Assembly: GCF_023953935.1 (NCBI RefSeq)
Contig: NZ_JAMLIW010000006.1
Span: 18,501-82,500 of the forward strand
Direction: 5' to 3'
From: Thermomonas sp.
GTDB taxonomy: Bacteria > Pseudomonadota > Gammaproteobacteria > Xanthomonadales > Xanthomonadaceae
Length of the DNA: 64,000 nt
The translations under genes and the position numbers were made by a program. The notes below the pieces were generated by a model. That model ran no database searches and was not told the origin of the DNA. It saw only the letters and a list, made by a program, of their open reading frames with translations. Below, piece after piece: positions 1-64,000 of the stretch (the first letter of the stretch is position 1; each line of letters begins with the position of its first letter).

Positions 1-140
1 CCGAGCAGCAGCGCCAGCCCCAGCGCCGCCACATAGTTCCACGCCACCGCCTGGCCGATGTCGAAACGCAGCCGCGGCGCCAGCTTGAGCAGCACCGACA
101 CCAGCACGCTGCACAGGGCCGCCAGAAGCACGAAGGTCAT
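1..140 (-). CDS. DMT/EamA-like membrane protein, N-terminal fragment
   Basis: Only the first 46 codons are inside the window; the gene runs off its left edge. The peptide starts at an ATG (138-140 on the reverse strand) and consists of one hydrophobic helix (MTFVLLAALCSVLVSVLLK), a short basic and polar stretch, and the start of a second helix. This looks like the first two membrane segments of a small EamA/DMT-type inner-membrane transporter found in xanthomonads, but the fragment is too short to be certain. It lies 108 bases downstream of hemD on the same strand, so the two could be co-transcribed. No substrate can be proposed. Confidence 0.5.
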   Translation of the reverse strand, partial: MTFVLLAALCSVLVSVLLKLAPRLRFDIGQAVAWNYVAALGLALLL

Positions 141-248
141 TGCGTCAGCCGATTCGCAAAATGCCGAGCACTTTACGCGCTCCGGCGTGGTGGGCGCAGC
201 GGCCGGGTGACGAAGCCGGGGCAGGCGTCGGCGCTGCGAACCTGCGCC

Positions 249-1004
249 TCATCCGCAAGCAGCCACGGCCGCGCCCAGGATTGCCGCCGGGCGTGCGCTG
301 GCCGCGATCACCACGCGATCGAAACCGGCGGCTTTCGCCAGCTGCGCCAGCCGCCCGCTGGCGACGATCACGCGCACCTTGCGCAGGCCGGGCAACGCGG
401 TTTGCGCCCGCAGCTCCGCCAGCGCTTCGGCGCTGGTCAGCGCCAGCAGCACCCGCTGCGGCCGCCGCAGTGCCAGCTCCAGCGCGGCCAGTCGGGCGGG
501 TGTCAGCGCCACGGTGACGCGCGCATAGACGTCCGCCCGCACCACCTGCGCGCCGCGCGCGCGCAGCGCCGGTTCCAGCAGGCCGCGCCCGCCTTGGCCG
601 GTGATCAGCCCCAGCGTCTTGCCGTGCAAGTCCGCCAGCGCCGGCAGGTCCAGCAGGCCTTCGCTGTCCATGCGCCGCGGCGCGTCGGCGGCGATGCCTG
701 CACGGCGCAACGCGCGCCGGGTGCCGGCACCCACCGCCAGCCAGCGCTGCCCGCGTCGCGCCCGCAAAGGATGCAGGGCTGCTGCCATCCGCACCGCGTT
801 GGGGCTGGTGAAGACGACCAGATCGGCCGCCAGGGCGCGCTGCGCCTCGATCTCCGCAACCGGCACGATCGCCAGCACCGACAGCGCCAGCGTCCGCGCC
901 CCGGCGCGCGCGGCGGCGGCGCGCAGGCTGTCGTGCTGGCCGCGCGGGCGCAGCGACAGGACGGTCCAGCCGGACAGCGGCAGCGGGCGAGAGCGGGCGG
1001 GCAT
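249..1004 (-). CDS. hemD: Uroporphyrinogen-III synthase HemD
   Basis: This 251-residue cytoplasmic protein would cyclise hydroxymethylbilane to uroporphyrinogen III with inversion of ring D, in heme and siroheme synthesis. The family is poorly conserved. The recognisable parts are the LVVFTSPNAV strand-loop near residues 62-71, the matching LLALTSAEALAEL segment in the second domain, and the C-terminal segment AGFDRVVIAASARPAAI. The length fits (about 240-260). I chose the internal ATG at 1004 because an extension to 1079 would add 25 low-complexity residues overlapping the divergent gene's start region. The gene is divergent from the thioesterase with 44 bases between starts. A second heme gene, hemB, lies about 17 kb away. 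Confidence 0.82.
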   Translation of the reverse strand: MPARSRPLPLSGWTVLSLRPRGQHDSLRAAAARAGARTLALSVLAIVPVAEIEAQRALAADLVVFTSPNAVRMAAALHPLRARRGQRWLAVGAGTRRALRRAGIAADAPRRMDSEGLLDLPALADLHGKTLGLITGQGGRGLLEPALRARGAQVVRADVYARVTVALTPARLAALELALRRPQRVLLALTSAEALAELRAQTALPGLRKVRVIVASGRLAQLAKAAGFDRVVIAASARPAAILGAAVAACG

Positions 1005-1048
1005 GTCGAAAGCTTGGCACAACCGCCGGCTTGCGGCAGGCTGTCGGC

Positions 1049-1519
1049 ATGGACGCAAACACCACACCCATCGCTGCACTGGCGGCGCTAACCGGCCACT
1101 TCCTCGGCATGCCGCCGGTGGCCGCGCTGCGGCCGCAGATCCTGGAATGGCGCGACGGCCTGCTGCGCCTGCGCGCCCCGCTCGATGCCAACGTCAACGA
1201 CAAGGGCTGCGCGTTTGGCGGCAGCACCGTGTCGCTGATGACCATCGCCGCCTGGGGCCTGATGACGCTGGAGCTGGAACAGGTCGATCAGGTCGCCGAG
1301 GTGTACGTGGCCGACAGCCAGATCCGATATCTGAAACCGGTGTTCGAGGACATCGTGGTCGAGGCGAGCTTCGACACCGCTGCCGAGCGCACGGCGCTGG
1401 CCGACACGCTGGCGCGCCAGGGTCGGGCCGGCGCCCGCCTGCGCGCGCGCACGCTGCTGGCCGACGGCGGGGTGGCGGCGACCTTTTCCGGGCGCTACGT
1501 GGCGATTGGCAAACCCTGA
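1049..1519 (+). CDS. YiiD C-terminal-type hotdog thioesterase
   Basis: This 156-residue protein resembles the YiiD C-terminal (hotdog fold) putative thioesterases. The visible signature is LDANVNDKGCAFGGSTVSL near residues 45-63, the hotdog helix region, followed by strands ending in ADSQIRYLKPVFEDIVVEA. In E. coli YiiD this domain is fused to an acetyltransferase; here it stands alone. The probable activity is hydrolysis of an acyl-CoA or acyl-carrier substrate, but the substrate is unknown. The ATG at 1049 was preferred over 1031 because it gives the usual N-terminus and avoids running further into the hemD promoter. The stop is followed by a structured repeat. Confidence 0.7.
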   Translation: MDANTTPIAALAALTGHFLGMPPVAALRPQILEWRDGLLRLRAPLDANVNDKGCAFGGSTVSLMTIAAWGLMTLELEQVDQVAEVYVADSQIRYLKPVFEDIVVEASFDTAAERTALADTLARQGRAGARLRARTLLADGGVAATFSGRYVAIGKP

Positions 1520-1569
1520 CCCGGCACGAGGGTTGCCGCGCGCCCCGAGAGCACTCGGATCAATCATTT

Positions 1570-1633
1570 GCGTGAATGATCCGTGGCCGGCCTTCCTTGG
1601 TCGGCAGGCAATGCTGGCTTGATCAGCATTGCC
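1570..1633 (+). repeat. Structured composite repeat, copy A
   Basis: Three hairpins are packed into about 70 bases: ATCATT/AATGAT at 1563-1580, a wobble-paired stem at 1586-1605, and a perfect 10-bp stem GGCAATGCTG / CAGCATTGCC at 1607-1616 and 1624-1633 with loop GCTTGAT. The outer block GCGTGAATGATCCGTG (1570-1585) and the last hairpin recur at 25402-25486, where stem changes are compensated by G-U pairs. The element ends 47 bases before the lipoprotein start codon. Confidence 0.6.
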
Positions 1634-1680
1634 TTGAACAAGCAGGTAGGATGCGGAAACGCCACCCGCGGAGAACACCG

Positions 1681-2100
1681 ATGGCCCGTTTGCTGTTTCG
1701 CTGTCTGCTGCTGTGCTGCCTCGTCCTGCTCGCCGGTTGCCCGCAAGCCGGCGGCAAGGCTGGCGCGCTGGACCGCAACCAGATCGATTATTCAGCGGCG
1801 ATCCGCTGGGGCAATTTCGAAGGGGCCTGGAACCTGATCGATCCCAAGGTCCGGGAAGACCACCCGCTGACCGACATCGATTTTTCCCGCTACAAGCAGG
1901 TCCAGATCTCGAGCTACCGCGAGCTTGGAACCCGCGTGCTGGAGAACGGCGACGTGGTGCGCGAGATCGAGATCGGCGTGGTCAACAAATACAACCTGAC
2001 CGAGCGCACCGTGCGCTACCGCGAGCAATGGCATTACGACGAAGAGCGCAAGATGTGGTGGCAGATGAGCGGTCTGCCCGACTTGTGGCCCAGCGACTGA
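1681..2100 (+). CDS. Predicted lipoprotein of unknown function
   Basis: This 139-residue protein starts with a basic N-terminus and hydrophobic stretch ending in the lipobox LLAGC (Cys near residue 20), so it should be lipidated and anchored in the inner or outer membrane facing the periplasm. The mature part is short and polar, with aromatic residues near the end (REQWHYDEERKMWWQMSG). I recognise no domain of known function; similar lipoproteins sit next to the rhodanese-secB genes in xanthomonads. The start at 1681 is supported by GGAG about 10 bases upstream; an extension to 1576 would remove the signal peptide from the N-terminus and read through the repeat element. Confidence 0.7.
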   Translation: MARLLFRCLLLCCLVLLAGCPQAGGKAGALDRNQIDYSAAIRWGNFEGAWNLIDPKVREDHPLTDIDFSRYKQVQISSYRELGTRVLENGDVVREIEIGVVNKYNLTERTVRYREQWHYDEERKMWWQMSGLPDLWPSD

Positions 2101-2136
2101 GGCGCGCCCGGCCCGGCATGGTGCGGGCGCTGCGGC

Positions 2137-2142
2137 TACAAT
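2137..2142 (+). promoter_or_regulatory. TACAAT -10 box before the rhodanese gene
   Basis: TACAAT lies 31 bases upstream of the GTG start of the rhodanese gene. No convincing -35 hexamer is present at 16-18 bases. Four other genes in the window have the same hexamer at a similar distance. Confidence 0.45.
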
Positions 2143-2173
2143 TGCCGCCCCCGCCGAATTCGGGCCGAACCAC

Positions 2174-2608
2174 GTGAGCTATGCCGAAATTGCCGCTTTT
2201 GCCGGCCGCCACCCCCAGCTGTCGATCGCCCTGATCGCCATTACCCTGGCCCTGATCGGCGTGGAAATCGCCCTGCGGCTGGGCGGCATCCGCCGGATCG
2301 GCCCGGCGGTGCTGGTGGCCATGATGAATCGTGAAAACGCCTTGGTCGTGGATTTGCGTTCGCCGGGCGATTTCGAGAAAGGCCATATCGCCGGCGCCAA
2401 GAACGTCCAGCTCAGCCAGTTCGACCCGGAAAACAAGCAGCTGGCTCCGGCCAAGGCGCTGCCGGTGGTGCTGGTGTGCCAGTCTGGGCAGACCGCGCAG
2501 GGTGCGGCCAGCCGCATGCGCAAGGCCGGTTTCACCCAGGTCAGCGTGCTCGATGGCGGCGTGCAGGCCTGGCGCGGCGCCGATCTGCCCTTGGTCAAGG
2601 GGCGCTGA
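2174..2608 (+). CDS. Membrane-anchored rhodanese-like sulfurtransferase
   Basis: This 144-residue protein has one N-terminal membrane helix (about residues 16-36) followed by a single rhodanese domain facing the cytoplasm or periplasm. Rhodanese landmarks are VVDLRSPGDFEKGHIAGA (about 57-74) and the active-site loop VCQSGQTAQGAA (about 102-113), whose Cys would carry a persulfide. It corresponds to E. coli YibN in size, architecture and position upstream of secB-gpsA. The E. coli order includes grxC between yibN and secB; grxC is missing here. Start: GTG at 2174. Confidence 0.85.
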   Translation: MSYAEIAAFAGRHPQLSIALIAITLALIGVEIALRLGGIRRIGPAVLVAMMNRENALVVDLRSPGDFEKGHIAGAKNVQLSQFDPENKQLAPAKALPVVLVCQSGQTAQGAASRMRKAGFTQVSVLDGGVQAWRGADLPLVKGR

Positions 2609-2708
2609 AGCGGGCGCTCCCGGATGCGCCGCGTCGGCGGCGGGGGCTTGTGATCCGCCGCGCTGTCCCCACGTTGAAATGATCGCCGGGCAGAGTGCCG
2701 CGCGCGAT

Positions 2709-2714
2709 GCGATA
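2709..2714 (+). promoter_or_regulatory. Possible -10 box of secB
   Basis: GATAAT lies 49 bases before the secB start and matches the -10 consensus at five of six positions. The -35 region is not clear, so this is a weak call. Confidence 0.3.
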
Positions 2715-2763
2715 ATCCCCCTCTTGCCCGCGCGGCCGCGCCGCCGATCCCTGGAGTCACCCC

Positions 2764-3282
2764 ATGTCCGATGAAATCCTGAACGGCGCTGCTCCGGCCG
2801 CCGACCAGCCGCAGGCGACCTTCACGGTCGAGAAGATGTACCTGAAGGACGCTTCGTTCGAAGCGCCCAACACCCCGCAGGTGTTCAACGAACAGGGCCA
2901 GCCGGACCTGCAGATGAAGCTCAACCAGAAGGTGCAGCGCCTGGCTGAAAACGCCTTCGAGGTCAGCCTGGGCATCACCCTGACCTGCAACATCAACGAG
3001 CACAACGCCTACCTCGCCGAAGTGGTGCAGGCCGGCGTGTTCGGCCTGAGCGGCTTCGATGACCAGACCCTGGACGCGATGCTCGGGATTCAGTGCCCGA
3101 ACCTGCTGTATCCGTATGCCGCCGCCGCGATCGGCCAGCTCGTCACCACCGGCGGGTTCCCGCCGTTCCCGATGCAGCCGCTCAATTTCGAAGCGCTGTA
3201 CGCCGAATCGCTGCGCCAGCGTGCCGCGCAGGGTCAGGGCGAGGCAGCCCTGGCCAACGCCCCGACCGCCGGCAACGCCTGA
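2764..3282 (+). CDS. secB: Protein-export chaperone SecB
   Basis: SecB is the tetrameric cytoplasmic chaperone that holds preproteins unfolded and delivers them to SecA. The 172-residue product has the family core: [16 protein letters not shown] (about 20-35), [11 protein letters not shown], the [17 protein letters not shown] strand and the [25 protein letters not shown] helix region split by the conserved Pro-rich end. It is slightly longer than E. coli SecB (155) because of an acidic N-terminal extension and an Ala-rich tail. It sits between rhodanese and gpsA as in many gammaproteobacteria. Confidence 0.97.
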
Positions 3283-3322
3283 CCGCGTCGCCGTGCGGCG
3301 ATCCGCGCGTCTTCCGGGCCTC

Positions 3323-3365
3323 ATGACACGGGCGCGCGCGCGCCGCCCAAGCGCACCCGTGTCAT
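3323..3365 (+). terminator. Long hairpin between secB and gpsA
   Basis: ATGACACGGG (3323-3332) pairs perfectly with CCCGTGTCAT (3356-3365), enclosing a GC-alternating loop that can extend the stem. No T-run follows. It may end or slow secB transcription, or it may be a REP-like palindrome; gpsA starts 29 bases later. Confidence 0.4.
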
Positions 3366-3394
3366 TCGCGCGGGCCGCGGGTTAGGCTTGCAGC

Positions 3395-4429
3395 ATGGGT
3401 GAGACCGACACAGCGGCGCTCGCGGTGCTTGGCGCGGGCTCCTGGGGCACCGCGCTGGCGGCGCTGGCCGCCCGCCATGGGCATCCCACACGGCTGTGGG
3501 GTCGCGATCCGGCGATCGCCGAGGCGATCAACGCCGGTGCCGGCAACACCCGCTATCTGCCGGGGATCCAGCTGCCGGACGGGCTGCGCGCAACCACCGA
3601 CCTGGCCGCCGCGCTGATCGGCACCGATTGGGTGCTGGTGGTGGTGCCTTCGCATGCGTTTGCGCAGACCCTGCGCGCGCTGGCGCCGCTGCGGCCGGCG
3701 CATGCGGGGGTGGCGTGGGCCACCAAGGGTTTCGAACCCGGCAGCGGGCGCTTCCTGCACGAGGTCGCCGCCGAGACGCTGGGATCCGAGGTACCGCTGG
3801 CGGTAGTGACGGGGCCGTCGTTCGCCAAGGAGGTCGCGCAAGGTCTGCCGACGGCGCTGACCGTGCATTCCGATGACGCGGAGTTTTCGAAGAAGGTGGC
3901 CGATGCCCTGCACGGCCCGGCCTTCCGCGCCTACACCGGCAATGACATGCGCGGTGCCGAACTGGGTGGCGCGATGAAAAACGTGCTGGCGGTGGCCACC
4001 GGCGTCGCCGACGGCATGGGCTTGGGACTGAACGCCCGCGCCGGCCTGATTACCCGCGGCCTGAACGAAATGCTGCGGCTGAACCTCGCCCTTGGCGGTC
4101 GTCCGGAAACCCTGATGGGCCTGGCCGGGCTGGGCGATCTGGTGCTGACCTGCACCGGCGACCTGTCGCGCAACCGCCGGCTCGGGCTGGCGCTGGGGCG
4201 CGGGCAGTCGATCGACGAAGCGGTGCGTGAAATCGGGCAGGTGGTGGAATCGTTGCAAACCGCCGACGAAGTGATGCGGCTGGCCGGCGCCCACGGGATT
4301 GAACTGCCGATTTCCGAAAACGTCCGCGACGTTCTGCACGGCGAAATCACGCCCGCCGAAGGGCTGCGCCGGCTGATGGCGCGCGAGCGCAAGGCCGAGT
4401 ATCCGCAGGCGCTTTTTGGTGATTCGTGA
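3395..4429 (+). CDS. gpsA: Glycerol-3-phosphate dehydrogenase [NAD(P)+]
   Basis: GpsA reduces dihydroxyacetone phosphate to sn-glycerol 3-phosphate for phospholipid synthesis in the cytoplasm. The 344-residue protein has the dinucleotide-binding loop [11 protein letters not shown] at residues 12-22, the TKGFEP and [17 protein letters not shown] segments, and the catalytic helix region [17 protein letters not shown] with the conserved Lys. Its length is normal. The last three codons and the stop lie inside a heptanucleotide tandem repeat, so the exact C-terminus may vary among strains. A strong intrinsic terminator follows immediately. Confidence 0.97.
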
Positions 4430-4454
4430 TTGGTGATTGGTGATTGGTGATTCG
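4420..4454 (+). repeat. Heptanucleotide tandem repeat (TGATTSG, five units)
   Basis: Five consecutive 7-base units read TGATTCG, TGATTGG three times, and TGATTCG. The array begins in the last codons of gpsA, supplies its TGA stop (4427-4429) and runs up to the terminator. Unit count is likely to vary by slippage. Confidence 0.85.
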
Positions 4455-4455
4455 G

Positions 4456-4486
4456 AAAAAACGCCCGGGAGTGCCGGGCGTTTTTT
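4456..4486. terminator. Bidirectional intrinsic terminator between gpsA and ax21-like gene
   Basis: AAAAAACGCCCGG (4456-4468) pairs fully with the arm at 4474-4486 around the loop GAGTG. The A-run on the left and T-run on the right make it a Rho-independent terminator for both the forward gpsA and the reverse gene ending at 4503. Confidence 0.92.
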
Positions 4487-4502
4487 GTTGCTTGGGTGGG
4501 GC

Positions 4503-5066
4503 TTACCAGGTGTAACGCGGGCCGACCGACCATTCGGTGGTGCCGCCGTTGATGATGCGCACGTCGGCGTTCACGCCCCAGTTCGGGCTGAACTTGGCGG
4601 TGGCACCGAGGCGGCCGTAGGGCTCGCCCTTGAGGTGGTTGCCGTCGAGGTAGCCGACCATGGCGTAGCCTTCGAATCGCGGTGCCAGCGCGCTGCGCAC
4701 ACCACCTTCGATGCTGTAGCCGTCCGCATTCACGCCGCCGCCGGCGCTGACCCGCTCGTAGGCAGCGTTGGCGACGAAATCGGTGTTGGTGCCGATCTGG
4801 GTATTGTAGCCGCCACCCACGCGCCATTGGTCGAAATCGAAGGCGGTGTGCTTGATGTCCTGGCGCGCGTAGTTGGCAAACAGATGCACATTGGGATGCA
4901 CCGCAACCGAGGCACCCAGGCCCCAGCCGTCGGCGTCGGGGCCGTTGCTGTTGGTGGCGACGTAGCCGCCCTGGACGTGGTTGTAGGAGATGCCGTCGGC
5001 GGCGGCGGCCGTGAACGGCACGGCGGCGGCGCAGCTGAGGGCGATGGCAAAGGCGAGACGCTTCAT
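4503..5066 (-). CDS. Ax21-family outer-membrane beta-barrel protein
   Basis: The 187-residue product has a clear signal peptide (MKRLAFAIALSCAAAVPFTA, cleavage after AAA near residue 23). The mature protein alternates aromatic and small residues in short strands, as in Ax21 of Xanthomonas: GISYNHVQGGYVATN at the start, NVHLFANYARQDIKHTAFDFDQW in the middle and SVGPRYTW at the end with a terminal aromatic residue. Ax21 was first reported as a secreted immune elicitor, later questioned; the family is best viewed as small outer-membrane porin-like proteins exported in vesicles. Start: ATG 5066 with a strong GGAGGT site. A TetR-like palindrome lies about 100 bases upstream. Confidence 0.85.
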   Translation of the reverse strand: MKRLAFAIALSCAAAVPFTAAAADGISYNHVQGGYVATNSNGPDADGWGLGASVAVHPNVHLFANYARQDIKHTAFDFDQWRVGGGYNTQIGTNTDFVANAAYERVSAGGGVNADGYSIEGGVRSALAPRFEGYAMVGYLDGNHLKGEPYGRLGATAKFSPNWGVNADVRIINGGTTEWSVGPRYTW

Positions 5067-5163
5067 GGGGGAGTACCTCCGTGTGGTGGGGTTGCCGCTC
5101 CGCGCGTCGGCGGAACGTGCGCACACTGTCGTGGCCGGCGCGGCAACGCGGCCTGAATACCAA

Positions 5164-5178
5164 ACTGAACCGTCCAGT
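5164..5178. promoter_or_regulatory. Candidate TetR-type operator
   Basis: ACTGAAC-C-GTCCAGT is a 15-base near-perfect palindrome (7-base arms, one mismatch) with the look of TetR-family operators. It lies in the 202-base region between the divergent ax21-like gene and lipoprotein gene, about equally placed to act on either. No tetR gene is visible in the window. Confidence 0.3.
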
Positions 5179-5268
5179 AAGTGTTCAGGCAGGACGGCGT
5201 ACACGCGCTGTCCGCTTTTTGCCGGATTGGGCGTGCATGATGGGGGAACGCAGGCTGGAGACCGATGG

Positions 5269-6303
5269 ATGACCGACACGCGCAACACCTGGTTCCGTTC
5301 GCTGGTGAGCAGCGCCGCCGCACTGCTGCTGGCCGCCTGCTCGCAGATGGGCCGGCAGGAACCGAAAGTGTTCCAGGGCATGTTCAGCCCGAGCGGCAAC
5401 CACTACGCCTACCTCTATCAGAGCACCTTCATCTGGTCCTACCAGCGCAAAGGTGGCAGCTCCGTCAGCCACGGCTCGTTGACGAACTATCTCCAGGTCG
5501 TGGACACCGCCAGCGGCCGCAGGCTGCTGGACAAACCTCTTGAAATCGACAGCTCCGACTGCACCTTTCCGCAGCTGGGCACGGCCAACGATGCCTATGT
5601 GGTGATCGCCTGCCAGGGCCATCAAGGCGAATCGCTGGCACCGATGGTGTTTTCACTGGCTTCCCGAACGCTCACCTTCACCGGTGCGGCGCTGCTGGAG
5701 CGCAACCCCGGGATGGCGCTCGATGGGGCGAGCTTCACCGACTTCCGTCGCGATCCGGCGCAGCCGGACGCCGTGCTGTTCCAGGGCAAGGACGGGCGCA
5801 CCTACCGGTTGAACCCGGAGGCCGGCGCCGCGCAGGTCGCCAGCGGCGAGTTCGAGTCGTTCCGGGGAATCTCCTGGCAGTTGGACGGGGAATTGCCCGA
5901 GGGGCTGCGCGAGGCCGGCGACGGGCGGCGCTACATCGCGCGCGAGAACGACCCGACACAACGCTCGCAAGTGGATTTCCTGAAGCCCCGGTATCTGTTC
6001 CTCGGCGCCGGGGACAGCATGCACGAGCGCCCGGCGACGCTGTTCGACGGAGGCCTGCTGGTGCTCTCGCGCACCGACAAGACCAGCGGCCAGCACAAGC
6101 TGCTGACGCAGATGGATGCGGCAACGCTGGCCACCCGCTGGAGCACGCCGCTGCCGCAGACGCGCGGCGACTGGGCCAATGATTTCGACACCGAGCAGTT
6201 CGTGCTGCAAGGGAAATCGCTGTTGCTGGCCAACGCCTCGCAGCTGCTGCAGATCGACCTCAAGACCGGGAAAATCACCCGCAACGTCAATCTGCTGGAA
6301 TGA
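5269..6303 (+). CDS. Predicted lipoprotein, beta-propeller-like
   Basis: This 344-residue protein has a lipobox LLAAC after a hydrophobic stretch (Cys near residue 21). The mature part contains repeated strand patterns reminiscent of WD40/PQQ propellers, for example VFQGMFSPSGNHYAYLYQS, DGRTYRLNPEAGAAQVASG and LLQIDLKTGKITRNV. I recognise no catalytic motif and cannot name a family. ATG 5269 was chosen because it gives the lipoprotein signal; an ATG four bases earlier is out of frame. It is transcribed divergently from the Ax21-like gene and converges with trmL 13 bases downstream. Confidence 0.7.
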   Translation: MTDTRNTWFRSLVSSAAALLLAACSQMGRQEPKVFQGMFSPSGNHYAYLYQSTFIWSYQRKGGSSVSHGSLTNYLQVVDTASGRRLLDKPLEIDSSDCTFPQLGTANDAYVVIACQGHQGESLAPMVFSLASRTLTFTGAALLERNPGMALDGASFTDFRRDPAQPDAVLFQGKDGRTYRLNPEAGAAQVASGEFESFRGISWQLDGELPEGLREAGDGRRYIARENDPTQRSQVDFLKPRYLFLGAGDSMHERPATLFDGGLLVLSRTDKTSGQHKLLTQMDAATLATRWSTPLPQTRGDWANDFDTEQFVLQGKSLLLANASQLLQIDLKTGKITRNVNLLE

Positions 6304-6316
6304 CGCGCGCGGTGGC

Positions 6317-6796
6317 TCAACTGCCGCCGTCAAACCCGGTCTGTCGCCACGCCTCGAATACCATCACCGCCACCGCGTTGGACAGGTTGAGGCTGCGGTT
6401 GTTTGGCCGCATCGGCAGGCGCAATCGCTGTTCATCGGGAATCAGCGCCCACACCTCGGGCGGCAGGCCGCAGGTTTCACTGCCGAACAGAAAGGCATCG
6501 CCATCCCGGTAGGCGGGCGCGTCGTAGGGCAGTTGGCCGCGCGTGGACAGCGCAAACAGCCGTGGCGGCGCGTTGCTCGCCTGGGCGATGGCCGCCAGCA
6601 CGGCATCAAGGTCGTCGTGCACCCGCAGCGTGGCGTATTCGTGGTAATCCAGCCCGGCCCGGCGCAGATGCTTGTCGTCGAGATCGAAGCCGAGCGGCCG
6701 TACCAGGTGCAGCATCGCGCCGGTATTGGCACACAGGCGGATCACGTTGCCGGTATTGGGCGGGATTTCCGGGCGGTGCAGGATGACGTGGAACAT
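6317..6796 (-). CDS. trmL: tRNA (cytidine/uridine-34-2'-O)-methyltransferase TrmL
   Basis: TrmL methylates the 2'-O of the wobble nucleotide of tRNA-Leu isoacceptors using S-adenosylmethionine. The 159-residue SPOUT-fold protein shows the three family motifs: PPNTGNVIRLCANTGA near residues 11-26, FLFGSETCGLPPEV near 105-118, and the knotted C-terminal segment MRPNNRSLNLSNAVAV. Size matches E. coli TrmL (157). The ATG at 6796 matches known N-termini (MFHVILHRPEIPPN). It lies 10 bases after the SDR stop on the same strand, so the two may be one transcript. Confidence 0.95.
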   Translation of the reverse strand: MFHVILHRPEIPPNTGNVIRLCANTGAMLHLVRPLGFDLDDKHLRRAGLDYHEYATLRVHDDLDAVLAAIAQASNAPPRLFALSTRGQLPYDAPAYRDGDAFLFGSETCGLPPEVWALIPDEQRLRLPMRPNNRSLNLSNAVAVMVFEAWRQTGFDGGS

Positions 6797-6806
6797 CAGG
6801 CGCGCA

Positions 6807-7604
6807 TCACCACGGCAGGCGCTCGCCGCGCCAGTCGAAGAAGCCGCCGGATTGCTCCGGGGTGGCGGCATCGATCACGCTCAGCATCCCGGCCACCACG
6901 GCCTGCGGCGCGTCGGTGGCCTTCGGCCCGCCCATCGCCGTCTGCACCCAGCCCGGGTGGAAGGCCAGGACCACGACCCCGCGCGGCGCCAGCGCCTTGG
7001 CCAGCTGCGCCGTGGCCATGTTCTGCGCGGCCTTGCTGATCGCATAGCTGGGTGCGCCGAAGCGGGTGACGCCGGCAATCGAGCCGAGCTGCGAGCTGAG
7101 GTTGGCGATGACGGGGTGGTGGCTCGTGTCGAAGGGGGCGGGTTGCCGATCAAGTCGCTCCCCGATACTCGCTTGGTTGATCGGCAACCCGCCCCCTTCG
7201 ACAGCGTTGGCGTCGGCAAACCACGGCGCCAGCGCCTGTGTCAGCAGCAGCGGCCCGATGGCGTTGACCGCGAGGCTGTCTTCCAGCGTGGCTTGCCGGA
7301 GCTGGCCGAAGCGTTCGCCCGAATGCAGCACGCCGGCGTTGTTGATCAGCAGGTCGATGCGGGCGTCCTCGCCCAGCGCCAGCGGCAGCTCGGCGACGAA
7401 CCCGGCGCGGGAATCCGGATTGGCCAGGTCCAGCGGCAGGACGCGCAGGCGGCCGGGATGGTGCCCGGTGAGCGCGTTGAGCTCGGTGGCCTTGCCGGGC
7501 TGGCGGCAACCGGCCAGAACGCGGTCGCCGCGGGCCAGCAGCTGGCGCGTGAATTCTAGACCGACGCCGCGGTTGGCGCCGGTGACGACGGCGGTGCGCG
7601 CCAT
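6807..7604 (-). CDS. Short-chain dehydrogenase (C-factor-like SDR) with in-frame palindromic insert
   Basis: The 265-residue protein is a classical SDR: cofactor loop VVTGANRGVGLE (residues 6-17), LLINNAGV, catalytic Ser in NLSSQLGS, and Tyr-x-x-x-Lys in SYAISKAA, then HPGWVQTAMGG. It resembles C-factor/CsgA-like dehydrogenases; the substrate is unknown. Between ADAN and HPVIANLSS, where relatives go straight from helix to strand, there are about 28-30 extra residues rich in Gly, Pro and Arg. These are encoded by a 77-base palindrome (7127-7203) inserted without breaking the frame. All catalytic residues remain, so the enzyme may still fold with an exposed loop. It is divergent from the M16 peptidase. 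Confidence 0.85.
   Translation of the reverse strand: MARTAVVTGANRGVGLEFTRQLLARGDRVLAGCRQPGKATELNALTGHHPGRLRVLPLDLANPDSRAGFVAELPLALGEDARIDLLINNAGVLHSGERFGQLRQATLEDSLAVNAIGPLLLTQALAPWFADANAVEGGGLPINQASIGERLDRQPAPFDTSHHPVIANLSSQLGSIAGVTRFGAPSYAISKAAQNMATAQLAKALAPRGVVVLAFHPGWVQTAMGGPKATDAPQAVVAGMLSVIDAATPEQSGGFFDWRGERLPW
7127..7203. repeat. 77-base palindromic element inside the SDR gene
   Basis: The 27-base arms at 7127-7153 and 7177-7203 are perfect reverse complements, beginning TGTCGAAGGGGGCGGG and ending in GATCAA. The 23-base centre (7154-7176) can pair further if one base bulges. The element is read through in frame by the SDR gene. Palindromes this long are normally intergenic; in-frame insertion resembles the Rickettsia palindromic elements. 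I found no second copy in the window. Confidence 0.9.
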
Positions 7605-7636
7605 GGGACCTCCGGGGTGTGGCTTCTGGCCTAGTG

Positions 7637-7647
7637 TATCGACGATA
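7637..7647. promoter_or_regulatory. Short palindrome in the SDR / M16 divergent promoter region
   Basis: TATCG-A-CGATA is an 11-base palindrome in the 91-base gap between the divergent SDR and M16 starts. It is a plausible operator shared by both genes, but no regulator can be assigned. Confidence 0.25.
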
Positions 7648-7695
7648 TGTGACGTCTATCATGAAAGGTTCCACGCCGTTGATCAGGAGCTCTTC

Positions 7696-10542
7696 GTGAA
7701 CGTCTTCCGTCCCGCCGCCCTCGCACTCGCCCTTGTCGGTGCCCTTGGCGTTGGCAGCTACACCCCGCCCGCGCTGGCCGCCACTGCCCCGGCCGTGAAC
7801 ATTCCCTACGAGAGTTTCACCCTGCCCAACGGTCTGCGGGTGATCGTGCACACCGACCGCAAGGCGCCGATTGTCGCCGTCAACGTCTGGTACCACGTCG
7901 GCAGCAAGGACGAGCCGGCCGGCCGCACCGGCTTTGCCCACCTGTTCGAACACCTGATGTTCAACGGCAGTGAAAACGCGCCGGGTGAGTTCTTCACCCC
8001 GTTCAAGGCGGTCGGCGCCACCGACCAGAACGGCACCACCAATTCCGACCGCACCAACTATTTCGAAAACGTCCCGACCACCGCCCTCGACATGGCCCTG
8101 TGGATGGAATCCGACCGCATGGGCCATCTGCTCGGCGCGATCGACCAGCCCACCCTGGACGAGCAGCGCGGCGTGGTCCAGAACGAAAAGCGCCAGGGCG
8201 AGAACCAGCCCTATGGCCAGGTCTGGGACGAACTGGGCCGGATCATGTACCCGGCCGGGCACCCGTACCACCACAGCACCATTGGCTCCATGAACGACCT
8301 CAACGCCGCCTCGCTGGACGACGTCAAGACCTGGTTCAAGACCTGGTACGGGCCGAACAACGCGGTGCTGGTGCTGGCCGGTGACATCGACCTGGCCACC
8401 GCCCGCGAGAAGGTGACGAAGTATTTCGGCGACATCCCGGCCGGCCCGAGCATGGCCCAGCCGGCAATCAACGTGGCCGCGCACACCAGCAACACCCGCT
8501 CGGCCATGACCGACACGGTGCCGCAGTCACGCATCTACCGGATCTGGAACGTGGCCCAGTACGGCCAGCCCGACATCGACCGCCTCGACCTGTTCGCCCG
8601 CGTCCTCGCCGGCGGCAAGTCCTCGCGCCTGTCCAAGCGGCTGGTGCACGATGACCAGCTGGTCGACAGCGTGCGCGCGATGGTCTCGGCCTCGCAGCTG
8701 GGCAGCAACTTCATCATCACCGCGGCGGTCAAGCAGGGTGGCGACGTGGCCCGGGTCGAGGCCATCATCGACGAGGAACTGCAGCGCCTGCTGCGCGACG
8801 GCCCGAGTGCGGAAGAGCTCAATCGCGCCCGCACCGGCATCGAGGCCGACTGGGTGCGCGGGGTCGAGCGCATCGGCGGCTTCGGCGGCAAGGCCGACGT
8901 GCTGGCCGAATGTACGGTCTACACCGGCAAGCCCGATTGCTACCGCGATGTCCTCAAGACCCTGGCCGAGGCCAGCACCGATTCGGTGCGCGCCGCCGGC
9001 AACAGCTGGCTGGGGGCGGGCAAGGGCAGCCACACCCTGGTCGTGAATCCGGGCCCGCGCGTGCCCATCGCCGAAGAGCCGGCGGTGGCGCCGACCCCGT
9101 TCGTCATCCCCAAGCCGGATCCGCGCTACACCACCGTGACCAGCGACGTGGACCGCAAGGCCGGCCCGCCGATGCCGACCCGGTTCCCGGACCTGATCTT
9201 CCCGAACCAGCAGCGCGCCACCCTGAGCAACGGCACGAAGGTCATCCTGGCCGAGCGCCACGACATTCCGGTGGTGCAGATGAGCTACGAGTTCCGCGCC
9301 GGCCAGGCGGCCGACCCGGCCAACCGTCCGGGGCTGGCCAGCTTCACCATGGGTCTGCTCGACGAGGGCGCCGGTGAACGCGATTCGCTGGCCTTCGCCG
9401 ACCGCGCCGAAGCGCTGGGCGCCAACCTCGGCGCCAGCGCCGGGCTGGACGGCAGCAGTGGCTACCTGTCGGCGCTCAAGCAGAACCTCGACGCCTCGGT
9501 GGCGCTGTACGCCGACATGCTGCGCCGGCCGCGCTTCGAGCAGGCCGACATCGACCGCGTTCGCGGCCAGTGGATCGCCGGGATCCGGCAGGAAAAGGTG
9601 AACCCGAATGCGCTGACCGCGCGGGTGATGCCGCAGCTGGTCTTCGGCGCCGGCCATCCCTACGCCGCGCCGCGCACCGGCAGCGGCACCGAGGCGTCGA
9701 TCGGCGGGCTGAGCCGCGCCGACCTGCAAGGCTGGCACGACCGCGCGCTGCGCCCGCAGGACGCGACCCTGGTGGTGGTGGGCGACACCACGCTGGCCGA
9801 AATCCTGCCGGTGCTGGAGCGTCACTTCGGCGACTGGAAGCCGGCGGGTGACGCCGCCGCCGCCAATGCCATCCCGGCGGTGGCCGCACAGCCGCGGCCG
9901 CGGGTGTTCCTGATCGACCAGCCGGGCGCCGTGCAAGCCAACATCACGGCCGCCGAACTGCTGCCGCCCAGCTCCGATCCGAAATCGACCGAATACGACA
10001 TGGCCAACATGGTGATCGGCGGCGATTTCACCGCCCGCCTCAACATGAACCTGCGTGAGGCGAAGCACTGGTCCTACGGCGCCGGCAGCGGGGCTGGCGG
10101 TTCGATCGGGCCGCGTCTGTGGATGGCGCGGGCGCCGGTGCAGATCGACAAGACCGGCGAGGCGGTGGCGGAAATGCGCCGCGAGATCACCGATTATGCC
10201 AACGGCACGCGTCCGGCCAGCGCCGAAGAGGTCGAGGGCATGGAGCGGGTGCTGACCCTCAGCCTGCCGGGCGCCTATGAAACCGCGCGCTCGGTGCTGG
10301 GCACGATCACCAGCAACGTCCTGTTCGGGCGTCCGGACGACTACGTGTTCCGGCGCAAGGCCGAGATCGAGGCGATGACCCCGGGGCAGGTCAACGCCGC
10401 CGCCCGCGTGTTCAGCCCGAACGCCCTGACCTGGGTGATCGTGGGCGATCTCAAGCAGATCGAAGCCCCGGTGCGGGCGCTGAACATCGGCGAGGTGACG
10501 GTGCTCGATGCCGACGGCAAGCCGGTGCCGCCGAAGCCCTGA
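7696..10542 (+). CDS. Secreted M16 family zinc peptidase (two-unit, pitrilysin/PqqL type)
   Basis: This 948-residue protein begins with a signal peptide (VNVFRPAALALALVGALG..., processing near ALAAT) and contains two M16 units. The first carries the inverted zinc motif H82-L-F-E-H86 followed by the downstream Glu in LDEQRGVVQNEKRQGENQ. The second unit (from about residue 510, RATLSNGTKVILAERHD) lacks the zinc motif, as expected for the non-catalytic half that closes over the substrate. It is likely a periplasmic or outer-membrane peptidase degrading peptides. GTG 7696 is preceded by CAGGAG; the open frame extends upstream to 7066 but that part is the shadow of the SDR gene. Confidence 0.92.
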   Translation: MNVFRPAALALALVGALGVGSYTPPALAATAPAVNIPYESFTLPNGLRVIVHTDRKAPIVAVNVWYHVGSKDEPAGRTGFAHLFEHLMFNGSENAPGEFFTPFKAVGATDQNGTTNSDRTNYFENVPTTALDMALWMESDRMGHLLGAIDQPTLDEQRGVVQNEKRQGENQPYGQVWDELGRIMYPAGHPYHHSTIGSMNDLNAASLDDVKTWFKTWYGPNNAVLVLAGDIDLATAREKVTKYFGDIPAGPSMAQPAINVAAHTSNTRSAMTDTVPQSRIYRIWNVAQYGQPDIDRLDLFARVLAGGKSSRLSKRLVHDDQLVDSVRAMVSASQLGSNFIITAAVKQGGDVARVEAIIDEELQRLLRDGPSAEELNRARTGIEADWVRGVERIGGFGGKADVLAECTVYTGKPDCYRDVLKTLAEASTDSVRAAGNSWLGAGKGSHTLVVNPGPRVPIAEEPAVAPTPFVIPKPDPRYTTVTSDVDRKAGPPMPTRFPDLIFPNQQRATLSNGTKVILAERHDIPVVQMSYEFRAGQAADPANRPGLASFTMGLLDEGAGERDSLAFADRAEALGANLGASAGLDGSSGYLSALKQNLDASVALYADMLRRPRFEQADIDRVRGQWIAGIRQEKVNPNALTARVMPQLVFGAGHPYAAPRTGSGTEASIGGLSRADLQGWHDRALRPQDATLVVVGDTTLAEILPVLERHFGDWKPAGDAAAANAIPAVAAQPRPRVFLIDQPGAVQANITAAELLPPSSDPKSTEYDMANMVIGGDFTARLNMNLREAKHWSYGAGSGAGGSIGPRLWMARAPVQIDKTGEAVAEMRREITDYANGTRPASAEEVEGMERVLTLSLPGAYETARSVLGTITSNVLFGRPDDYVFRRKAEIEAMTPGQVNAAARVFSPNALTWVIVGDLKQIEAPVRALNIGEVTVLDADGKPVPPKP

Positions 10543-10554
10543 TGGCTTGATCCC

Positions 10555-10580
10555 GTCCAGCCCGGCAACCCGGGCTGGAC
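10555..10580 (+). terminator. Hairpin after the M16 peptidase gene
   Basis: GTCCAGCCCGG (10555-10565) pairs perfectly with CCGGGCTGGAC (10570-10580) around a CAAC loop, 12 bases after the stop. There is no T-run, so it may terminate weakly or protect the 3' end of the transcript. Confidence 0.55.
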
Positions 10581-10712
10581 GCGGGTGCCAGGCCGAGACG
10601 CTCGTGCATTGACGGATCGACATTGGAATCATGCCGCCTCTTCCTGGCGCACTTGCCGTTGGAAGAGGCAACCGCTTCGCGTCGCCGCGCCCAGCGGTTA
10701 AAGTGCCTGCGC

Positions 10713-11393
10713 ATGCTGGATACCGTTCGCACCGTCGACACCCCCGAGGGCATCACCCTGCGTCTGCCGGCCGCCGGCCCGGTGCCGCGCGCGCTGGCCT
10801 GGGCGATTGATTTTGCGATCCGGATGGCGCTGATGATGCTGTTCGGCATGGTGTTCGCGATGTTTGGCAGCACCGGCGCCGGGCTCTACCTGCTGACGCT
10901 GTTCGTGGTGTTCTGGGGCTACCCGATCCTGTGCGAAGGTCTGTTCAACGGGCAGACGCCGGGCAAGCGCGCGCTTGAATTGCGGGTGGTCGCCGGCGAC
11001 GGCGCGCCGGTGGGATGGCTGGCCTCGATCGTGCGCAACCTGATGCGCACGGTGGACATGCTGCCCTTCGGCTATGCCTGTGGGCTGATTTCGGGTTTCT
11101 GCGATCCGTGGGGACGGCGGTTGGGCGATCTGGTGGCCGGGACTCTTGTGGTGCACGTGCGCCCGCTGCAGCCGCTGCCGGTCACCTCTGCGGGCGACGC
11201 CAGCGCCCCGCTGTCGCCGCTGCGGCCGGAGGAGCAGATGGCGGTGCTGGCGTTCGCCGAGCGGGCCCCACGGCTGACGCCACAGCGGCAGATGGAGCTG
11301 GCCGATCTGGCCAGCCCGATCACCGGCGCGCAGCGGGAAGCCGGGGTGGCGCGGCTGGGCGGCATCGCCCGTTGGCTGTCGGGGCAGGGCTGA
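10713..11393 (+). CDS. RDD family membrane protein
   Basis: The 226-residue protein has the RDD signature: Arg near 26 and Asp near 33 in VPRALAWAIDFAIR, then membrane helices, and GQTPGKRALELRVV near residues 79-92. The C-terminal third (from about residue 150) is soluble and proline-rich. RDD proteins are small membrane proteins of mostly unknown function, some linked to ion transport. It is the first gene of a six-gene run with only a 6-base gap to the next, so it is probably the operon head. Start: ATG 10713; upstream ATG at 10623 would add an unlikely basic extension. Confidence 0.88.
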   Translation: MLDTVRTVDTPEGITLRLPAAGPVPRALAWAIDFAIRMALMMLFGMVFAMFGSTGAGLYLLTLFVVFWGYPILCEGLFNGQTPGKRALELRVVAGDGAPVGWLASIVRNLMRTVDMLPFGYACGLISGFCDPWGRRLGDLVAGTLVVHVRPLQPLPVTSAGDASAPLSPLRPEEQMAVLAFAERAPRLTPQRQMELADLASPITGAQREAGVARLGGIARWLSGQG

Positions 11394-11399
11394 GCGCGG

Positions 11400-12392
11400 A
11401 TGCGGCAGGAACAGTTCATCGCCCGGCACCAGCAGGAATGGGTCGAGTTCGAGCGTTGGCTGCAGGCCCGCGCCGCACGCCCGCGCAAGGCGCGTGCGGA
11501 CATCCACTGGCGCGGAATGGCCGACATCGACGTGCCGGTCGTCTACCGCCGGCTGGCGCGCCAGCTGGGCCTGGCGCGCAGGCGCGGCTACAGCCCGCAT
11601 CTGCTCGAACGGTTGCAGGAACTGGTGCAACGCGGCCACGACGTGCTGTACCGACCGCCGCCGCCGCGCTGGCAGCGCGCCATCGAATTCTTCATCGCCG
11701 ATTTTCCGCGTCTGGTGCGCGCCGAGTCGGGGGTGATGTGGGCTTCGACGCTGCTGTTCCTGCTGCCGCTGCTCGCCAGCTTCGTCGCTCTGCAGTTCAA
11801 GCCCGAGCTCATCCACACCCTGATGCCGCCGCAGCAGGTCGCGCAGTGGGAAGAGATGTATTCGAAAGCCGCGCAAAAGCTGGGCCGCAGCTCGGGCGAT
11901 GACCTGCAGATGTTCGGCTATTACATCTTCAACAACATCAGCATTGGCTTGCGCACCTACGCCAGTGGCCTGCTGGCCGGGATCGGCCCGGTGCTGACCA
12001 TCGCCTTCAACGGGGTGATGATCGGGATGGTGGCCGGACACCTGCAGAACGTCGGCCTTGGCGATCCGTTCTGGCGCTTCGCGGCCGGTCATGCGTCCTT
12101 CGAACTGACGGCGATCGTGATTTCCGGCGGCGCCGGGCTGCGCCTGAGCCTGGCTCTGCTGGCGCCGGGTCGCCGTACCCGGGTCAACGCCCTGATCGAA
12201 GACGGCAAGCGCGGCGCGGCGCTGTGCCTGGGCGTGTTCCTGATGCTGGTGATTGCCGCCTTCATCGAGGCGTTCTGGTCGTCGATCGGGACGATCCCGG
12301 CGGCGGTCAAATACGGCGTTGCCGCCGTGCTGTGGGCGCTGGTGCTGGCCTGGCTGGCGCTGGGCGGGAGGGATCGCGATGCGGCTCGATGA
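11400..12392 (+). CDS. Stage II sporulation protein M (SpoIIM/DUF95) family membrane protein
   Basis: The 330-residue protein has a soluble N-terminal part of about 110 residues beginning MRQEQFIARHQQEWVEFE, typical of bacterial SpoIIM-like proteins in MoxR operons, then about five membrane helices including TLLFLLPLLASFVAL and GLLAGIGPVLTIAFNGVMIG. In Bacillus SpoIIM is part of the engulfment complex with peptidoglycan hydrolases; this organism does not sporulate, so a general envelope role is inferred. The end overlaps the next gene by 14 bases, indicating coupled translation. Confidence 0.88.
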   Translation: MRQEQFIARHQQEWVEFERWLQARAARPRKARADIHWRGMADIDVPVVYRRLARQLGLARRRGYSPHLLERLQELVQRGHDVLYRPPPPRWQRAIEFFIADFPRLVRAESGVMWASTLLFLLPLLASFVALQFKPELIHTLMPPQQVAQWEEMYSKAAQKLGRSSGDDLQMFGYYIFNNISIGLRTYASGLLAGIGPVLTIAFNGVMIGMVAGHLQNVGLGDPFWRFAAGHASFELTAIVISGGAGLRLSLALLAPGRRTRVNALIEDGKRGAALCLGVFLMLVIAAFIEAFWSSIGTIPAAVKYGVAAVLWALVLAWLALGGRDRDAAR

Positions 12393-14013
12393 CCTCAGCG
12401 TCGAGCTGCGCCCGCGCACGGCCTGGGAGGCGGTGGAACTGGGCACGGCGCTGGTGCGCCGCCACGCCCGGGCCATCTGGGGGCCGTGGCTGGTGCTGAC
12501 CCTGCCCGTGTTCGTCCTGGTCAACGCCGTCGCGTGGGGGCTGGACAAGGTGTGGCTGGCGGCGGTGGTGATGTGGTGGCTCAAGCCGGTGTTCGACCGC
12601 ATCCCGCTGTACGTGATTTCACGCGCCGTGTTCGGCCCGGCGCCGAGCGCGCGGGAGACGCGGGCGGCAATGCGGGGCTGGGGTTTGCGATCAATGGCTG
12701 GCTACCTCGGCTGGCGTCGGCTCAGCCCGGTACGTTCGCTGTACCTGCCCATTGACCTGCTGGAAGGCGGGCCACGCGCCGCGCAGCGGCGGCGGGTGGT
12801 CGGCGGTGGCGTGCACGGCACGGCGGCGCTGTTGACCCTGGTGTGCGCGAATTTCGAGCTCGTGCTGGTCTTCGCGACCTACGCGCTGGCGCTGCTGTTC
12901 GTGCCGGTCGAGCTGATGTCCGAATCCATGCGCGCGGCCTGGGACCTGATCAGCCGGGAGCCACCGCGCTGGGTGCAACTGCTGGGCAACCTGCTGGCAT
13001 GGTCGGTCACCTCCGTGATTGAACCCTTCTACGTCGGCGCCGGCTTTGGTCTGTACCTCGATCGCCGCACCCGGATCGAGGCCTGGGACGTGGAAATTGC
13101 CTTCCGCCGCCTGCGCACGCGGCTGGGTGGCGCCGGCGCGGCGGTGCTGTTGGCGGCGCTGGCGCTGGCCGTGCCGGGTCAGTCGCGTGCCTGCCCGCTG
13201 CCGCCGGGGGTTGCGGCTGCGGCGGCGCAAGCAGCGCAGGCAGAGCAGGCGGGGGAAGAACCCCGGGGCCAGTGCACGGCGTCAGCGGCGGACAGCTTCG
13301 ATTACGCCGAGGGGGGCGAAGCTCGGGACTCGGACCAAACCACGGCGCCGATGCCCGGCCTGTTGGAGATCTTCGGACAGGTTGAAAACGACCCGCGTTT
13401 CCCTGAAGCCGTGGCCCGCACCGAAGACGATCCGCGCCTGCACCCGAAGCAGACCCTCAGTGAATGGGTGCGCCGCAATCCCGAAGAGGCCGTGCGCCGA
13501 GACGATTCGCCGTGGCTGCGCAAGCTCGCGGCGGTGTTCGCCAGCATCGCCAAGTACAGCTTGTGGATCTTGCTGGGTATCCTGCTGATCCTCCTTTTCC
13601 TGAGCCGCCGCACTTGGCTGCCGTGGCTGCGCGGCTTCGCGCCTGCCCCCAAGGCGCCATCCACACCGATAGTCCAGGACGGTCAGACCGAGGCCCTGCC
13701 GCTGCCCGCCGACGTCATCGGCCATGCCCGTCGGCTGTGGGCCGGCGGCCAGTCGCGCGCGGCGCTGGCATTGCTGTATCGCGCCAGCGTCGCTTCGATG
13801 GTCGAACGGACCGGCGTGCTGCTGGTGCCCGGCGCCACCGAGGCCCAGTGCCTGCGCGCGGCGCGCGCGCTGGGTGATGCGCAGGATCGTGCCGCGTTCG
13901 CGCGCATGGTCAACGTCTGGCAATACGCCGCCTATGCCGAGCGGCTGCCGGGGGGGGATGACTTCGAATCCCTGCTGGCATTGCTGGGGCAACGCTTCGG
14001 GTGGGCGCCATGA
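12379..14013 (+). CDS. DUF4129 domain membrane protein
   Basis: This 544-residue protein contains several N-terminal membrane helices (for example GPWLVLTLPVFVLVNAVAW and VLVFATYALALLFVPVEL), a long soluble acidic region (about 270-390), another helix (SLWILLGILLILLFL, near residue 395) and a C-terminal domain with RAALALLYRASVASMVERTGV matching DUF4129. DUF4129 proteins occur with MoxR/DUF58 genes and with transglutaminase-like proteins; their function is unknown. ATG 12379 lies inside the end of the SpoIIM-like gene. The stop overlaps the next start as ATGA. Confidence 0.82.
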   Translation: MRLDDLSVELRPRTAWEAVELGTALVRRHARAIWGPWLVLTLPVFVLVNAVAWGLDKVWLAAVVMWWLKPVFDRIPLYVISRAVFGPAPSARETRAAMRGWGLRSMAGYLGWRRLSPVRSLYLPIDLLEGGPRAAQRRRVVGGGVHGTAALLTLVCANFELVLVFATYALALLFVPVELMSESMRAAWDLISREPPRWVQLLGNLLAWSVTSVIEPFYVGAGFGLYLDRRTRIEAWDVEIAFRRLRTRLGGAGAAVLLAALALAVPGQSRACPLPPGVAAAAAQAAQAEQAGEEPRGQCTASAADSFDYAEGGEARDSDQTTAPMPGLLEIFGQVENDPRFPEAVARTEDDPRLHPKQTLSEWVRRNPEEAVRRDDSPWLRKLAAVFASIAKYSLWILLGILLILLFLSRRTWLPWLRGFAPAPKAPSTPIVQDGQTEALPLPADVIGHARRLWAGGQSRAALALLYRASVASMVERTGVLLVPGATEAQCLRAARALGDAQDRAAFARMVNVWQYAAYAERLPGGDDFESLLALLGQRFGWAP

Positions 14014-15137
14014 AGCGCGGGTCTTCCGTCCTGCCCTGGCTGCTGGGCCTGCTGTTCCTGGGGCTGGTGGCGGCCTGGTTCCTGCTCACCTACAAGAAGG
14101 TGGAGCGCAGCGTGGAGCTGCCGCCCATCGGCGAGGCCAGCTTCAATCCGCTGTATGCACTCAAGCTGTCGTTGCGCGGGGCCGGCCAACAGGTGCTGTC
14201 GCGCCAGCGCCTGCAGCTTGATGCGGTGCCGCTTGGCGCGCATGACACCGTGGTGATGTTGGGCGATCCGCGCAGCCTGGGCCAGACCGACCTGGAGGGG
14301 TTGGAGCGCTTCGTGCGCGGCGGCGGCCATCTGGTCGTGGGGCTGCCGGAGTTCAGCGAAAGCGGCCAGGGCACCGGGGCGGAGCCGCTGTCCGGATTCC
14401 TGCCGATCCAGCCTGTGGTCACCCGGTCGTCGTGCCTGCTGCGTACCACGGCGGGCCAGCGGGAGCAGTCGCTGTTTTGCGGTGCTCCAAGCTTCACCCT
14501 GGAGGATGACGCCGACGTCGCGGCCGGGCTGCAGCACCCGCAAGGCCATTATTTGTTCGCCCGCTTCCGCCTTGGCGAGGGCAGCGTGGACCTGCTTTCG
14601 GACATGGGCTTGTTGACCAATGACCAGCTCGCTGATGCCGGCAACCCGGAATTCGCGCGCCAGCTGCTGACGCCGAACTGGGGTTCCGGCCGCTTCCATC
14701 TGGTCTATTCGGTGGACCTGCCGCCGCTGTGGCGCTGGTTGCTGGAGCACGGCTGGCGCGCGCTGCTGCCGGCGTTCCTGTGCCTGCTGCTGTGGCTGTG
14801 GATGCGCGCCCAGCGGTTCGGCCCGCTGCTGCCGGCACCGCAACCGCCGCGCCGCTCGCTGCTGGAGCACCTTGAAGCCAGCGGCGAGCACCTGCTGCGT
14901 TACGGCCAACTCGCGGCCTTGCATCGGGCGTTGCTGACCGCCGTGCAGGCGCGGCTGCGTCGCCGCGATCCGCTGGCCGCCGCGCTGGAGGGCGAGCCAC
15001 AGGCCAGCCTGATCGCCAAGCGCACCGGCCTGCCGGCCAGTGACGTCCGCAGCCTGCTGGATACCCGCCCACCCCGCGATGCGCACGATTTCCGCCAACG
15101 CATCGCCCGCCTGATCGACCTGAGGAAACGCTTATGA
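14010..15137 (+). CDS. DUF4350 domain membrane protein
   Basis: The 375-residue product has an N-terminal membrane helix (LPWLLGLLFLGLVAAWFLL, residues 8-26), a periplasmic or cytosolic alpha/beta domain with the DUF4350 features FNPLYALKLSLRGAG and LERFVRGGGHLVVGLP (a glutamine-amidotransferase-like fold), a second helix near 250-268, and a helical tail. Its position between DUF4129 and MoxR is the usual one for this family. No enzymatic residue pair can be assigned, so it may be a scaffold or binding protein. It overlaps both neighbours by 4 bases (ATGA). Confidence 0.82.
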   Translation: MKRGSSVLPWLLGLLFLGLVAAWFLLTYKKVERSVELPPIGEASFNPLYALKLSLRGAGQQVLSRQRLQLDAVPLGAHDTVVMLGDPRSLGQTDLEGLERFVRGGGHLVVGLPEFSESGQGTGAEPLSGFLPIQPVVTRSSCLLRTTAGQREQSLFCGAPSFTLEDDADVAAGLQHPQGHYLFARFRLGEGSVDLLSDMGLLTNDQLADAGNPEFARQLLTPNWGSGRFHLVYSVDLPPLWRWLLEHGWRALLPAFLCLLLWLWMRAQRFGPLLPAPQPPRRSLLEHLEASGEHLLRYGQLAALHRALLTAVQARLRRRDPLAAALEGEPQASLIAKRTGLPASDVRSLLDTRPPRDAHDFRQRIARLIDLRKRL

Positions 15138-16126
15138 ATTCGCCTGCCCTGCCTCCCGTTCCGCCGCCGGTCGGTGCCGCGCTGGGCGCGCGTGCCGCCG
15201 CCATCCGCGATGCCGTCGGCAAGGCCTTCATCGGCCAGCCCGAGGTGCTCGACCAGGTCCTGATCGCCCTGCTCGCCGGTGGCCATGTATTGCTCGAAGG
15301 CGTGCCCGGCCTCGGCAAGACCTTGCTGGTGCGGGCGTTGGCGCAGGCGCTGGATTGCCAGCACGCACGCGTCCAGTTCACCCCCGACCTGATGCCCAGC
15401 GACATCTGCGGGCACGCGGTGTACGACCCGAAAACCGAACGTTTCGAAGTGCGCAAGGGCCCGGTGTTCACCCATCTGCTGCTGGCCGATGAAATCAACC
15501 GCGCCCCGGCCAAGACCCAGTCGGCGCTGCTGGAGGCGATGCAGGAACAGCAGGTGACGATCGAAGGCGAGAGCTTCCCGCTGCCCTCGCCCTTCCTGTG
15601 TCTGGCGACGCAGAACCCGCTGGAGCTGGAAGGCACTTATCCGTTGCCGGAGGCGCAGCTTGATCGCTTCCTGTTCAAGATCCTGATCGGCTATCCCGGC
15701 ATCGAGGACGAGAAACGGATGGTTGCCGCGGTCAGTGAAGGCCGCACCGCCGCCGAGTTCGATCTTTCGCAGGTGCAGCGCGTGCTCGGCCATGAAGACG
15801 TGCGCGCCCTGCAGATCGGCACCGCGCTGGTGCGGGTCGATCCGGCGGTGCTCGACTATGCGGTGCGGATTGCCGCCGCCACCCGCAAATGGCCGGGCAT
15901 CGCCCTCGGTGCCGGGCCGCGCGGCAGCATTGCGCTGGTGCGGGCGGCGCGCGCGCAGGCGGTGCTGGCCGAGCGCGATTTCGTCACCCCCGACGATGTC
16001 CGCGAGATCGCCTTGCCCTGCCTGCGCCATCGCATCCAGCTCGCGCCCGAACTGCACATCGAAGGCCAGTCGGTGGACGAGGTGCTGCGCGCGCTGCTGG
16101 CCAAGGTGGACGCCCCGCGCCAGTGA
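15134..16126 (+). CDS. MoxR family AAA+ ATPase
   Basis: MoxR ATPases are AAA+ chaperone-like machines that act with DUF58 or von Willebrand factor A partners in protein maturation or envelope stress. The 330-residue protein has Walker A GVPGLGKT (residues 56-63), Walker B LLLADEINRAP (Asp119-Glu120), the sensor CLATQNPLELEGTYPLPEAQLDRFLF and the C-terminal lid domain. It has the standard length for the family. It overlaps DUF4350 upstream and the DUF58 gene downstream, so all three should be made in fixed ratio. Confidence 0.95.
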   Translation: MNSPALPPVPPPVGAALGARAAAIRDAVGKAFIGQPEVLDQVLIALLAGGHVLLEGVPGLGKTLLVRALAQALDCQHARVQFTPDLMPSDICGHAVYDPKTERFEVRKGPVFTHLLLADEINRAPAKTQSALLEAMQEQQVTIEGESFPLPSPFLCLATQNPLELEGTYPLPEAQLDRFLFKILIGYPGIEDEKRMVAAVSEGRTAAEFDLSQVQRVLGHEDVRALQIGTALVRVDPAVLDYAVRIAAATRKWPGIALGAGPRGSIALVRAARAQAVLAERDFVTPDDVREIALPCLRHRIQLAPELHIEGQSVDEVLRALLAKVDAPRQ

Positions 16127-17424
16127 GACCGGCACCGGCCCTGATCTGGCTGCTGGCGGGCTGGGCGCTGCTCGGCCTGCTGGTGAGTTTCGCGCTCGTT
16201 CCGACGCTGGCGTGGCCGCTGGCCGGTGGGTTGCTGGCGCTGTTGGCGCTGGTCGATGCGCTGCGTCTGCGGCGACAGGCGTTGCCTTCGGTGCGGCGCG
16301 ATCTTCCCGAGGCGCTGGCGGTCGGCATCGACCGTGCGGTGGAACTGGTCCTGGAAGCCGGCGGGCGCCGGCAGCGGGTGGATGTGTTCGACCTGCATCC
16401 AGTGGGTTGGGAAGCCACGGGCCTGCCACGGCGACTGGATCTGGCGCCTGGCAGCGACAGCCGCTTTGCCTACCGGCTGCGTCCGGTCGAGCGCGGCAAT
16501 GCCGACTTCATCGGCGTCCACCTGCGTCTGCACGCGCCCTGGCGGCTGTGGTGGCGGCGCGCCACCGTGGCACCGGAACAGCGCGTGCGGGTGTTCCCGA
16601 ACTTCGCGCCGCTGGCCAAGCTCGCCCTGCTGGGCGACGAGCAGGCCTCGCGCGCGGTCGGTGCGCACGTGCGCCGGCGTCGTGGCGAGGGCACCGATTT
16701 CCACCAGATGCGCGATTACCGCATCGGCGACAGCCTGCGCCAGATCGACTGGAAGGCCACCGCGCGGATGCGCCGGCTGATCTCGCGTGAATACCAGGAC
16801 GAGCGCAACCAGCAATTGGTGCTGCTGGTCGATACCGGCCAACGCATGCTCGCCCGCGACGGCAACCTTTCACACTTCGACCAGACCCTGGATGCGGCGC
16901 TGGTGGTGTCGTGGCTGGCGCTGCGGCAGGGCGATGCGGTCGGCCTGCTGGCCCACGGCGGCCCGCGTCGCTGGGTGCCGCCGCAGCGTGGCGCCGGTGC
17001 GATCGACGTGCTGCTGCGACAAACCTACGACCTGCAACCGCAGCCGGTGGCCACCGACTATCTTGCTGCCGCCACCGAGCTCACCTTGCGCCAGCGCCGC
17101 CGCAGCCTGGTGATGCTGGTCACCAACCTGCGCGACGAGGATAGCGAAGACCTGCTGGCCGCCGTGCGCCTGCTGCGCCAGCGCCATCACGTGGTCATTG
17201 CCAGCCTGCGCGAGCAGGTGCTCGATCAAGCGCTGGATGACGATGCGCATGACTTGCGCGGCGCCCTGCGTGCCACCTCGGCTGCGCGCTACCTGCAACA
17301 ACGCGCCGTCGCCCACGACGCCCTGCGCGCCCACCATGTGGCGGTTCTGGATGTCACCTGCGCCGAACTGCCCGGTGCGCTGGTGGAACGCTATCTGGCG
17401 ATCAAGCGCGAGGGGTTGTTGTAG
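16123..17424 (+). CDS. DUF58 domain protein (vWA-like MoxR partner)
   Basis: The 433-residue protein has two N-terminal membrane helices, a beta-rich region and the DUF58 signature RIGDSLRQIDWKATARM near residues 198-214, followed by a von Willebrand-like domain (LVLLVDTGQRM near 232-242). The canonical metal-binding DxSxS is replaced by DTGQR, so metal binding is doubtful. The start is GTG 16123, overlapping the MoxR stop as GTGA; longer frames upstream are shadows of moxR. It is the last gene of the operon and converges on aroE 26 bases away. Confidence 0.9.
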   Translation: MRPAPALIWLLAGWALLGLLVSFALVPTLAWPLAGGLLALLALVDALRLRRQALPSVRRDLPEALAVGIDRAVELVLEAGGRRQRVDVFDLHPVGWEATGLPRRLDLAPGSDSRFAYRLRPVERGNADFIGVHLRLHAPWRLWWRRATVAPEQRVRVFPNFAPLAKLALLGDEQASRAVGAHVRRRRGEGTDFHQMRDYRIGDSLRQIDWKATARMRRLISREYQDERNQQLVLLVDTGQRMLARDGNLSHFDQTLDAALVVSWLALRQGDAVGLLAHGGPRRWVPPQRGAGAIDVLLRQTYDLQPQPVATDYLAAATELTLRQRRRSLVMLVTNLRDEDSEDLLAAVRLLRQRHHVVIASLREQVLDQALDDDAHDLRGALRATSAARYLQQRAVAHDALRAHHVAVLDVTCAELPGALVERYLAIKREGLL

Positions 17425-17450
17425 GCGGGAGTACGACGCCGTTGCAGCGC

Positions 17451-18287
17451 TCAGTCGGCGGTGAACAGCGCGATCGATCGCGCCGAAAGCTGCGCGTACA
17501 CCGCATCGGTGTCCGGGCGGACGCCGTGCCAGAGCAGGAAGCTTTCCGCGGCCTGTTCGACCAGCATGCCGAGGCCATCCACCGTCTTCACGCAGCCGGC
17601 GGCACGGGCCCAGGCCAGGAACGGAACCGCGGCCTCGCCATAGCTCACGTCCACGGCGGCGCTGCGGGATTCGACCAGCGCCATCGGCAAGCTCAGCAAG
17701 GCGCCGCTGTGAGCGGCGGAGGTGGCATTGATCAGCAGGTCATAGCTGCCTAGCTTCGGCAACGCATCCCAGCCACGGGCATGCACGCGGGCGGGTTCGC
17801 CCAAGGCATCGGCCAGCGCATCGGCGCGTTCGCGGGTGCGATTGACGATCATCAGTTCGCGGATGCCGGCGTCGAGCAGCGCCGGCGTGACTCCGCGCGC
17901 GGCACCGCCAGCGCCCAGCATCAGCACTCGCCGTTGGCGCAGGTCGATGCCGTGGCGTTCGGTGAGGTCGCGGACCAGGCCGATGCCGTCGGTGTTGTCG
18001 CCGCGCCAGCCGTCGGCGTCGCGGACCAGGGTGTTGACCGCACGGGCACGTTGCGCGCGGGTGCTGACCCGATCACCGCACAGGGCAAAAGCCACTTCCT
18101 TGAGCGGCAGGGTGACGTTGGCCCCATCGACGCCGCTGGCGGCAAGCTTGCCGGCGAAATCCTCCGGCCCGGCTTCGATGGCGGTGTAGTCGAGCGCGAT
18201 GCGGGCTTGCTTCGCGAATGCCGCGTGGATGAACGGCGATTGCGAGTGGGCAATGGGAGAACCGAAGACTGCGTAGCGCTTGCTCAT
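17451..18287 (-). CDS. aroE: Shikimate dehydrogenase (NADP+) AroE
   Basis: AroE reduces 3-dehydroshikimate to shikimate in aromatic amino acid synthesis. The 278-residue protein has the substrate site SPIAHSQSP (residues 10-18), catalytic Lys in NVTLPLKE, Asp in NTDGIGLV, the NADP loop LGAGGAARG and the NRT motif that selects NADP(H). Length matches the family (about 272). It lies 27 bases after hemB on the same strand, so the two may share a transcript. Confidence 0.97.
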
Positions 18288-18314
18288 GGCGAATCCTCGT
18301 CTTTGCCTTGACCC

Positions 18315-19316
<1,002 letters not shown>

Positions 19317-19336
19317 CTACGGGCGCCACGTGAAGC

Positions 19337-19585
19337 TCACAGCAGGCCGCCGCCGAGGGCCAGCCGGATCGCGCCGACGACTATCGCGATGCCGTTCAGG
19401 ATCAAGCCGGTCTTGGCGCGGGCATTGTGGGTTGGACGGGTGACGGCGAGGGCGACCGCGGCGAGGATCGCGCCGACCGCTGCAAACGGAATCAACAGCC
19501 AGTTGGCCCAGCCCACCAGCGGGATCAGGGCCAGCACCATCCAGACGAGGGCAACGATGCCCCAGAGCAAGCTGATCAATCCCAT
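19337..19585 (-). CDS. Small two-helix membrane protein
   Basis: This 82-residue protein is almost wholly hydrophobic: one long helix region (ISLLWGIVALVWMVLALIPL plus WLLIPFAAVGAILAAVALAV) and a C-terminal helix (TGLILNGIAIVVGAIRLAL), separated by a short basic loop. It looks like a DUF4190-type membrane protein but I cannot name the family. ATG 19585 gives an initial hydrophobic helix; the longer frame to 19792 adds a Pro/Arg-rich extension that is probably noncoding. It follows the hemB start region by 29 bases on the same strand. Confidence 0.6.
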   Translation of the reverse strand: MGLISLLWGIVALVWMVLALIPLVGWANWLLIPFAAVGAILAAVALAVTRPTHNARAKTGLILNGIAIVVGAIRLALGGGLL

Positions 19586-19785
19586 CGCGCGTCCACTCCA
19601 GTTTGTGACAACGTCTGGCCAAGGATATGCGGTCACAGGGGGCCGGATGCAAGGATTTTGCGACGAACCCGGGCCAGCGCCGATGAATCGCCCGGCCCCG
19701 ACCATCGGCACGGGCACGCCGGCGCCGTGCGCGCTAGGATCGGGTCTGGTGCGCCGGTGGGCGCTTGGGATCGGGCGAGCAGACG

Positions 19786-22110
19786 ATGGCACGGATCACG
19801 GGCACGGGTTGGCTGTTGGGGGCCATGCTGATGACGGGAGCAGGCGCGGCGATGGGCCAGACGGTGACGACGGCGGACTACCAGCGCGCGGCCAGCATGT
19901 TGGCCGACCGCACCATGCCCTTGATCGACCATGCCATCAGCCAGCCATCCTGGCTGGACGACGGCAGCCTGGTCTACCGCGAGCAGGCCGACGGCAAGAC
20001 CCGGGTGCTGCGTTTTGACCCGGCCACCGGCAAAAGCGCGCCGGCGTTCGATCCGCAGGCCCTGGCCGATGCGATGAACCTCGCCGCCGGCGGCAAGGGC
20101 CGTCCGGTCAACAAGGATCGCCTGCCGCCGCTGGCGATCCAGCGCAATGCCGACGGCAGCCTCCTGCTGACCAGCATGGCAGGCGGCGGGTTCCGCTGCG
20201 ACACGTCCGGCTGTACCGCGGTTCCCAAACCGGCGGTCAGCGGCGACGAGCCGGGCGTTGCGTCACCGGATGGAGCCCGCGAAGCCTTCGTGCGCGACTG
20301 GAACCTGTGGCTGCGTGATGTCGCCAGCGGCAAGGAAACCCAGCTCACCTTCGACGGCAAGCCCGACTACGGCTATGCCACCGACAACGCCGGCTGGAAG
20401 CACACCGGCGATGCGGTGCTGGTGTGGTCGCCGGATGGCAAGAAGATTGCCACGTTCCGCCAGGACCAGCGCAAGACCAGCCTGATGACCCTGGTCGGCA
20501 CCAATGTCGGCGCGCCGAAGGTCGAGCAGTGGCGCTATCCGTTCGCCGGTGACAAGGACATCACGCTGATCGAGCGGGTGATCATCGACCTGTCGGCGGC
20601 CACGCCCAGGCTCATCCGCTTGCAGATGCCGCCTGACCAGCACCGTTCCACCTGCGCCGATGACCTCGTCTGCGGCAACGGCTGGGAAGACGTGCAGTGG
20701 GCGCAGGACGGCAAGACCCTGGCCTTCGTCAGCACCGACCGCGGCCACAAATCGGCGACCCTGCGGGTGGCCGACGCGCAGACCGGCGCCGTGCGCGATG
20801 TGTTCAAGGAAACCGTGGCCACCCAGTACCAGAGCGCACCGGCGCTGGATTCGGTGAACTGGCGCTACCTGCCGGAGAGCAACGAATTCCTCTGGTTCAG
20901 CCAGCAATCGAATTGGGGCCATCTCTACCTGTATGACCTGACCACCGGCAAGCTCAAGCGCCAGCTCACCAGCGGCAACTGGAACGTCGCCAAGATCGTC
21001 CGCCTCGATGCCAAGGCCCGCAGCCTGTGGTTCACCGGCGTCGGCCGCGAGGCCGGTCGTGATCCCTACTTCGTCCATTACTACCGCATCGGTCTCGATG
21101 GCGGTGACGTGCAACTGCTGACGCCGGAAGACGCCAATCATTCCATTACCGCCTCCGCCGACGGCAAGTATTTCCTCGACACCTACTCGACCATTGCGAC
21201 CGCGCCAGTGGCCGTGGTACGCGATGCCGACGGCAAGCAGGTGGCCGAGCTGGCACGCACCGACCTCACTCGCCTGCGTGCCGCCGGCTGGGTGCCGCCG
21301 GAGGCGTTCACGGTCAAGGCGCGCGACGGCAAGACCGACCTGTACGGGCAGATGTTCAAGCCGTCGAACTTCGATCCGGCGAAGAAGTACCCGATCATCA
21401 CCTACATCTATCCGGGCCCGCAGGTCGGCTCGGTGCGCAGCCGCAGCTTCCTGCCGGCGCAGGGTGATAACCAGGCGCTGGCCGAACTCGGCTTTGTCGT
21501 CATTGCACTCGACGGCATGGGCACGCCGATGCGCAGCAAGACCTTCCAGGACGTGTCCTACGGCAACATGGCCGACAACACCCTGCCCGATCAGGTCGCC
21601 GCGCTGAAGCAGTTGGGTGAACGCTATCCGTGGATCGACACCAGCCGCGCCGGCATCTGGGGCCATTCCGGCGGAGGCAATGCCACCGCCGCCGCGATGT
21701 TCCGCTATCCGGACGTGTACAAGGTCGGGATCGCCGAATCCGGCAACCACGAGAACCTGTCCTACGAGGACGACTGGGGTGAGCGCTTCCAGGGCCTGCT
21801 GGAGCGCAAACCCGACGGCACCAGCAACTACACCGGCCAGGATAACGCGCCGCTGGCCAGCCACCTGCAAGGCAAGCTGCTGCTGATCCACGGCATGATG
21901 GACGACAACGTGCCGCCGCAGTCCACCCTGCTGGTGGTCGATGCGCTGGTCAAGGCCAACAAGGACTTCGACCTGCTGCTGCTGCCGCACGCCCGCCACG
22001 GCTACGGCATGGACAGCTACTACGTCATGCGCCGGCGCTGGGATTACTTCGTGCGCAACCTGCTGGGCGCCACCCCGCCGAAGGAGTTCGAGCTGAAGAT
22101 GCAGTTCTGA
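19786..22110 (+). CDS. S9 family dipeptidyl peptidase IV-type serine peptidase
   Basis: The 774-residue protein has a signal peptide (MARITGTGWLLGAMLMTGAGAAMG), an N-terminal eight-bladed beta-propeller of about 490 residues with repeats such as LWLRDVASGKETQLTFDG, and a C-terminal alpha/beta-hydrolase domain. The nucleophile is Ser628 in GIWGHSGGGN; the acid is in GMMDDNVPP and the His in ARHGYG. It should cleave X-Pro or X-Ala dipeptides from peptide N-termini in the periplasm or outside the cell. Large secreted S9 peptidases are abundant in Xanthomonadaceae. The CPBP gene follows after 15 bases. Confidence 0.93.
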   Translation: MARITGTGWLLGAMLMTGAGAAMGQTVTTADYQRAASMLADRTMPLIDHAISQPSWLDDGSLVYREQADGKTRVLRFDPATGKSAPAFDPQALADAMNLAAGGKGRPVNKDRLPPLAIQRNADGSLLLTSMAGGGFRCDTSGCTAVPKPAVSGDEPGVASPDGAREAFVRDWNLWLRDVASGKETQLTFDGKPDYGYATDNAGWKHTGDAVLVWSPDGKKIATFRQDQRKTSLMTLVGTNVGAPKVEQWRYPFAGDKDITLIERVIIDLSAATPRLIRLQMPPDQHRSTCADDLVCGNGWEDVQWAQDGKTLAFVSTDRGHKSATLRVADAQTGAVRDVFKETVATQYQSAPALDSVNWRYLPESNEFLWFSQQSNWGHLYLYDLTTGKLKRQLTSGNWNVAKIVRLDAKARSLWFTGVGREAGRDPYFVHYYRIGLDGGDVQLLTPEDANHSITASADGKYFLDTYSTIATAPVAVVRDADGKQVAELARTDLTRLRAAGWVPPEAFTVKARDGKTDLYGQMFKPSNFDPAKKYPIITYIYPGPQVGSVRSRSFLPAQGDNQALAELGFVVIALDGMGTPMRSKTFQDVSYGNMADNTLPDQVAALKQLGERYPWIDTSRAGIWGHSGGGNATAAAMFRYPDVYKVGIAESGNHENLSYEDDWGERFQGLLERKPDGTSNYTGQDNAPLASHLQGKLLLIHGMMDDNVPPQSTLLVVDALVKANKDFDLLLLPHARHGYGMDSYYVMRRRWDYFVRNLLGATPPKEFELKMQF

Positions 22111-22125
22111 GCCGGAGGAGTCGTC

Positions 22126-23070
22126 GTGCCCGCTGAGCGAATCGCGTTTTCCACGCCGTTGGACAAACCGCGCTGGCAGCGCTGGCTGCTGTATTCGCCG
22201 GGTGCGCGGATCCTGTGGTTCTTGCTGCTGGTGGCCGGGATCGGATTGGCTGTGCAATCCGCGTTTTCCGTGTGGGGCTGGAGGGTCGAGGGCCCGATGG
22301 CACCGCCGGCGGCGCTGTTGACGGCCCAGCTGCTGCCGGCATTGTTGGCCTATCTGGCGATCGTGTTCCGACTCGAACGGCGTCGTGCGGGGGAACTGGC
22401 TTGGCGTGACCTGCCAAGCTACGGCCTGGGTGGGCTGGCGGCGGGCCTGGCGCTGTTCAGCGTGGTCGTGCTGGTGTTGTGGTTGGCTGACAGCTACCAC
22501 GTTGACGGAACCCGTGCGCAGGTTGATTGGTTGCATGGCGTTGTGATCGTGGGTTTCGGCGCCGCGGTGGCCGAGGAGATCGTCTTGCGCGGGGTGCTGT
22601 ACCGAATGGTCGAAGAGGGATTGGGCACGTGGTCGGCGCTGTTGGTGTCGGCGGCGATATTCGGTGCCCTGCACCTGGGCAACCCCTACGCGGATCCGTG
22701 GAGCGCGATTGCGATCATGATCGAGGCTGGCATCCTGTTGGCATTGCTCTATCACGTCACCCGTTCGCTGTGGGCGTGCATTGGTCTGCACGCGGGCTGG
22801 AACATCGTCGAGGGCACGGTCTACGGTATCCCCGTGTCAGGCAGCACGGCCGAGGGCGGCTGGCTCGATGCCAGCCTGTCAGGGCCGGATTGGCTCACGG
22901 GCGGCAGCTTCGGCGCCGAGACGTCGGTGGTGGCGGTTGCCGTGTGCCTGCTGCCTTCGATTGCCTTGCTGGCGATTGCGGTGCGCCGGGGCAGCTTGGT
23001 GTCACCGTCCTGGCGGCGGCGCGTTGCGTCCCCGGTTCAAGTGCCGCGATCCGATTCCGGCGCGGCGTAG
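22126..23070 (+). CDS. CPBP family intramembrane metalloprotease
   Basis: The 314-residue membrane protein carries the CPBP (CAAX protease/bacteriocin-processing) motifs: EE in AVAEEIVLRGVLYR (near residue 148), FGALHLGNP and LWACIGLHAGWN, which together form the glutamate/histidine metal site. Around seven or eight membrane helices are visible. Substrates are unknown; relatives process prenylated proteins or bacteriocins. GTG 22126 is preceded by a good CCGGAGGAG site 6 bases away. It is probably co-transcribed with the upstream peptidase gene. Confidence 0.9.
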   Translation: MPAERIAFSTPLDKPRWQRWLLYSPGARILWFLLLVAGIGLAVQSAFSVWGWRVEGPMAPPAALLTAQLLPALLAYLAIVFRLERRRAGELAWRDLPSYGLGGLAAGLALFSVVVLVLWLADSYHVDGTRAQVDWLHGVVIVGFGAAVAEEIVLRGVLYRMVEEGLGTWSALLVSAAIFGALHLGNPYADPWSAIAIMIEAGILLALLYHVTRSLWACIGLHAGWNIVEGTVYGIPVSGSTAEGGWLDASLSGPDWLTGGSFGAETSVVAVAVCLLPSIALLAIAVRRGSLVSPSWRRRVASPVQVPRSDSGAA

Positions 23071-23132
23071 TCGTCCGGAATCCGTCCCCTTTGGCGTTTT
23101 CTGAGGAGATGGGCGTCGAAAGGAAAGTTGCC

Positions 23133-24077
23133 ATGAAATGGGTCGTGTTCTTCGCTGCGCTGCTGTTTGCCGGCAACCTGTTCGCTGCCGGCCTGCCGGT
23201 GCAGGAACGGAAGCTCGAATCGAAGAATGCGCAGGTCGAGATTTCGGTGGCCTGGCCGCGCACCGGCAATGCCGCCATCGACGCGCAGCTGGGCCAATGG
23301 GCCAAACAGCAGGCCGACGACTACCGCAATGTCAGCGCGGATGACGTCGGCTCGGGTTCGCCCTGGTCGCTCGACATCGATTACGAGATTCCCCGCAACG
23401 ACGGCAAGCTTTTTTCGGTGGTGTTCGGGATCTACAGCTACGCCGGTGGTGCCCACCCCAACCACAATTCCGTGGCCTTCAACTTCCTGTTGCCGGAAGG
23501 CGCGCAGATCGACATCGAGCAGGTCATCGACGGCCGCAAGGGTCTGCAGCGGCTGAGCGCGCTGACCATCGCCAAGCTCAATCGCGCGCTGCTGCCCGAT
23601 GAGCTTTCCATGCCGGAAATGATCCAAGGCGGTGCCGGCCCCGAGTGGGGCAATTTCCAGACCTTCGTGCTGCTGCCTGACAAGCTGAAGATCCTGTTCG
23701 ACCCCTACGCCGTGGGCCCGTATTCCTCCGGTCCGCAGGAAGTGGAGTTTCCGCTTTCCGCGCTGAAGGACATCTTGCGCACGAATTTGCGCACGCCGGT
23801 GCCGTCGTTCGACTGTGGCAAAGCAGGCACCCCGATCGAGCATGCGATTTGCGCCAACACCGGGCTGGCCCAGCTGGATACGCGGATGGCGCGCGCATAC
23901 CGACTGCGATCCACCTCGGGCGATCCGGACAACGATGCCCGGGTTCGGAAGGACCAGCGCGCCTTCATCTCCAACCGCAACACCCGCTGCGGCGCGCAGC
24001 AGGGTGCGGCGTTGGAACGTTGCCTTACCGGCCTGTATCAGGCGCGGCTGGCAGAGCTGGATCGCGGGCTGTGGTAG
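23133..24077 (+). CDS. Secreted DUF3298 (RsiV-like) and LprI-domain protein
   Basis: This 314-residue protein has a signal peptide (MKWVVFFAALLFAGNLFA) and two parts. Residues about 25-210 match the RsiV-like DUF4163/DUF3298 pattern (GIYSYAGGAHPNHNSVAFNF, then QTFVLLPDKLKILFDPYAVG). Residues about 225-314 match the LprI N-terminal (DUF1311) domain, with four Cys in FDCGKA, AICANT, TRCGAQ and ERCLTG that should form disulfides. RsiV binds lysozyme and LprI inhibits it, so a periplasmic lysozyme-related role is a reasonable inference. AGGAAAG precedes ATG 23133; another ATG 24 bases upstream is possible. Confidence 0.8.
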   Translation: MKWVVFFAALLFAGNLFAAGLPVQERKLESKNAQVEISVAWPRTGNAAIDAQLGQWAKQQADDYRNVSADDVGSGSPWSLDIDYEIPRNDGKLFSVVFGIYSYAGGAHPNHNSVAFNFLLPEGAQIDIEQVIDGRKGLQRLSALTIAKLNRALLPDELSMPEMIQGGAGPEWGNFQTFVLLPDKLKILFDPYAVGPYSSGPQEVEFPLSALKDILRTNLRTPVPSFDCGKAGTPIEHAICANTGLAQLDTRMARAYRLRSTSGDPDNDARVRKDQRAFISNRNTRCGAQQGAALERCLTGLYQARLAELDRGLW

Positions 24078-24117
24078 GCGTGACTGCGGCACGAGCCAAT
24101 ACAGAAAGGACGGCAAC

Positions 24118-24591
24118 ATGAGAGTTCGCGGAATCACCGGGGCGGCGTTCATCACCGTGCTGTTGTCGATGCCAGGCGCGGCGCTGGCCGCGGACGGCCC
24201 GAACATCGAACGGGTGGAAGCACGGCTGTTCTACAGCCACAGCGGCAGCCTGTCGGCCCCGATCGCCCCGGATGCGGCGCTGTGGAACGTGATCATCGGT
24301 GAAGGCGACGCCAGCGAGCCGTCCGAATCCACCCTGGTCGATGTCATCCTGCGCGGGGAGCCGGGCGATTATCCGCCGGGCGTGCTGGACATCGTTGTCA
24401 CGGAAACCCGGTCGGGCAAGGTGGTTTTGAAGCGCACCTCGGCGCTGGGCATTTTCAGCGCCCAAGGCCGCTTTCACGTCCCGGTCTGGCTTTCCGACAC
24501 CGGCTGCATCCCGCTCACCGTCAAGGCCAGCCTGCGCGGCGGCGGCGGCAGCCGCGCTTCACTGGACATCCCGTTCCACTGCGGCGAGTGA
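24118..24591 (+). CDS. Secreted protein of unknown function
   Basis: The 157-residue protein has a typical signal peptide (MRVRGITGAAFITVLLSMPG, cleavage after ALAA). The mature part is a compact beta-rich domain with two Cys near its C-terminal half (DTGCIPLTV and PFHCGE), likely paired, and an Ig-like strand pattern (LDIVVTETRSGKVVLKR). No family was recognised. It lies 40 bases downstream of the LprI-domain gene with an AGAAAGGA site, so it could be a partner of that periplasmic protein. Confidence 0.65.
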   Translation: MRVRGITGAAFITVLLSMPGAALAADGPNIERVEARLFYSHSGSLSAPIAPDAALWNVIIGEGDASEPSESTLVDVILRGEPGDYPPGVLDIVVTETRSGKVVLKRTSALGIFSAQGRFHVPVWLSDTGCIPLTVKASLRGGGGSRASLDIPFHCGE

Positions 24592-24634
24592 CAGCATCGC
24601 GTTGCTGCCACGCGCGCCGAATCGGGCCGTCGGC

Positions 24635-25354
24635 TCAGGCGCGCCCCTGCCCGAACAAGACCTTTTTCTCTTCTTCGCTCATCGGCTTGCCGGCATCCGG
24701 ATTGACCCGCTGCGCCAACGCGGCGGCGCGCTCGGTGGCCGGACGCGCGGCGATCTCCGCCTGCCAGCGGCGGACGTTGGAGAACGGCGTCAGGTCGATC
24801 GGCGCCTTGGCGTAGGCGCCCACCCACGGATAGCAGGCCATGTCGGCGATGCTGTAGCCGCCGCCGGCGATCCAGGCCCGCCCTTGCAAACGCCGATCGA
24901 GCACCCCGAGCAAGCGTTCGACCTCCTTGCGGTAGCGCTCGCGGGCATACGGAATCACCTCGGGCGCATAGACGTGGAAGTGGCCGTACTGGCCGGTCAT
25001 CGGGCCGAGGCCGGCCATCTGCCAGAACAGCCACTCATCAACCTCGATCGCCTGCCGCAGCTCGGTGCGCGGATCGGCGCCGGCATCCACGCCGGTGAAC
25101 CGGCCGGTCTTGTCGGACAGATAGCGCAGGATCGCGCCGGATTCGAACACCGAAATCGGCGCGCCGCCGTCGGCCGGATTGGCGTCCACGATGGCGGGCA
25201 TCTTGTTGTTCGGGGAAATCTTCAGGTACTCGGGCGCGAACTGCTCGCCCTTGCCGATGTGGACCGGACGGACCTGATAAGGCAGCCCGGTTTCTTCGAG
25301 GAACAAGGCCACCTTCTGGCCGTTGGGCGTGGGCCAATAATGAAAATCGATCAT
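24635..25354 (-). CDS. yfcG: Glutathione S-transferase-like disulfide oxidoreductase YfcG
   Basis: The 239-residue protein closely follows E. coli YfcG: MIDFHYWPTPNGQKVALFLEE at the start, KGEQFAPEYLKISPNNKMPAIVD, the glutathione-binding FESGAILRYLS, and the C-terminal helical domain with WLFWQMAGLGPM and YSIADMACYPWV. YfcG uses glutathione to reduce disulfides and has little transferase activity. This version has about 20 extra acidic and basic residues at the end. ATG 25354 matches the known N-terminus; a longer frame adds a Cys- and Arg-rich stretch unlikely to be coding. It is divergent from the acyltransferase operon. Confidence 0.88.
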   Translation of the reverse strand: MIDFHYWPTPNGQKVALFLEETGLPYQVRPVHIGKGEQFAPEYLKISPNNKMPAIVDANPADGGAPISVFESGAILRYLSDKTGRFTGVDAGADPRTELRQAIEVDEWLFWQMAGLGPMTGQYGHFHVYAPEVIPYARERYRKEVERLLGVLDRRLQGRAWIAGGGYSIADMACYPWVGAYAKAPIDLTPFSNVRRWQAEIAARPATERAAALAQRVNPDAGKPMSEEEKKVLFGQGRA

Positions 25355-25401
25355 GGCGGAATCCGCATTCGTCAGGCAGGCTTGGCACTGTAGCCAATCC
25401 T

Positions 25402-25486
25402 GCTTGAATGATGCGTGTTTGCGGCGCTGCCGGCACGCTCTGCCGGCGCACAACTTCAAGGCGATGCTGTCTTGATCAGCGTTGCC
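25402..25486 (+). repeat. Structured composite repeat, copy B
   Basis: The element starts with GCTTGAATGATGCGTG (25402-25417; 14 of 16 bases shared with copy A), has a GCCGGC/GCCGGC hairpin (25429-25447), and ends with GGCGATGCTG / CAGCGTTGCC (25460-25469 and 25477-25486) around loop TCTTGAT. Compared with copy A the stem differs at two bases that stay paired through G-U wobbles. It ends 59 bases before the acyltransferase GTG start and lies on the same strand. Confidence 0.6.
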
Positions 25487-25545
25487 TTAACCCGGACTGA
25501 CGCCGCCGGCTTGCGCAATCCCGCCGCGATCCGGACACTGCGCCG

Positions 25546-26631
25546 GTGCCGCAAACCGACACTCCTCCCCCGAACCCGCCACCCTTGGGCCAGCCGCTGC
25601 CCTGGCGCGTGCGCGCGCTGGCGGCGCTGCTGCGCGGTTTCTATTTCGGGCGCGTGCGCATCACCGGTGCGCGCAGCCAGCCGGCGCGAACGGCGGCGGC
25701 GCGGCTGATCGTCACCAGCCACCGCAACGGCGCGATCGACGGTTATCTCGTGCTGCGCGCGTTCCCCGCGGCCACCGGCCTGATCTCGGTGCAATTGCGG
25801 AAACATCCGGTGCTGCGCTGGATGTTCGGCGGGATTGTGGTCGTGCGCGACAAGGACCGCGCGCGGTTTCGCGTCCGCCGCGGCGCGTTTTCCGATCCGA
25901 TCGCCGCCGGCTGTGCCCAGCTGCGCGGCGGCGGCGATCTGATGGTGTTTCCCGAGGGCAGCAGTGAATGGGGCCATCGGCCCTTGCCCTATCAACGCGG
26001 CGCGGCGCGGATGGCGCGCCTGCTGCTGGACGAGGGCACGCCGTTCGAGCTGGTACCGCTGGGCCTGCACTACGCGCGGCCCGATGCCCTGCGTTCGCGC
26101 GCCGAAGTGCTGGTCGGCGCGCCAGTGGCGCTGCCGCCGCGCCTGCCCGACGAGCCCGAGCGCGCGTTTGAACTGCGCCTGCACGCGCTGATCACCGCGG
26201 CGCTGGACGCGGTGTCGGTCAACTGTCCGGACGCGCAAACGTTCGAGCGGGTCGAAGCTGAAGCACGGCGGCAGATGGCCAACGGCGCGTCGTACGCGCA
26301 GGCCTTGATCGCTGCCCAGAACGCGCCACCGGCCGAACTCGCCCAAACCCCGCGCACGCGCCGCTGGCCGTGGGACGCTCTGGCGGTGGCCGGGTTTTGC
26401 CTGTTGCTGGCGCCAATCCTGCTGGTCGGCTGGCTGGCGGGCCGCAAAGCCGATGCGCGCAACACCGTCACCCTGTTCCGGATGGTGGGCGGCGCGCTGA
26501 TGGCGCTGGCGTGGCTGCCCTGCCTGGCGCTGCTGGCATGGCGGTTTCCGCTGCCCTTGGCCGCGCTGGCGCTGCTGGCGGCGCTGGGCTGGTGGCGCTG
26601 GCCGCAGTTCGTGCATGGAGAACGTGCGTGA
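25546..26631 (+). CDS. PlsC-like lysophospholipid acyltransferase
   Basis: The 361-residue protein has the acyltransferase motifs SHRNGAID (an H-X5-D variant also seen in other PlsC-like proteins) near residue 60 and VFPEGSSEWG near 134, which places acyl donor and glycerolipid acceptor. A soluble catalytic half is followed by about three membrane helices (from residue 275, DALAVAGFCLLLAPILLVG). It should transfer a fatty acyl group to a lysophospholipid or similar acceptor. GTG 25546 is the start. Its GTGA overlap with the next gene indicates a coupled operon with PAP2 and the Rph-like enzyme. Confidence 0.85.
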   Translation: MPQTDTPPPNPPPLGQPLPWRVRALAALLRGFYFGRVRITGARSQPARTAAARLIVTSHRNGAIDGYLVLRAFPAATGLISVQLRKHPVLRWMFGGIVVVRDKDRARFRVRRGAFSDPIAAGCAQLRGGGDLMVFPEGSSEWGHRPLPYQRGAARMARLLLDEGTPFELVPLGLHYARPDALRSRAEVLVGAPVALPPRLPDEPERAFELRLHALITAALDAVSVNCPDAQTFERVEAEARRQMANGASYAQALIAAQNAPPAELAQTPRTRRWPWDALAVAGFCLLLAPILLVGWLAGRKADARNTVTLFRMVGGALMALAWLPCLALLAWRFPLPLAALALLAALGWWRWPQFVHGERA

Positions 26632-27491
26632 CGATGATGAAGATCGAACGCTGGATCGGCTGGGCGTTCTGCGCGCAACTGCTGCTGATCCTGGTGCTGG
26701 GCGGGATCGGTGCCGCGCGGATGGGTGATCCGACCCTGCGTACCGCCACGTTTCTTGGCGGCGGTGCGTGGTTGGCCTTGCTGTTGGCGACCGGATCGCC
26801 AACGGGCAGTGTGTGGGCCAGCTATCGCGGTCTGCTGCAGTTCGTCGCGTGCTGGCTGATCTTCCCGTTGTTCAAGGGGATTGCCACCGTCTTCATCGCC
26901 CACCGCGCCGACGCGACCTTGCTGGCACTGGATCGCACGCTCTGGGGCGGGGCGAGCCTGACCGAACATCTGCTGTCATGGCAGCGACCAGAGCTGTCGG
27001 AGCTGCTCAGTACCGGCTATTTCCTGTTCTATTTCATCGTCCTGCTGCCAGTGATCGGGTTTGCCAGACGGCGCCGCGAGGGCGAGGCGCGCGCGTTCTT
27101 TCTCGGCCTCACGACAATGTACCTGGTCGGCTTCAGCGGCTATCTGCTGGTGCCGGCCAGCGGGCCGTATGCGGCGTTCCCCGAACTGTTCTCCTACCCC
27201 GTCCAAGGCGGCGCGATGACCGCGATGCTGACCAAGGTGGTCGCGGCAGGCATCACCGGCATGGACGTGTTCCCCAGCCTGCACAGCGGGATCGGCGTGT
27301 ACGTGCTGGGCTTTTTCGCGCTGGGCGACCATCGGCGCATCGCCCTGCTGCTGACGCCGGTGGTCGCGGCCCTGGTGCTCGCCACCGTCTATCTGCGCTA
27401 CCACTACGGCATCGATGTGCTGGCCGGCGTGCTGCTGGCTGCGCTGGTGCTGGCCTTCGTCCGACGTTATCGAAAGGAAATTGACGCGTGA
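26628..27491 (+). CDS. PAP2 family membrane phosphatase/phosphotransferase
   Basis: The 287-residue protein has about seven membrane helices and the PAP2 motifs in degenerate form: SGPYAAFP, the catalytic His segment FPSLHSG near residue 218, and YLRYHYGIDVLAG with the second His near 255. This arrangement resembles the PAP2_3 (inositol-phosphorylceramide-synthase-like) group more than plain phosphatases. It probably removes or transfers a phosphate group on a lipid head. The GTG at 26628 forms a GTGA overlap with the upstream stop and has GGAG 7 bases before it; ATG 26634 is an alternative. The end overlaps the next gene in the same way. Confidence 0.85.
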   Translation: MTMMKIERWIGWAFCAQLLLILVLGGIGAARMGDPTLRTATFLGGGAWLALLLATGSPTGSVWASYRGLLQFVACWLIFPLFKGIATVFIAHRADATLLALDRTLWGGASLTEHLLSWQRPELSELLSTGYFLFYFIVLLPVIGFARRRREGEARAFFLGLTTMYLVGFSGYLLVPASGPYAAFPELFSYPVQGGAMTAMLTKVVAAGITGMDVFPSLHSGIGVYVLGFFALGDHRRIALLLTPVVAALVLATVYLRYHYGIDVLAGVLLAALVLAFVRRYRKEIDA

Positions 27492-29983
27492 TCGAACTGT
27501 TTGCATTCAACGATCCGGAAGCAACCGACCTGGCCGTCAGCGGCGGCAAGGGCGCGAACCTTGCGCAGGCCGCGGCGCATCTGCCGGTGCCGCCGGGACT
27601 GATCGTCGGCAGCGCGGTCTACCGGGCCTTCGTCGAACCCTTGCGCGGACCGATCCGCGCTGTGCTGACGGATGCTGCGCTCGATCACGCCACCCGCAGC
27701 ACAAGGATCCAGGCGCTGATTCTCGCGCAGCCATTGCCGGACGCATTGGGGGATGCATTGCACACGCACATGGCCGCGCTCGGATTGCTGGACGGTCCGG
27801 TCGCAGTGCGCTCTTCCGGCACGTTGGAAGACTTGCCCGGTGCCGCCTTCGCCGGCCAGCACGACACCCTGCTGGGCGTGCGCGGGGTCGATGCCGTGCT
27901 CGACGCGATCCGCCGTTGCTACGCCTCGCTGTGGAACGCCCACGTGCTGCCCTACCGCGAGCGGCTCGGGCTTGATCACCTGTCTGCCGCGATGGCGGTG
28001 GTGGTGCAAAAAATGGTGCGCGTCGGCGCCGATGAAGCGGCCGGGGTGGCGTTCTCGATCGACCCGGTGCGCGGCGCGCTCGATCAGGTGTTGATCAACG
28101 CCGCGTTCGGCCTCGGCGAAAGCGTGGTCGGCGGCGAGGCGCCGGTGGACGAGTACCGTATTCGCCGCGATGATTTTTCCGAAGTGGAAAGCGTGGTGGT
28201 GGACAAACCGGTGGCGCTGGTGGACAGCGCTACCGGTGGCACCCGCGAAGTGGAACTGGATGCGGAAAACGCCGCCCGCGCTGCGCTGGATCCCGCACAA
28301 CGCCAGGCGGTCGCGCAACTGGCGCTGGCGGCGGAAACCCACTTCGGCTTCCCGCAGGACATCGAATGGGCCTGGCAGGGCGGCCAGCTGTTCCTGCTGC
28401 AATCGCGCGCAGTCACCCGCATTCCTGCGCGCTGGACCCGCGACGAATCCGCCGAACGCTTTCCAAATCCCGTCACCCCGCTGACCTGGGATCTGTGCGA
28501 AGCCGGCTTCCACGCTTCGCTCAACTACAGTTTCCAGCTGATGGGCCTGCCGCCGTTCGGTGAAAAGTGGTTCGCGATGCGCGACTACTCCATCTACGGC
28601 AACCAGAACGCGGTGGACCTCTACCGCGGCCGCACCCCGGTGCGGATGCTGCGCGACGTCGATTCCATCCGCGCCGCACTGCCGGAGATCGCCGAACGCT
28701 TCGGCTGGGTGCAGGAGCTGCCGGTGCGCTGGATGCGCGATCTGGACACCTACCTGCTGGGCATCGGCGCGCTGATGCAAGAGCCGCTGGAAGGGCGATC
28801 GCTGGCGCAGCTGTGGGATTATGTCCAGCGCATCAACGCGCTGGGCGCACGCTATTTCCTGCCCAATATCGCGATCTCGCTCACCCAGGCCACGCTGTAC
28901 GCCACCTTGCTGGCGATGCTGCGGCTTGCGCTGCCGGAAGACGAGGCGCGGCACGTGTTCGACCGCCTGATGGCGATGGCCGACACCAAGACCGGACAGG
29001 TCAACGCCGAGCTGTGGACGCTGTCGCGCAGCGTGCGCCGCGACGCCGCGCTGACAGCAGCATTTGTCGAAGACGACAGCGCCGCGCTGCTGGCCCGGCT
29101 GCCTCAGCACCCGGACTTTGCCGCCGAGTTCACCGAATTCCTCGCCCGCCACGGCCACCGCGAGCTCGATTTCGACGCCTACCACCCGACCTGGCTGGAA
29201 GCCCCGACCGTGGTCCTCGACCAGCTGCGTATCCTGGTCCAGCAGGACGACGCCCAGCGCGGCAACGGTGAACACGGACCGCGCGCGGCGCAGATGGCGA
29301 TGGAGCACGCGGTGATCGAGCACGCGCCCGCCGACCTGCGCTATCTGGTGCGCGAGGTCATCCGCCTGGCGCGCGTCTACACCGCGCTGGACGATCTGGA
29401 GCACTACCAGACCACCCGCCTGCACCTGCCATTCCGGCGTGGGCTCAAGGCCATCGGCGCGCAGCTGGTGCAGCGCGGCGTGCTGGCCGATCCGATGGAT
29501 GTCTATTTCGTGCCGCTGGACGTACTCGACCGGGCGCTGACGACCGGCGATCTGGCACCGATCACGCCGGCCGCCGCGCAGCACAAATCCGGCTACCAGG
29601 CGGCCTGCGCGCGCACCCCGGACTGGGTGTATGGCGAAGCCGAAGCCGCGCCGGCCGACGGTGTGCGCGTACTCAAGGGCCTGGGCGGCAGCCCCGGCCG
29701 CGTCGAGGGCGAGGTGTTCTTGGTGCGCAGCCCGGAGGATTTCCCGCACTTCCCCAAGGACGCCATCCTCGTCGCACGCACCACCAACCCGGCGTGGACG
29801 CCGCTGTTCTACCAGGCGCGCGGCGTCATCACCGAAAGCGGCGGGCCGCTGTCGCACGGCGCCGTCACCGCGCGCGAGCTGGGCCTGCCGGCGGTGATGG
29901 GCGTGCGCCAGGTGCTGCAACTGCTGGAAAACGGCCAGCGCGTGCGCGTGGACGGGCGCGCGGGCACCGTCGAACTGCTGTAG
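27488..29983 (+). CDS. Rph-like ATP-dependent phosphotransferase (PEP/pyruvate-binding domain protein)
   Basis: This 831-residue enzyme has an N-terminal ATP-grasp (PPDK_N) domain with AVRSSGTLEDLPGAAFAGQHD near residues 100-120 and WAWQGGQLFLLQSRAVTRIP near 297-316, a large unique middle domain (about 320-690), and a C-terminal swivelling domain with catalytic His790 in GGPLSHGAVTARELG. The His domain is at the C-terminus and no TIM barrel follows. That is the architecture of rifampin phosphotransferase rather than PEP synthase, implying that ATP phosphorylates a bound substrate through a phospho-His. The substrate is unknown; the coupled lipid genes suggest a lipid head group or sugar. Start GTG 27488, GTGA overlap. 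Confidence 0.85.
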   Translation: MIELFAFNDPEATDLAVSGGKGANLAQAAAHLPVPPGLIVGSAVYRAFVEPLRGPIRAVLTDAALDHATRSTRIQALILAQPLPDALGDALHTHMAALGLLDGPVAVRSSGTLEDLPGAAFAGQHDTLLGVRGVDAVLDAIRRCYASLWNAHVLPYRERLGLDHLSAAMAVVVQKMVRVGADEAAGVAFSIDPVRGALDQVLINAAFGLGESVVGGEAPVDEYRIRRDDFSEVESVVVDKPVALVDSATGGTREVELDAENAARAALDPAQRQAVAQLALAAETHFGFPQDIEWAWQGGQLFLLQSRAVTRIPARWTRDESAERFPNPVTPLTWDLCEAGFHASLNYSFQLMGLPPFGEKWFAMRDYSIYGNQNAVDLYRGRTPVRMLRDVDSIRAALPEIAERFGWVQELPVRWMRDLDTYLLGIGALMQEPLEGRSLAQLWDYVQRINALGARYFLPNIAISLTQATLYATLLAMLRLALPEDEARHVFDRLMAMADTKTGQVNAELWTLSRSVRRDAALTAAFVEDDSAALLARLPQHPDFAAEFTEFLARHGHRELDFDAYHPTWLEAPTVVLDQLRILVQQDDAQRGNGEHGPRAAQMAMEHAVIEHAPADLRYLVREVIRLARVYTALDDLEHYQTTRLHLPFRRGLKAIGAQLVQRGVLADPMDVYFVPLDVLDRALTTGDLAPITPAAAQHKSGYQAACARTPDWVYGEAEAAPADGVRVLKGLGGSPGRVEGEVFLVRSPEDFPHFPKDAILVARTTNPAWTPLFYQARGVITESGGPLSHGAVTARELGLPAVMGVRQVLQLLENGQRVRVDGRAGTVELL

Positions 29984-30008
29984 CGCCGGTCCGCAGGCCG
30001 GCGCCCGG

Positions 30009-30014
30009 TACACT
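30009..30014 (+). promoter_or_regulatory. TACACT -10 box directly before uvrD
   Basis: TACACT ends only 6 bases before the uvrD ATG, so if used as a -10 box transcription would start at or next to the start codon, giving a leaderless mRNA. No Shine-Dalgarno sequence precedes the ATG. Confidence 0.35.
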
Positions 30015-30020
30015 GGACGC

Positions 30021-32216
30021 ATGGATGTCACCCACCTCCTCGACGGGCTGAACCCGGCCCAGCGCGAGGCCGTTTGCGCCGCGCCCGGCCACATTCTGGT
30101 GCTGGCCGGCGCCGGCAGCGGCAAGACCCGCGTCCTCACCCACCGCATCGCCTGGCTGCATGAAGTCGATGGGGTGCCGATGCACGCCATTTTCGCCGTC
30201 ACCTTCACCAACAAGGCCGCCGGCGAGATGCGCGCACGCATCGCCGCCCAGCTGGGCGAAGCGCCGCGCGGCGCGTGGATCGGCACCTTCCACGGCCTCG
30301 CCCACCGCCTGCTGCGGCTGCACTGGCAGGAGGCGAAGCTGCCGGAAGGCTTCCAGATCCTCGATTCCGACGACCAGCTGCGGCTGGTCAAGCGCGTGGC
30401 CAAACAGCTCGATCTCGATGACGGCCTGTATCCGCCGCGCCAGATCGCCTGGTGGATCAATGCGCAAAAAGACGAAGGCCGGCGTCCGCAGCACATCCAA
30501 CCCGAAGGCGATGTCTGGAACGAGGTGCTGCTGCGCGCCTATGCCGCCTACCAGGAACGCTGCGAGCGCGCCGGTCTGGTCGATTTCGCGGAACTGCTGC
30601 TGCGCGCGCACGAACTGCTGCGTGACAACCCCGCGCTGCTGGCGCATTACCGCCACCGTTTCACCCACCTGCTGGTCGATGAATTCCAGGACACCAACGC
30701 CATCCAGTACGGCTTCGTGCGGCTGCTGGCCGGCGAGAGTGGGCAGGTCTTCGTGGTCGGCGACGACGATCAGGCCATCTACGGCTGGCGCGGTGCCAAG
30801 GTCGAGAACGTGCAGCGTTTCCTGCGCGACTTCGGCGGCCAGACCGGCGCCGGCGTGCGCACGATCCGGCTGGAACAGAACTACCGTTCGACCAGCACGA
30901 TTCTGGATGCCGCCAACGCGGTGATCGCGCACAACGAAGACCGCTTGGGCAAGAAATTGTGGACCGACGCTGGCGCGGGTGAACCGATCGACCTGTTCCA
31001 CGCCTACAGCGAGGTCGATGAAGCCGAATACGTCATTGATCGCATCGCCCAGTGGGTACGCGAAGGCGGCCGCTTTGGTGACGCCGCAATCCTGTACCGC
31101 AGCAATGCGCAGTCGCGCGCGTTCGAAGAAGTGCTGGTGGCGCGACAAATCCCCTATCGCGTCTACGGCGGCGTGCGCTTCTTCGAGCGCGCCGAGGTCA
31201 AGGACGCGCTGGCCTACCTGCGCCTGATCGCCAATCGCGATGATGACGCCGCCTTCGAGCGCGCAGTCAACACGCCCACGCGCGGGATTGGTGAGCGCAC
31301 TCTCGACGAAGTGCGACGCGGCGCGCGCGGCCACGCCGAATCGCTGTGGCGCTCGGCGCGACGGCTGGTCGAAGGCGGCGCGCTCAGCGCACGCGCGCGC
31401 AATGCGCTGGCCGGCTTCACCGTCCTGATCGAGACGCTGGGCGAAGAATCCGCCGCCATGCCGCTGGCCGAAAAGATCGACCACGCGCTGGCCCGCTCGG
31501 GCCTGCGCGAACACTACGACAAGGAATCGCGCGGCCAGGTCGATTCACGCGTCGACAACCTCGACGAACTGGTCTCGGTGGCCAGCCGCTTCGTGCGCGG
31601 CGATGAGGAAGATGCGGCGGCGATGCCGGAGTTGATCGCCTTCCTCGCCTATGCTGCGCTGGAAGCCGGTGAAGGCCAGGCCCAGGCCGGCGAAGACGGC
31701 GTCCAGCTGATGACCCTGCACAGCGCCAAGGGCCTGGAGTTTCCGCTGGTGTTCCTGGTCGGGCTGGAAGAGGGCCTGTTCCCGAATTCACGCAGCGCCG
31801 AAGAGCCGGGGCGGATGGCCGAAGAACGCCGGCTGGCCTACGTCGGCATCACCCGCGCCCGCCAGCAACTGGTGCTTGCGCACGCCGAATGCCGGCGCAT
31901 CCACGGCAGCGACCTGTACGGCATCCCATCGCGCTTCCTGCGCGAAATCCCGAAAAGCCTGCTGCGCGACGTGCGCCCGCGGGCAGCGGCTTCGGCAGCG
32001 TTCACGCCCAGCCCCGGCTTCCAGCGCAACCCCGGCCACGCCGCGCTGGATGCACCCGCGCTGCGGATCGGTCAGGACGTTTTGCACCCCAGCTACGGCC
32101 GCGGCACCGTCACCGATTTCGTCGGCGATGGCCGCTACATCAATATCCAGGTCAACTTCGAGGCCGTCGGCAGCAAATGGCTGAAGCTGGCTTCGGCGAA
32201 TTTGTCGCCGGCGTGA
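30021..32216 (+). CDS. uvrD: DNA helicase II UvrD
   Basis: UvrD is a superfamily 1 3'-5' helicase that unwinds DNA in mismatch and nucleotide excision repair. The 731-residue protein shows motif I AGAGSGKTR (about 28-36), motif Ia FAVTFTNKAAGEMR, motif II LLVDEFQDTN, motif III VVGDDDQAIYGWRGA, motif V LMTLHSAKGLEFPLVFLVG and motif VI RRLAYVGITRAR. The C-terminal end has the Tudor-like region found in UvrD/PcrA (HPSYGRGTVTDFVGDG). Its length is typical (720). It is monocistronic by spacing, 37 bases after the Rph-like gene. Confidence 0.97.
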   Translation: MDVTHLLDGLNPAQREAVCAAPGHILVLAGAGSGKTRVLTHRIAWLHEVDGVPMHAIFAVTFTNKAAGEMRARIAAQLGEAPRGAWIGTFHGLAHRLLRLHWQEAKLPEGFQILDSDDQLRLVKRVAKQLDLDDGLYPPRQIAWWINAQKDEGRRPQHIQPEGDVWNEVLLRAYAAYQERCERAGLVDFAELLLRAHELLRDNPALLAHYRHRFTHLLVDEFQDTNAIQYGFVRLLAGESGQVFVVGDDDQAIYGWRGAKVENVQRFLRDFGGQTGAGVRTIRLEQNYRSTSTILDAANAVIAHNEDRLGKKLWTDAGAGEPIDLFHAYSEVDEAEYVIDRIAQWVREGGRFGDAAILYRSNAQSRAFEEVLVARQIPYRVYGGVRFFERAEVKDALAYLRLIANRDDDAAFERAVNTPTRGIGERTLDEVRRGARGHAESLWRSARRLVEGGALSARARNALAGFTVLIETLGEESAAMPLAEKIDHALARSGLREHYDKESRGQVDSRVDNLDELVSVASRFVRGDEEDAAAMPELIAFLAYAALEAGEGQAQAGEDGVQLMTLHSAKGLEFPLVFLVGLEEGLFPNSRSAEEPGRMAEERRLAYVGITRARQQLVLAHAECRRIHGSDLYGIPSRFLREIPKSLLRDVRPRAAASAAFTPSPGFQRNPGHAALDAPALRIGQDVLHPSYGRGTVTDFVGDGRYINIQVNFEAVGSKWLKLASANLSPA

Positions 32217-32255
32217 GGCCTGCGTCCACGATGCGCAGCCAAGCCGTCAGCCCCA

Positions 32256-32261
32256 TACAAT
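32256..32261 (+). promoter_or_regulatory. TACAAT -10 box before trpC
   Basis: TACAAT lies 22 bases before the trpC start, with a recognisable AGAGCGG Shine-Dalgarno region between them. No clear -35 element is seen. Confidence 0.45.
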
Positions 32262-32283
32262 GACGGGTTGACGAGAGCGGTAG

Positions 32284-33078
32284 ATGACGATGCACGACGT
32301 GCTCCAGCGCATTCTTGCGCGCAAACGCGAGGAGGTGGCCGAACGTCAGGGCCGCGTGCCTCTGGCCGAGCTGCGCGCGCGTGCCGCCGACGCGGCGCCG
32401 ACGCGCGGGTTTGCCGATGCGATCGCCGAGAAGATCGCGTCCGGCCAGGCGGCCGTGATCGCCGAAATCAAGAAGGCCAGCCCCAGCCAGGGCGTGATCC
32501 GCGCCGACTTCGACCCCACCGCAATTGCGCGCAGCTATGCCGAACATGGCGCGGCCTGCCTGTCGGTGCTGACCGACGTCGAATTTTTCCAGGGCAGCGA
32601 CGCCTTCCTGCAGCAGGCGCGTGCGGCCTGCGCGCTGCCGGTGCTGCGCAAGGATTTCATTGTCGATGCCTGGCAGCTCCACGAGGCGCGCGCGCTGGGG
32701 GCCGATTGCGTGCTGCTGATCGCCGCCGCGCTGGATGACGTGCAATTGGCCGAATACGCCTTCCTCGCCGCCGAGCTGGGCATGGACGCGCTGATCGAAG
32801 TCCATGATCTCGACGAACTCGAACGCGCGCTGCCGGTGCCAGCGCGTCTGCTCGGCATCAACAACCGCAACCTGCGCAGCTTCGAGGTGTCGCTCGAAAC
32901 CACGCTTGCGCTCAAGGACGCGGTGCCGGCCGATCGCGTGCTGGTGACCGAAAGCGGTATCCGCAATCATGACGATGTTGCGCGGATGCGTGCCGCCGGC
33001 GTGCACGCATTCCTCGTTGGTGAAACCTTCATGCGCCAGCCTGATCCGGGCGGAGCCTTGCAGGACTTGTTCGCGTGA
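32284..33078 (+). CDS. trpC: Indole-3-glycerol phosphate synthase
   Basis: TrpC closes the indole ring from carboxyphenylaminodeoxyribulose phosphate in tryptophan synthesis. The 264-residue TIM barrel has [18 protein letters not shown] (catalytic Lys near residue 61), [34 protein letters not shown] and the phosphate site [11 protein letters not shown]. It is a single-function enzyme, without the TrpF fusion of E. coli. No other trp genes are nearby; the downstream gene overlaps by 4 bases (GTGA). Confidence 0.97.
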
Positions 33079-33806
33079 GCGAGCACTTCCCCGCGCCGGC
33101 CGCCGCTGCGCCGCTGGTGGTGTTCGATTTCGACCACACCCTGTGCGACGGCGACGCCGGCACTGGTTTCTACCGCTGGTTGATCGGGCGGGCCTGGTGG
33201 CGTGGGTTGCTGGCGCTGCTGGTGGCGCCGGTGGCGGGCCCGATGCTGGCCTTCCTGCCCACCCGCAAGCGCGGGATTTCCGCGTTTGTCTGGGCAGGCA
33301 GCGTGGGTGAACGGCTGTCGCTGGACGCGTTGATCGACCGCTACGTTGCGCTGCATGAAACCAAACTGCGCGCCAGCGCCTTGCCGATCGCGCTGGCGGT
33401 GTTCGCCGAGCACCGGCACAAGGGCGATCGCGTGGTGGTGGCCACCGGCGCGCCGCCGCGGCTGGCGCGGGCAATCTTGGAACGGGTGGCCGGTGACGCC
33501 GATTTGCCGGTGCTCGGCACCGAATTGGGTCCCGGTTGCGGCGGTCTTGTCGTCGCCCGCCATTGTCACCACGCGATGAAGCTGGCGATGCTGCGCGATG
33601 CCGGCTTCACCCAGCCGGTTGCGGTGGCCTACAGCGATTCCAGCGCCGACCTGCCGCTGCTGCAGACCGCACAACATCCAGTGGTGGTCAATCCGAAGCC
33701 GGCGCGCGTGGCCCTGTTCCGCCGCGTGCTGCCGCCCGGTACGCCGATCCTGCACTGGGGCTGCCCGGGGCGGGCGGGCGCGCGGGGGCAGGGCGAAGCG
33801 GAGTGA
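33075..33806 (+). CDS. HAD-IB family phosphatase (SerB-like)
   Basis: This 243-residue hydrolase has motif [15 protein letters not shown] near residues 15-28 (nucleophile Asp17), the motif II threonine in [13 protein letters not shown], and motif [18 protein letters not shown], all of HAD subclass IB. Between motifs I and II is a helical cap with a hydrophobic stretch ([18 protein letters not shown]) as in HAD-IB membrane-associated phosphatases acting on phosphoserine-like or lipid phosphates. Substrate unknown. GTG start overlapping trpC; there is no direct link to tryptophan synthesis. It converges on the LysR gene with 24 bases between. Confidence 0.85.
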
Positions 33807-33830
33807 CGGTCGACCTGCGCGCGGACGGGA

Positions 33831-34799
33831 TCAGCGCTCCGAATGCCCGGTCTCGTCGTACTGGCGCGGCGCCAGCGCCTGCGGGTTGATCAGATCGACG
33901 AAGGCGCGGGCCTGCTTGCTCAGGTATTTGCCCTTGCGCATGACGATGCCGTAGCTGCGCGCCGGGAACCAGTTGGACAGCGAGCGCGTGGCCAGCCGCT
34001 GGTGGTCGGCTTCGGTCAGGCAGATCGCCGTCACAATGCTGATGCCCAATCCCATCGCCACGTATTGCTTGATCACCTCCCAGCCGCCGACTTCCAGCGC
34101 GACGGTATAAGGGACGCGGTTCTGCTGGAACACCAGGTCCACCAGCCGGTAGGTGGTCAGGCGCTTGGGCGGCAGGATCAAACCGTAGGGCGACAGGTCG
34201 TCGAGGCGCAGGTCGCGCTTGCGCGCCAGCGGGTGATCCAGTGGCGTAATCAGCATGGGTTCGAAGCGATACACCGGGGTGTAGCTCAGGTCGGCCGGGA
34301 CGTCGAGCATCGAGCCCACGGCCAGGTCCACGCCATCGCCGCGCAGCAAGTCCAGGCCGCTGGCACCCGTCACGTTGTGCAGGGCCAGACGCACGTCGGG
34401 GTGGGCCTTGCGGAAGGCTTCCACGAACTGCGGCAGCAGGTACAGGATGGTGGAACTGCCGGCGGCGACGTGCAGTTCGCCGGCGTCCAGCCCGCGCACG
34501 CGCTCACGGAAGTTGGCGGCCAGATTGTCCAGCCCTTCCACCAGCGGACGCGCCATGTCGTAGAGCAGCTCACCTTCCCGTGACAGGGTCAGCCGGCGTC
34601 CGCTGCGCTCCAGCAGGCGCACGCCCAATTCGCGTTCCAACGCCTGCAATTGCAGCGAAACGGCGGGTTGGCTGAGGAAAAGCGCCTCGGCGGCACGGGA
34701 AATCGAACCGAGCCGGGCGATCTGGCAAAACGCCCGCAGTGGCTTCAGGCGCGAACCTTTGTAGGCGAATCGCAGCGCAGAAGTGGGGCTGTTGGCCAT
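33831..34799 (-). CDS. LysR family transcriptional regulator (CysB-like), divergent to aceB
   Basis: The 322-residue regulator has an N-terminal winged helix-turn-helix (SRAAEALFLSQPAVSLQLQALERELGVRL is the core, near residues 34-62; shown only by its ends SRAAEALF and ELGVRL) and a C-terminal substrate-binding domain with VAAGSSTILYLLPQFVEAF. It lies head-to-head with the malate synthase gene, so it probably senses a metabolite such as glyoxylate, acetate-derived compounds or sulfur signals and controls the aceBA operon. This is inferred from position only. ATG 34799 with a promoter at 34830-34858. Confidence 0.9.
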   Translation of the reverse strand: MANSPTSALRFAYKGSRLKPLRAFCQIARLGSISRAAEALFLSQPAVSLQLQALERELGVRLLERSGRRLTLSREGELLYDMARPLVEGLDNLAANFRERVRGLDAGELHVAAGSSTILYLLPQFVEAFRKAHPDVRLALHNVTGASGLDLLRGDGVDLAVGSMLDVPADLSYTPVYRFEPMLITPLDHPLARKRDLRLDDLSPYGLILPPKRLTTYRLVDLVFQQNRVPYTVALEVGGWEVIKQYVAMGLGISIVTAICLTEADHQRLATRSLSNWFPARSYGIVMRKGKYLSKQARAFVDLINPQALAPRQYDETGHSER

Positions 34800-34829
34800 T
34801 GATATTGCTTGGATATTTAAGAAATTTAT

Positions 34830-34858
34830 GATTTACATTGACAAATCTGGTTTGTCAA
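34830..34858. promoter_or_regulatory. Divergent promoter/operator between lysR and aceB
   Basis: TTGACAAA (34838-34845) and TTTGTCAA (34851-34858) form a perfect 8-bp inverted repeat, so each strand presents a perfect -35 TTGACA. On the reverse strand a -10-like TAAATC (34830-34835) sits 17 bases downstream, giving a good promoter for lysR. The forward strand lacks a good -10, consistent with an activator-dependent aceB promoter. The repeat fits a LysR-type binding site. Confidence 0.6.
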
Positions 34859-34908
34859 ATACCAAACGGTTGCGGATGGTGAAACCCCCTCACCTGACGG
34901 AGCCACCG

Positions 34909-36528
34909 ATGTCGGCAGTTCTGCAAGATCGCCTCGAATCGGGCGTCGAGATCACCCGGACGCTGCCCGGCCAGGGCGCGATCCTGACCCCGGAGGCGCT
35001 GGCATTGCTGTCCAAGCTGCACCGCCGCTTCGAGCCCGAACGGCAGGCGCGGTTGGCCGCACGCCAGACCCGGCAGGCGGCCTTTGACGCTGGCGCCCTG
35101 CCGGATTTCCGGCCGGATACCGCCACGATCCGCGCCGGTGAATGGACGGTGGCGGCCACCCCGGCCGCGCTGCGCGACCGCCGGGTCGAGATCACCGGGC
35201 CGGTCGATCCGAAGATGGTGATCAACGCGCTCAATTCCGGCGCCAACTGCTTCATGGCCGATTTCGAGGACAGCACCAGCCCGACCTGGGCCAACCTGAT
35301 CGGCGGCCAGTGGGCCTTGCGCGCGGCGGTGCGCGGCACGCTCGCCTTCACCGCCGACAACGGCAAGCACTACACGCTCAAGCCGGAAGCCGAGCAGGCG
35401 GTGCTGCTGGTGCGGCCGCGTGGCTGGCATCTGGATGAAAAACACGTGTTGGTCGATGGTCAGCGGATCTCGGCCGCGCTGTTCGACGCCGCCTTGTTCC
35501 TGCTGCACAACGCGGCGTTGCTGGGCGGCAGGGACCGCGGCCCCTACCTGTACCTGCCCAAGCTGCAGTCGATGGAAGAAGCCGCACTGTGGGAGCAGGC
35601 GCTGGCCTGCATCGAGAGCGAACTCGGCCTGCCGCACGGCCAGGTCAAGGTGACGGTGCTGATCGAAACCCTGCCGGCCGCGTTCGAGATGGACGAGATC
35701 CTGCACGCGCTGAAAGCCCGCATCGTCGGCCTCAACTGTGGGCGCTGGGACTACATTTTTTCCTGCATCAAGACCTTCCGCCGCCACCGCGACCACGTGT
35801 TCCCGGAACGCGGCCAGGTCGGCATGACCCGACCGTTCCTGCGCGCCTATTCCGAACTGTTGATCAAGACCTGCCACCGCCGTGGCGCCCACGCGATGGG
35901 CGGGATGGCCGCGCAAATCCCGATCAGCGGCGATCCGGCGGCCAACGAGGCCGCGCTGGAGAAAGTGCGCGCCGACAAGCTGCGCGAGGTGACTGCGGGC
36001 CACGACGGCACCTGGGTGGCGCACCCGGCGCTGATTCCGCTGGCGCGCGAGGTGTTCGATGCGCGCATGCGCAGCCCGAACCAGAAGCACGTCTTGCGCG
36101 ATGACGTGGAAGTGGATCGCGACGATCTGATCGAACCAGTGGTTGGCACCATCACCCGCGCCGGCTTCGAGAACAATGTCGAGGTCTGCGTGCGCTATCT
36201 GGCCGCATGGCTGGACGGCAATGGCTGCGTGCCGATCCACCATCTGATGGAGGATGCGGCGACCGCCGAGATTGCCCGCGCCCAGCTGTGGCAATGGCTG
36301 CACTACGCGGACGGCGGCGGCGAGCCGCTGGCGCTGGAGGATGGCAGCCCGATCGATTTCGTCCTGCTCGATCGCATCCTGATCGGTTTGCCCAGCCGTT
36401 TGGCCCGGATTCCCGGAATGCCCGGCGCCGACCACGTCGGCGAGGCCATCGGTCTCCTTGATCGCCTGACCCACGCCGACGCGCTGGCTGATTTCCTCAC
36501 CCTTCCCGCGTACGAGCGCATCGACTGA
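34909..36528 (+). CDS. aceB: Malate synthase A
   Basis: Malate synthase condenses glyoxylate and acetyl-CoA to malate, the second step of the glyoxylate shunt used on acetate and fatty acids. The 539-residue protein is of the A type: catalytic Arg in [17 protein letters not shown] segment region, [16 protein letters not shown] (about residues 270-285), [11 protein letters not shown] and the C-terminal [21 protein letters not shown]. Length matches family A (about 530). ATG 34909 follows a GGAG site; an ATG at 34876 would place the gene over the promoter. aceA follows after 55 bases, so they are one operon. Confidence 0.96.
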
Positions 36529-36583
36529 AACCGCACCGATCCACGCTGTCCTGCACCGACCCCACCATCCAACGAGGCCATCC

Positions 36584-37882
<1,299 letters not shown>

Positions 37883-37905
37883 TTCGGCCCAGAGCGGGCG
37901 TTGAC

Positions 37906-37926
37906 GGGCCGGCCAAGCGCCGGCCC
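37906..37926 (+). terminator. Hairpin after aceA (first)
   Basis: GGGCCGGC (37906-37913) pairs with GCCGGCCC (37919-37926) around CAAGC, 24 bases after the aceA stop. There is no T-run. Confidence 0.5.
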
Positions 37927-37949
37927 GGAGCTTGCGGCGCTGGCGTGCG

Positions 37950-37975
37950 GCGTGCCGGTGCCGCCGACGGCACGC
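37950..37975. terminator. Hairpin between aceA and comM (second)
   Basis: GCGTGCCG (37950-37957) pairs with CGGCACGC (37968-37975) around a 10-base loop. It lies between the convergent aceA and comM stops and could serve either strand; no T-run is seen. Confidence 0.45.
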
Positions 37976-38015
37976 GGATGCGTTCGTTAGCGCGCCGGCA
38001 TCTGCCGCGAGCGGT

Positions 38016-40308
<2,293 letters not shown>

Positions 40309-40331
40309 GGCCGCGCCGGCGTGACCCGGGT

Positions 40332-41018
40332 TCAGTCGGCAGGTTCGCGCCAGACCCCGAGCAGCGCATGCAGAACCACGACCAGCGCCCAGCTCAGCCA
40401 CAGCGTCCACAGCACGTGCGAGAAGAAGTGCGCGCCGCGCATCTGCTGAACCAGGCCGAAGCCCAGGCACAGCGCGACGGCGCCGAGCCCCGCGCGCCGG
40501 CTGAAGCGGCGATCCTCCGGGTAACGCAGCAAGGCAAAGGCCAACAGCCAGCTGCTGACTGAAACGAAGCCGGCGGGGAAACAGTGCCCGGCCTGGCTCA
40601 CCTGCGTCGAAAACAGCGCCGACACATCGAAATAAGGGGCGTACCCGCCATAGCGATCGACGTCCCACGGGCAGTGCATCGGGGACAGGCGTTTGCCGAT
40701 CTGCACCACGGTGGGGATAACGAAGATGGCGGCGGCGACCAGCCGCCAGCGGCGCGCATCGTTGGCTTTGCGGTGGCGCCAGGCGATCCACAGGCAGGCC
40801 AGGGCGGCGAGGATCAGGACGTTCTTGAAGCCGCTGTGGATCAGGGTCTTGGCCCACCATGCGTTGCGTTGGGGCCACAGCATGCTGCCGAAATCGAAAA
40901 ACGGGTCCGCCAGCAGCAGGTCGAGCCGATTGTCCCTGAACAGGAACAGCAGGGCCAAAGCGCTGGCTGCAAGCAGCAGGCTTTGGCGCAGGTAGAACCG
41001 GGCCCAGAACGTCGGCAT
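40332..41018 (-). CDS. PAP2 family phosphatase (LpxE-like)
   Basis: The 228-residue inner-membrane protein has about six helices and the three PAP2 motifs: GKRLSPMHCPWDVDRYGG near residues 108-125, GHCFPAGF near 143-150 (catalytic His), and RGAHFFSHVLWT near 195-206. The form resembles lipid A phosphatases and other lipid phosphatases rather than soluble acid phosphatases. Active site faces the periplasm in this family. It probably removes a phosphate from a lipid head group such as undecaprenyl phosphate or lipid A. It converges on the P-II gene with 23 bases between. Confidence 0.85.
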   Translation of the reverse strand: MPTFWARFYLRQSLLLAASALALLFLFRDNRLDLLLADPFFDFGSMLWPQRNAWWAKTLIHSGFKNVLILAALACLWIAWRHRKANDARRWRLVAAAIFVIPTVVQIGKRLSPMHCPWDVDRYGGYAPYFDVSALFSTQVSQAGHCFPAGFVSVSSWLLAFALLRYPEDRRFSRRAGLGAVALCLGFGLVQQMRGAHFFSHVLWTLWLSWALVVVLHALLGVWREPAD

Positions 41019-41098
41019 GCGGGAGGCTTCAGAAAGAAAACTGCGCGATTCTACGCGCGCGCCGTGAACGCCGGAGGGATTGCCGGCAGCATGGCGGT

Positions 41099-42997
41099 TC
41101 AGGATTCCACGCGATTCCGGCCGCGATCCTTGGCGCGATACAGCGCCGCATCGGCGCGGGCCAGCAGAGCCTCGCGGGTGTCGCCCGGTTCGAATTGGGC
41201 GATGCCGATGCTCACGGTGAGGGTCAGAGCCGGGTCGATGTCGGCCAGCGCGTGCGCGCGCGTGGCGTCCAGCAAGCGGGTGGCAGCGACCTGTGCCTGT
41301 TCGCGACTGGTGTCCGGACAGAGAATCAGGAATTCCTCGCCGCCGATGCGACCCAGCCGGTCGTACTCTCGCAGCTGCTGTTTCCAGATTGCGGTGGCCG
41401 CGTGCAGGACGCGATCACCGGCGGCATGCCCGTGGTGGTCGTTGATTGTCTTGAAGTGATCCAGATCGAGCATCAGAATCGACAGCGGTTGCCCGCTGGC
41501 CGCGGCCAGGCCCAATTCGTGGTCCAGCCCGGCTTCGATCGCGCGCCGGCTGGCGATGCCGGTCAGGGAGTCGGTCATCGCCAAGGCGCGCAATGTCCCG
41601 GATTTGCGCCATTGCCGCAGTGCCAGCCAGACCAGCAGGGCCACCAGCAGTGCGCCGAGCAGGAGCGCCAGCCGCTGCCAGTGGCGGATGCTTTGCAGGG
41701 CCTTGACCTGCTGCAGGCGTGAAGCCGCTTCGGCGCGCAGGCGCCGATTCTCGAAATCGCGGCGCCGGATTTCGTATTCGTATTCCAGCAGGCGGTTTTG
41801 CTGGAACCGCATCTTGCCCTGCAAGCTTGACTGCAAGTCGCTGTAGCGCTTGTAGTCGGCCAGCGCCGCGGTGGTCTCTCCCAGCGCTTCCTCGCTGGCG
41901 GATCGGGCGCGGAACAGCGTGGCCAGATAGCGCTCGTTGCCGTCACGCTCGATCAGGGGCTGCGCCACGCGGTAATGGGCAAGCGCCGCTTGATGTTCGC
42001 CCGTGCCGGCCAGCGCCTGTCCGGACAGCAGCGCCAGTACGTCCGCGTTCCAGTGGTCTTCGCGTGTTTGTGCAAAGGACTGGGCTTGGGCAAGCAGGTC
42101 GAATGCGGCGTCGAACTGCTTCTGGTCGATCAGGACGGTGGCCATCGCGATCTGCACGCTGGCGATGCTCGCGTCATCCTGGTGGCTGCGGGCGACCGCG
42201 AGGGCTTCGCGCAATGGCGCCTCGGCCTTGTTCGGGTCGCCGGCCTCGTCGTAGAGATAGCCCAGCTGGATGTTGTAGGTGACCACCCGCTCCCAGTCGC
42301 GCTGTTCTTCCATGCGGTTGATGGCGTGGGTGAAGTAGCGCTCGGCCTGGGCCCAGTCGCCCATGCGGCGGTAAGCCACCGCCGTCAGCATCATCAGTGC
42401 GTCGATTTCATGTTCGATCCCGGCTTCGCGGTAGCTGGCGCGGGCGCGCTGGAAATCCAGCAGGGCCTTGGCCTGCTCGCCCATGTCCGACAACAGCGAC
42501 CCCCGCAGGGACAGCGCTTCGGCGAACAACTGGCGTTCTTCCGAATTTTGCAGCAGCGCCACCATGCGCCCGGCTTCCTCCAGCGCCTGTTTTCCGCCTT
42601 TCAGGACAGAAAGGAAATCGACCCGGCAGAAGATCGCGCGGCCCTGCGAGGCGATGTCCCCGGCCGCTTGCGCACGCGCCAGCGCGTCCGTGGCGTAGGC
42701 CAGTCCTTTGGCTGAATCCTTCCAGCGCTCGCTGCTGCAGTAGACCGAGCGGAACTGGACATCGCGCGCCTTGTCACCGGGGGGCAGCAGGACCCGCAGG
42801 CGTTCGAGGTTGGCGTCGTAATCGACGAAGCTGGAATCCATCGACGACGGGCCCACGACCCGTTCGAACACGGCATCGAAGCGGGCAGCGCGATCTGCGC
42901 CGGTTGCGGGTGCCACCTGCTGCGCGCCCGTTGCCAAGGCGATGGACGCCAGCAACAGCGACAACAGGCAGCGCAACAGGGCAAGGCGTCGCTTCAT
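41099..42997 (-). CDS. TPR-repeat diguanylate cyclase (GGDEF)
   Basis: This 632-residue protein starts with a signal sequence (MKRRLALLRCLLSLLLASIALATG), followed by a periplasmic region of about 400 residues with tetratricopeptide-like helices (AYRRMGDWAQAERYFTHAIN, GYLYDEAGDPNKAEAPLREA), a membrane helix (LALLLGALLVALLVWLAL), and a cytoplasmic GGDEF domain. The active site is GGEEF, preceded at the standard distance by RxxD (REYD), the product-inhibition site. It should make cyclic di-GMP in response to a periplasmic signal. ATG 42997 is preferred; ATG 43003 two codons earlier is equally possible. Confidence 0.93.
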   Translation of the reverse strand: MKRRLALLRCLLSLLLASIALATGAQQVAPATGADRAARFDAVFERVVGPSSMDSSFVDYDANLERLRVLLPPGDKARDVQFRSVYCSSERWKDSAKGLAYATDALARAQAAGDIASQGRAIFCRVDFLSVLKGGKQALEEAGRMVALLQNSEERQLFAEALSLRGSLLSDMGEQAKALLDFQRARASYREAGIEHEIDALMMLTAVAYRRMGDWAQAERYFTHAINRMEEQRDWERVVTYNIQLGYLYDEAGDPNKAEAPLREALAVARSHQDDASIASVQIAMATVLIDQKQFDAAFDLLAQAQSFAQTREDHWNADVLALLSGQALAGTGEHQAALAHYRVAQPLIERDGNERYLATLFRARSASEEALGETTAALADYKRYSDLQSSLQGKMRFQQNRLLEYEYEIRRRDFENRRLRAEAASRLQQVKALQSIRHWQRLALLLGALLVALLVWLALRQWRKSGTLRALAMTDSLTGIASRRAIEAGLDHELGLAAASGQPLSILMLDLDHFKTINDHHGHAAGDRVLHAATAIWKQQLREYDRLGRIGGEEFLILCPDTSREQAQVAATRLLDATRAHALADIDPALTLTVSIGIAQFEPGDTREALLARADAALYRAKDRGRNRVES

Positions 42998-43120
42998 GGG
43001 CATCCCGGAACCAGCCAACCGTGGACCATAACGGCAACCCGACTCGGCTTCCGTGCGCAAGTTCCAACTTCAGACAGTCCGAACCGTCCAGCATTGCTTT
43101 CAGCAGGGTAGCGCGCCTGT

Positions 43121-43975
43121 TCAGCCCGCCAACGCCCGGGCGACGAACGGCGGCAGCGCCTGCGCTGCCTTGTGCACGTCAGCGGAGTAATAGCGCGTGT
43201 CGAAGCGTTTGGCGCGTGCGGCGTCTTCGCGAAAGCCGAAATCGGCGGTCGCGGCTTTCTGCGCGAGGGTGCAGCTCCACCAGCCGGTGGGGTAGCAGGG
43301 CTGCGGGAACGGCAGGGTCTGGAAACTGTGGAAGCCGGCCTTGCCCATCTCCGCACGCATCGCCTTGATCAGGTCGAGCAGCGCCAGCGGCGATTCACTT
43401 TGCTGCACGAGGATGCCGTCGGCCTTCAGCGCGCGGTGGCAGCTCTCGTAAAACGCCTGGTTGAACAGGCCTTCGGCCGGGCCGACCGGATCGGTGGAAT
43501 CAACGATCACGATGTCCACGCTGTTCGGCGCGCAGTGGGCCATCCAGGCAATCCCGTCGTCGAACAGCAGTTCGGCGCGCGGATCGTGATTGGATTCGCA
43601 GAGTTCGGGGAAGTGTTTCTCCGCCATCCGCGTCACCTGTTCGTCGATGTCGCACTGGATGGCCTGCTCCACGCCCGGATGCCGCAGCACTTCGCGCAGG
43701 GTGCCGCAATCGCCGCCGCCGATGATCACCACGCGCCTGGGGTCGGCGTGGGTGAACAGCGCCGGGTGCGCCATCATCTCGTGGTAGAAGAAATTGTCGC
43801 GGGTGGTGAGCATCATCGCGCCGTCGATCAGCATCAGGTTGCCCCAGTCGGTCGATTCGAAGATCTCGATCTTCTGAAACGGCGACTGCACCTCGTCCAG
43901 CTTGCGGGTCACGCGAAAGCCGATTGACGAGCCGGTGTGCTCGAAGTTCTCATGCAGCCAGATGGCCTCGCTCAT
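43121..43975 (-). CDS. speE: Spermidine synthase SpeE
   Basis: SpeE transfers the aminopropyl group of decarboxylated S-adenosylmethionine to putrescine. The 284-residue protein has the family core: FFYHEMMAHPALFTH, the cofactor loop VVIIGGGDCGTLREVLRH, the active-site DSTDPVGPAEGLF with catalytic Asp, and QSESPLALLDL. Its length is near that of E. coli SpeE (288). It is separated from the arginine decarboxylase gene by one gene, linking agmatine and polyamine synthesis in this region. Confidence 0.97.
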   Translation of the reverse strand: MSEAIWLHENFEHTGSSIGFRVTRKLDEVQSPFQKIEIFESTDWGNLMLIDGAMMLTTRDNFFYHEMMAHPALFTHADPRRVVIIGGGDCGTLREVLRHPGVEQAIQCDIDEQVTRMAEKHFPELCESNHDPRAELLFDDGIAWMAHCAPNSVDIVIVDSTDPVGPAEGLFNQAFYESCHRALKADGILVQQSESPLALLDLIKAMRAEMGKAGFHSFQTLPFPQPCYPTGWWSCTLAQKAATADFGFREDAARAKRFDTRYYSADVHKAAQALPPFVARALAG

Positions 43976-44006
43976 GGCGGAATTGTCCTCTGCGATACAG
44001 GCGCGG

Positions 44007-44012
44007 ATTGTA
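44007..44012 (-). promoter_or_regulatory. TACAAT -10 box before speE
   Basis: On the reverse strand TACAAT lies 31 bases before the speE ATG. It is the same hexamer found before four other genes here; it overlaps one arm of a 6-bp inverted repeat (GATACA/TGTATC, 43994-44014). Confidence 0.45.
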
Positions 44013-44127
44013 TCGAGGATTGGTCAGGGGTTGACCGGGACCCGGACCGGTGCCCCGGTTATTCTTGGACTGGACCGTGTCCGAACGGCGCTGGCGCAGC
44101 CGCTTTCCCGAACTTGCAAAGGAGTCA

Positions 44128-45297
44128 GTGACATTGGAGACGACCGAGTTTGACGCGATCACCGCCGCCGAGCTGCAAGCAGCCGGCAGCCGCAAATGGA
44201 CGGCTTTCCCCGGCTGCATCGGCGCCTTCATCGCGGAAATGGATTTCGGCATCGCGCCGCCGATCCAGCAGGCGCTTGCGCAGGCGATGCACGATGGACT
44301 GACCGGCTATCTCACCCCCAGGCTGTTGCAGGACCTGGGCGAAGCCTGCGCGCAATGGCAGCAGACCCACCATGCGTGGACGGTGGCGCCCGCTGACGTC
44401 AAGGTGATGCCCGATGTCTTGAGTGCCCTGGAAGTGGTGCTGCGGCATTTTCTGCCGATCGGCACGCCGGTGGTGGTGCCGGTGCCCTGCTACATGCCGT
44501 TCATCCCCATCCTGAATTGGGTGGGCAACCCGGTGATCCAGCTGCCGATGCTGCGCACGCCGGACGGCTGGCAGATGGACGAGGCGGGGCTGGAGGCCGC
44601 CTTTGCCGGCGGGGCCGGGATGCTGTTGTTGTGCAATCCGCACAACCCCATCGGCAAGGTGTATCGCCGTGACGAATTGGAGCGCATCAGCGCGATTGCG
44701 GGCCGCCATCGCGCCCGGGTGTTTGCGGATGAAATCCACGCTCCGCTGGTATTTTCCGGCCAGCAGCACGTGCCCTATGCCGCCATCAACGAAGCCGCTG
44801 CGCAGCAGGCCATCACGGCGGTGTCGGCCTCGAAAATGTGGAACTTGGCCGGGCTGAAGTGCGCGCAATTGATCCTGAGTCGCGATCAAGATCGTGCGCT
44901 GTGGCGGAAGATCGGCCATCACGTCAACGACGCCACTTCGACTTTTGGCGTGATTGCGCACACTGCGGCCTGGGCGCAGGGCGAGCCGTGGCGAGCGCAG
45001 GTGTTGACATACCTGCAAGGCAATCGCGATGTGCTGGCGCAGCGTTTGGCACGGCAACTGCCTCAGATCGCCCATATTCCCGCTCAGGGCACCTATCTGG
45101 CGTGGCTGGATTGCCGCGCGTTGGCACTGACACCCACGCCGCAGGCGTTTTTCCGGCAACAGGCCAAGGTGGCGTTGACCGACGGCGGTGAGTGCGGTGA
45201 CGGCGGACAGGGCCATGTCCGCTTCAATTTCGCCCTGCCGCGCCCGCTGCTGGAGCAGGCCGTGGCGCAGATGGCGGACGCGGTGGCGGCGCGCTAG
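44128..45297 (+). CDS. PatB/MalY-type aminotransferase (C-S beta-lyase)
   Basis: The 389-residue fold-type I PLP enzyme has the substrate region NPHNPIGKVYRRDEL, the PLP Asp in VFADEIHAPLVF, and the Schiff-base Lys in SASKMWNLAGLKCAQ (near residue 233). The closest families are cystathionine beta-lyase PatB and MalY, which cleave C-S bonds of cystathionine or related compounds to give pyruvate, ammonia and a thiol. GTG 44128 follows AAAGGAG closely; TTG 44134 in the same frame would have better spacing. It is divergent from speE. Confidence 0.85.
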   Translation: MTLETTEFDAITAAELQAAGSRKWTAFPGCIGAFIAEMDFGIAPPIQQALAQAMHDGLTGYLTPRLLQDLGEACAQWQQTHHAWTVAPADVKVMPDVLSALEVVLRHFLPIGTPVVVPVPCYMPFIPILNWVGNPVIQLPMLRTPDGWQMDEAGLEAAFAGGAGMLLLCNPHNPIGKVYRRDELERISAIAGRHRARVFADEIHAPLVFSGQQHVPYAAINEAAAQQAITAVSASKMWNLAGLKCAQLILSRDQDRALWRKIGHHVNDATSTFGVIAHTAAWAQGEPWRAQVLTYLQGNRDVLAQRLARQLPQIAHIPAQGTYLAWLDCRALALTPTPQAFFRQQAKVALTDGGECGDGGQGHVRFNFALPRPLLEQAVAQMADAVAAR

Positions 45298-45330
45298 CGA
45301 CGCCGGCAGGCAAGGCGGGCGCGTGCGGCC

Positions 45331-45336
45331 TACAAT
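45331..45336 (+). promoter_or_regulatory. TACAAT -10 box before speA
   Basis: TACAAT lies 33 bases upstream of the speA ATG. The 17-base upstream region shows no TTGACA-like hexamer. Confidence 0.5.
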
Positions 45337-45369
45337 GCGCGTCCTTCCTGTTCTACCGGTGGCCTTGCA

Positions 45370-47256
45370 ATGAGTCAGTGGACGCTGGACCTCGCCCGCA
45401 AGACGTATTCCATCCCGCACTGGGCGGATGGATATTTCGATATCGGCACGGGTGGGCGCATGCGCGTGCGCCCGTGCGGCGCGGGCGGGCCGGATTTCGC
45501 GCTCCCGGAGATCGTTGATGCGGCGATGGCGCAGGGCGCCAAGCTGCCGCTGCTGGTGCGCTTCCCGGAAATCCTCGGCGACCGCCTCGGCAAGCTGCAG
45601 GCCGCATTCGCACAGGCCCGGAAAGATTGGGATTACGCCGGTGGCTATACCGCCATCTATCCGATCAAGGTCAACCAGCACGCCGGCGTCGCAGGGACCC
45701 TGGCCAGCCATCACGGTGATGGCTTTGGTCTGGAAGCGGGCAGCAAGCCCGAGCTGATGGCGGTGCTGGCGCTGTCGCGTCCCGGCGGCACGATTGTCTG
45801 CAACGGCTACAAGGACCGCGAATACATCCGGCTGGCGCTGATCGGGCGCAAGCTGGGCCTGGAGACTTACATCGTCATCGAGAAACCGTCCGAGCTGAGG
45901 CTGGCGCTGGAAGAAGCGGAAAAACTCGGCGTGCAGCCGGGCCTGGGCGTGCGCATGCGGCTGACGTCGCTGGGCGCAGGCAAATGGCAGAACAGTGGCG
46001 GCGACAAGGCCAAGTTCGGCCTCGATCCGCGCCAGCTGCTGACCCTGTGGAAGGAGCTGCGCGATTCCGGCATGGGCGATTGCCTGCAGCTGCTGCACTT
46101 CCACATGGGCAGCCAGATTTCCAACGTGCGCGATATCGCCGCCGGCATGCGCGAGGCCACCCGCTATTTCGTCGAGCTGAGCAAACTGGGCGCGAAGATC
46201 AGCCACGTCGATGTCGGCGGTGGGCTCGGAATTGATTACGAAGGCACTCGCAGCCGTTCCTACAATTCGGTCAATTACGGCATCCACCATTACGCCTCCA
46301 GCATCGTGCAGCCGCTGGCCGAAGCCTGCGCGCGCGAAGGCCTGGCGCCGCCGCGCATCCTCACCGAATGCGGGCGCGCGATGACCGCCCACCACGCGGT
46401 GCTGGTCACCAATGTCAGTGAAGTCGAACGCGCCCCGGAAGGCCGCGTGCCTGACGTGCACGCCGATGAATCGCAGCCGGTGCGGCAACTGCGCGAACTG
46501 CACGCCGAGATGGCGCAGCGGCCGGCGGTGGAGGTGTTCCACGAGGCCACCCAGGCGCATCAGGAAGGCGTGAGCCTGTATGCACTCGGGCAACTGGATC
46601 TGACCCAGCGCGCGCGCATCGACGATCTCTTCTACGCCATCGCGCACGCGGTGAAAGCGCGCCTGACCTATGACGAAAAGAGCCACCGCGACCTGCTGGA
46701 TGAACTCAACGAGCGCCTGGTGGACAAGTACTTCGCCAACTTCAGCGTCTTCGAGTCGATGCCGGACGTGTGGGCGATCGACCAGATCTTCCCGATCGTC
46801 CCGATCGAGCGTCTGGACGAAGCGCCCACCCGGCGCGGCATCATTGCCGACATGACCTGCGACTCCGACGGCAAGATCGACACCTACGTCGAAAACGAGG
46901 ATCTGGACAGCTCGCTGCCATTGCACGAATTGCGCAAGGGCGAGCGCTACCGGATCGGCTTCTTCCTCGTCGGCGCCTACCAGGAGATCCTCGGCGACAT
47001 CCACAACCTGTTCGGCGATACCGACGCCATCGAAGTGAAGGCCAGCGGCGCCGGCTACGCCATCAGCCAGCAACGCCGTGGCGACACCACCGACGTGATG
47101 CTGGATTACGTCGGCTACAAGCTCGACGACCTGCGCCGCCGCTACCGCGCGCTGGTGACCTCCGCCGATCTTGGCGGTGCCGAAAGCGAGCGCCTGAGCG
47201 AAGCTCTGGAACGCGGGTTGACCGCGTACACCTATCTGGATGCTGCGCCGGCTTGA
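45370..47256 (+). CDS. speA: Biosynthetic arginine decarboxylase SpeA
   Basis: SpeA decarboxylates arginine to agmatine, the first step of the agmatine route to putrescine. The 628-residue PLP enzyme has the PLP Lys in YPIKVNQH near residue 99, the barrel segment HFHMGSQISNVRDI, DVGGGLGIDYEG, and the C-terminal FFLVGAYQEILGDIHNLFGDTDAIEVK segment (marked by its ends FFLVGAYQE and DAIEVK). The length matches the family (about 630-658). The gene is single by spacing, with SpeE about 1.4 kb away on the other strand. Confidence 0.97.
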   Translation: MSQWTLDLARKTYSIPHWADGYFDIGTGGRMRVRPCGAGGPDFALPEIVDAAMAQGAKLPLLVRFPEILGDRLGKLQAAFAQARKDWDYAGGYTAIYPIKVNQHAGVAGTLASHHGDGFGLEAGSKPELMAVLALSRPGGTIVCNGYKDREYIRLALIGRKLGLETYIVIEKPSELRLALEEAEKLGVQPGLGVRMRLTSLGAGKWQNSGGDKAKFGLDPRQLLTLWKELRDSGMGDCLQLLHFHMGSQISNVRDIAAGMREATRYFVELSKLGAKISHVDVGGGLGIDYEGTRSRSYNSVNYGIHHYASSIVQPLAEACAREGLAPPRILTECGRAMTAHHAVLVTNVSEVERAPEGRVPDVHADESQPVRQLRELHAEMAQRPAVEVFHEATQAHQEGVSLYALGQLDLTQRARIDDLFYAIAHAVKARLTYDEKSHRDLLDELNERLVDKYFANFSVFESMPDVWAIDQIFPIVPIERLDEAPTRRGIIADMTCDSDGKIDTYVENEDLDSSLPLHELRKGERYRIGFFLVGAYQEILGDIHNLFGDTDAIEVKASGAGYAISQQRRGDTTDVMLDYVGYKLDDLRRRYRALVTSADLGGAESERLSEALERGLTAYTYLDAAPA

Positions 47257-47298
47257 TGTTGCTGCCTCGTTTGCGGTGTAAGGCGCCCAAGTCCGGGA

Positions 47299-47925
47299 TC
47301 ACATCGACAACGCGGTTTCCATGATCGGCTTGGCCCAGTCGGGCATGTCCCGCAAGCCCTGCACGTCGCGCGGCCAGGCGATGTGTCCGCGCTCCATTTG
47401 CAGCAGCAGGCGCGGGTTGGGCATCGGCTGGCCGAGGACGGCGTCGATGCTGTTGTCGTACACCTGCAATTGCGCGAGGAAGGGCAGTAGCGCGATCAGG
47501 TTGCGCCGCGAGGCGGTGTAGCGTTCGCGCACCTTGGCTTCGGGGATGTCGTGGCCGCCACGGGTGACACGCTGCCGCACGCGGACAATGTGATGTTCCG
47601 GCGTGTCCAGGCCGCAGAACCACATCAACACGTCATGGGTGGTGGCGGCTTCGCGCAGCTTCGCCGGGACGGAGTTCCCGCCCAGCGTGGTCTCGAAGGC
47701 GTGGCTGTGCCTCCCGGCGAGGGCGATTTCCAGGCGACGCATGCCTTCCTGCCATGCTTCGGCGTTGGCTTCGGTGGGTGAGCAGCCGGAGGCGGCAAGC
47801 AGGTCGCGTGCGTAGTCGTCGGGGTTGAACCATGTCTTGCCCGCACGACGCAGCAGATCGCCGCCCACCGAGCTTTTGCCCGCACCGTTGACGCCGGCCA
47901 GCACGAACAGCTTGGGCTTGACCAT
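47299..47925 (-). CDS. Zeta toxin-like kinase (COG4185), toxin of a TA pair
   Basis: The 208-residue P-loop protein has Walker A AGVNGAGKSS (residues 9-18), FNPDDYARDLL, the ETTLGG segment and RVRQRVTRGGHDIPEAKVRERY, the arrangement of the predicted zeta-toxin-like kinases. Zeta toxins phosphorylate UDP-N-acetylglucosamine and stop wall synthesis; COG4185 members may use other substrates, so the target here is unknown. It follows the antitoxin gene by 3 bases on the same strand, and converges on speA with 42 bases between. Confidence 0.82.
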   Translation of the reverse strand: MVKPKLFVLAGVNGAGKSSVGGDLLRRAGKTWFNPDDYARDLLAASGCSPTEANAEAWQEGMRRLEIALAGRHSHAFETTLGGNSVPAKLREAATTHDVLMWFCGLDTPEHHIVRVRQRVTRGGHDIPEAKVRERYTASRRNLIALLPFLAQLQVYDNSIDAVLGQPMPNPRLLLQMERGHIAWPRDVQGLRDMPDWAKPIMETALSM

Positions 47926-47928
47926 GGC

Positions 47929-48285
47929 TCAGAACTCGTCGCCGGTGAAGATTTTCCCGCCAAGATCCAGGGGCTTGTTGAACAGGCTGTCGAGCATGTC
48001 GCCTGCGCCCGGCTCATCCAGCCATTGCAGGCGTTCGTCGTATTTGCGACGCAACTGCTCTACCACGGCGCGATCTTTTTCCCCCGCATCGATCAGCAGC
48101 TGCAGGATGCGGTTGTATTCCTCCACCGGCAGGATCACCGCTTCGGGCTGCTTGTGGTTGGTCACCAGCACCTTGCCGTTCTTGGCCACCAGCTTCATCA
48201 CCCCGCGCCAGCCCAGCTTTTTCACGTCGGAGGCGGGGGTCTGGGGCAGGGCGCTCGCGGGTTTCGGGGTGGTGGCAGCGTTCAT
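47929..48285 (-). CDS. Phd/YefM-like antitoxin partner of the zeta-like kinase
   Basis: The 118-residue protein begins with a low-complexity stretch (MNAATTPKPASALPQTPAS), then a Phd-type DNA-binding domain region with LVAKNGKVLVTNHKQPEAVILPVEEYNRI (ends LVAKNGK and EEYNRI), and a helical C-terminal half that would wrap the toxin. The upstream position in the operon, the 3-base gap to the kinase gene and the palindromic promoter region all fit a type II antitoxin. ATG 48285 is preceded by GGAG. Confidence 0.75.
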   Translation of the reverse strand: MNAATTPKPASALPQTPASDVKKLGWRGVMKLVAKNGKVLVTNHKQPEAVILPVEEYNRILQLLIDAGEKDRAVVEQLRRKYDERLQWLDEPGAGDMLDSLFNKPLDLGGKIFTGDEF

Positions 48286-48312
48286 GGCCGATCTCCAGCA
48301 GAAGATGAGGCC

Positions 48313-48318
48313 AATATA
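48313..48318 (-). promoter_or_regulatory. TATATT -10 box of the toxin-antitoxin operon
   Basis: On the reverse strand TATATT lies 27 bases before the antitoxin ATG. It is one of the few AT-rich promoter-like patches in the window. The -35 region is poor, and an inverted repeat lies directly upstream. Confidence 0.5.
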
Positions 48319-48322
48319 CCCT

Positions 48323-48361
48323 TTTTGGGGAAAACAGGCTGAATAGGTAAAATTCCCAAAA
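48323..48361. promoter_or_regulatory. Candidate autoregulatory operator of the TA operon
   Basis: TTTTGGGGAA (48323-48332) and TTCCCAAAA (48353-48361) form an inverted repeat with a one-base bulge and a 20-base centre just upstream of the TATATT box. Antitoxins of the Phd/YefM type bind palindromes at this position. Confidence 0.4.
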
Positions 48362-48370
48362 TAGCCAGAA

Positions 48371-49129
48371 TCAGCCGTCGCGATGCACCTGAAACCCCGC
48401 GAACGACTGCGAGGTCGGCATCAGTTCGATGCGGTTGATGGTCAGGTGCGGCGGCAGGGTGGCCACCCAGAAGATCGTGTCGGCGATGTCCTCGGCGGTC
48501 ATCGGGTGGGCGCCGGCGTAGAGCTTGTCGGAGGCGGTCTGGTCGCCGTGGGTGCGGACCACGGTGAACTCGGTTTCGGCCATGCCCGGCTCGATCGCCG
48601 TCACCCGCACGCCGGTACCGTGCAGGTCGGCGCGCAGGTTCAGCGAGAACTGGCTGACGAAGGCCTTGCTGCCGGCGTAGACGTTGCCGCCGGTGTAGGG
48701 GTAGATCGCCGCGGTGGAGCTGATGTTGATGAGCGCGCCTTTGCGTGCGATCAGCGTCGGCAGCAGGGCGTGGGTCAGCGTCACCAGCGCCGTCACGTTG
48801 GTGTCGATCATGGTTTTCCAGTCCGACAGCAGCGCGTCCTGCGCCGGCTTCGTCCCCTGCGCCAGACCGGCGTTGTTGACCAGCAGGTCGATGCCGCGGA
48901 AGCGTTCCGGCAGCGCGGCCAGCGCGGCGCGCATCGCGGCTTCGTCGCGGATGTCGAAACAGGCGGTGTGCAGGGCGTCACCGAGTTCGGCGCGCAGGGC
49001 GTCCAGCCGCTCGGCGCGGCGACCGGCGGCGATGACCTGCCAGCCGTTGTCGATGAATTTGCGCGCTGCGGCGCGGCCGAAGCCGGCGGTGGCGCCGGTG
49101 ATGAGGGCGGTGCGGGGAGATGTCGTCAT
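48371..49129 (-). CDS. ydfG: NADP-dependent 3-hydroxy acid dehydrogenase YdfG
   Basis: This 252-residue SDR has the cofactor loop ITGATAGFGRAAAR (residues 10-23), NNAGLAQG, ISSTAAIYPY with the catalytic Ser, YAGSKAF with Tyr and Lys, and the YdfG-specific C-terminal half (EPGMAETEFTVVR, then INRIELMPTSQSFAGFQVHR). YdfG oxidises 3-hydroxy acids such as serine or malonic semialdehyde relatives with NADP. Length is that of E. coli YdfG (248). The ICMT-like gene begins 20 bases away on the same strand. Confidence 0.92.
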   Translation of the reverse strand: MTTSPRTALITGATAGFGRAAARKFIDNGWQVIAAGRRAERLDALRAELGDALHTACFDIRDEAAMRAALAALPERFRGIDLLVNNAGLAQGTKPAQDALLSDWKTMIDTNVTALVTLTHALLPTLIARKGALINISSTAAIYPYTGGNVYAGSKAFVSQFSLNLRADLHGTGVRVTAIEPGMAETEFTVVRTHGDQTASDKLYAGAHPMTAEDIADTIFWVATLPPHLTINRIELMPTSQSFAGFQVHRDG

Positions 49130-49149
49130 CCCCGCATTCTACGACGGCG

Positions 49150-49719
49150 CTACCACAGGCCGGGCAGCAGGCGGGCGGTGTGGCGGGCGTGGTCCGGCCA
49201 GGTCTCGGGGAATGCCTGCGCCAGCGCGCGCTCTTCGATGCGGATGCGGTGCAGGAAGACGGCGAGAACGGGAAAGAAGATCAGTCCCATCGACACGAAG
49301 TCCCCTTGGCACAGGCCCAGGCCGAAAAAGCTGGTCAGCGCGCCGGTGTAGGACGGGTGCCGCAGCCAGTGGTAAGGGCCGGTGCGAACGATGTGCTGGT
49401 CGCCGCCGGTGGCGACATCGACGGTGAAAAAGCGCCCCAGCACGCGGATCGACCACCAGCGCAGCAGCAGCCCCAGCGCAATCAAGCCCATGCCGGCAAA
49501 GAACGCCGGGTGGCGCGTTGATTCCGGAAATGGCAGCAGGTGCAGGTAGGAGAAAAAAACGCCGGCGAAGATACTGACGAAGATGACCCACCACAGCCGC
49601 TTCAGGCTGCCCTGGTCCTGGCGATTGCTGTCGGCGTTGGCGCGGCGGCGCAGGCTGAGCCAGATTTCGCTGCCAACCCAGAGGACGATCAGGCTGTAAT
49701 AACCGATGGTCAGGAACAT
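49150..49719 (-). CDS. Isoprenylcysteine carboxyl methyltransferase (ICMT)-like membrane protein
   Basis: The 189-residue protein has four or five membrane helices and the ICMT/PEMT signature HIVRTGPYHWLRHPSYTGAL near residues 111-130, a likely S-adenosylmethionine-binding region, with RIRIEERALAQAFPE near the end. Bacterial members methylate unknown lipids or proteins. The frame is open to a TTG at 49785, which would add 22 residues, but ATG 49719 begins exactly at the first membrane helix and was chosen. Confidence 0.85.
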   Translation of the reverse strand: MFLTIGYYSLIVLWVGSEIWLSLRRRANADSNRQDQGSLKRLWWVIFVSIFAGVFFSYLHLLPFPESTRHPAFFAGMGLIALGLLLRWWSIRVLGRFFTVDVATGGDQHIVRTGPYHWLRHPSYTGALTSFFGLGLCQGDFVSMGLIFFPVLAVFLHRIRIEERALAQAFPETWPDHARHTARLLPGLW

Positions 49720-49821
49720 GGCACGCGTCCAGACGGAAAGTTCAGGCGCAGGTTGGCCCCGCGCCCATCGCCGCAACAGTGACAACCATCATGCGCAGCG
49801 CATGCGGTTCCGTCGCCGCGC

Positions 49822-50547
49822 TCACTTCGCCTTGATTGCCATCGCCGGCAGCCCGCCGCCGGCCAGCTTGGCCTTGGCGTCGGCCAGTTCCGAAGCGGTG
49901 CCGTAGGGCCCCATCCGCACGCGATAGACGGTCTTGTCGCCCACCTGCGCCGATTCCACCCGTGCGCTCAGGCCCAGCAGTGCGATCTTGGCCTTGACCG
50001 CCTCGGCGTCGCCGGAAGCGCCGAAGGCGCCGGCTTGCAGGAGGTAGCGGGCGGCCCCGGGGGCGGTCTCGTTGGGGGCGGCCGTGGCCGTCGGCGCGGT
50101 GGCGCTGGTCGGCTCGCCAATCGGCGCGGGCAGGGTGCCGTCCGGTTCAGCCGCAGCCGTGGCGTCGAGTTGGGCCTGTCTTGCGCGCGCCTCGGCCTCG
50201 GCCTTGGCGCTGGCGGCCAGTTCGGCATCGGTCATCTGCACGCCCTCGCCGGGGAGCAGGGTGTAGAAGTCGTAGCGCGGCTTGGGCGGTTCGGCGTTGG
50301 TCGGCCTGGGCGTCTCGGTGGCGACGTCGGGCGCGATGGTGTCGCCCTGCGCTGCCATCGGCTGGGCGTCCGGGTTGGGTGTGGGGCCCACCCGCAGGAA
50401 GCCATCGCCGGCGCCGGGCTTGAGCAGGCGCGGCACCAGCAGCACGGCCGCCAGCGTCAGCGCCACCCCGATCACCAGCCAGGCCCAGCCGGGCAGGCGG
50501 CCCGAAGAATTGCGTCGTGCCTGCGATTTACCGCGACGTGCTGCCAT
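49822..50547 (-). CDS. SPOR domain protein (FtsN-like)
   Basis: The 241-residue protein has a short basic cytoplasmic N-terminus, one membrane helix (WAWLVIGVALTLAAVLLVP, residues 21-39), a long Pro/Ala-rich periplasmic linker and a C-terminal SPOR domain (residues about 165-240, with YLLQAGAFGASGDAEAVKAK and YRVRMGPYGTASELADAKAK). SPOR domains bind denuded septal peptidoglycan, so it is a candidate division protein like FtsN. ATG 50547 shares one base with the argS stop; GTG 50550 is an alternative. The argS-SPOR order is common in this group. Confidence 0.9.
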   Translation of the reverse strand: MAARRGKSQARRNSSGRLPGWAWLVIGVALTLAAVLLVPRLLKPGAGDGFLRVGPTPNPDAQPMAAQGDTIAPDVATETPRPTNAEPPKPRYDFYTLLPGEGVQMTDAELAASAKAEAEARARQAQLDATAAAEPDGTLPAPIGEPTSATAPTATAAPNETAPGAARYLLQAGAFGASGDAEAVKAKIALLGLSARVESAQVGDKTVYRVRMGPYGTASELADAKAKLAGGGLPAMAIKAK

Positions 50548-52247
50548 CACATGCTCTCCGGTGCGCCCACGCCCAGCAGGTCCAGGCCGTTGGCCAGCAC
50601 CTGTCGTACCGCCAACGCCAGGGTCAGGCGCGCGTCGCGCAGCGTGGCTTGATCCACCAGCACCGGGCTGGCGTGATACCAGGTGTGGAAGGCGTTGGCG
50701 AGTTCACGCAGATATTGGGCGAGCAGATGCGGCTCCAGCGTGCTGCCCGCGGCTTCCACCACTTCCGGATAGCGCGACAGTTCGCGCATCAGCTCCTGCG
50801 CGGGGGCGTCGTCCAGCAGGTGCAGCTGCGCCGCGCCGTTTTCGGCATCGAAAACGAATCCCTTCTCGCCACACTGGCGCAGCAGGCTGCACACACGAGC
50901 GTGCGCGTACTGCACGTAGAACACGGGGTTATCGTTGCTCTGCGAACGTGCCAGATCGATGTCGAAGGTGAGCTGAGAATCCGGCTTGCGCGCGATCAGG
51001 AACCAGCGGGTGGCATCGCGCCCGGCTTCGTCGATCAGATCGCGCAGGGTCAGGTAGCTGCCGGCGCGCTTGGACAGCTTCACCTCTTCGCCGCCACGCA
51101 TCACCGTCACCATCTGGTGCAGCACGTAATCGGGATAACCGGCGGGGATGCCGCAGTCGAGCGCCTGGAGGCCGGCTTTCACCCGCGCCAGCGAGCCGTG
51201 GTGGTCGGCGCCCAGCTCGGTGACGGCGCGCTGGTAGCCGCGCTGCCATTTGCTCAGGTGATAGGCCACGTCCGGCACGAAATAGGTGTAGCTGCCGTCG
51301 GACTTGCGCATCACCCGATCCTTGTCGTCACCGAAATCGGTCGTGCGCAGCCACAGCGCGCCGCCGTCCTCGTAGGTATGGCCCTTGGCGATGAGCGCAT
51401 TGACGGTTTCTTCCACCTTGCCGTCGGCATACAGGGAGGATTCAAGAAAATAACGGTCGAAGCGGACGCCGAACGCGCTCAGGTCGTCATTCTGCTCGCG
51501 GCGCAGGCAGGCGACGGCGAACTTGCGGATGGCGTCGAGGTCGTCGGGGTCGGGTTTGCCGGTGACGACGTGACCTTCGACTTCGACCGAATCCCCGCGC
51601 AGGTAGGCGGTGGCCACGTCCATGATGTAGTCGCCGTTGTAGGCCTCCGCCGGCCAGTCGGCGTCGCCCGGCTTGAAGCCCTTGGCGCGCGCCTGCGTCG
51701 AACGCGCGAGGTTCTCGATCTGCACGCCGGCGTCGTTGTAGTAGTACTCGCGCTGCACGTTCCAGCCGTTGGCGGCCAGCACCCGCGCGATGCAGTCGCC
51801 GATTGCGCCGGCGCGGCCGTGGCCGACGTGCAGTGGGCCGGTGGGATTGGCGGACACGTATTCGACGCCGACGGTCTTGCCGCCGCCGCTGGCGTTGCGG
51901 CCGAAGGCGGCGCCGGCATCCAGCACCTCGCGCACCTGCTGCTGCCAGGCGGCCGGGGTGAGGTGGAAGTTGATGAAGCCGGGGCCGGCGATTTCGACGC
52001 GGTCGATGGCTTCGGAGGCTGGCAGCGCGGCAACCAGCTGCTGCGCCAGCGCGCGCGGATTGGTCCGGGCCGGTTTGGCAAGCAGCATGGCGACGTTGCT
52101 GGAAAAGTCGCCGTGCGCGCGTTCCTTCGGGCGTTCGATCACGAAGTCCGGCGTCGGGCAATCGGCAGGCAGGGCGCCCGCGGCGCGCAGGGCGGTCAGG
52201 CCCTGTTCGATCAGATCGGCGATCAGGGCGCGGAGCTGGGCTTTCAC
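50547..52247 (-). CDS. argS: Arginyl-tRNA synthetase
   Basis: ArgS charges tRNA-Arg. The 566-residue class I synthetase has the N-terminal additional domain ([19 protein letters not shown]), the HIGH-type sequence [26 protein letters not shown] in the KMSKS position, and the helical anticodon domain ([26 protein letters not shown]). GTG 52247 gives MKAQLRALI, the usual N-terminus in xanthomonads; ATG 52283 would lie inside the TACAAT box at 52282-52287. The stop overlaps the SPOR gene. Confidence 0.95.
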
Positions 52248-52281
52248 GGTGGGGAAGGTTGCGACGTTGATACGACCTGCC

Positions 52282-52287
52282 ATTGTA
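52282..52287 (-). promoter_or_regulatory. TACAAT -10 box before argS
   Basis: On the reverse strand TACAAT lies 34 bases upstream of the GTG start. It overlaps the ATG at 52283, which argues that this ATG is not the real start. Confidence 0.45.
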
Positions 52288-52338
52288 CGCGAGGACGGGC
52301 ATGGGCTTGCCGACAGACCGCTTGCCAACTTGCCGCCG

Positions 52339-53013
52339 CTACACCATCCCCAGCTCCGCCATCGAGGTGGGTGGGCCGTCGCCGATCACGAAGTGATCGA
52401 GCAGGCGGATATCGACCAGCGCCAGCGCCTGCTTGATGCGCATCGTCACGGCGCGGTCAGCGGCGCTGGGCTCGGGGTTCCCGCTGGGGTGGTTGTGGCC
52501 GATGATCGCCGAGGCGGCCCCAAAGGCCAGTGCGCGCTGGACGATGATGCGCGGATGGACCTCGGCGCCATCGATGCCGCCGCGGAACAGCTCCTCGAAG
52601 CCCAGCGCACGGTGGCGGGTGTCCAGGTACAGCACCGCAAACACCTCGTGCCCCAGCCCGCGCAGGCGCTGGGCGAAATAGCGCCCGGCCGCATGCGGGT
52701 CGCCGAGCGCCGCGCCGCGTTCAAGCTGGGCGGCCAGATGGCGCCGCCCCAGTTCCAGCGCAGCGGTCAGCAGGCAGGCGCGGGCCGGGCCGAGCCCGCG
52801 GTGCCGGGTCATGGCCTTGGCGTCCAGATCCAGCAAAGGCCGCAGTCCACCGGCGTTGGCGATCAGCGTGCGTGCGGCAGTCACCGCATCCTGTCCGCGG
52901 GTGCCGGAGCCCAGGAACAGCGCCAGCAGCTCGGCGTCGGACAGGCTGCCGGGCCCGCGGGCCAGCAGTTTTTCGCGGGGGCGTTCGGATTCGGGCCAGT
53001 CACGGATATGCAT
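52339..53013 (-). CDS. radC: RadC/YsxE-type JAMM protein (UPF0758)
   Basis: The 224-residue protein has an N-terminal helix-hairpin-helix region ([14 protein letters not shown]) and the JAMM/MPN+ metalloprotease motif [17 protein letters not shown] near residues 175-191, with Glu earlier in [11 protein letters not shown]. Despite its name it is not essential for recombination repair; its biochemical role is unsettled. ATG 53013 fits the usual start ([15 protein letters not shown]). It is divergent from coaC with 96 bases between. Confidence 0.92.
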
Positions 53014-53071
53014 ATGCCAATCGTGAACAAGCCACGTCGAAACGGACAGCGGCGTTTGCCCCGGCATCGGG

Positions 53072-53077
53072 TAAGCT
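53072..53077 (+). promoter_or_regulatory. Possible -10 box of the coaC-coaB-dut-algC operon
   Basis: TAAGCT lies 32 bases before the coaC ATG and matches the -10 consensus at four of six positions. No -35 is evident. Confidence 0.25.
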
Positions 53078-53109
53078 GATGCGCTGGAAAGAGGTCAGGG
53101 AATGGCCCG

Positions 53110-53667
53110 ATGCAGGTTCCGCGTTTTCCCAACGACGACTACCGCGTGCTGCTGTGCGTAGGCGGCGGGATCGCCGCGTACAAATCGGCCGAATTGGTGC
53201 GTCGGCTGCGCACGGCCGGTGCCGCGGTGCAGGTGGCGATGACCGACAACGCGCAGCGCTTCGTCGGCGCGCAGACCTTCCAGGCGCTGTCGCACCGGTC
53301 GGTGCGCACCAGTCTGTGGGACGCGCAGGCCGAAGCCGGCATGGGCCACCTCGAACTGGCAGCGTGGGCGCAGCAGGTGGTGGTGGCCCCGGCAACGGCC
53401 AACCTGCTGGCGAAGTTGGCGCATGGGCTGGCCGATGATCTGGTTTCCACTCTGTGTCTGGCCACCGAGGCGCCGATTGCGGTGGCTCCGGCGATGAACC
53501 ATCGGATGTGGCGGCACCCGGCCACCCAGGCCAATGTCGCCCTGCTGCTGGCGCGCGGCGTGCGCCTGATCGGGCCGGACGATGGCCCGCTGGCCGAAGG
53601 CGAATCCGGGCCGGGGCGCATGGCCGAACCTGCGGCGATCGTGGCCGCGCTGGAGGCGTGCGCATGA
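53110..53667 (+). CDS. coaC: Phosphopantothenoylcysteine decarboxylase CoaC (separate ORF)
   Basis: CoaC decarboxylates 4'-phosphopantothenoylcysteine with FMN in coenzyme A synthesis. The 185-residue protein has the flavin-binding VGGGIAAYKSAELVRRL (residues 17-33), the active His in GHLELAAWAQ, ATANLLAKLAHGLADDLVS and the PAMNHRMW motif. In most bacteria it is the N-terminal half of a fused CoaBC; here it ends in a stop at 53667 and CoaB follows in another frame with an ATGA overlap. Size fits a stand-alone CoaC domain. Confidence 0.88.
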   Translation: MQVPRFPNDDYRVLLCVGGGIAAYKSAELVRRLRTAGAAVQVAMTDNAQRFVGAQTFQALSHRSVRTSLWDAQAEAGMGHLELAAWAQQVVVAPATANLLAKLAHGLADDLVSTLCLATEAPIAVAPAMNHRMWRHPATQANVALLLARGVRLIGPDDGPLAEGESGPGRMAEPAAIVAALEACA

Positions 53668-54332
53668 GCGGGCCTTTTGACGGCATGCGGATCGTGGTCA
53701 GCGCGGGGCCGACCTTCGAGGATATCGATCCGGCGCGCTTCCTCGGCAACAGAAGCAGCGGCAAGATGGGCTTTGCCATTGCCGCGGTGGCCGCGCAGCG
53801 CGGCGCCGAGGTGGTGCTGGTGGCCGGCCCCGTGCATTTGCCGACGCCGGAGGACGTGCGCCGGGTGGATGTGCGCAGCGCGGCGCAGATGCACCGGGCG
53901 GTGCTGGACGCGCTGCCGTGCGACATCTACATCGGCGCGGCGGCGGTGGCGGATTTCACCCCGCGCGCACCGCTGCACCGCAAGCTCAAGAAACAGCCCG
54001 GGCAGGACGTGCTGGTGCTGGAACTGGTCAAGACCCGTGACATCCTGGCCGAGGTGGCCGCGCACCCGCAGCGACCGGCGCGGGTGATCGGGTTTGCGGC
54101 GGAGACCAACGATGTCGCCGCCTACGCGCGCAGCAAGCTCGAGCGCAAAGGGCTGGATCTGATCTGCGCCAACCAGGTGGGTCTGCCGGGCTGCGGTTTC
54201 GAAAGCGACGACAACGCGCTGCTGGTGATCGATGCCAACGGCGAGCGCCCGCTGGGGCCGGCGCCGAAGCCTGTGCTAGCGGCCCAGCTGCTGGACTTGA
54301 TCGACGCCCACCTGCACGGTGGCAAGCCGTGA
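53664..54332 (+). CDS. coaB: Phosphopantothenate-cysteine ligase CoaB (separate ORF)
   Basis: CoaB joins phosphopantothenate and cysteine using CTP. The 222-residue protein shows [32 protein letters not shown] (residues 28-39), [12 protein letters not shown], the Lys-rich loop RKLKKQPG and LICANQV, all of the C-terminal CoaBC half. It starts with its own ATG, which overlaps the coaC TGA, with GGAG 8 bases upstream. The overlap and site suggest a genuine split rather than a sequencing frameshift, though either is possible. The next gene dut overlaps by 4 bases. Confidence 0.88.
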
Positions 54333-54790
54333 CTCGGCACCTGCTGCAAGTCCGGGTGCTCGATGCGCGTATCGGCAGCGAATGGCCGCTGCCCGCGCAT
54401 GCCACCGAGCACAGCGCCGGGATGGATGTGCGCGCGGCGCTGGAGGCGCCGCTGGAGCTGGCGCCCGGCGCGACTGCGCTGGTCCCGTCGGGGCTCGCCA
54501 TCCACATCGGCGATCCCGGCCTGTGCGCGGTATTGCTGCCGCGTTCGGGGCTGGGCCACAAGCACGGCATCGTGCTGGGCAACGGCACCGGGCTGATCGA
54601 TGCCGATTATCAGGGCCCGCTGATGGTCAGCCTCTGGAATCGCGGAGCGGAGGCGTTCACCATCCAACCCGGGGATCGGATCGCGCAGCTGGTGCTGCTG
54701 CCGGTGGTCCGGGCTGACCTGCGGGTGGTGGAGGCGTTCGAGGAAACCGCGCGCGGACAGGGCGGCTTCGGCCATACTGGGGTGCGCTGA
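54329..54790 (+). CDS. dut: Deoxyuridine 5'-triphosphate nucleotidohydrolase (dUTPase)
   Basis: Dut hydrolyses dUTP to dUMP and pyrophosphate, keeping uracil out of DNA and feeding dTMP synthesis. The 153-residue trimeric enzyme has motif 1 SAGMDVRAA, motif 2 LLPRSGLG, motif 3 [17 protein letters not shown] with catalytic Asp, motif 4 [14 protein letters not shown] and the C-terminal motif 5 [13 protein letters not shown] 54329 overlaps the coaB stop as GTGA. The dut-algC pairing downstream of coaBC is common in pseudomonads and xanthomonads. Confidence 0.97.
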
Positions 54791-54802
54791 CGGGGGGTGT
54801 CC

Positions 54803-57169
54803 ATGGCGGTGTTTGGCTTGGGTGGAAAAGGCGAGAAGGGCGAACACGCGGGCAGCGAGAAGCCCAAGCTGGAGTTCGACCCGCTGCAGGCCGCGCGCGC
54901 GCTGCCATGGCTGGTGGCGCTGCTGGGCGCGCTGGCCCTGTGGTGCCTGATCGCGGGCGGGCTGCGGCTGCGCGACGACAGCCGCCTGCATTCGCTCGAG
55001 TCAGCGCGCGACGACGCGGCGCTGGCGATCCGCCGCAAGCTCGACGAACAGCGGCGCAAGCTGGATGCGCGATTGGCGTCGGCGGAGTTCAAGGCGGCCC
55101 TGACCGCTGGCGGGCCGCAGGCGGCGACGGCGCTGCGCAAGGGCTGGCCCGAGGTGATGCGTGCCGAAGTCTGGCCGGCGGACCTGGATGCTTCATACGC
55201 GGGGCTGCCGCGCAGCGGGTTCGGACCGCTGGCAGCCGCGGAAGCGGCGCTGTCCAGCGGCAAGACCAGTGTCCGGGTGGTCCAGGCCGGCACGGCACGG
55301 CGATTGGCGCTGGCCGCGCCGGTGCAGGCGGCGGGCGTGCGGGTGGCCTACGCAGAAATCCCGTTGGATGCGCTGAGCAACATCATCGAAACCACGAAGC
55401 TGCCCGGCGGGGTCTACATTGCGCTGCGCCAGGGCGGCCAGAGCGTGATCGAGGGCGGGGACACCGCGCTGAGCAATTCAGCCGAGGCACTGTCGGTCAA
55501 GATTCCCGACAGCGATCTGCGGCTGGTGGCGGCGACACCGGATGAAACCCGGGTGCCGTTTGGCCTGGGTGCGCTGGCCGGGGTCGTGCTCGGGCTGGTA
55601 CTTGCAGGCATCGCCGCCGTGCTGTGGCTGGTCCTGCGTCCGCGCCTGCTGGCGATGGGTGGCCAGGCCGAGGTCGAGGCCGGGCCAACCCTGGCCGAAT
55701 TGCAGCCGGCGAAGCCCGCCGAAGAGCGCACCCTGCACGAGCGGGTCAAGGAAGAACCCAAGCCGGTCAAGGAGAAGGTGCCCGTGGTCATCGACCACCG
55801 GATTTTCCGCGCCTACGACATCCGCGGCGTGATCGGGCATTCGCTGGATGCGGGCGTGGCGGAATTGATTGGCCAGGCGGTCGGTTCGAGCATGGCCGAG
55901 CAGGGGCTGGATACGATCGTGGTTGGCCGCGACGGCCGGCTGTCCGGGCCGGATCTGGTGCAGGGCCTGATCGCCGGTCTGCGCAAGGCCGGACGCAATG
56001 TGATCGACATCGGCATGGTCCCGACCCCGGTCGTGTATTTCGGTACCTTCCACCTGCGTACCGGCTGCGGCGTGGCGGTCACGGGCAGCCACAATCCGCC
56101 CGATTACAACGGGTTCAAGATCGTGGTCGGGGGCGAAACCCTGTCCGGCCCCGCGATCAAGGACCTGCACGCGCGGATTGCCGAGGATCGACTGCTGGAA
56201 GCGGAGGCCCAGGGCACGCTCGACGAGCGCGACATCGGGCAGGACTACGTGCAGCGGATTTCCGGCGACGTCCAGATTGGCCAGCGCCTGAAAGTGGTGG
56301 TCGATGCCGGCAACGGCGTGGCCGGCGAGATCGGGCCGCAGGTGCTGGCGGCGGTCGGTGCCGACGTCACGCCGCTGTTCTGCGACATCGACGGCGAGTT
56401 CCCCAACCACCATCCAGACCCCAGCGAGCCGCGCAACCTCGAGGCGCTGATCCAGATGGTGCAGAAACTCGATGCCGACATCGGCATTGCCTTCGATGGC
56501 GACGGCGACCGGCTGGGCGTGGTCACCAAGGCCGGGAACATCATTTATCCGGATCGCTTGCTGATGCTGTTCGCGGCCGACGTGCTGGAACGCAACCCGG
56601 GCGCGGTGATCGTCTACGACGTCAAGTGCACGTCGCGCCTGTCCACCCAGATCCTGCGCCACGGCGGCAGCCCGATGATGTGGAAGACCGGGCACTCGCT
56701 GATCAAGGCCAAGATGCGCGAAACCGACGCCGCGCTTGCCGGCGAGATGAGCGGTCATTTCTTTTTCGCCGAGCGCTGGTTTGGTTTCGACGATGGCATC
56801 TATGCGGCCGCGCGATTGCTCGAAATCCTGGACGGGCAGGGCCAGCCGGCCGAGGACGTGTTCGCCGCGCTGCCGGATGGCGTTTCGACGCCGGAGATCA
56901 AGGTCGAACTGCCGGGAGAAACCGACCCGCACGAATTCGTCGATCGGCTGCGGCTGTCGGCCACCTTCGAGGGTGGCCGGCTGACCTCCCTGGATGGCGT
57001 GCGGGTGGACTGGCCCGATGGCTGGGGGCTGGTGCGGGCCTCCAACACCACGCCGGTGCTGGTCATGCGTTTCGATGCCGACAACAACGATGCACTGGCA
57101 CGCATCCAGCGCCTGTTCTCGGCCAACATGCTGGCGCTGGAGCCGAATCTGCAGCTGCCGTTCTGCTGA
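54803..57169 (+). CDS. algC: Phosphomannomutase/phosphoglucomutase AlgC/XanA with membrane sensor-like N-terminus
   Basis: The 788-residue protein has two parts. The N-terminal ~330 residues contain two membrane helices (LPWLVALLGALALWCLIAGG near 36-55 and LGALAGVVLGLVLAGIAAVLWLVL near 255-275) around a periplasmic domain, like a sensor input module. The C-terminal part is a standard phosphohexomutase: ITGSHNPPDYNGF-type active-site Ser (near residue 428, in VTGSHNPPDYNGFK), metal loop DGDGDRLG (near 566) and the sugar-binding GEMSGH. It interconverts mannose-1/6- and glucose-1/6-phosphates for surface polysaccharide synthesis. ATG 54803 is preferred; GTG 54797 is possible. Confidence 0.93.
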   Translation: MAVFGLGGKGEKGEHAGSEKPKLEFDPLQAARALPWLVALLGALALWCLIAGGLRLRDDSRLHSLESARDDAALAIRRKLDEQRRKLDARLASAEFKAALTAGGPQAATALRKGWPEVMRAEVWPADLDASYAGLPRSGFGPLAAAEAALSSGKTSVRVVQAGTARRLALAAPVQAAGVRVAYAEIPLDALSNIIETTKLPGGVYIALRQGGQSVIEGGDTALSNSAEALSVKIPDSDLRLVAATPDETRVPFGLGALAGVVLGLVLAGIAAVLWLVLRPRLLAMGGQAEVEAGPTLAELQPAKPAEERTLHERVKEEPKPVKEKVPVVIDHRIFRAYDIRGVIGHSLDAGVAELIGQAVGSSMAEQGLDTIVVGRDGRLSGPDLVQGLIAGLRKAGRNVIDIGMVPTPVVYFGTFHLRTGCGVAVTGSHNPPDYNGFKIVVGGETLSGPAIKDLHARIAEDRLLEAEAQGTLDERDIGQDYVQRISGDVQIGQRLKVVVDAGNGVAGEIGPQVLAAVGADVTPLFCDIDGEFPNHHPDPSEPRNLEALIQMVQKLDADIGIAFDGDGDRLGVVTKAGNIIYPDRLLMLFAADVLERNPGAVIVYDVKCTSRLSTQILRHGGSPMMWKTGHSLIKAKMRETDAALAGEMSGHFFFAERWFGFDDGIYAAARLLEILDGQGQPAEDVFAALPDGVSTPEIKVELPGETDPHEFVDRLRLSATFEGGRLTSLDGVRVDWPDGWGLVRASNTTPVLVMRFDADNNDALARIQRLFSANMLALEPNLQLPFC

Positions 57170-57266
57170 GGCACTGCCCGGAAATCCGCGGGCCGGCAAG
57201 CATCGCTGCGGTCAACGGCGCGGCCAGGGCAACGCAGACCGAGTCAGCACTGCCCCAGCGTGCGGC

Positions 57267-57968
57267 TCAGCGCGTTGCCGGAGCCGCCGGAGCCGGCGTG
57301 GCCGGCGCCGCATCCGCGCCAGCGGCGCTTTCCTGTCGGGTTTCGCGATAACGGCGCAGGCTGTCCTGCATTTCGGCTTCCAGGGCGGCGCGGTCGGCCC
57401 GCTGCGATTGCAGAATCTGCTGTTGGCGCAGCAGTTCGGCGTGCTGGTCGCGGATCGAATTGGTCAGGGACACCGGCACGGGTGCGCTGGCCAGTTCCTT
57501 GTCGCTGGCCTGGTTGAGCAGGGAAATCAGGCTCAGCCGCAGATTCGACAGGCCGAGCACGCTGGATTTGATCGTCTCATCCAGCAGGCTGGTGCGCTCG
57601 CCGTAGGCCTTGCGCAAGTCATCCTCGGTGCGATACGACTCGACCATCGCCAGATCGCGCCTGCGCGCCGCCGCTTCGGCGTCGGCCTGGATCTGCGCAT
57701 TGCGGGCGGCGGCGGCGGCGGCGGCGCGCTCGTCGGCGGTCAGGGCGCGCCCGACCGAACCGGTTTCCAGGCCGGTGCGGGCGTTGAATTCGGTGCGCGC
57801 GCTGTTGGCCGCCGAGGCCGGCAGGGCGTCGCCACAGACCCGGCGGCCACCTTCATCCCAACAGTAGATCTTCTTCGGCGGGGGCGTGCTGGACTGCGCC
57901 ATGGCCCCGCCGATTCCGGCCAGTGCCAGGGTCAGGGCAATTGCGGTCGTGTGGGCGGTGTTCGACAT
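57267..57968 (-). CDS. Secreted protein with DUF4124-like start and coiled-coil region
   Basis: The 233-residue protein has a signal peptide (MSNTAHTTAIALTLALAGIGGAMA) and a short DUF4124-like segment KKIYCWDEGGRRVCGD with two Cys, as in other proteobacterial periplasmic proteins. The rest is highly charged and alanine-rich helix (DERAAAAAAARNAQIQADAEAA, then LNQASDKELA... EMQDSLRRYRETRQE), probably a coiled coil, ending in an Ala/Pro tail. Function unknown. ATG 57968 was chosen for the signal peptide. pyrE lies 28 bases upstream on the same strand. Confidence 0.7.
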   Translation of the reverse strand: MSNTAHTTAIALTLALAGIGGAMAQSSTPPPKKIYCWDEGGRRVCGDALPASAANSARTEFNARTGLETGSVGRALTADERAAAAAAARNAQIQADAEAAARRRDLAMVESYRTEDDLRKAYGERTSLLDETIKSSVLGLSNLRLSLISLLNQASDKELASAPVPVSLTNSIRDQHAELLRQQQILQSQRADRAALEAEMQDSLRRYRETRQESAAGADAAPATPAPAAPATR

Positions 57969-57996
57969 GGGCGGTCTCCCCCTTCCGGCAAGCCTA

Positions 57997-58650
57997 TCAG
58001 GCCACGCCGTAGCGCGCGCGGTAAGCGAGCAGGGCGGCATGGTGGGCCTCAAGTTCGCGGCTTTCACCGGCAAACGCAAGCAGGTCGGAAAGCCCGGCCA
58101 CCGCGAGCACCGGGATGCCGTGTTCACGCGTGACCGCCTGTGCCGCCGATTCGGTGGCGTCCTCGCGCACCCGCTCCTGGCGGTCGAGGGCGATCACGAT
58201 CCCGGCCGGGGTGCCGCCGGCTTCGGCAATGATCGCCAGCGACTCGCGGATCGCGGTGCCGGCGGTGATCACGTCATCCACGATCAACGCGCGTTTGCCG
58301 GCCAGTGACGCGCCGATCAAGCAGCCACCTTCACCGTGCGCCTTTGCCTCCTTGCGGTTGAACGCCAGCGGCAGATCGCGTCCGCGGTGGGCGAACTCGC
58401 AGCCCAGCGCGGTGGCCAGCGGAATGCCCTTGTAGGCCGGGCCGAACAGCAGGTCGAAGTCCAGCGTTGCTGCCGCGATCGCGTCGGCATAGCATGCGGC
58501 CAGCGTACGCAGCGCCGCGCCGGAATCGAAGCGCCCGGCGTTGAAGAAGTACGGACTCACCCGCCCCGACTTCAAGGTGAACTCGCCAAAGCGCAGCGCC
58601 TCGACGCGCAGTGCAAGTTGCAGGAAACGGGTCTGGTATTCGGCGAGCAT
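57997..58650 (-). CDS. pyrE: Orotate phosphoribosyltransferase
   Basis: PyrE forms orotidine 5'-phosphate from orotate and PRPP in pyrimidine synthesis. The 217-residue protein has FGEFTLKSGRVSPYFFNAG, the flexible catalytic loop with NRKEAKAHGEGG, and the PRPP loop ALIVDDVITAGTAIRES near residues 117-133. Length is normal (about 213). ATG 58650 matches the usual start MLAEYQTRF; a GTG/ATG nine codons upstream would add little. It is divergent from xthA. Confidence 0.97.
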   Translation of the reverse strand: MLAEYQTRFLQLALRVEALRFGEFTLKSGRVSPYFFNAGRFDSGAALRTLAACYADAIAAATLDFDLLFGPAYKGIPLATALGCEFAHRGRDLPLAFNRKEAKAHGEGGCLIGASLAGKRALIVDDVITAGTAIRESLAIIAEAGGTPAGIVIALDRQERVREDATESAAQAVTREHGIPVLAVAGLSDLLAFAGESRELEAHHAALLAYRARYGVA

Positions 58651-58785
58651 GGACAAGATCGACGTTCGAACCCGCAAAAGGTTAGCGCATGCGGCTTCGA
58701 GTTGCGCTTATCCTTGCAGGGTCACCGGAAGAACCCGCTTTGGCTCTACCGAATCCCGTCTCCCGTCTCCACAATCCCGTTACCC

Positions 58786-59586
58786 ATGCACATCCTCAGC
58801 TTCAACGCCAACGGCCTGCGCTCGGCCGCCAGCAAGGGTTTTTTCGACTGGTTCCGCCAGCAGGACGTGGACGTGCTGTGCGTGCAGGAAACCAAGGCGC
58901 AGGAGCACCAGCTCACCGGTGCGGCGTTCCGCCCTGCGGGCTATCAGGCACTGTTCAAGGATGCGCAGAAGAAAGGCTACAGCGGCGTGGCGATCTACAG
59001 TCGGCGCGCGCCCGACGAAGTACGCACCGCGCTGGGTTGGGCGCCATTCGACGACGAAGGTCGCTACATCGAGGCGCGCTTCGGCAATCTCAGCGTGGTG
59101 AGTTTCTACATCCCGTCCGGCAGCTCCGGCGAGGAGCGCCAGGGCTTCAAGGAAGCGGTGATGGCCTGGCTCGAACCGATCATGGACGGCTGGCTTCGCA
59201 GCGGCCGCGAATACGTCCTGTGCGGTGACTGGAACATCGTCCGCGCCAGGAACGACATCAAGAACTGGACCGGCAACCAGAAGAACTCCGGCTGCCTGCC
59301 GCACGAGCGCGCCTGGCTCAGTGGCTTGATTGCAGACGACTGCCACGACGGACTGATCACGCCACCTGCGCGGGGCTGGAAGGACGCCTTCCGGGTCGCC
59401 AAGCCCGATGCGGTGGAGTATTCGTGGTGGTCGCAGCGCGGCGGCGCCCGCGCCAACAACGTCGGTTGGCGGATCGACTATCAACTCTGCACGCCCGGCA
59501 TCGCCGCCGGCATCCGCAGCGCCGACATCTTCCCGGAGCCGAAATTTTCCGACCACGCCCCGCTGCGGGTGGAGTACGACATTTGA
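58786..59586 (+). CDS. xthA: Exodeoxyribonuclease III
   Basis: XthA removes 3'-phosphates and cleaves apurinic sites in base-excision repair. The 266-residue protein has the AP-endonuclease family motifs: ILSFNANGLRSA (near residue 3), VLCVQETKAQE with metal-binding Glu, GYSGVAIYS, VLCGDWNIVRARNDI, and the catalytic pair in RIDYQLCTPGI and KFSDHAPLRVEY. The typical length is about 260-270. ampG starts at the very last base triplet of the gene (TTGA overlap). Confidence 0.97.
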   Translation: MHILSFNANGLRSAASKGFFDWFRQQDVDVLCVQETKAQEHQLTGAAFRPAGYQALFKDAQKKGYSGVAIYSRRAPDEVRTALGWAPFDDEGRYIEARFGNLSVVSFYIPSGSSGEERQGFKEAVMAWLEPIMDGWLRSGREYVLCGDWNIVRARNDIKNWTGNQKNSGCLPHERAWLSGLIADDCHDGLITPPARGWKDAFRVAKPDAVEYSWWSQRGGARANNVGWRIDYQLCTPGIAAGIRSADIFPEPKFSDHAPLRVEYDI

Positions 59587-60887
59587 ACGCCGACGCCAAG
59601 CCGAAAAAGCCCTCCGTCTGGCAGTCTTTCAGCCAGCCTGCCGCCGGCACGATGTTCTTCTTCGGCTTCTCCTCCGGCCTGCCGTTCCTGCTGGTGGCCG
59701 GCACCCTGGCGTTCTGGCTGAAGGACAACGGCATCGTCCTGAAAGACATCACGATGATCGCCAGCGCCGGCATGCTGTACGCCTTCAAGTTCGTCTGGGC
59801 ACCGCTGCTGGATCACTGGCGGTTGCCGGGTTTCCAGCGACTGGGACGCCGGCGCGGCTGGCTGCTGGCGGCCCAGCTCGGCGTCATCGCCAGCCTGCTG
59901 CTGATGGCCGCGATCACCCCGGCGCAGCTGGGCCTGTTCATTGCGGCAACCTTGGGCGTGGCGTTCTTCGGCGCCACTCAGGACATCGCGGTGGATGCCT
60001 ACCGCATCGAGATCGCGCCGGTGGATGCGCAGGGTGCGCTGGTGGCGACCTATTCACTGGGCTACCGGATCGGCCTGATCGTGGCCGGTGCCTTCGCCGC
60101 GATCATGGCCGACCACATCGCCTGGAGCCTGGTCTACCTGATCATGGCGGCGGCGATGCTGATTCCGCTGGCCGCCAATCTGGTCGCGAGCGAGCCGCAG
60201 GTCGCAATCAAGCCGCAGCATCCGCGCTGGCGCGAGGCAATGGTGAGCGCGGTGGCGGATCCGTTCGCGGATTTCTTCCGCCGCTTCGGTTGGGCGCTGG
60301 CGTTGACGGTGCTGGCCTACATCCTGCTGTTCAAGGTGCCCGAGCAGGCCACCGTGGGCGGCATCATGAGCCCGTTCTACATCGATCAGGGCTTCACCAA
60401 GACCCAGATCGGTTCGATCACCAAGCTGTGGGGCGTGTGGGTCGGGATCGTGGGGGTGTTCTGCGGCGGTGCAATGGTGACCAAGCTGGGCGCGTGGAAA
60501 TCGCTCGGGATCATGATGCTGGTCTGCGGCAGCTGCAATCTGCTCTACCTGCTGCTGATGGTGCACAAGGGCGACCTGTGGGTGCTCACGGCGGTGATCT
60601 CGGCGGAGAATTTCACCCTCGGCATGCTCGGTCCACCGACCGTGGCGTTCCTGTCGGCGCTGGTCAACCCCAAGCACACCGCCACCCAGTACGCGCTGCT
60701 CAGTTCGCTGGTGAACCTGCCAGGCAAGGTCCTCGGTTTCTTCGCCGGCGGGATAGTGATGGCGACCGGCTACGGCATGTATTTCATCATCACCGTGCTG
60801 GCGCTGGTACCGGCGGCATTGCTGTACGTCTGGCTGACGCCGAAGCTGCGCGCGCGGGTCTTCGATCCGGCGGCTCAAGCCGGATAA
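59583..60887 (+). CDS. ampG: AmpG family muropeptide permease
   Basis: AmpG is the inner-membrane transporter that imports anhydromuropeptides released from the cell wall. The 434-residue MFS protein has about twelve to fourteen helices, with [22 protein letters not shown] near residues 20-42 and the AmpG signature [14 protein letters not shown] near 130-143. The start is a TTG forming a TTGA overlap with the xthA stop. It converges on the anmK gene with a 13-base overlap of the coding ends; both belong to peptidoglycan recycling. Confidence 0.92.
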
Positions 60888-62002
60888 AGCGCACCCAGCA
60901 CGCGCGGCCCGGCCGCGCCGGTCACCGCCGTCAGGTTGCCGGGCCGGCCAGCCAGATATTCGCGGGCCAGCCATGCGAAGGCCATCGCTTCGATGAAATC
61001 CGGATCCAGTCCGTGGACGGCGCTGGTCTCGACGACCGCGCCCGGCAGGGCTTCGGCCAACGCCGCCAGCAGCCGCGGATTGTGCACGCCGCCGCCGCAG
61101 ACGATGACGCGCCGGGTAGCCGGCTGATGCGCGCGCAGCGCGTCGCGCACGCTGCACGCGGTCAGCGCCAGCAGCGTGGCCTGCACGTCGGCGGCGGCTT
61201 CCTGGCCGGCCAAACGCGATTCCACCCAATCCAGATGGAACTGGTCGCGGCCGGTCGATTTCGGTGGCGGCAGGGCAAACCACGGCTCATCCAGCAGCCG
61301 ATCCAGCAACGTGGTATCCACGCGGCCCTGCGCCGCAAACGCGCCGCCGGCATCGAACGCTGCGCCGGTGTGGCGGGCGCACCACGCATCCATCAGCCCG
61401 TTCGCCGGGCCGGTATCGAAGCCGCGCACCGCGCCCTGCGCGGGCAGCAAGGTGACATTGGCGATCCCGCCCAGATTGAGGATGGCGCGATCCTCACCGG
61501 CGTCGTGCAGCACGGCGGCGTGGAAGGCCGGCACCAGCGGCGCGCCGTGGCCACCGGCGGCGACGTCGCGGCGACGGAAATCGGCCACCACCGGCACGCC
61601 GCAGCGTTCGGCGATGCAATTGGGATCGCCCAGTTGCAGCGTGAACGGCGCAGCGCCGTGCGGGTGATGGCGCAAGGTCTGCCCGTGTGAACCGATCGCC
61701 GTGACGGCGGTCGCCGCCAGGCCGCTCTCGCGGAGCGCCGCCTGCGCCGCTGCCGCGAAGGCCTGGCCGATGCGCACGTCGAGCGCGCCGATGGCATCCA
61801 GCGTCACCGCCTGCGCCTGCTGGCCGAGCGCCACCAGCTGCTCGCGCAGTGCCGGTTCCCACGCATAGGTACGGCCGAACACCAATGTCGGTTGTGCGTG
61901 TGCGTGATCGCCATCGAATCGCACCAGCGCGGCATCGATGCCGTCGGCGCTGGTGCCGGAGATCAGGCCGAGGTACAGGCGATGGTCAGCGGCAGCCGTC
62001 AT
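60875..62002 (-). CDS. anmK: Anhydro-N-acetylmuramic acid kinase
   Basis: AnmK cleaves and phosphorylates 1,6-anhydro-N-acetylmuramic acid to N-acetylmuramic acid 6-phosphate, using ATP, in cell-wall recycling. The 375-residue protein has [17 protein letters not shown] (residues 12-28), [37 protein letters not shown] and [14 protein letters not shown], all family hallmarks. ATG 62002 was chosen over an earlier ATG (62035) that adds a basic stretch. The end overlaps the convergent ampG end by 13 bases. Confidence 0.97.
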
Positions 62003-62035
62003 GCGCCGCAGTATCGCACTGCCTGCGCGCGTCAA

Positions 62036-63535
62036 TCAGCCGCGACGGCGCGCGGGAGCGTGGGCCGGCTTCCTCGCGGGCGCTTGCGCCGAGGCGACCG
62101 CACCCGGTTGCGCAGTGGGCGCGGCATCGGCAATGCGGCTGCCGTCGTCGAGCTGGAACACCACGTCTTCCATCTCGCGGATCTTGTCGAGCGCATGCCG
62201 GGTGTCGGCGTGGAACGCCACCAGGGCCGCGCCGCTGAGCGGTGCCGGCGGTGGCAGGGTCATCTTCTGCGGATTCATGTGCACGCCGTTGACCCGGAAT
62301 TCGTAATGCAGGTGTGGGCCGGTGGCAAGGCCGGTGCTGCCGACGTAGCCGATCACCGCGCCCTGGGCGACGCTCTGGCCGACGTGGATGTTGGCGAAAC
62401 GCGACATATGGCCGTACAGCGTGGTCTTGCCGCCGCCGTGGTCGAGGATCACCGCGTTGCCGTAGCCGCCCTTGCGGCCGACGAAGGCCACCCGCGCATT
62501 GCCCGCCGCCATGATCGGGGTGCCGGAGGCCGCCGCGTAGTCAATCCCCATGTGGCCGCGCATCCGCCCCAGAATCGGATGGCGGCGCATCCCGAACCCC
62601 GAGCTGATGCGCGCATACGGAATCGGCATGCGGATGAACGGGCGCTTGAGCGAGCGGCCGTCCGGGGTGAAGTATTCGGGCTTGCCGTCGCGCAGGAAGC
62701 GGAACGCGCTCTTGATCTTGCCATCGACAGTGAACGCCGCCGCCTGCACCGGGCCGGTGCTGACCAGCTGGCCGTTCTTCCAGGTCTGGTCGACGACGAC
62801 GCTGAAGCGGTCGTGTTCGTCCAGATCGGAATCGAAGTCGATGTCGTATTTGAACATCTCGTCGGTGAGCTGGTTGAGCTGGGCATTGCCCAAGCCCAGC
62901 GCGCGGGCCGAGGCAAACAGCGAATTGCCGACTTCACCGGTCAACACCACGGTACGGGTCGTCACTTCCACCGGCACCGCCCGTTCGCGCACCGCATCCG
63001 CGCTGAACTCAAGTTCGATCGGGGTATCACCCACGCCGGGGCCGGCTTCAAGCCGCATCGCCCGCACGCTGCCGTCCTCGGGCAGGTTGAAGCTGAGTTG
63101 GGTGCCGGGGCGCAGTCGACGCAGGGTCGGCTGGATGCGCGGGTGCTGCATCACGCGCTCGAGCTGGCTGTAGGGAATGCCCAGTTCCTCGAACACGCCG
63201 CTCAGGGTCTGGCCGGGCTTGAGCGTCACCGATTGCCAGCGGTCCTGGTTGGTCGCGGCCTTGTCGGGCTTGGGCAGGGTCAGCGCCATCGTCATGCGCT
63301 GCGCCGTCACGTTGCCGGGCGTGCCCAGCAGTTGGGAGAACCCCGGGACGATGGCGACCAGCAGGGCGCCCATGGTGGTCAGCACGCTGACCTGCGCCCA
63401 GTGGCGGCGCGTCCAGCGGCCGCGGAAATCGTGCGGGATCAGCGACGAAATCGAGCGGTCCGCGTTGACCCGCGCGCGCTCCAGATTCTTGCGCCGGACC
63501 GCATTGTGGTTCGAATCCGCCGTGTGATCCGTCAT
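62036..63535 (-). CDS. M23 family murein DD-endopeptidase (MepM/YebA-like)
   Basis: The 499-residue protein has a cytoplasmic basic start, one membrane helix (VSVLTTMGALLVAIVPGF, residues 50-67), an OapA/LysM-like region (VTLKPGQTLSGVFEELGIPY), a Csd3-type middle domain and a C-terminal M23 zinc peptidase with metal ligands in MRGHMGIDYAA and the HxH motif TGPHLHYEFRVNG. It should cut peptide cross-links in peptidoglycan, making space for growth. ATG 63535 is preceded by GGAG; the frame continues upstream to 63604 but lacks a site. It is divergent from tyrS. Confidence 0.92.
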   Translation of the reverse strand: MTDHTADSNHNAVRRKNLERARVNADRSISSLIPHDFRGRWTRRHWAQVSVLTTMGALLVAIVPGFSQLLGTPGNVTAQRMTMALTLPKPDKAATNQDRWQSVTLKPGQTLSGVFEELGIPYSQLERVMQHPRIQPTLRRLRPGTQLSFNLPEDGSVRAMRLEAGPGVGDTPIELEFSADAVRERAVPVEVTTRTVVLTGEVGNSLFASARALGLGNAQLNQLTDEMFKYDIDFDSDLDEHDRFSVVVDQTWKNGQLVSTGPVQAAAFTVDGKIKSAFRFLRDGKPEYFTPDGRSLKRPFIRMPIPYARISSGFGMRRHPILGRMRGHMGIDYAAASGTPIMAAGNARVAFVGRKGGYGNAVILDHGGGKTTLYGHMSRFANIHVGQSVAQGAVIGYVGSTGLATGPHLHYEFRVNGVHMNPQKMTLPPPAPLSGAALVAFHADTRHALDKIREMEDVVFQLDDGSRIADAAPTAQPGAVASAQAPARKPAHAPARRRG

Positions 63536-63640
63536 ATGATCATCTCCGGCGCGTTCGTGGGCGCCACAGCGGGCTAACATAGTCGCGTCAGAAAGGTGCG
63601 TCAACCCGTTGAATCGGCGGATGTTTTTTTGATGGCCGCT

Positions 63641-64000
<360 letters not shown>

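Follow-up and report, generated by a model that had tools for sequence, protein, structure and literature searches.

An in-frame palindrome in a Thermomonas SDR gene is probably one copy of a dispersed hairpin family with a conserved loop and variable arms

A palindrome translated within an SDR gene

The window analyzed here (the whole 64-kb stretch of Thermomonas sp. DNA) contains an open reading frame at 6807..7604 on the minus strand, encoding a 265-aa protein. It belongs to the SDR family, with sniffer-type relatives in the PDB, and the NCBIfam SDR models matched it at scores below their cut-offs. An inverted-repeat search of the window located within this gene a left arm of 27 nt (7127..7153, plus strand) and a right arm of 27 nt (7177..7203, plus strand) that are 100% complementary and separated by 23 nt. 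The intervening loop, GTCGCTCCCCGATACTCGCTTGG (7154..7176, plus strand), with an 18-nt core at 7155-7172, emerged from copy comparison as the part common to a hairpin family. The original prediction of perfect arms around a 23-base center, translated in frame as part of an SDR protein, is thus an accurate description of the locus; through the loop, the SDR frame reads ...INQASIGERLDRQ... By simple arithmetic, a 27-bp perfect inverted repeat at 23-nt spacing is not expected to occur by chance within 64 kb. As single-stranded DNA the palindrome folds at -39.7 and -39.0 kcal/mol on the two strands (z = -10.4 and -9.0), and none of 200 shuffles reached the native energy.

In the protein, ...LAPWFAD precedes the insert and VIANLSS follows it, and the alignment with a solved relative (1sny, "sniffer") is interrupted at this site, from query residue 137 to 164. 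The gene is 795 nt long here versus 702 nt in G006 and G018, the shortest among ten Thermomonas genes (twelve were planned; G010 and G001 yielded no ORF). The resulting difference of 31 residues, together with the break in the 1sny match at the same place, bears out the extra protein segment that had been proposed. The palindrome-bearing gene looks functional, since dN/dS was 0.19-0.45 across seven pairs of species that included genes with the insert and genes without it.

Relatives lacking the insert, a check suggested with the prediction, were readily found. Across 25 Thermomonas genomes, the SDR orthologue carried the palindrome in 6 and lacked it in 14, was cut by a contig end in 1, and had no clear counterpart in 4, so the segment is not a loop common to all orthologous SDRs. 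The inserts occur in both hairpin orientations across the genus. An assembly artifact, raised in the prediction as a possible cause, was ruled out because the orthologous gene of a second genome, G021, holds the 91 nt with 99% identity; among the matches listed from 60 genomes, the whole left arm recurred only in this orthologue. The first SDR hairpin at locus L060 is of an extended loop subtype, in which a mini-hairpin (GCAAAC...GTTTGC) replaces the 5' part of the loop, as also in the hslV-hslU spacer at L330. As for target-site duplications, only a 5-bp GCGCC repeat was seen, flanking the pair of SDR hairpins in G024 and absent in G023; this repeat could equally be a deletion mark.

The loop as the conserved part

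A search of the window's own genome with the 91-nt region returned other significant matches confined to the center, which makes the loop the repeated part rather than the arms, to which the original prediction had given that role. Aligned copies have a common center and different arms, with each copy's own arms mostly pairing. The 23-nt loop was present in all 20 copies listed from a larger set, and 48/48 aligned copies form the pair next to it. Across 168 distinct copies (de-duplicated by flanks, with 45 nt needed on each side), the loop is exactly GTCGCTCCCCGATACTCGCTTGG in 101, and a further 35 end in TTTG. Other copies have a second type of loop, GTCGCTCCACGTGATTCGCTTGG and its relatives, or a third variant, an extended loop with a small additional hairpin. 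Position 1 of the loop (G or T) tends to covary with position 21 (T or C), with 15 copies reading T...TCGG, and this covariation suggests that the loop itself may fold.

Loop conservation is in part a product of ascertainment, because copies were retrieved by their core. At sites found independently of the core (SDR and hslV-hslU), loops are intact, slightly altered (G016, G013, and G015), or, in G010 and G024, of the extended type. Decay or truncation of the loop does sometimes occur, for example at the L366 site in G002.

An arm-based repeat was ruled out for Thermomonas, where copies share the loop and not the arms, although arm subfamilies exist in some other genomes. Copies with similar arms occur within the genomes of Luteimonas salinisoli, MAG.332, SG8_30, and KLAP199; stem and loop can therefore spread together, and arm uniqueness is not general.

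Literature searches with two 14-mers of the core led only to one unrelated cancer paper. Among the matches listed for repeats with conserved loop and variable stem, xanthomonad RAYT/REP elements, in-frame palindromes, Lysobacter or Luteimonas repeats, and Thermomonas palindromes, none was an account of this family. The default maximum loop of RepRanger is given as 11 nt (PMC12306157), so that a hairpin family with a 23-nt loop would be missed at this setting.

Paired change in the arms

The stems have a median length of 24 bp (168 copies) and reach about 31. When arms were exchanged between copies, pairing extended over a median of only 5, whereas 166/168 native copies score 9 or more. For a closer comparison, 69 copies less than 80% alike were selected, of which 48 were aligned and 21 left out, several with gapped stems. 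In the 48 copies, all 24 stem pairs show changes on both sides, and 93.1% of 1152 cells are paired, versus 50.4% after shuffling and 33.8-44.9% after sliding by 1-3 columns; 11 cells are G-U and 80 unpaired. The full set of 69 copies gave 1458 Watson-Crick, 22 G-T, and 176 other cells of 1656 (89.4% paired), again with 24/24 pairs changed on both sides. In all 185 copies, the corresponding counts are 3790, 116, and 534 of 4440.

Such covariation is very strong (24/24 pairs) and would also be produced by a functional RNA hairpin, i.e., an mRNA stabilizer, attenuator, or sRNA whose arms are held by ordinary compensatory selection. Many copies lie between co-directional genes, as at hslV-hslU, and such roles have been ascribed to REPs (PMC3733652). 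The composition of the mismatches and the orientation of the copies point the other way. An RNA stem is expected to prefer G-U over other mismatches. G-T made up 11.1% (0.111) of non-Watson-Crick cells in the 69 copies, against 13.3% (0.133) expected from arm composition; since this share is not above random, the pairing signature appears to lie at the DNA level, with G-T uncredited as a pair (116/650 non-Watson-Crick cells in the 185 copies). Hairpins are sense to co-directional genes in 47 cases and antisense in 33, both orientations occur at 8/27 sites, and both occur inside the SDR gene. Rfam searches gave 7 miRNA-type matches at the window palindrome, all below the gathering score, and no hairpin match at the gathering score across 15 hairpin loci. 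On this evidence we regard a functional RNA as unlikely.

Comparison of orthologous copies shows how arms change. In 30 orthologous groups, each represented by its most similar pair (some groups being neighbors), 533/720 stem pairs are unchanged, 79 show double Watson-Crick changes, 69 a single change to a mismatch, 11 a change to G-T, and 28 mixed outcomes, while the loop is altered at 13/690 sites. The clearest case is G002 versus G024, where 12/24 pairs are doubly changed and none singly, the loop is identical, and indels are matched in both arms, themselves shifting the register of some pairs. Correction of the arms is not always complete, as many single mismatches separate the orthologous arms of L121 and L147, L177 and L190, and L143 and L252. 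The right arm of L403 (G002) is damaged by a G-run, and its sister L375 (G024) is a perfect palindrome; the damage is either a real change or a hairpin sequencing error.

Of 27 site groups whose alignments run through the hairpin, 8 contain both loop orientations, and a reversed loop is accompanied by homologous arms in L245 versus L373 and L180 versus L391. Opposite orientations at hslVU and SDR can alternatively be explained by loss of different members of opposed pairs.

Flanks are inverted-duplicated over 22-28 bp around 4/180 copies (L203, L194, L114, and L213), and one case of 20 was seen in a control with mixed flanks. The outer inverted duplications at L194, L114, and L203 span 23-28 bp immediately beyond the hairpin, and the flank repeat of L203 resembles the arms of that copy's own subfamily.

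Turnover between species

In the hslV-hslU spacers of 25 Thermomonas genomes (L317-L341), we identified the loop hairpin in 16, GTAGGAGC-type palindromes in 4, another palindrome in 1, a microsatellite-like run in 1, and little or nothing in 3. A sequence beginning GTAGGAGCGCACC... is given as a Xanthomonas REP (PMC2817692). Opposed hairpin pairs occupy the spacer in G024 and G023 (the latter at locus L035), and the palindrome type differs between Thermomonas species as if any hairpin suffices. In the window's own genome (L337), short repeats of the CCCGAATC/CCCGTCTC type form a long run at the place of the hairpins of its relatives.

Sequences from G013 and G023 were too short for the hslVU tree, which joins G024 (hairpin pair) to G002 (REP-type) as its sister, with support of 100/99 and branches of 0.017. 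Thirteen G024 sites, representing 14 places listed among 16 G024 matches, were examined in G002; 5 have a hairpin there, 1 has a truncated loop in reverse orientation, and the other 7 lack a core. Of the five shared hairpins, one has the other loop type and one a damaged right arm. Two of the seven core-less sites hold GTAGGAGCG palindromes; the L365 site among the seven aligns poorly, and the L367 site has a chance-like core with 3 mismatches. These sister species therefore differ at most compared sites, as gain or loss. At one site with the same inner arms, L377 (G024) has loop type 2 and L401 (G002) type 1, and the loop there seems to have been exchanged as a unit.

Turnover of this kind might instead reflect site hot spots, in which different hairpins insert repeatedly and arm differences or flips record separate insertions with no rewriting in place. 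The several kinds of palindrome in the hslV-hslU spacer, and the presence of loop type 2 in place of type 1 at L377/L401, are in keeping with repeated insertion. Orthologous arms, however, often have inner and outermost pairs in common and show graded differences, and flipped copies retain homologous arms (L180 versus L391), neither of which fits separate insertions well; we consider hot spots very unlikely to account for the arm differences and flips.

Distribution and genomic setting

The window's own genome contains 7 hairpin copies. In sampled genomes, searched with stricter filters, the hairpin occurred in 36/296 genomes and 10/54 genera of the taxonomic family, with 1-16 matches per genome, and in 2/369 genomes of the class, one being the window's own and the other weak. 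Named records with the hairpin include at least Thermomonas, Luteimonas, Lysobacter, Zeimonas arvi, Burkholderiaceae MAGs, other proteobacterial MAGs, and one Sumerlaeia MAG.

Based on home-made gene calls (36 of the 185 copies being near a locus end and 2 having a gene on one side only), 80 copies lie between co-directional genes, 22 between convergent and 14 between divergent genes, 31 inside a gene call, and 38 were unclassified. Of the 31 "inside gene" calls, 18 were checked, yielding 5 SDR and 2 UvrA copies, 1 unclear case (L181), and 10 with one non-coding side; the remaining 13 comprise the G021 SDR, 4 hslV-hslU spacers, and 8 Luteimonas array copies. The in-frame UvrA copies are L213 in Zeimonas arvi (near 860-1040; UvrA model 1369.9 bits, cut-off 1147) and L112 in a Burkholderiaceae MAG (near 886; part of UvrA, 289.6 bits, below the full-length cut-off). 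The SDR and UvrA copies share the same loop codon phase, encoding ASIGER on one strand and SLPDTR on the other. At L213, a second, outer 22-bp inverted repeat encloses the hairpin. The same element thus recurs in other protein genes, as had been suspected, and the idea of a mobile palindrome that adds protein loops stands in part: the family is dispersed and in frame here, but most classified copies are intergenic and protein loops are the exception.

The members of opposed pairs are repeatedly spaced about 90, 111, 167-170, or 180 nt apart, and tandem units occur in Luteimonas. A Rho-independent terminator was rejected as an explanation, since a five-T run lies within 36 nt outside the inner stem, on either side, in only 3/194 copies and orientation varies. 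Plasmid (best E 0.2) and phage (best E about 10) searches gave partial matches, none convincing, and an exact 17-mer of the core occurred in 0 viral contigs; neither an Rfam family nor a phage, plasmid, or viral origin was backed by a convincing match.

The opposed pairs, the tandem, BIME-like units of Luteimonas, and the mostly intergenic location recall a classical REP/BIME family mobilized by RAYT (Y1 tyrosine transposase), and Y1_Tnp is present in 18/25 genus genomes and 12/20 other hairpin-bearing genomes. Nevertheless, a loop hairpin was found at 0/45 Y1_Tnp loci (about 1.5 kb on each side, contig permitting), where the near-misses were one chance-like 4-mismatch core without flanking TTGG and some 5-mismatch matches. 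No Y1_Tnp was detected at E 0.001 in G008 (7 copies), G104 (12), G211 (7), or G226 (9), and the lack of a GTAG/CGTC foot, the long stem, the 23-nt loop, and the 1-16 copies per genome also speak against mobilization by RAYT, which we judge quite unlikely. In a scan of neighboring genes covering 206/219 distinct proteins (the 13 above 700 aa were left out, and a rare helper could escape), the 25 commonest of 161 and of 205 Pfam families included no transposase and no recurrent helper gene, with ≤3 members per family.

Proposed mechanism and significance

REP/BIME-like hairpins with reversed conservation, i.e., with the loop kept and the stem free, are the best reading of these data. We assign a probability of roughly 0.6 to the fuller account, in which the window palindrome is one copy of a dispersed DNA hairpin family whose 23-nt loop is kept and recognized by a protein, whose arms are rewritten in concert by template switching, and whose spread is REP/BIME-like. 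The hairpin would be extruded during replication, and a polymerase switching template inside it would copy a change in one arm into the other, so that the arms drift in concert; such a switch would at times also invert the loop. The loop would be retained through recognition in the single-stranded hairpin by a putative protein, either a mobilizing enzyme or a host hairpin-binding factor. Copies would spread in a REP/BIME-like manner, mostly between genes, and a copy entering coding DNA would survive if it is in frame and the place tolerates a change in length.

Template switching between inverted repeats has been described as homogenizing arms and inverting the spacer (PMC8604942), and it can create and maintain hairpins and repair stems (PMC8794818). 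Paired changes, matched indels, and loop inversion are this published signature, from which we infer its action here. Counting against the proposed mechanism, no enzyme was found beside the hairpins at the loci scanned. Alternatively, the hairpin could be a mobile DNA element that inherits only its loop. Template switching would then make or remake the arms from local DNA at each new site, and a putative enzyme would recognize the loop alone. This is hinted at by the copies of the window's own genome, which share loop and not arms, and by the 4/180 inverted-duplicated flanks; its odds are lowered by the similar arms shared within genome by the Luteimonas, MAG.332, SG8_30, and KLAP199 copies, and we hold it to be most improbable.

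Across many loci, the family offers a natural record of concerted evolution in palindrome arms, which includes paired substitutions, matched indels, and inverted loops and extends over both coding and non-coding DNA. With it, template switching can be tested in bacteria as a source of compensatory change, with RNA selection as the alternative. Reversed conservation in a palindromic repeat family also predicts a putative loop-recognizing factor and suggests that families of this kind escape searches based on the stem.

Comparison with known systems

Template-switch mutation shares with these hairpins the homogenization of arms and inversion of the spacer (PMC8604942) and the creation or repair of hairpin stems (PMC8794818), but it is a mutational process rather than a repeat family and leaves the conserved loop unexplained. 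The coding DNA of Nematomorpha mitochondria likewise contains perfect inverted repeats, and template switching was proposed to bring about repeat conversion in them (PMC6649704); their setting is mitochondrial, and the part of that account consulted mentions no shared loop. The likeness to Rickettsia palindromic elements (RPEs) that accompanied the original prediction holds for in-frame insertion into protein genes, here SDR in 6 genomes and UvrA at two loci. It does not extend further, as Rickettsia RPEs are described as losing repeat identity over time (PMC6649704), whereas here the arms change yet stay complementary in most copies, the loop is invertible, and most copies are intergenic.

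The closest resemblance is to REPs and BIMEs, which are also short, intergenic palindromes arranged as opposed pairs and arrays; some REPs lie within genes, among them UvrABCD and other repair genes (PMC3733652). GTAG/CGTC REPs are described as 20-40 bp long, with 6-9 bp stems and the tetranucleotide at one end (PMC3733652), in contrast to the variable stem of about 24 bp (median 24) and shared 23-nt loop seen here. No GTAG/CGTC foot and no conserved column were present in the outer stem of 48 copies, and none of the 45 Y1_Tnp loci was flanked by the repeat, while opposed pairs, BIME-like arrays, and a mostly intergenic location were all observed. The hairpins therefore fall outside the GTAG/CGTC REPs in foot, stem, and transposase, and resemble them in pairing, location, and turnover.
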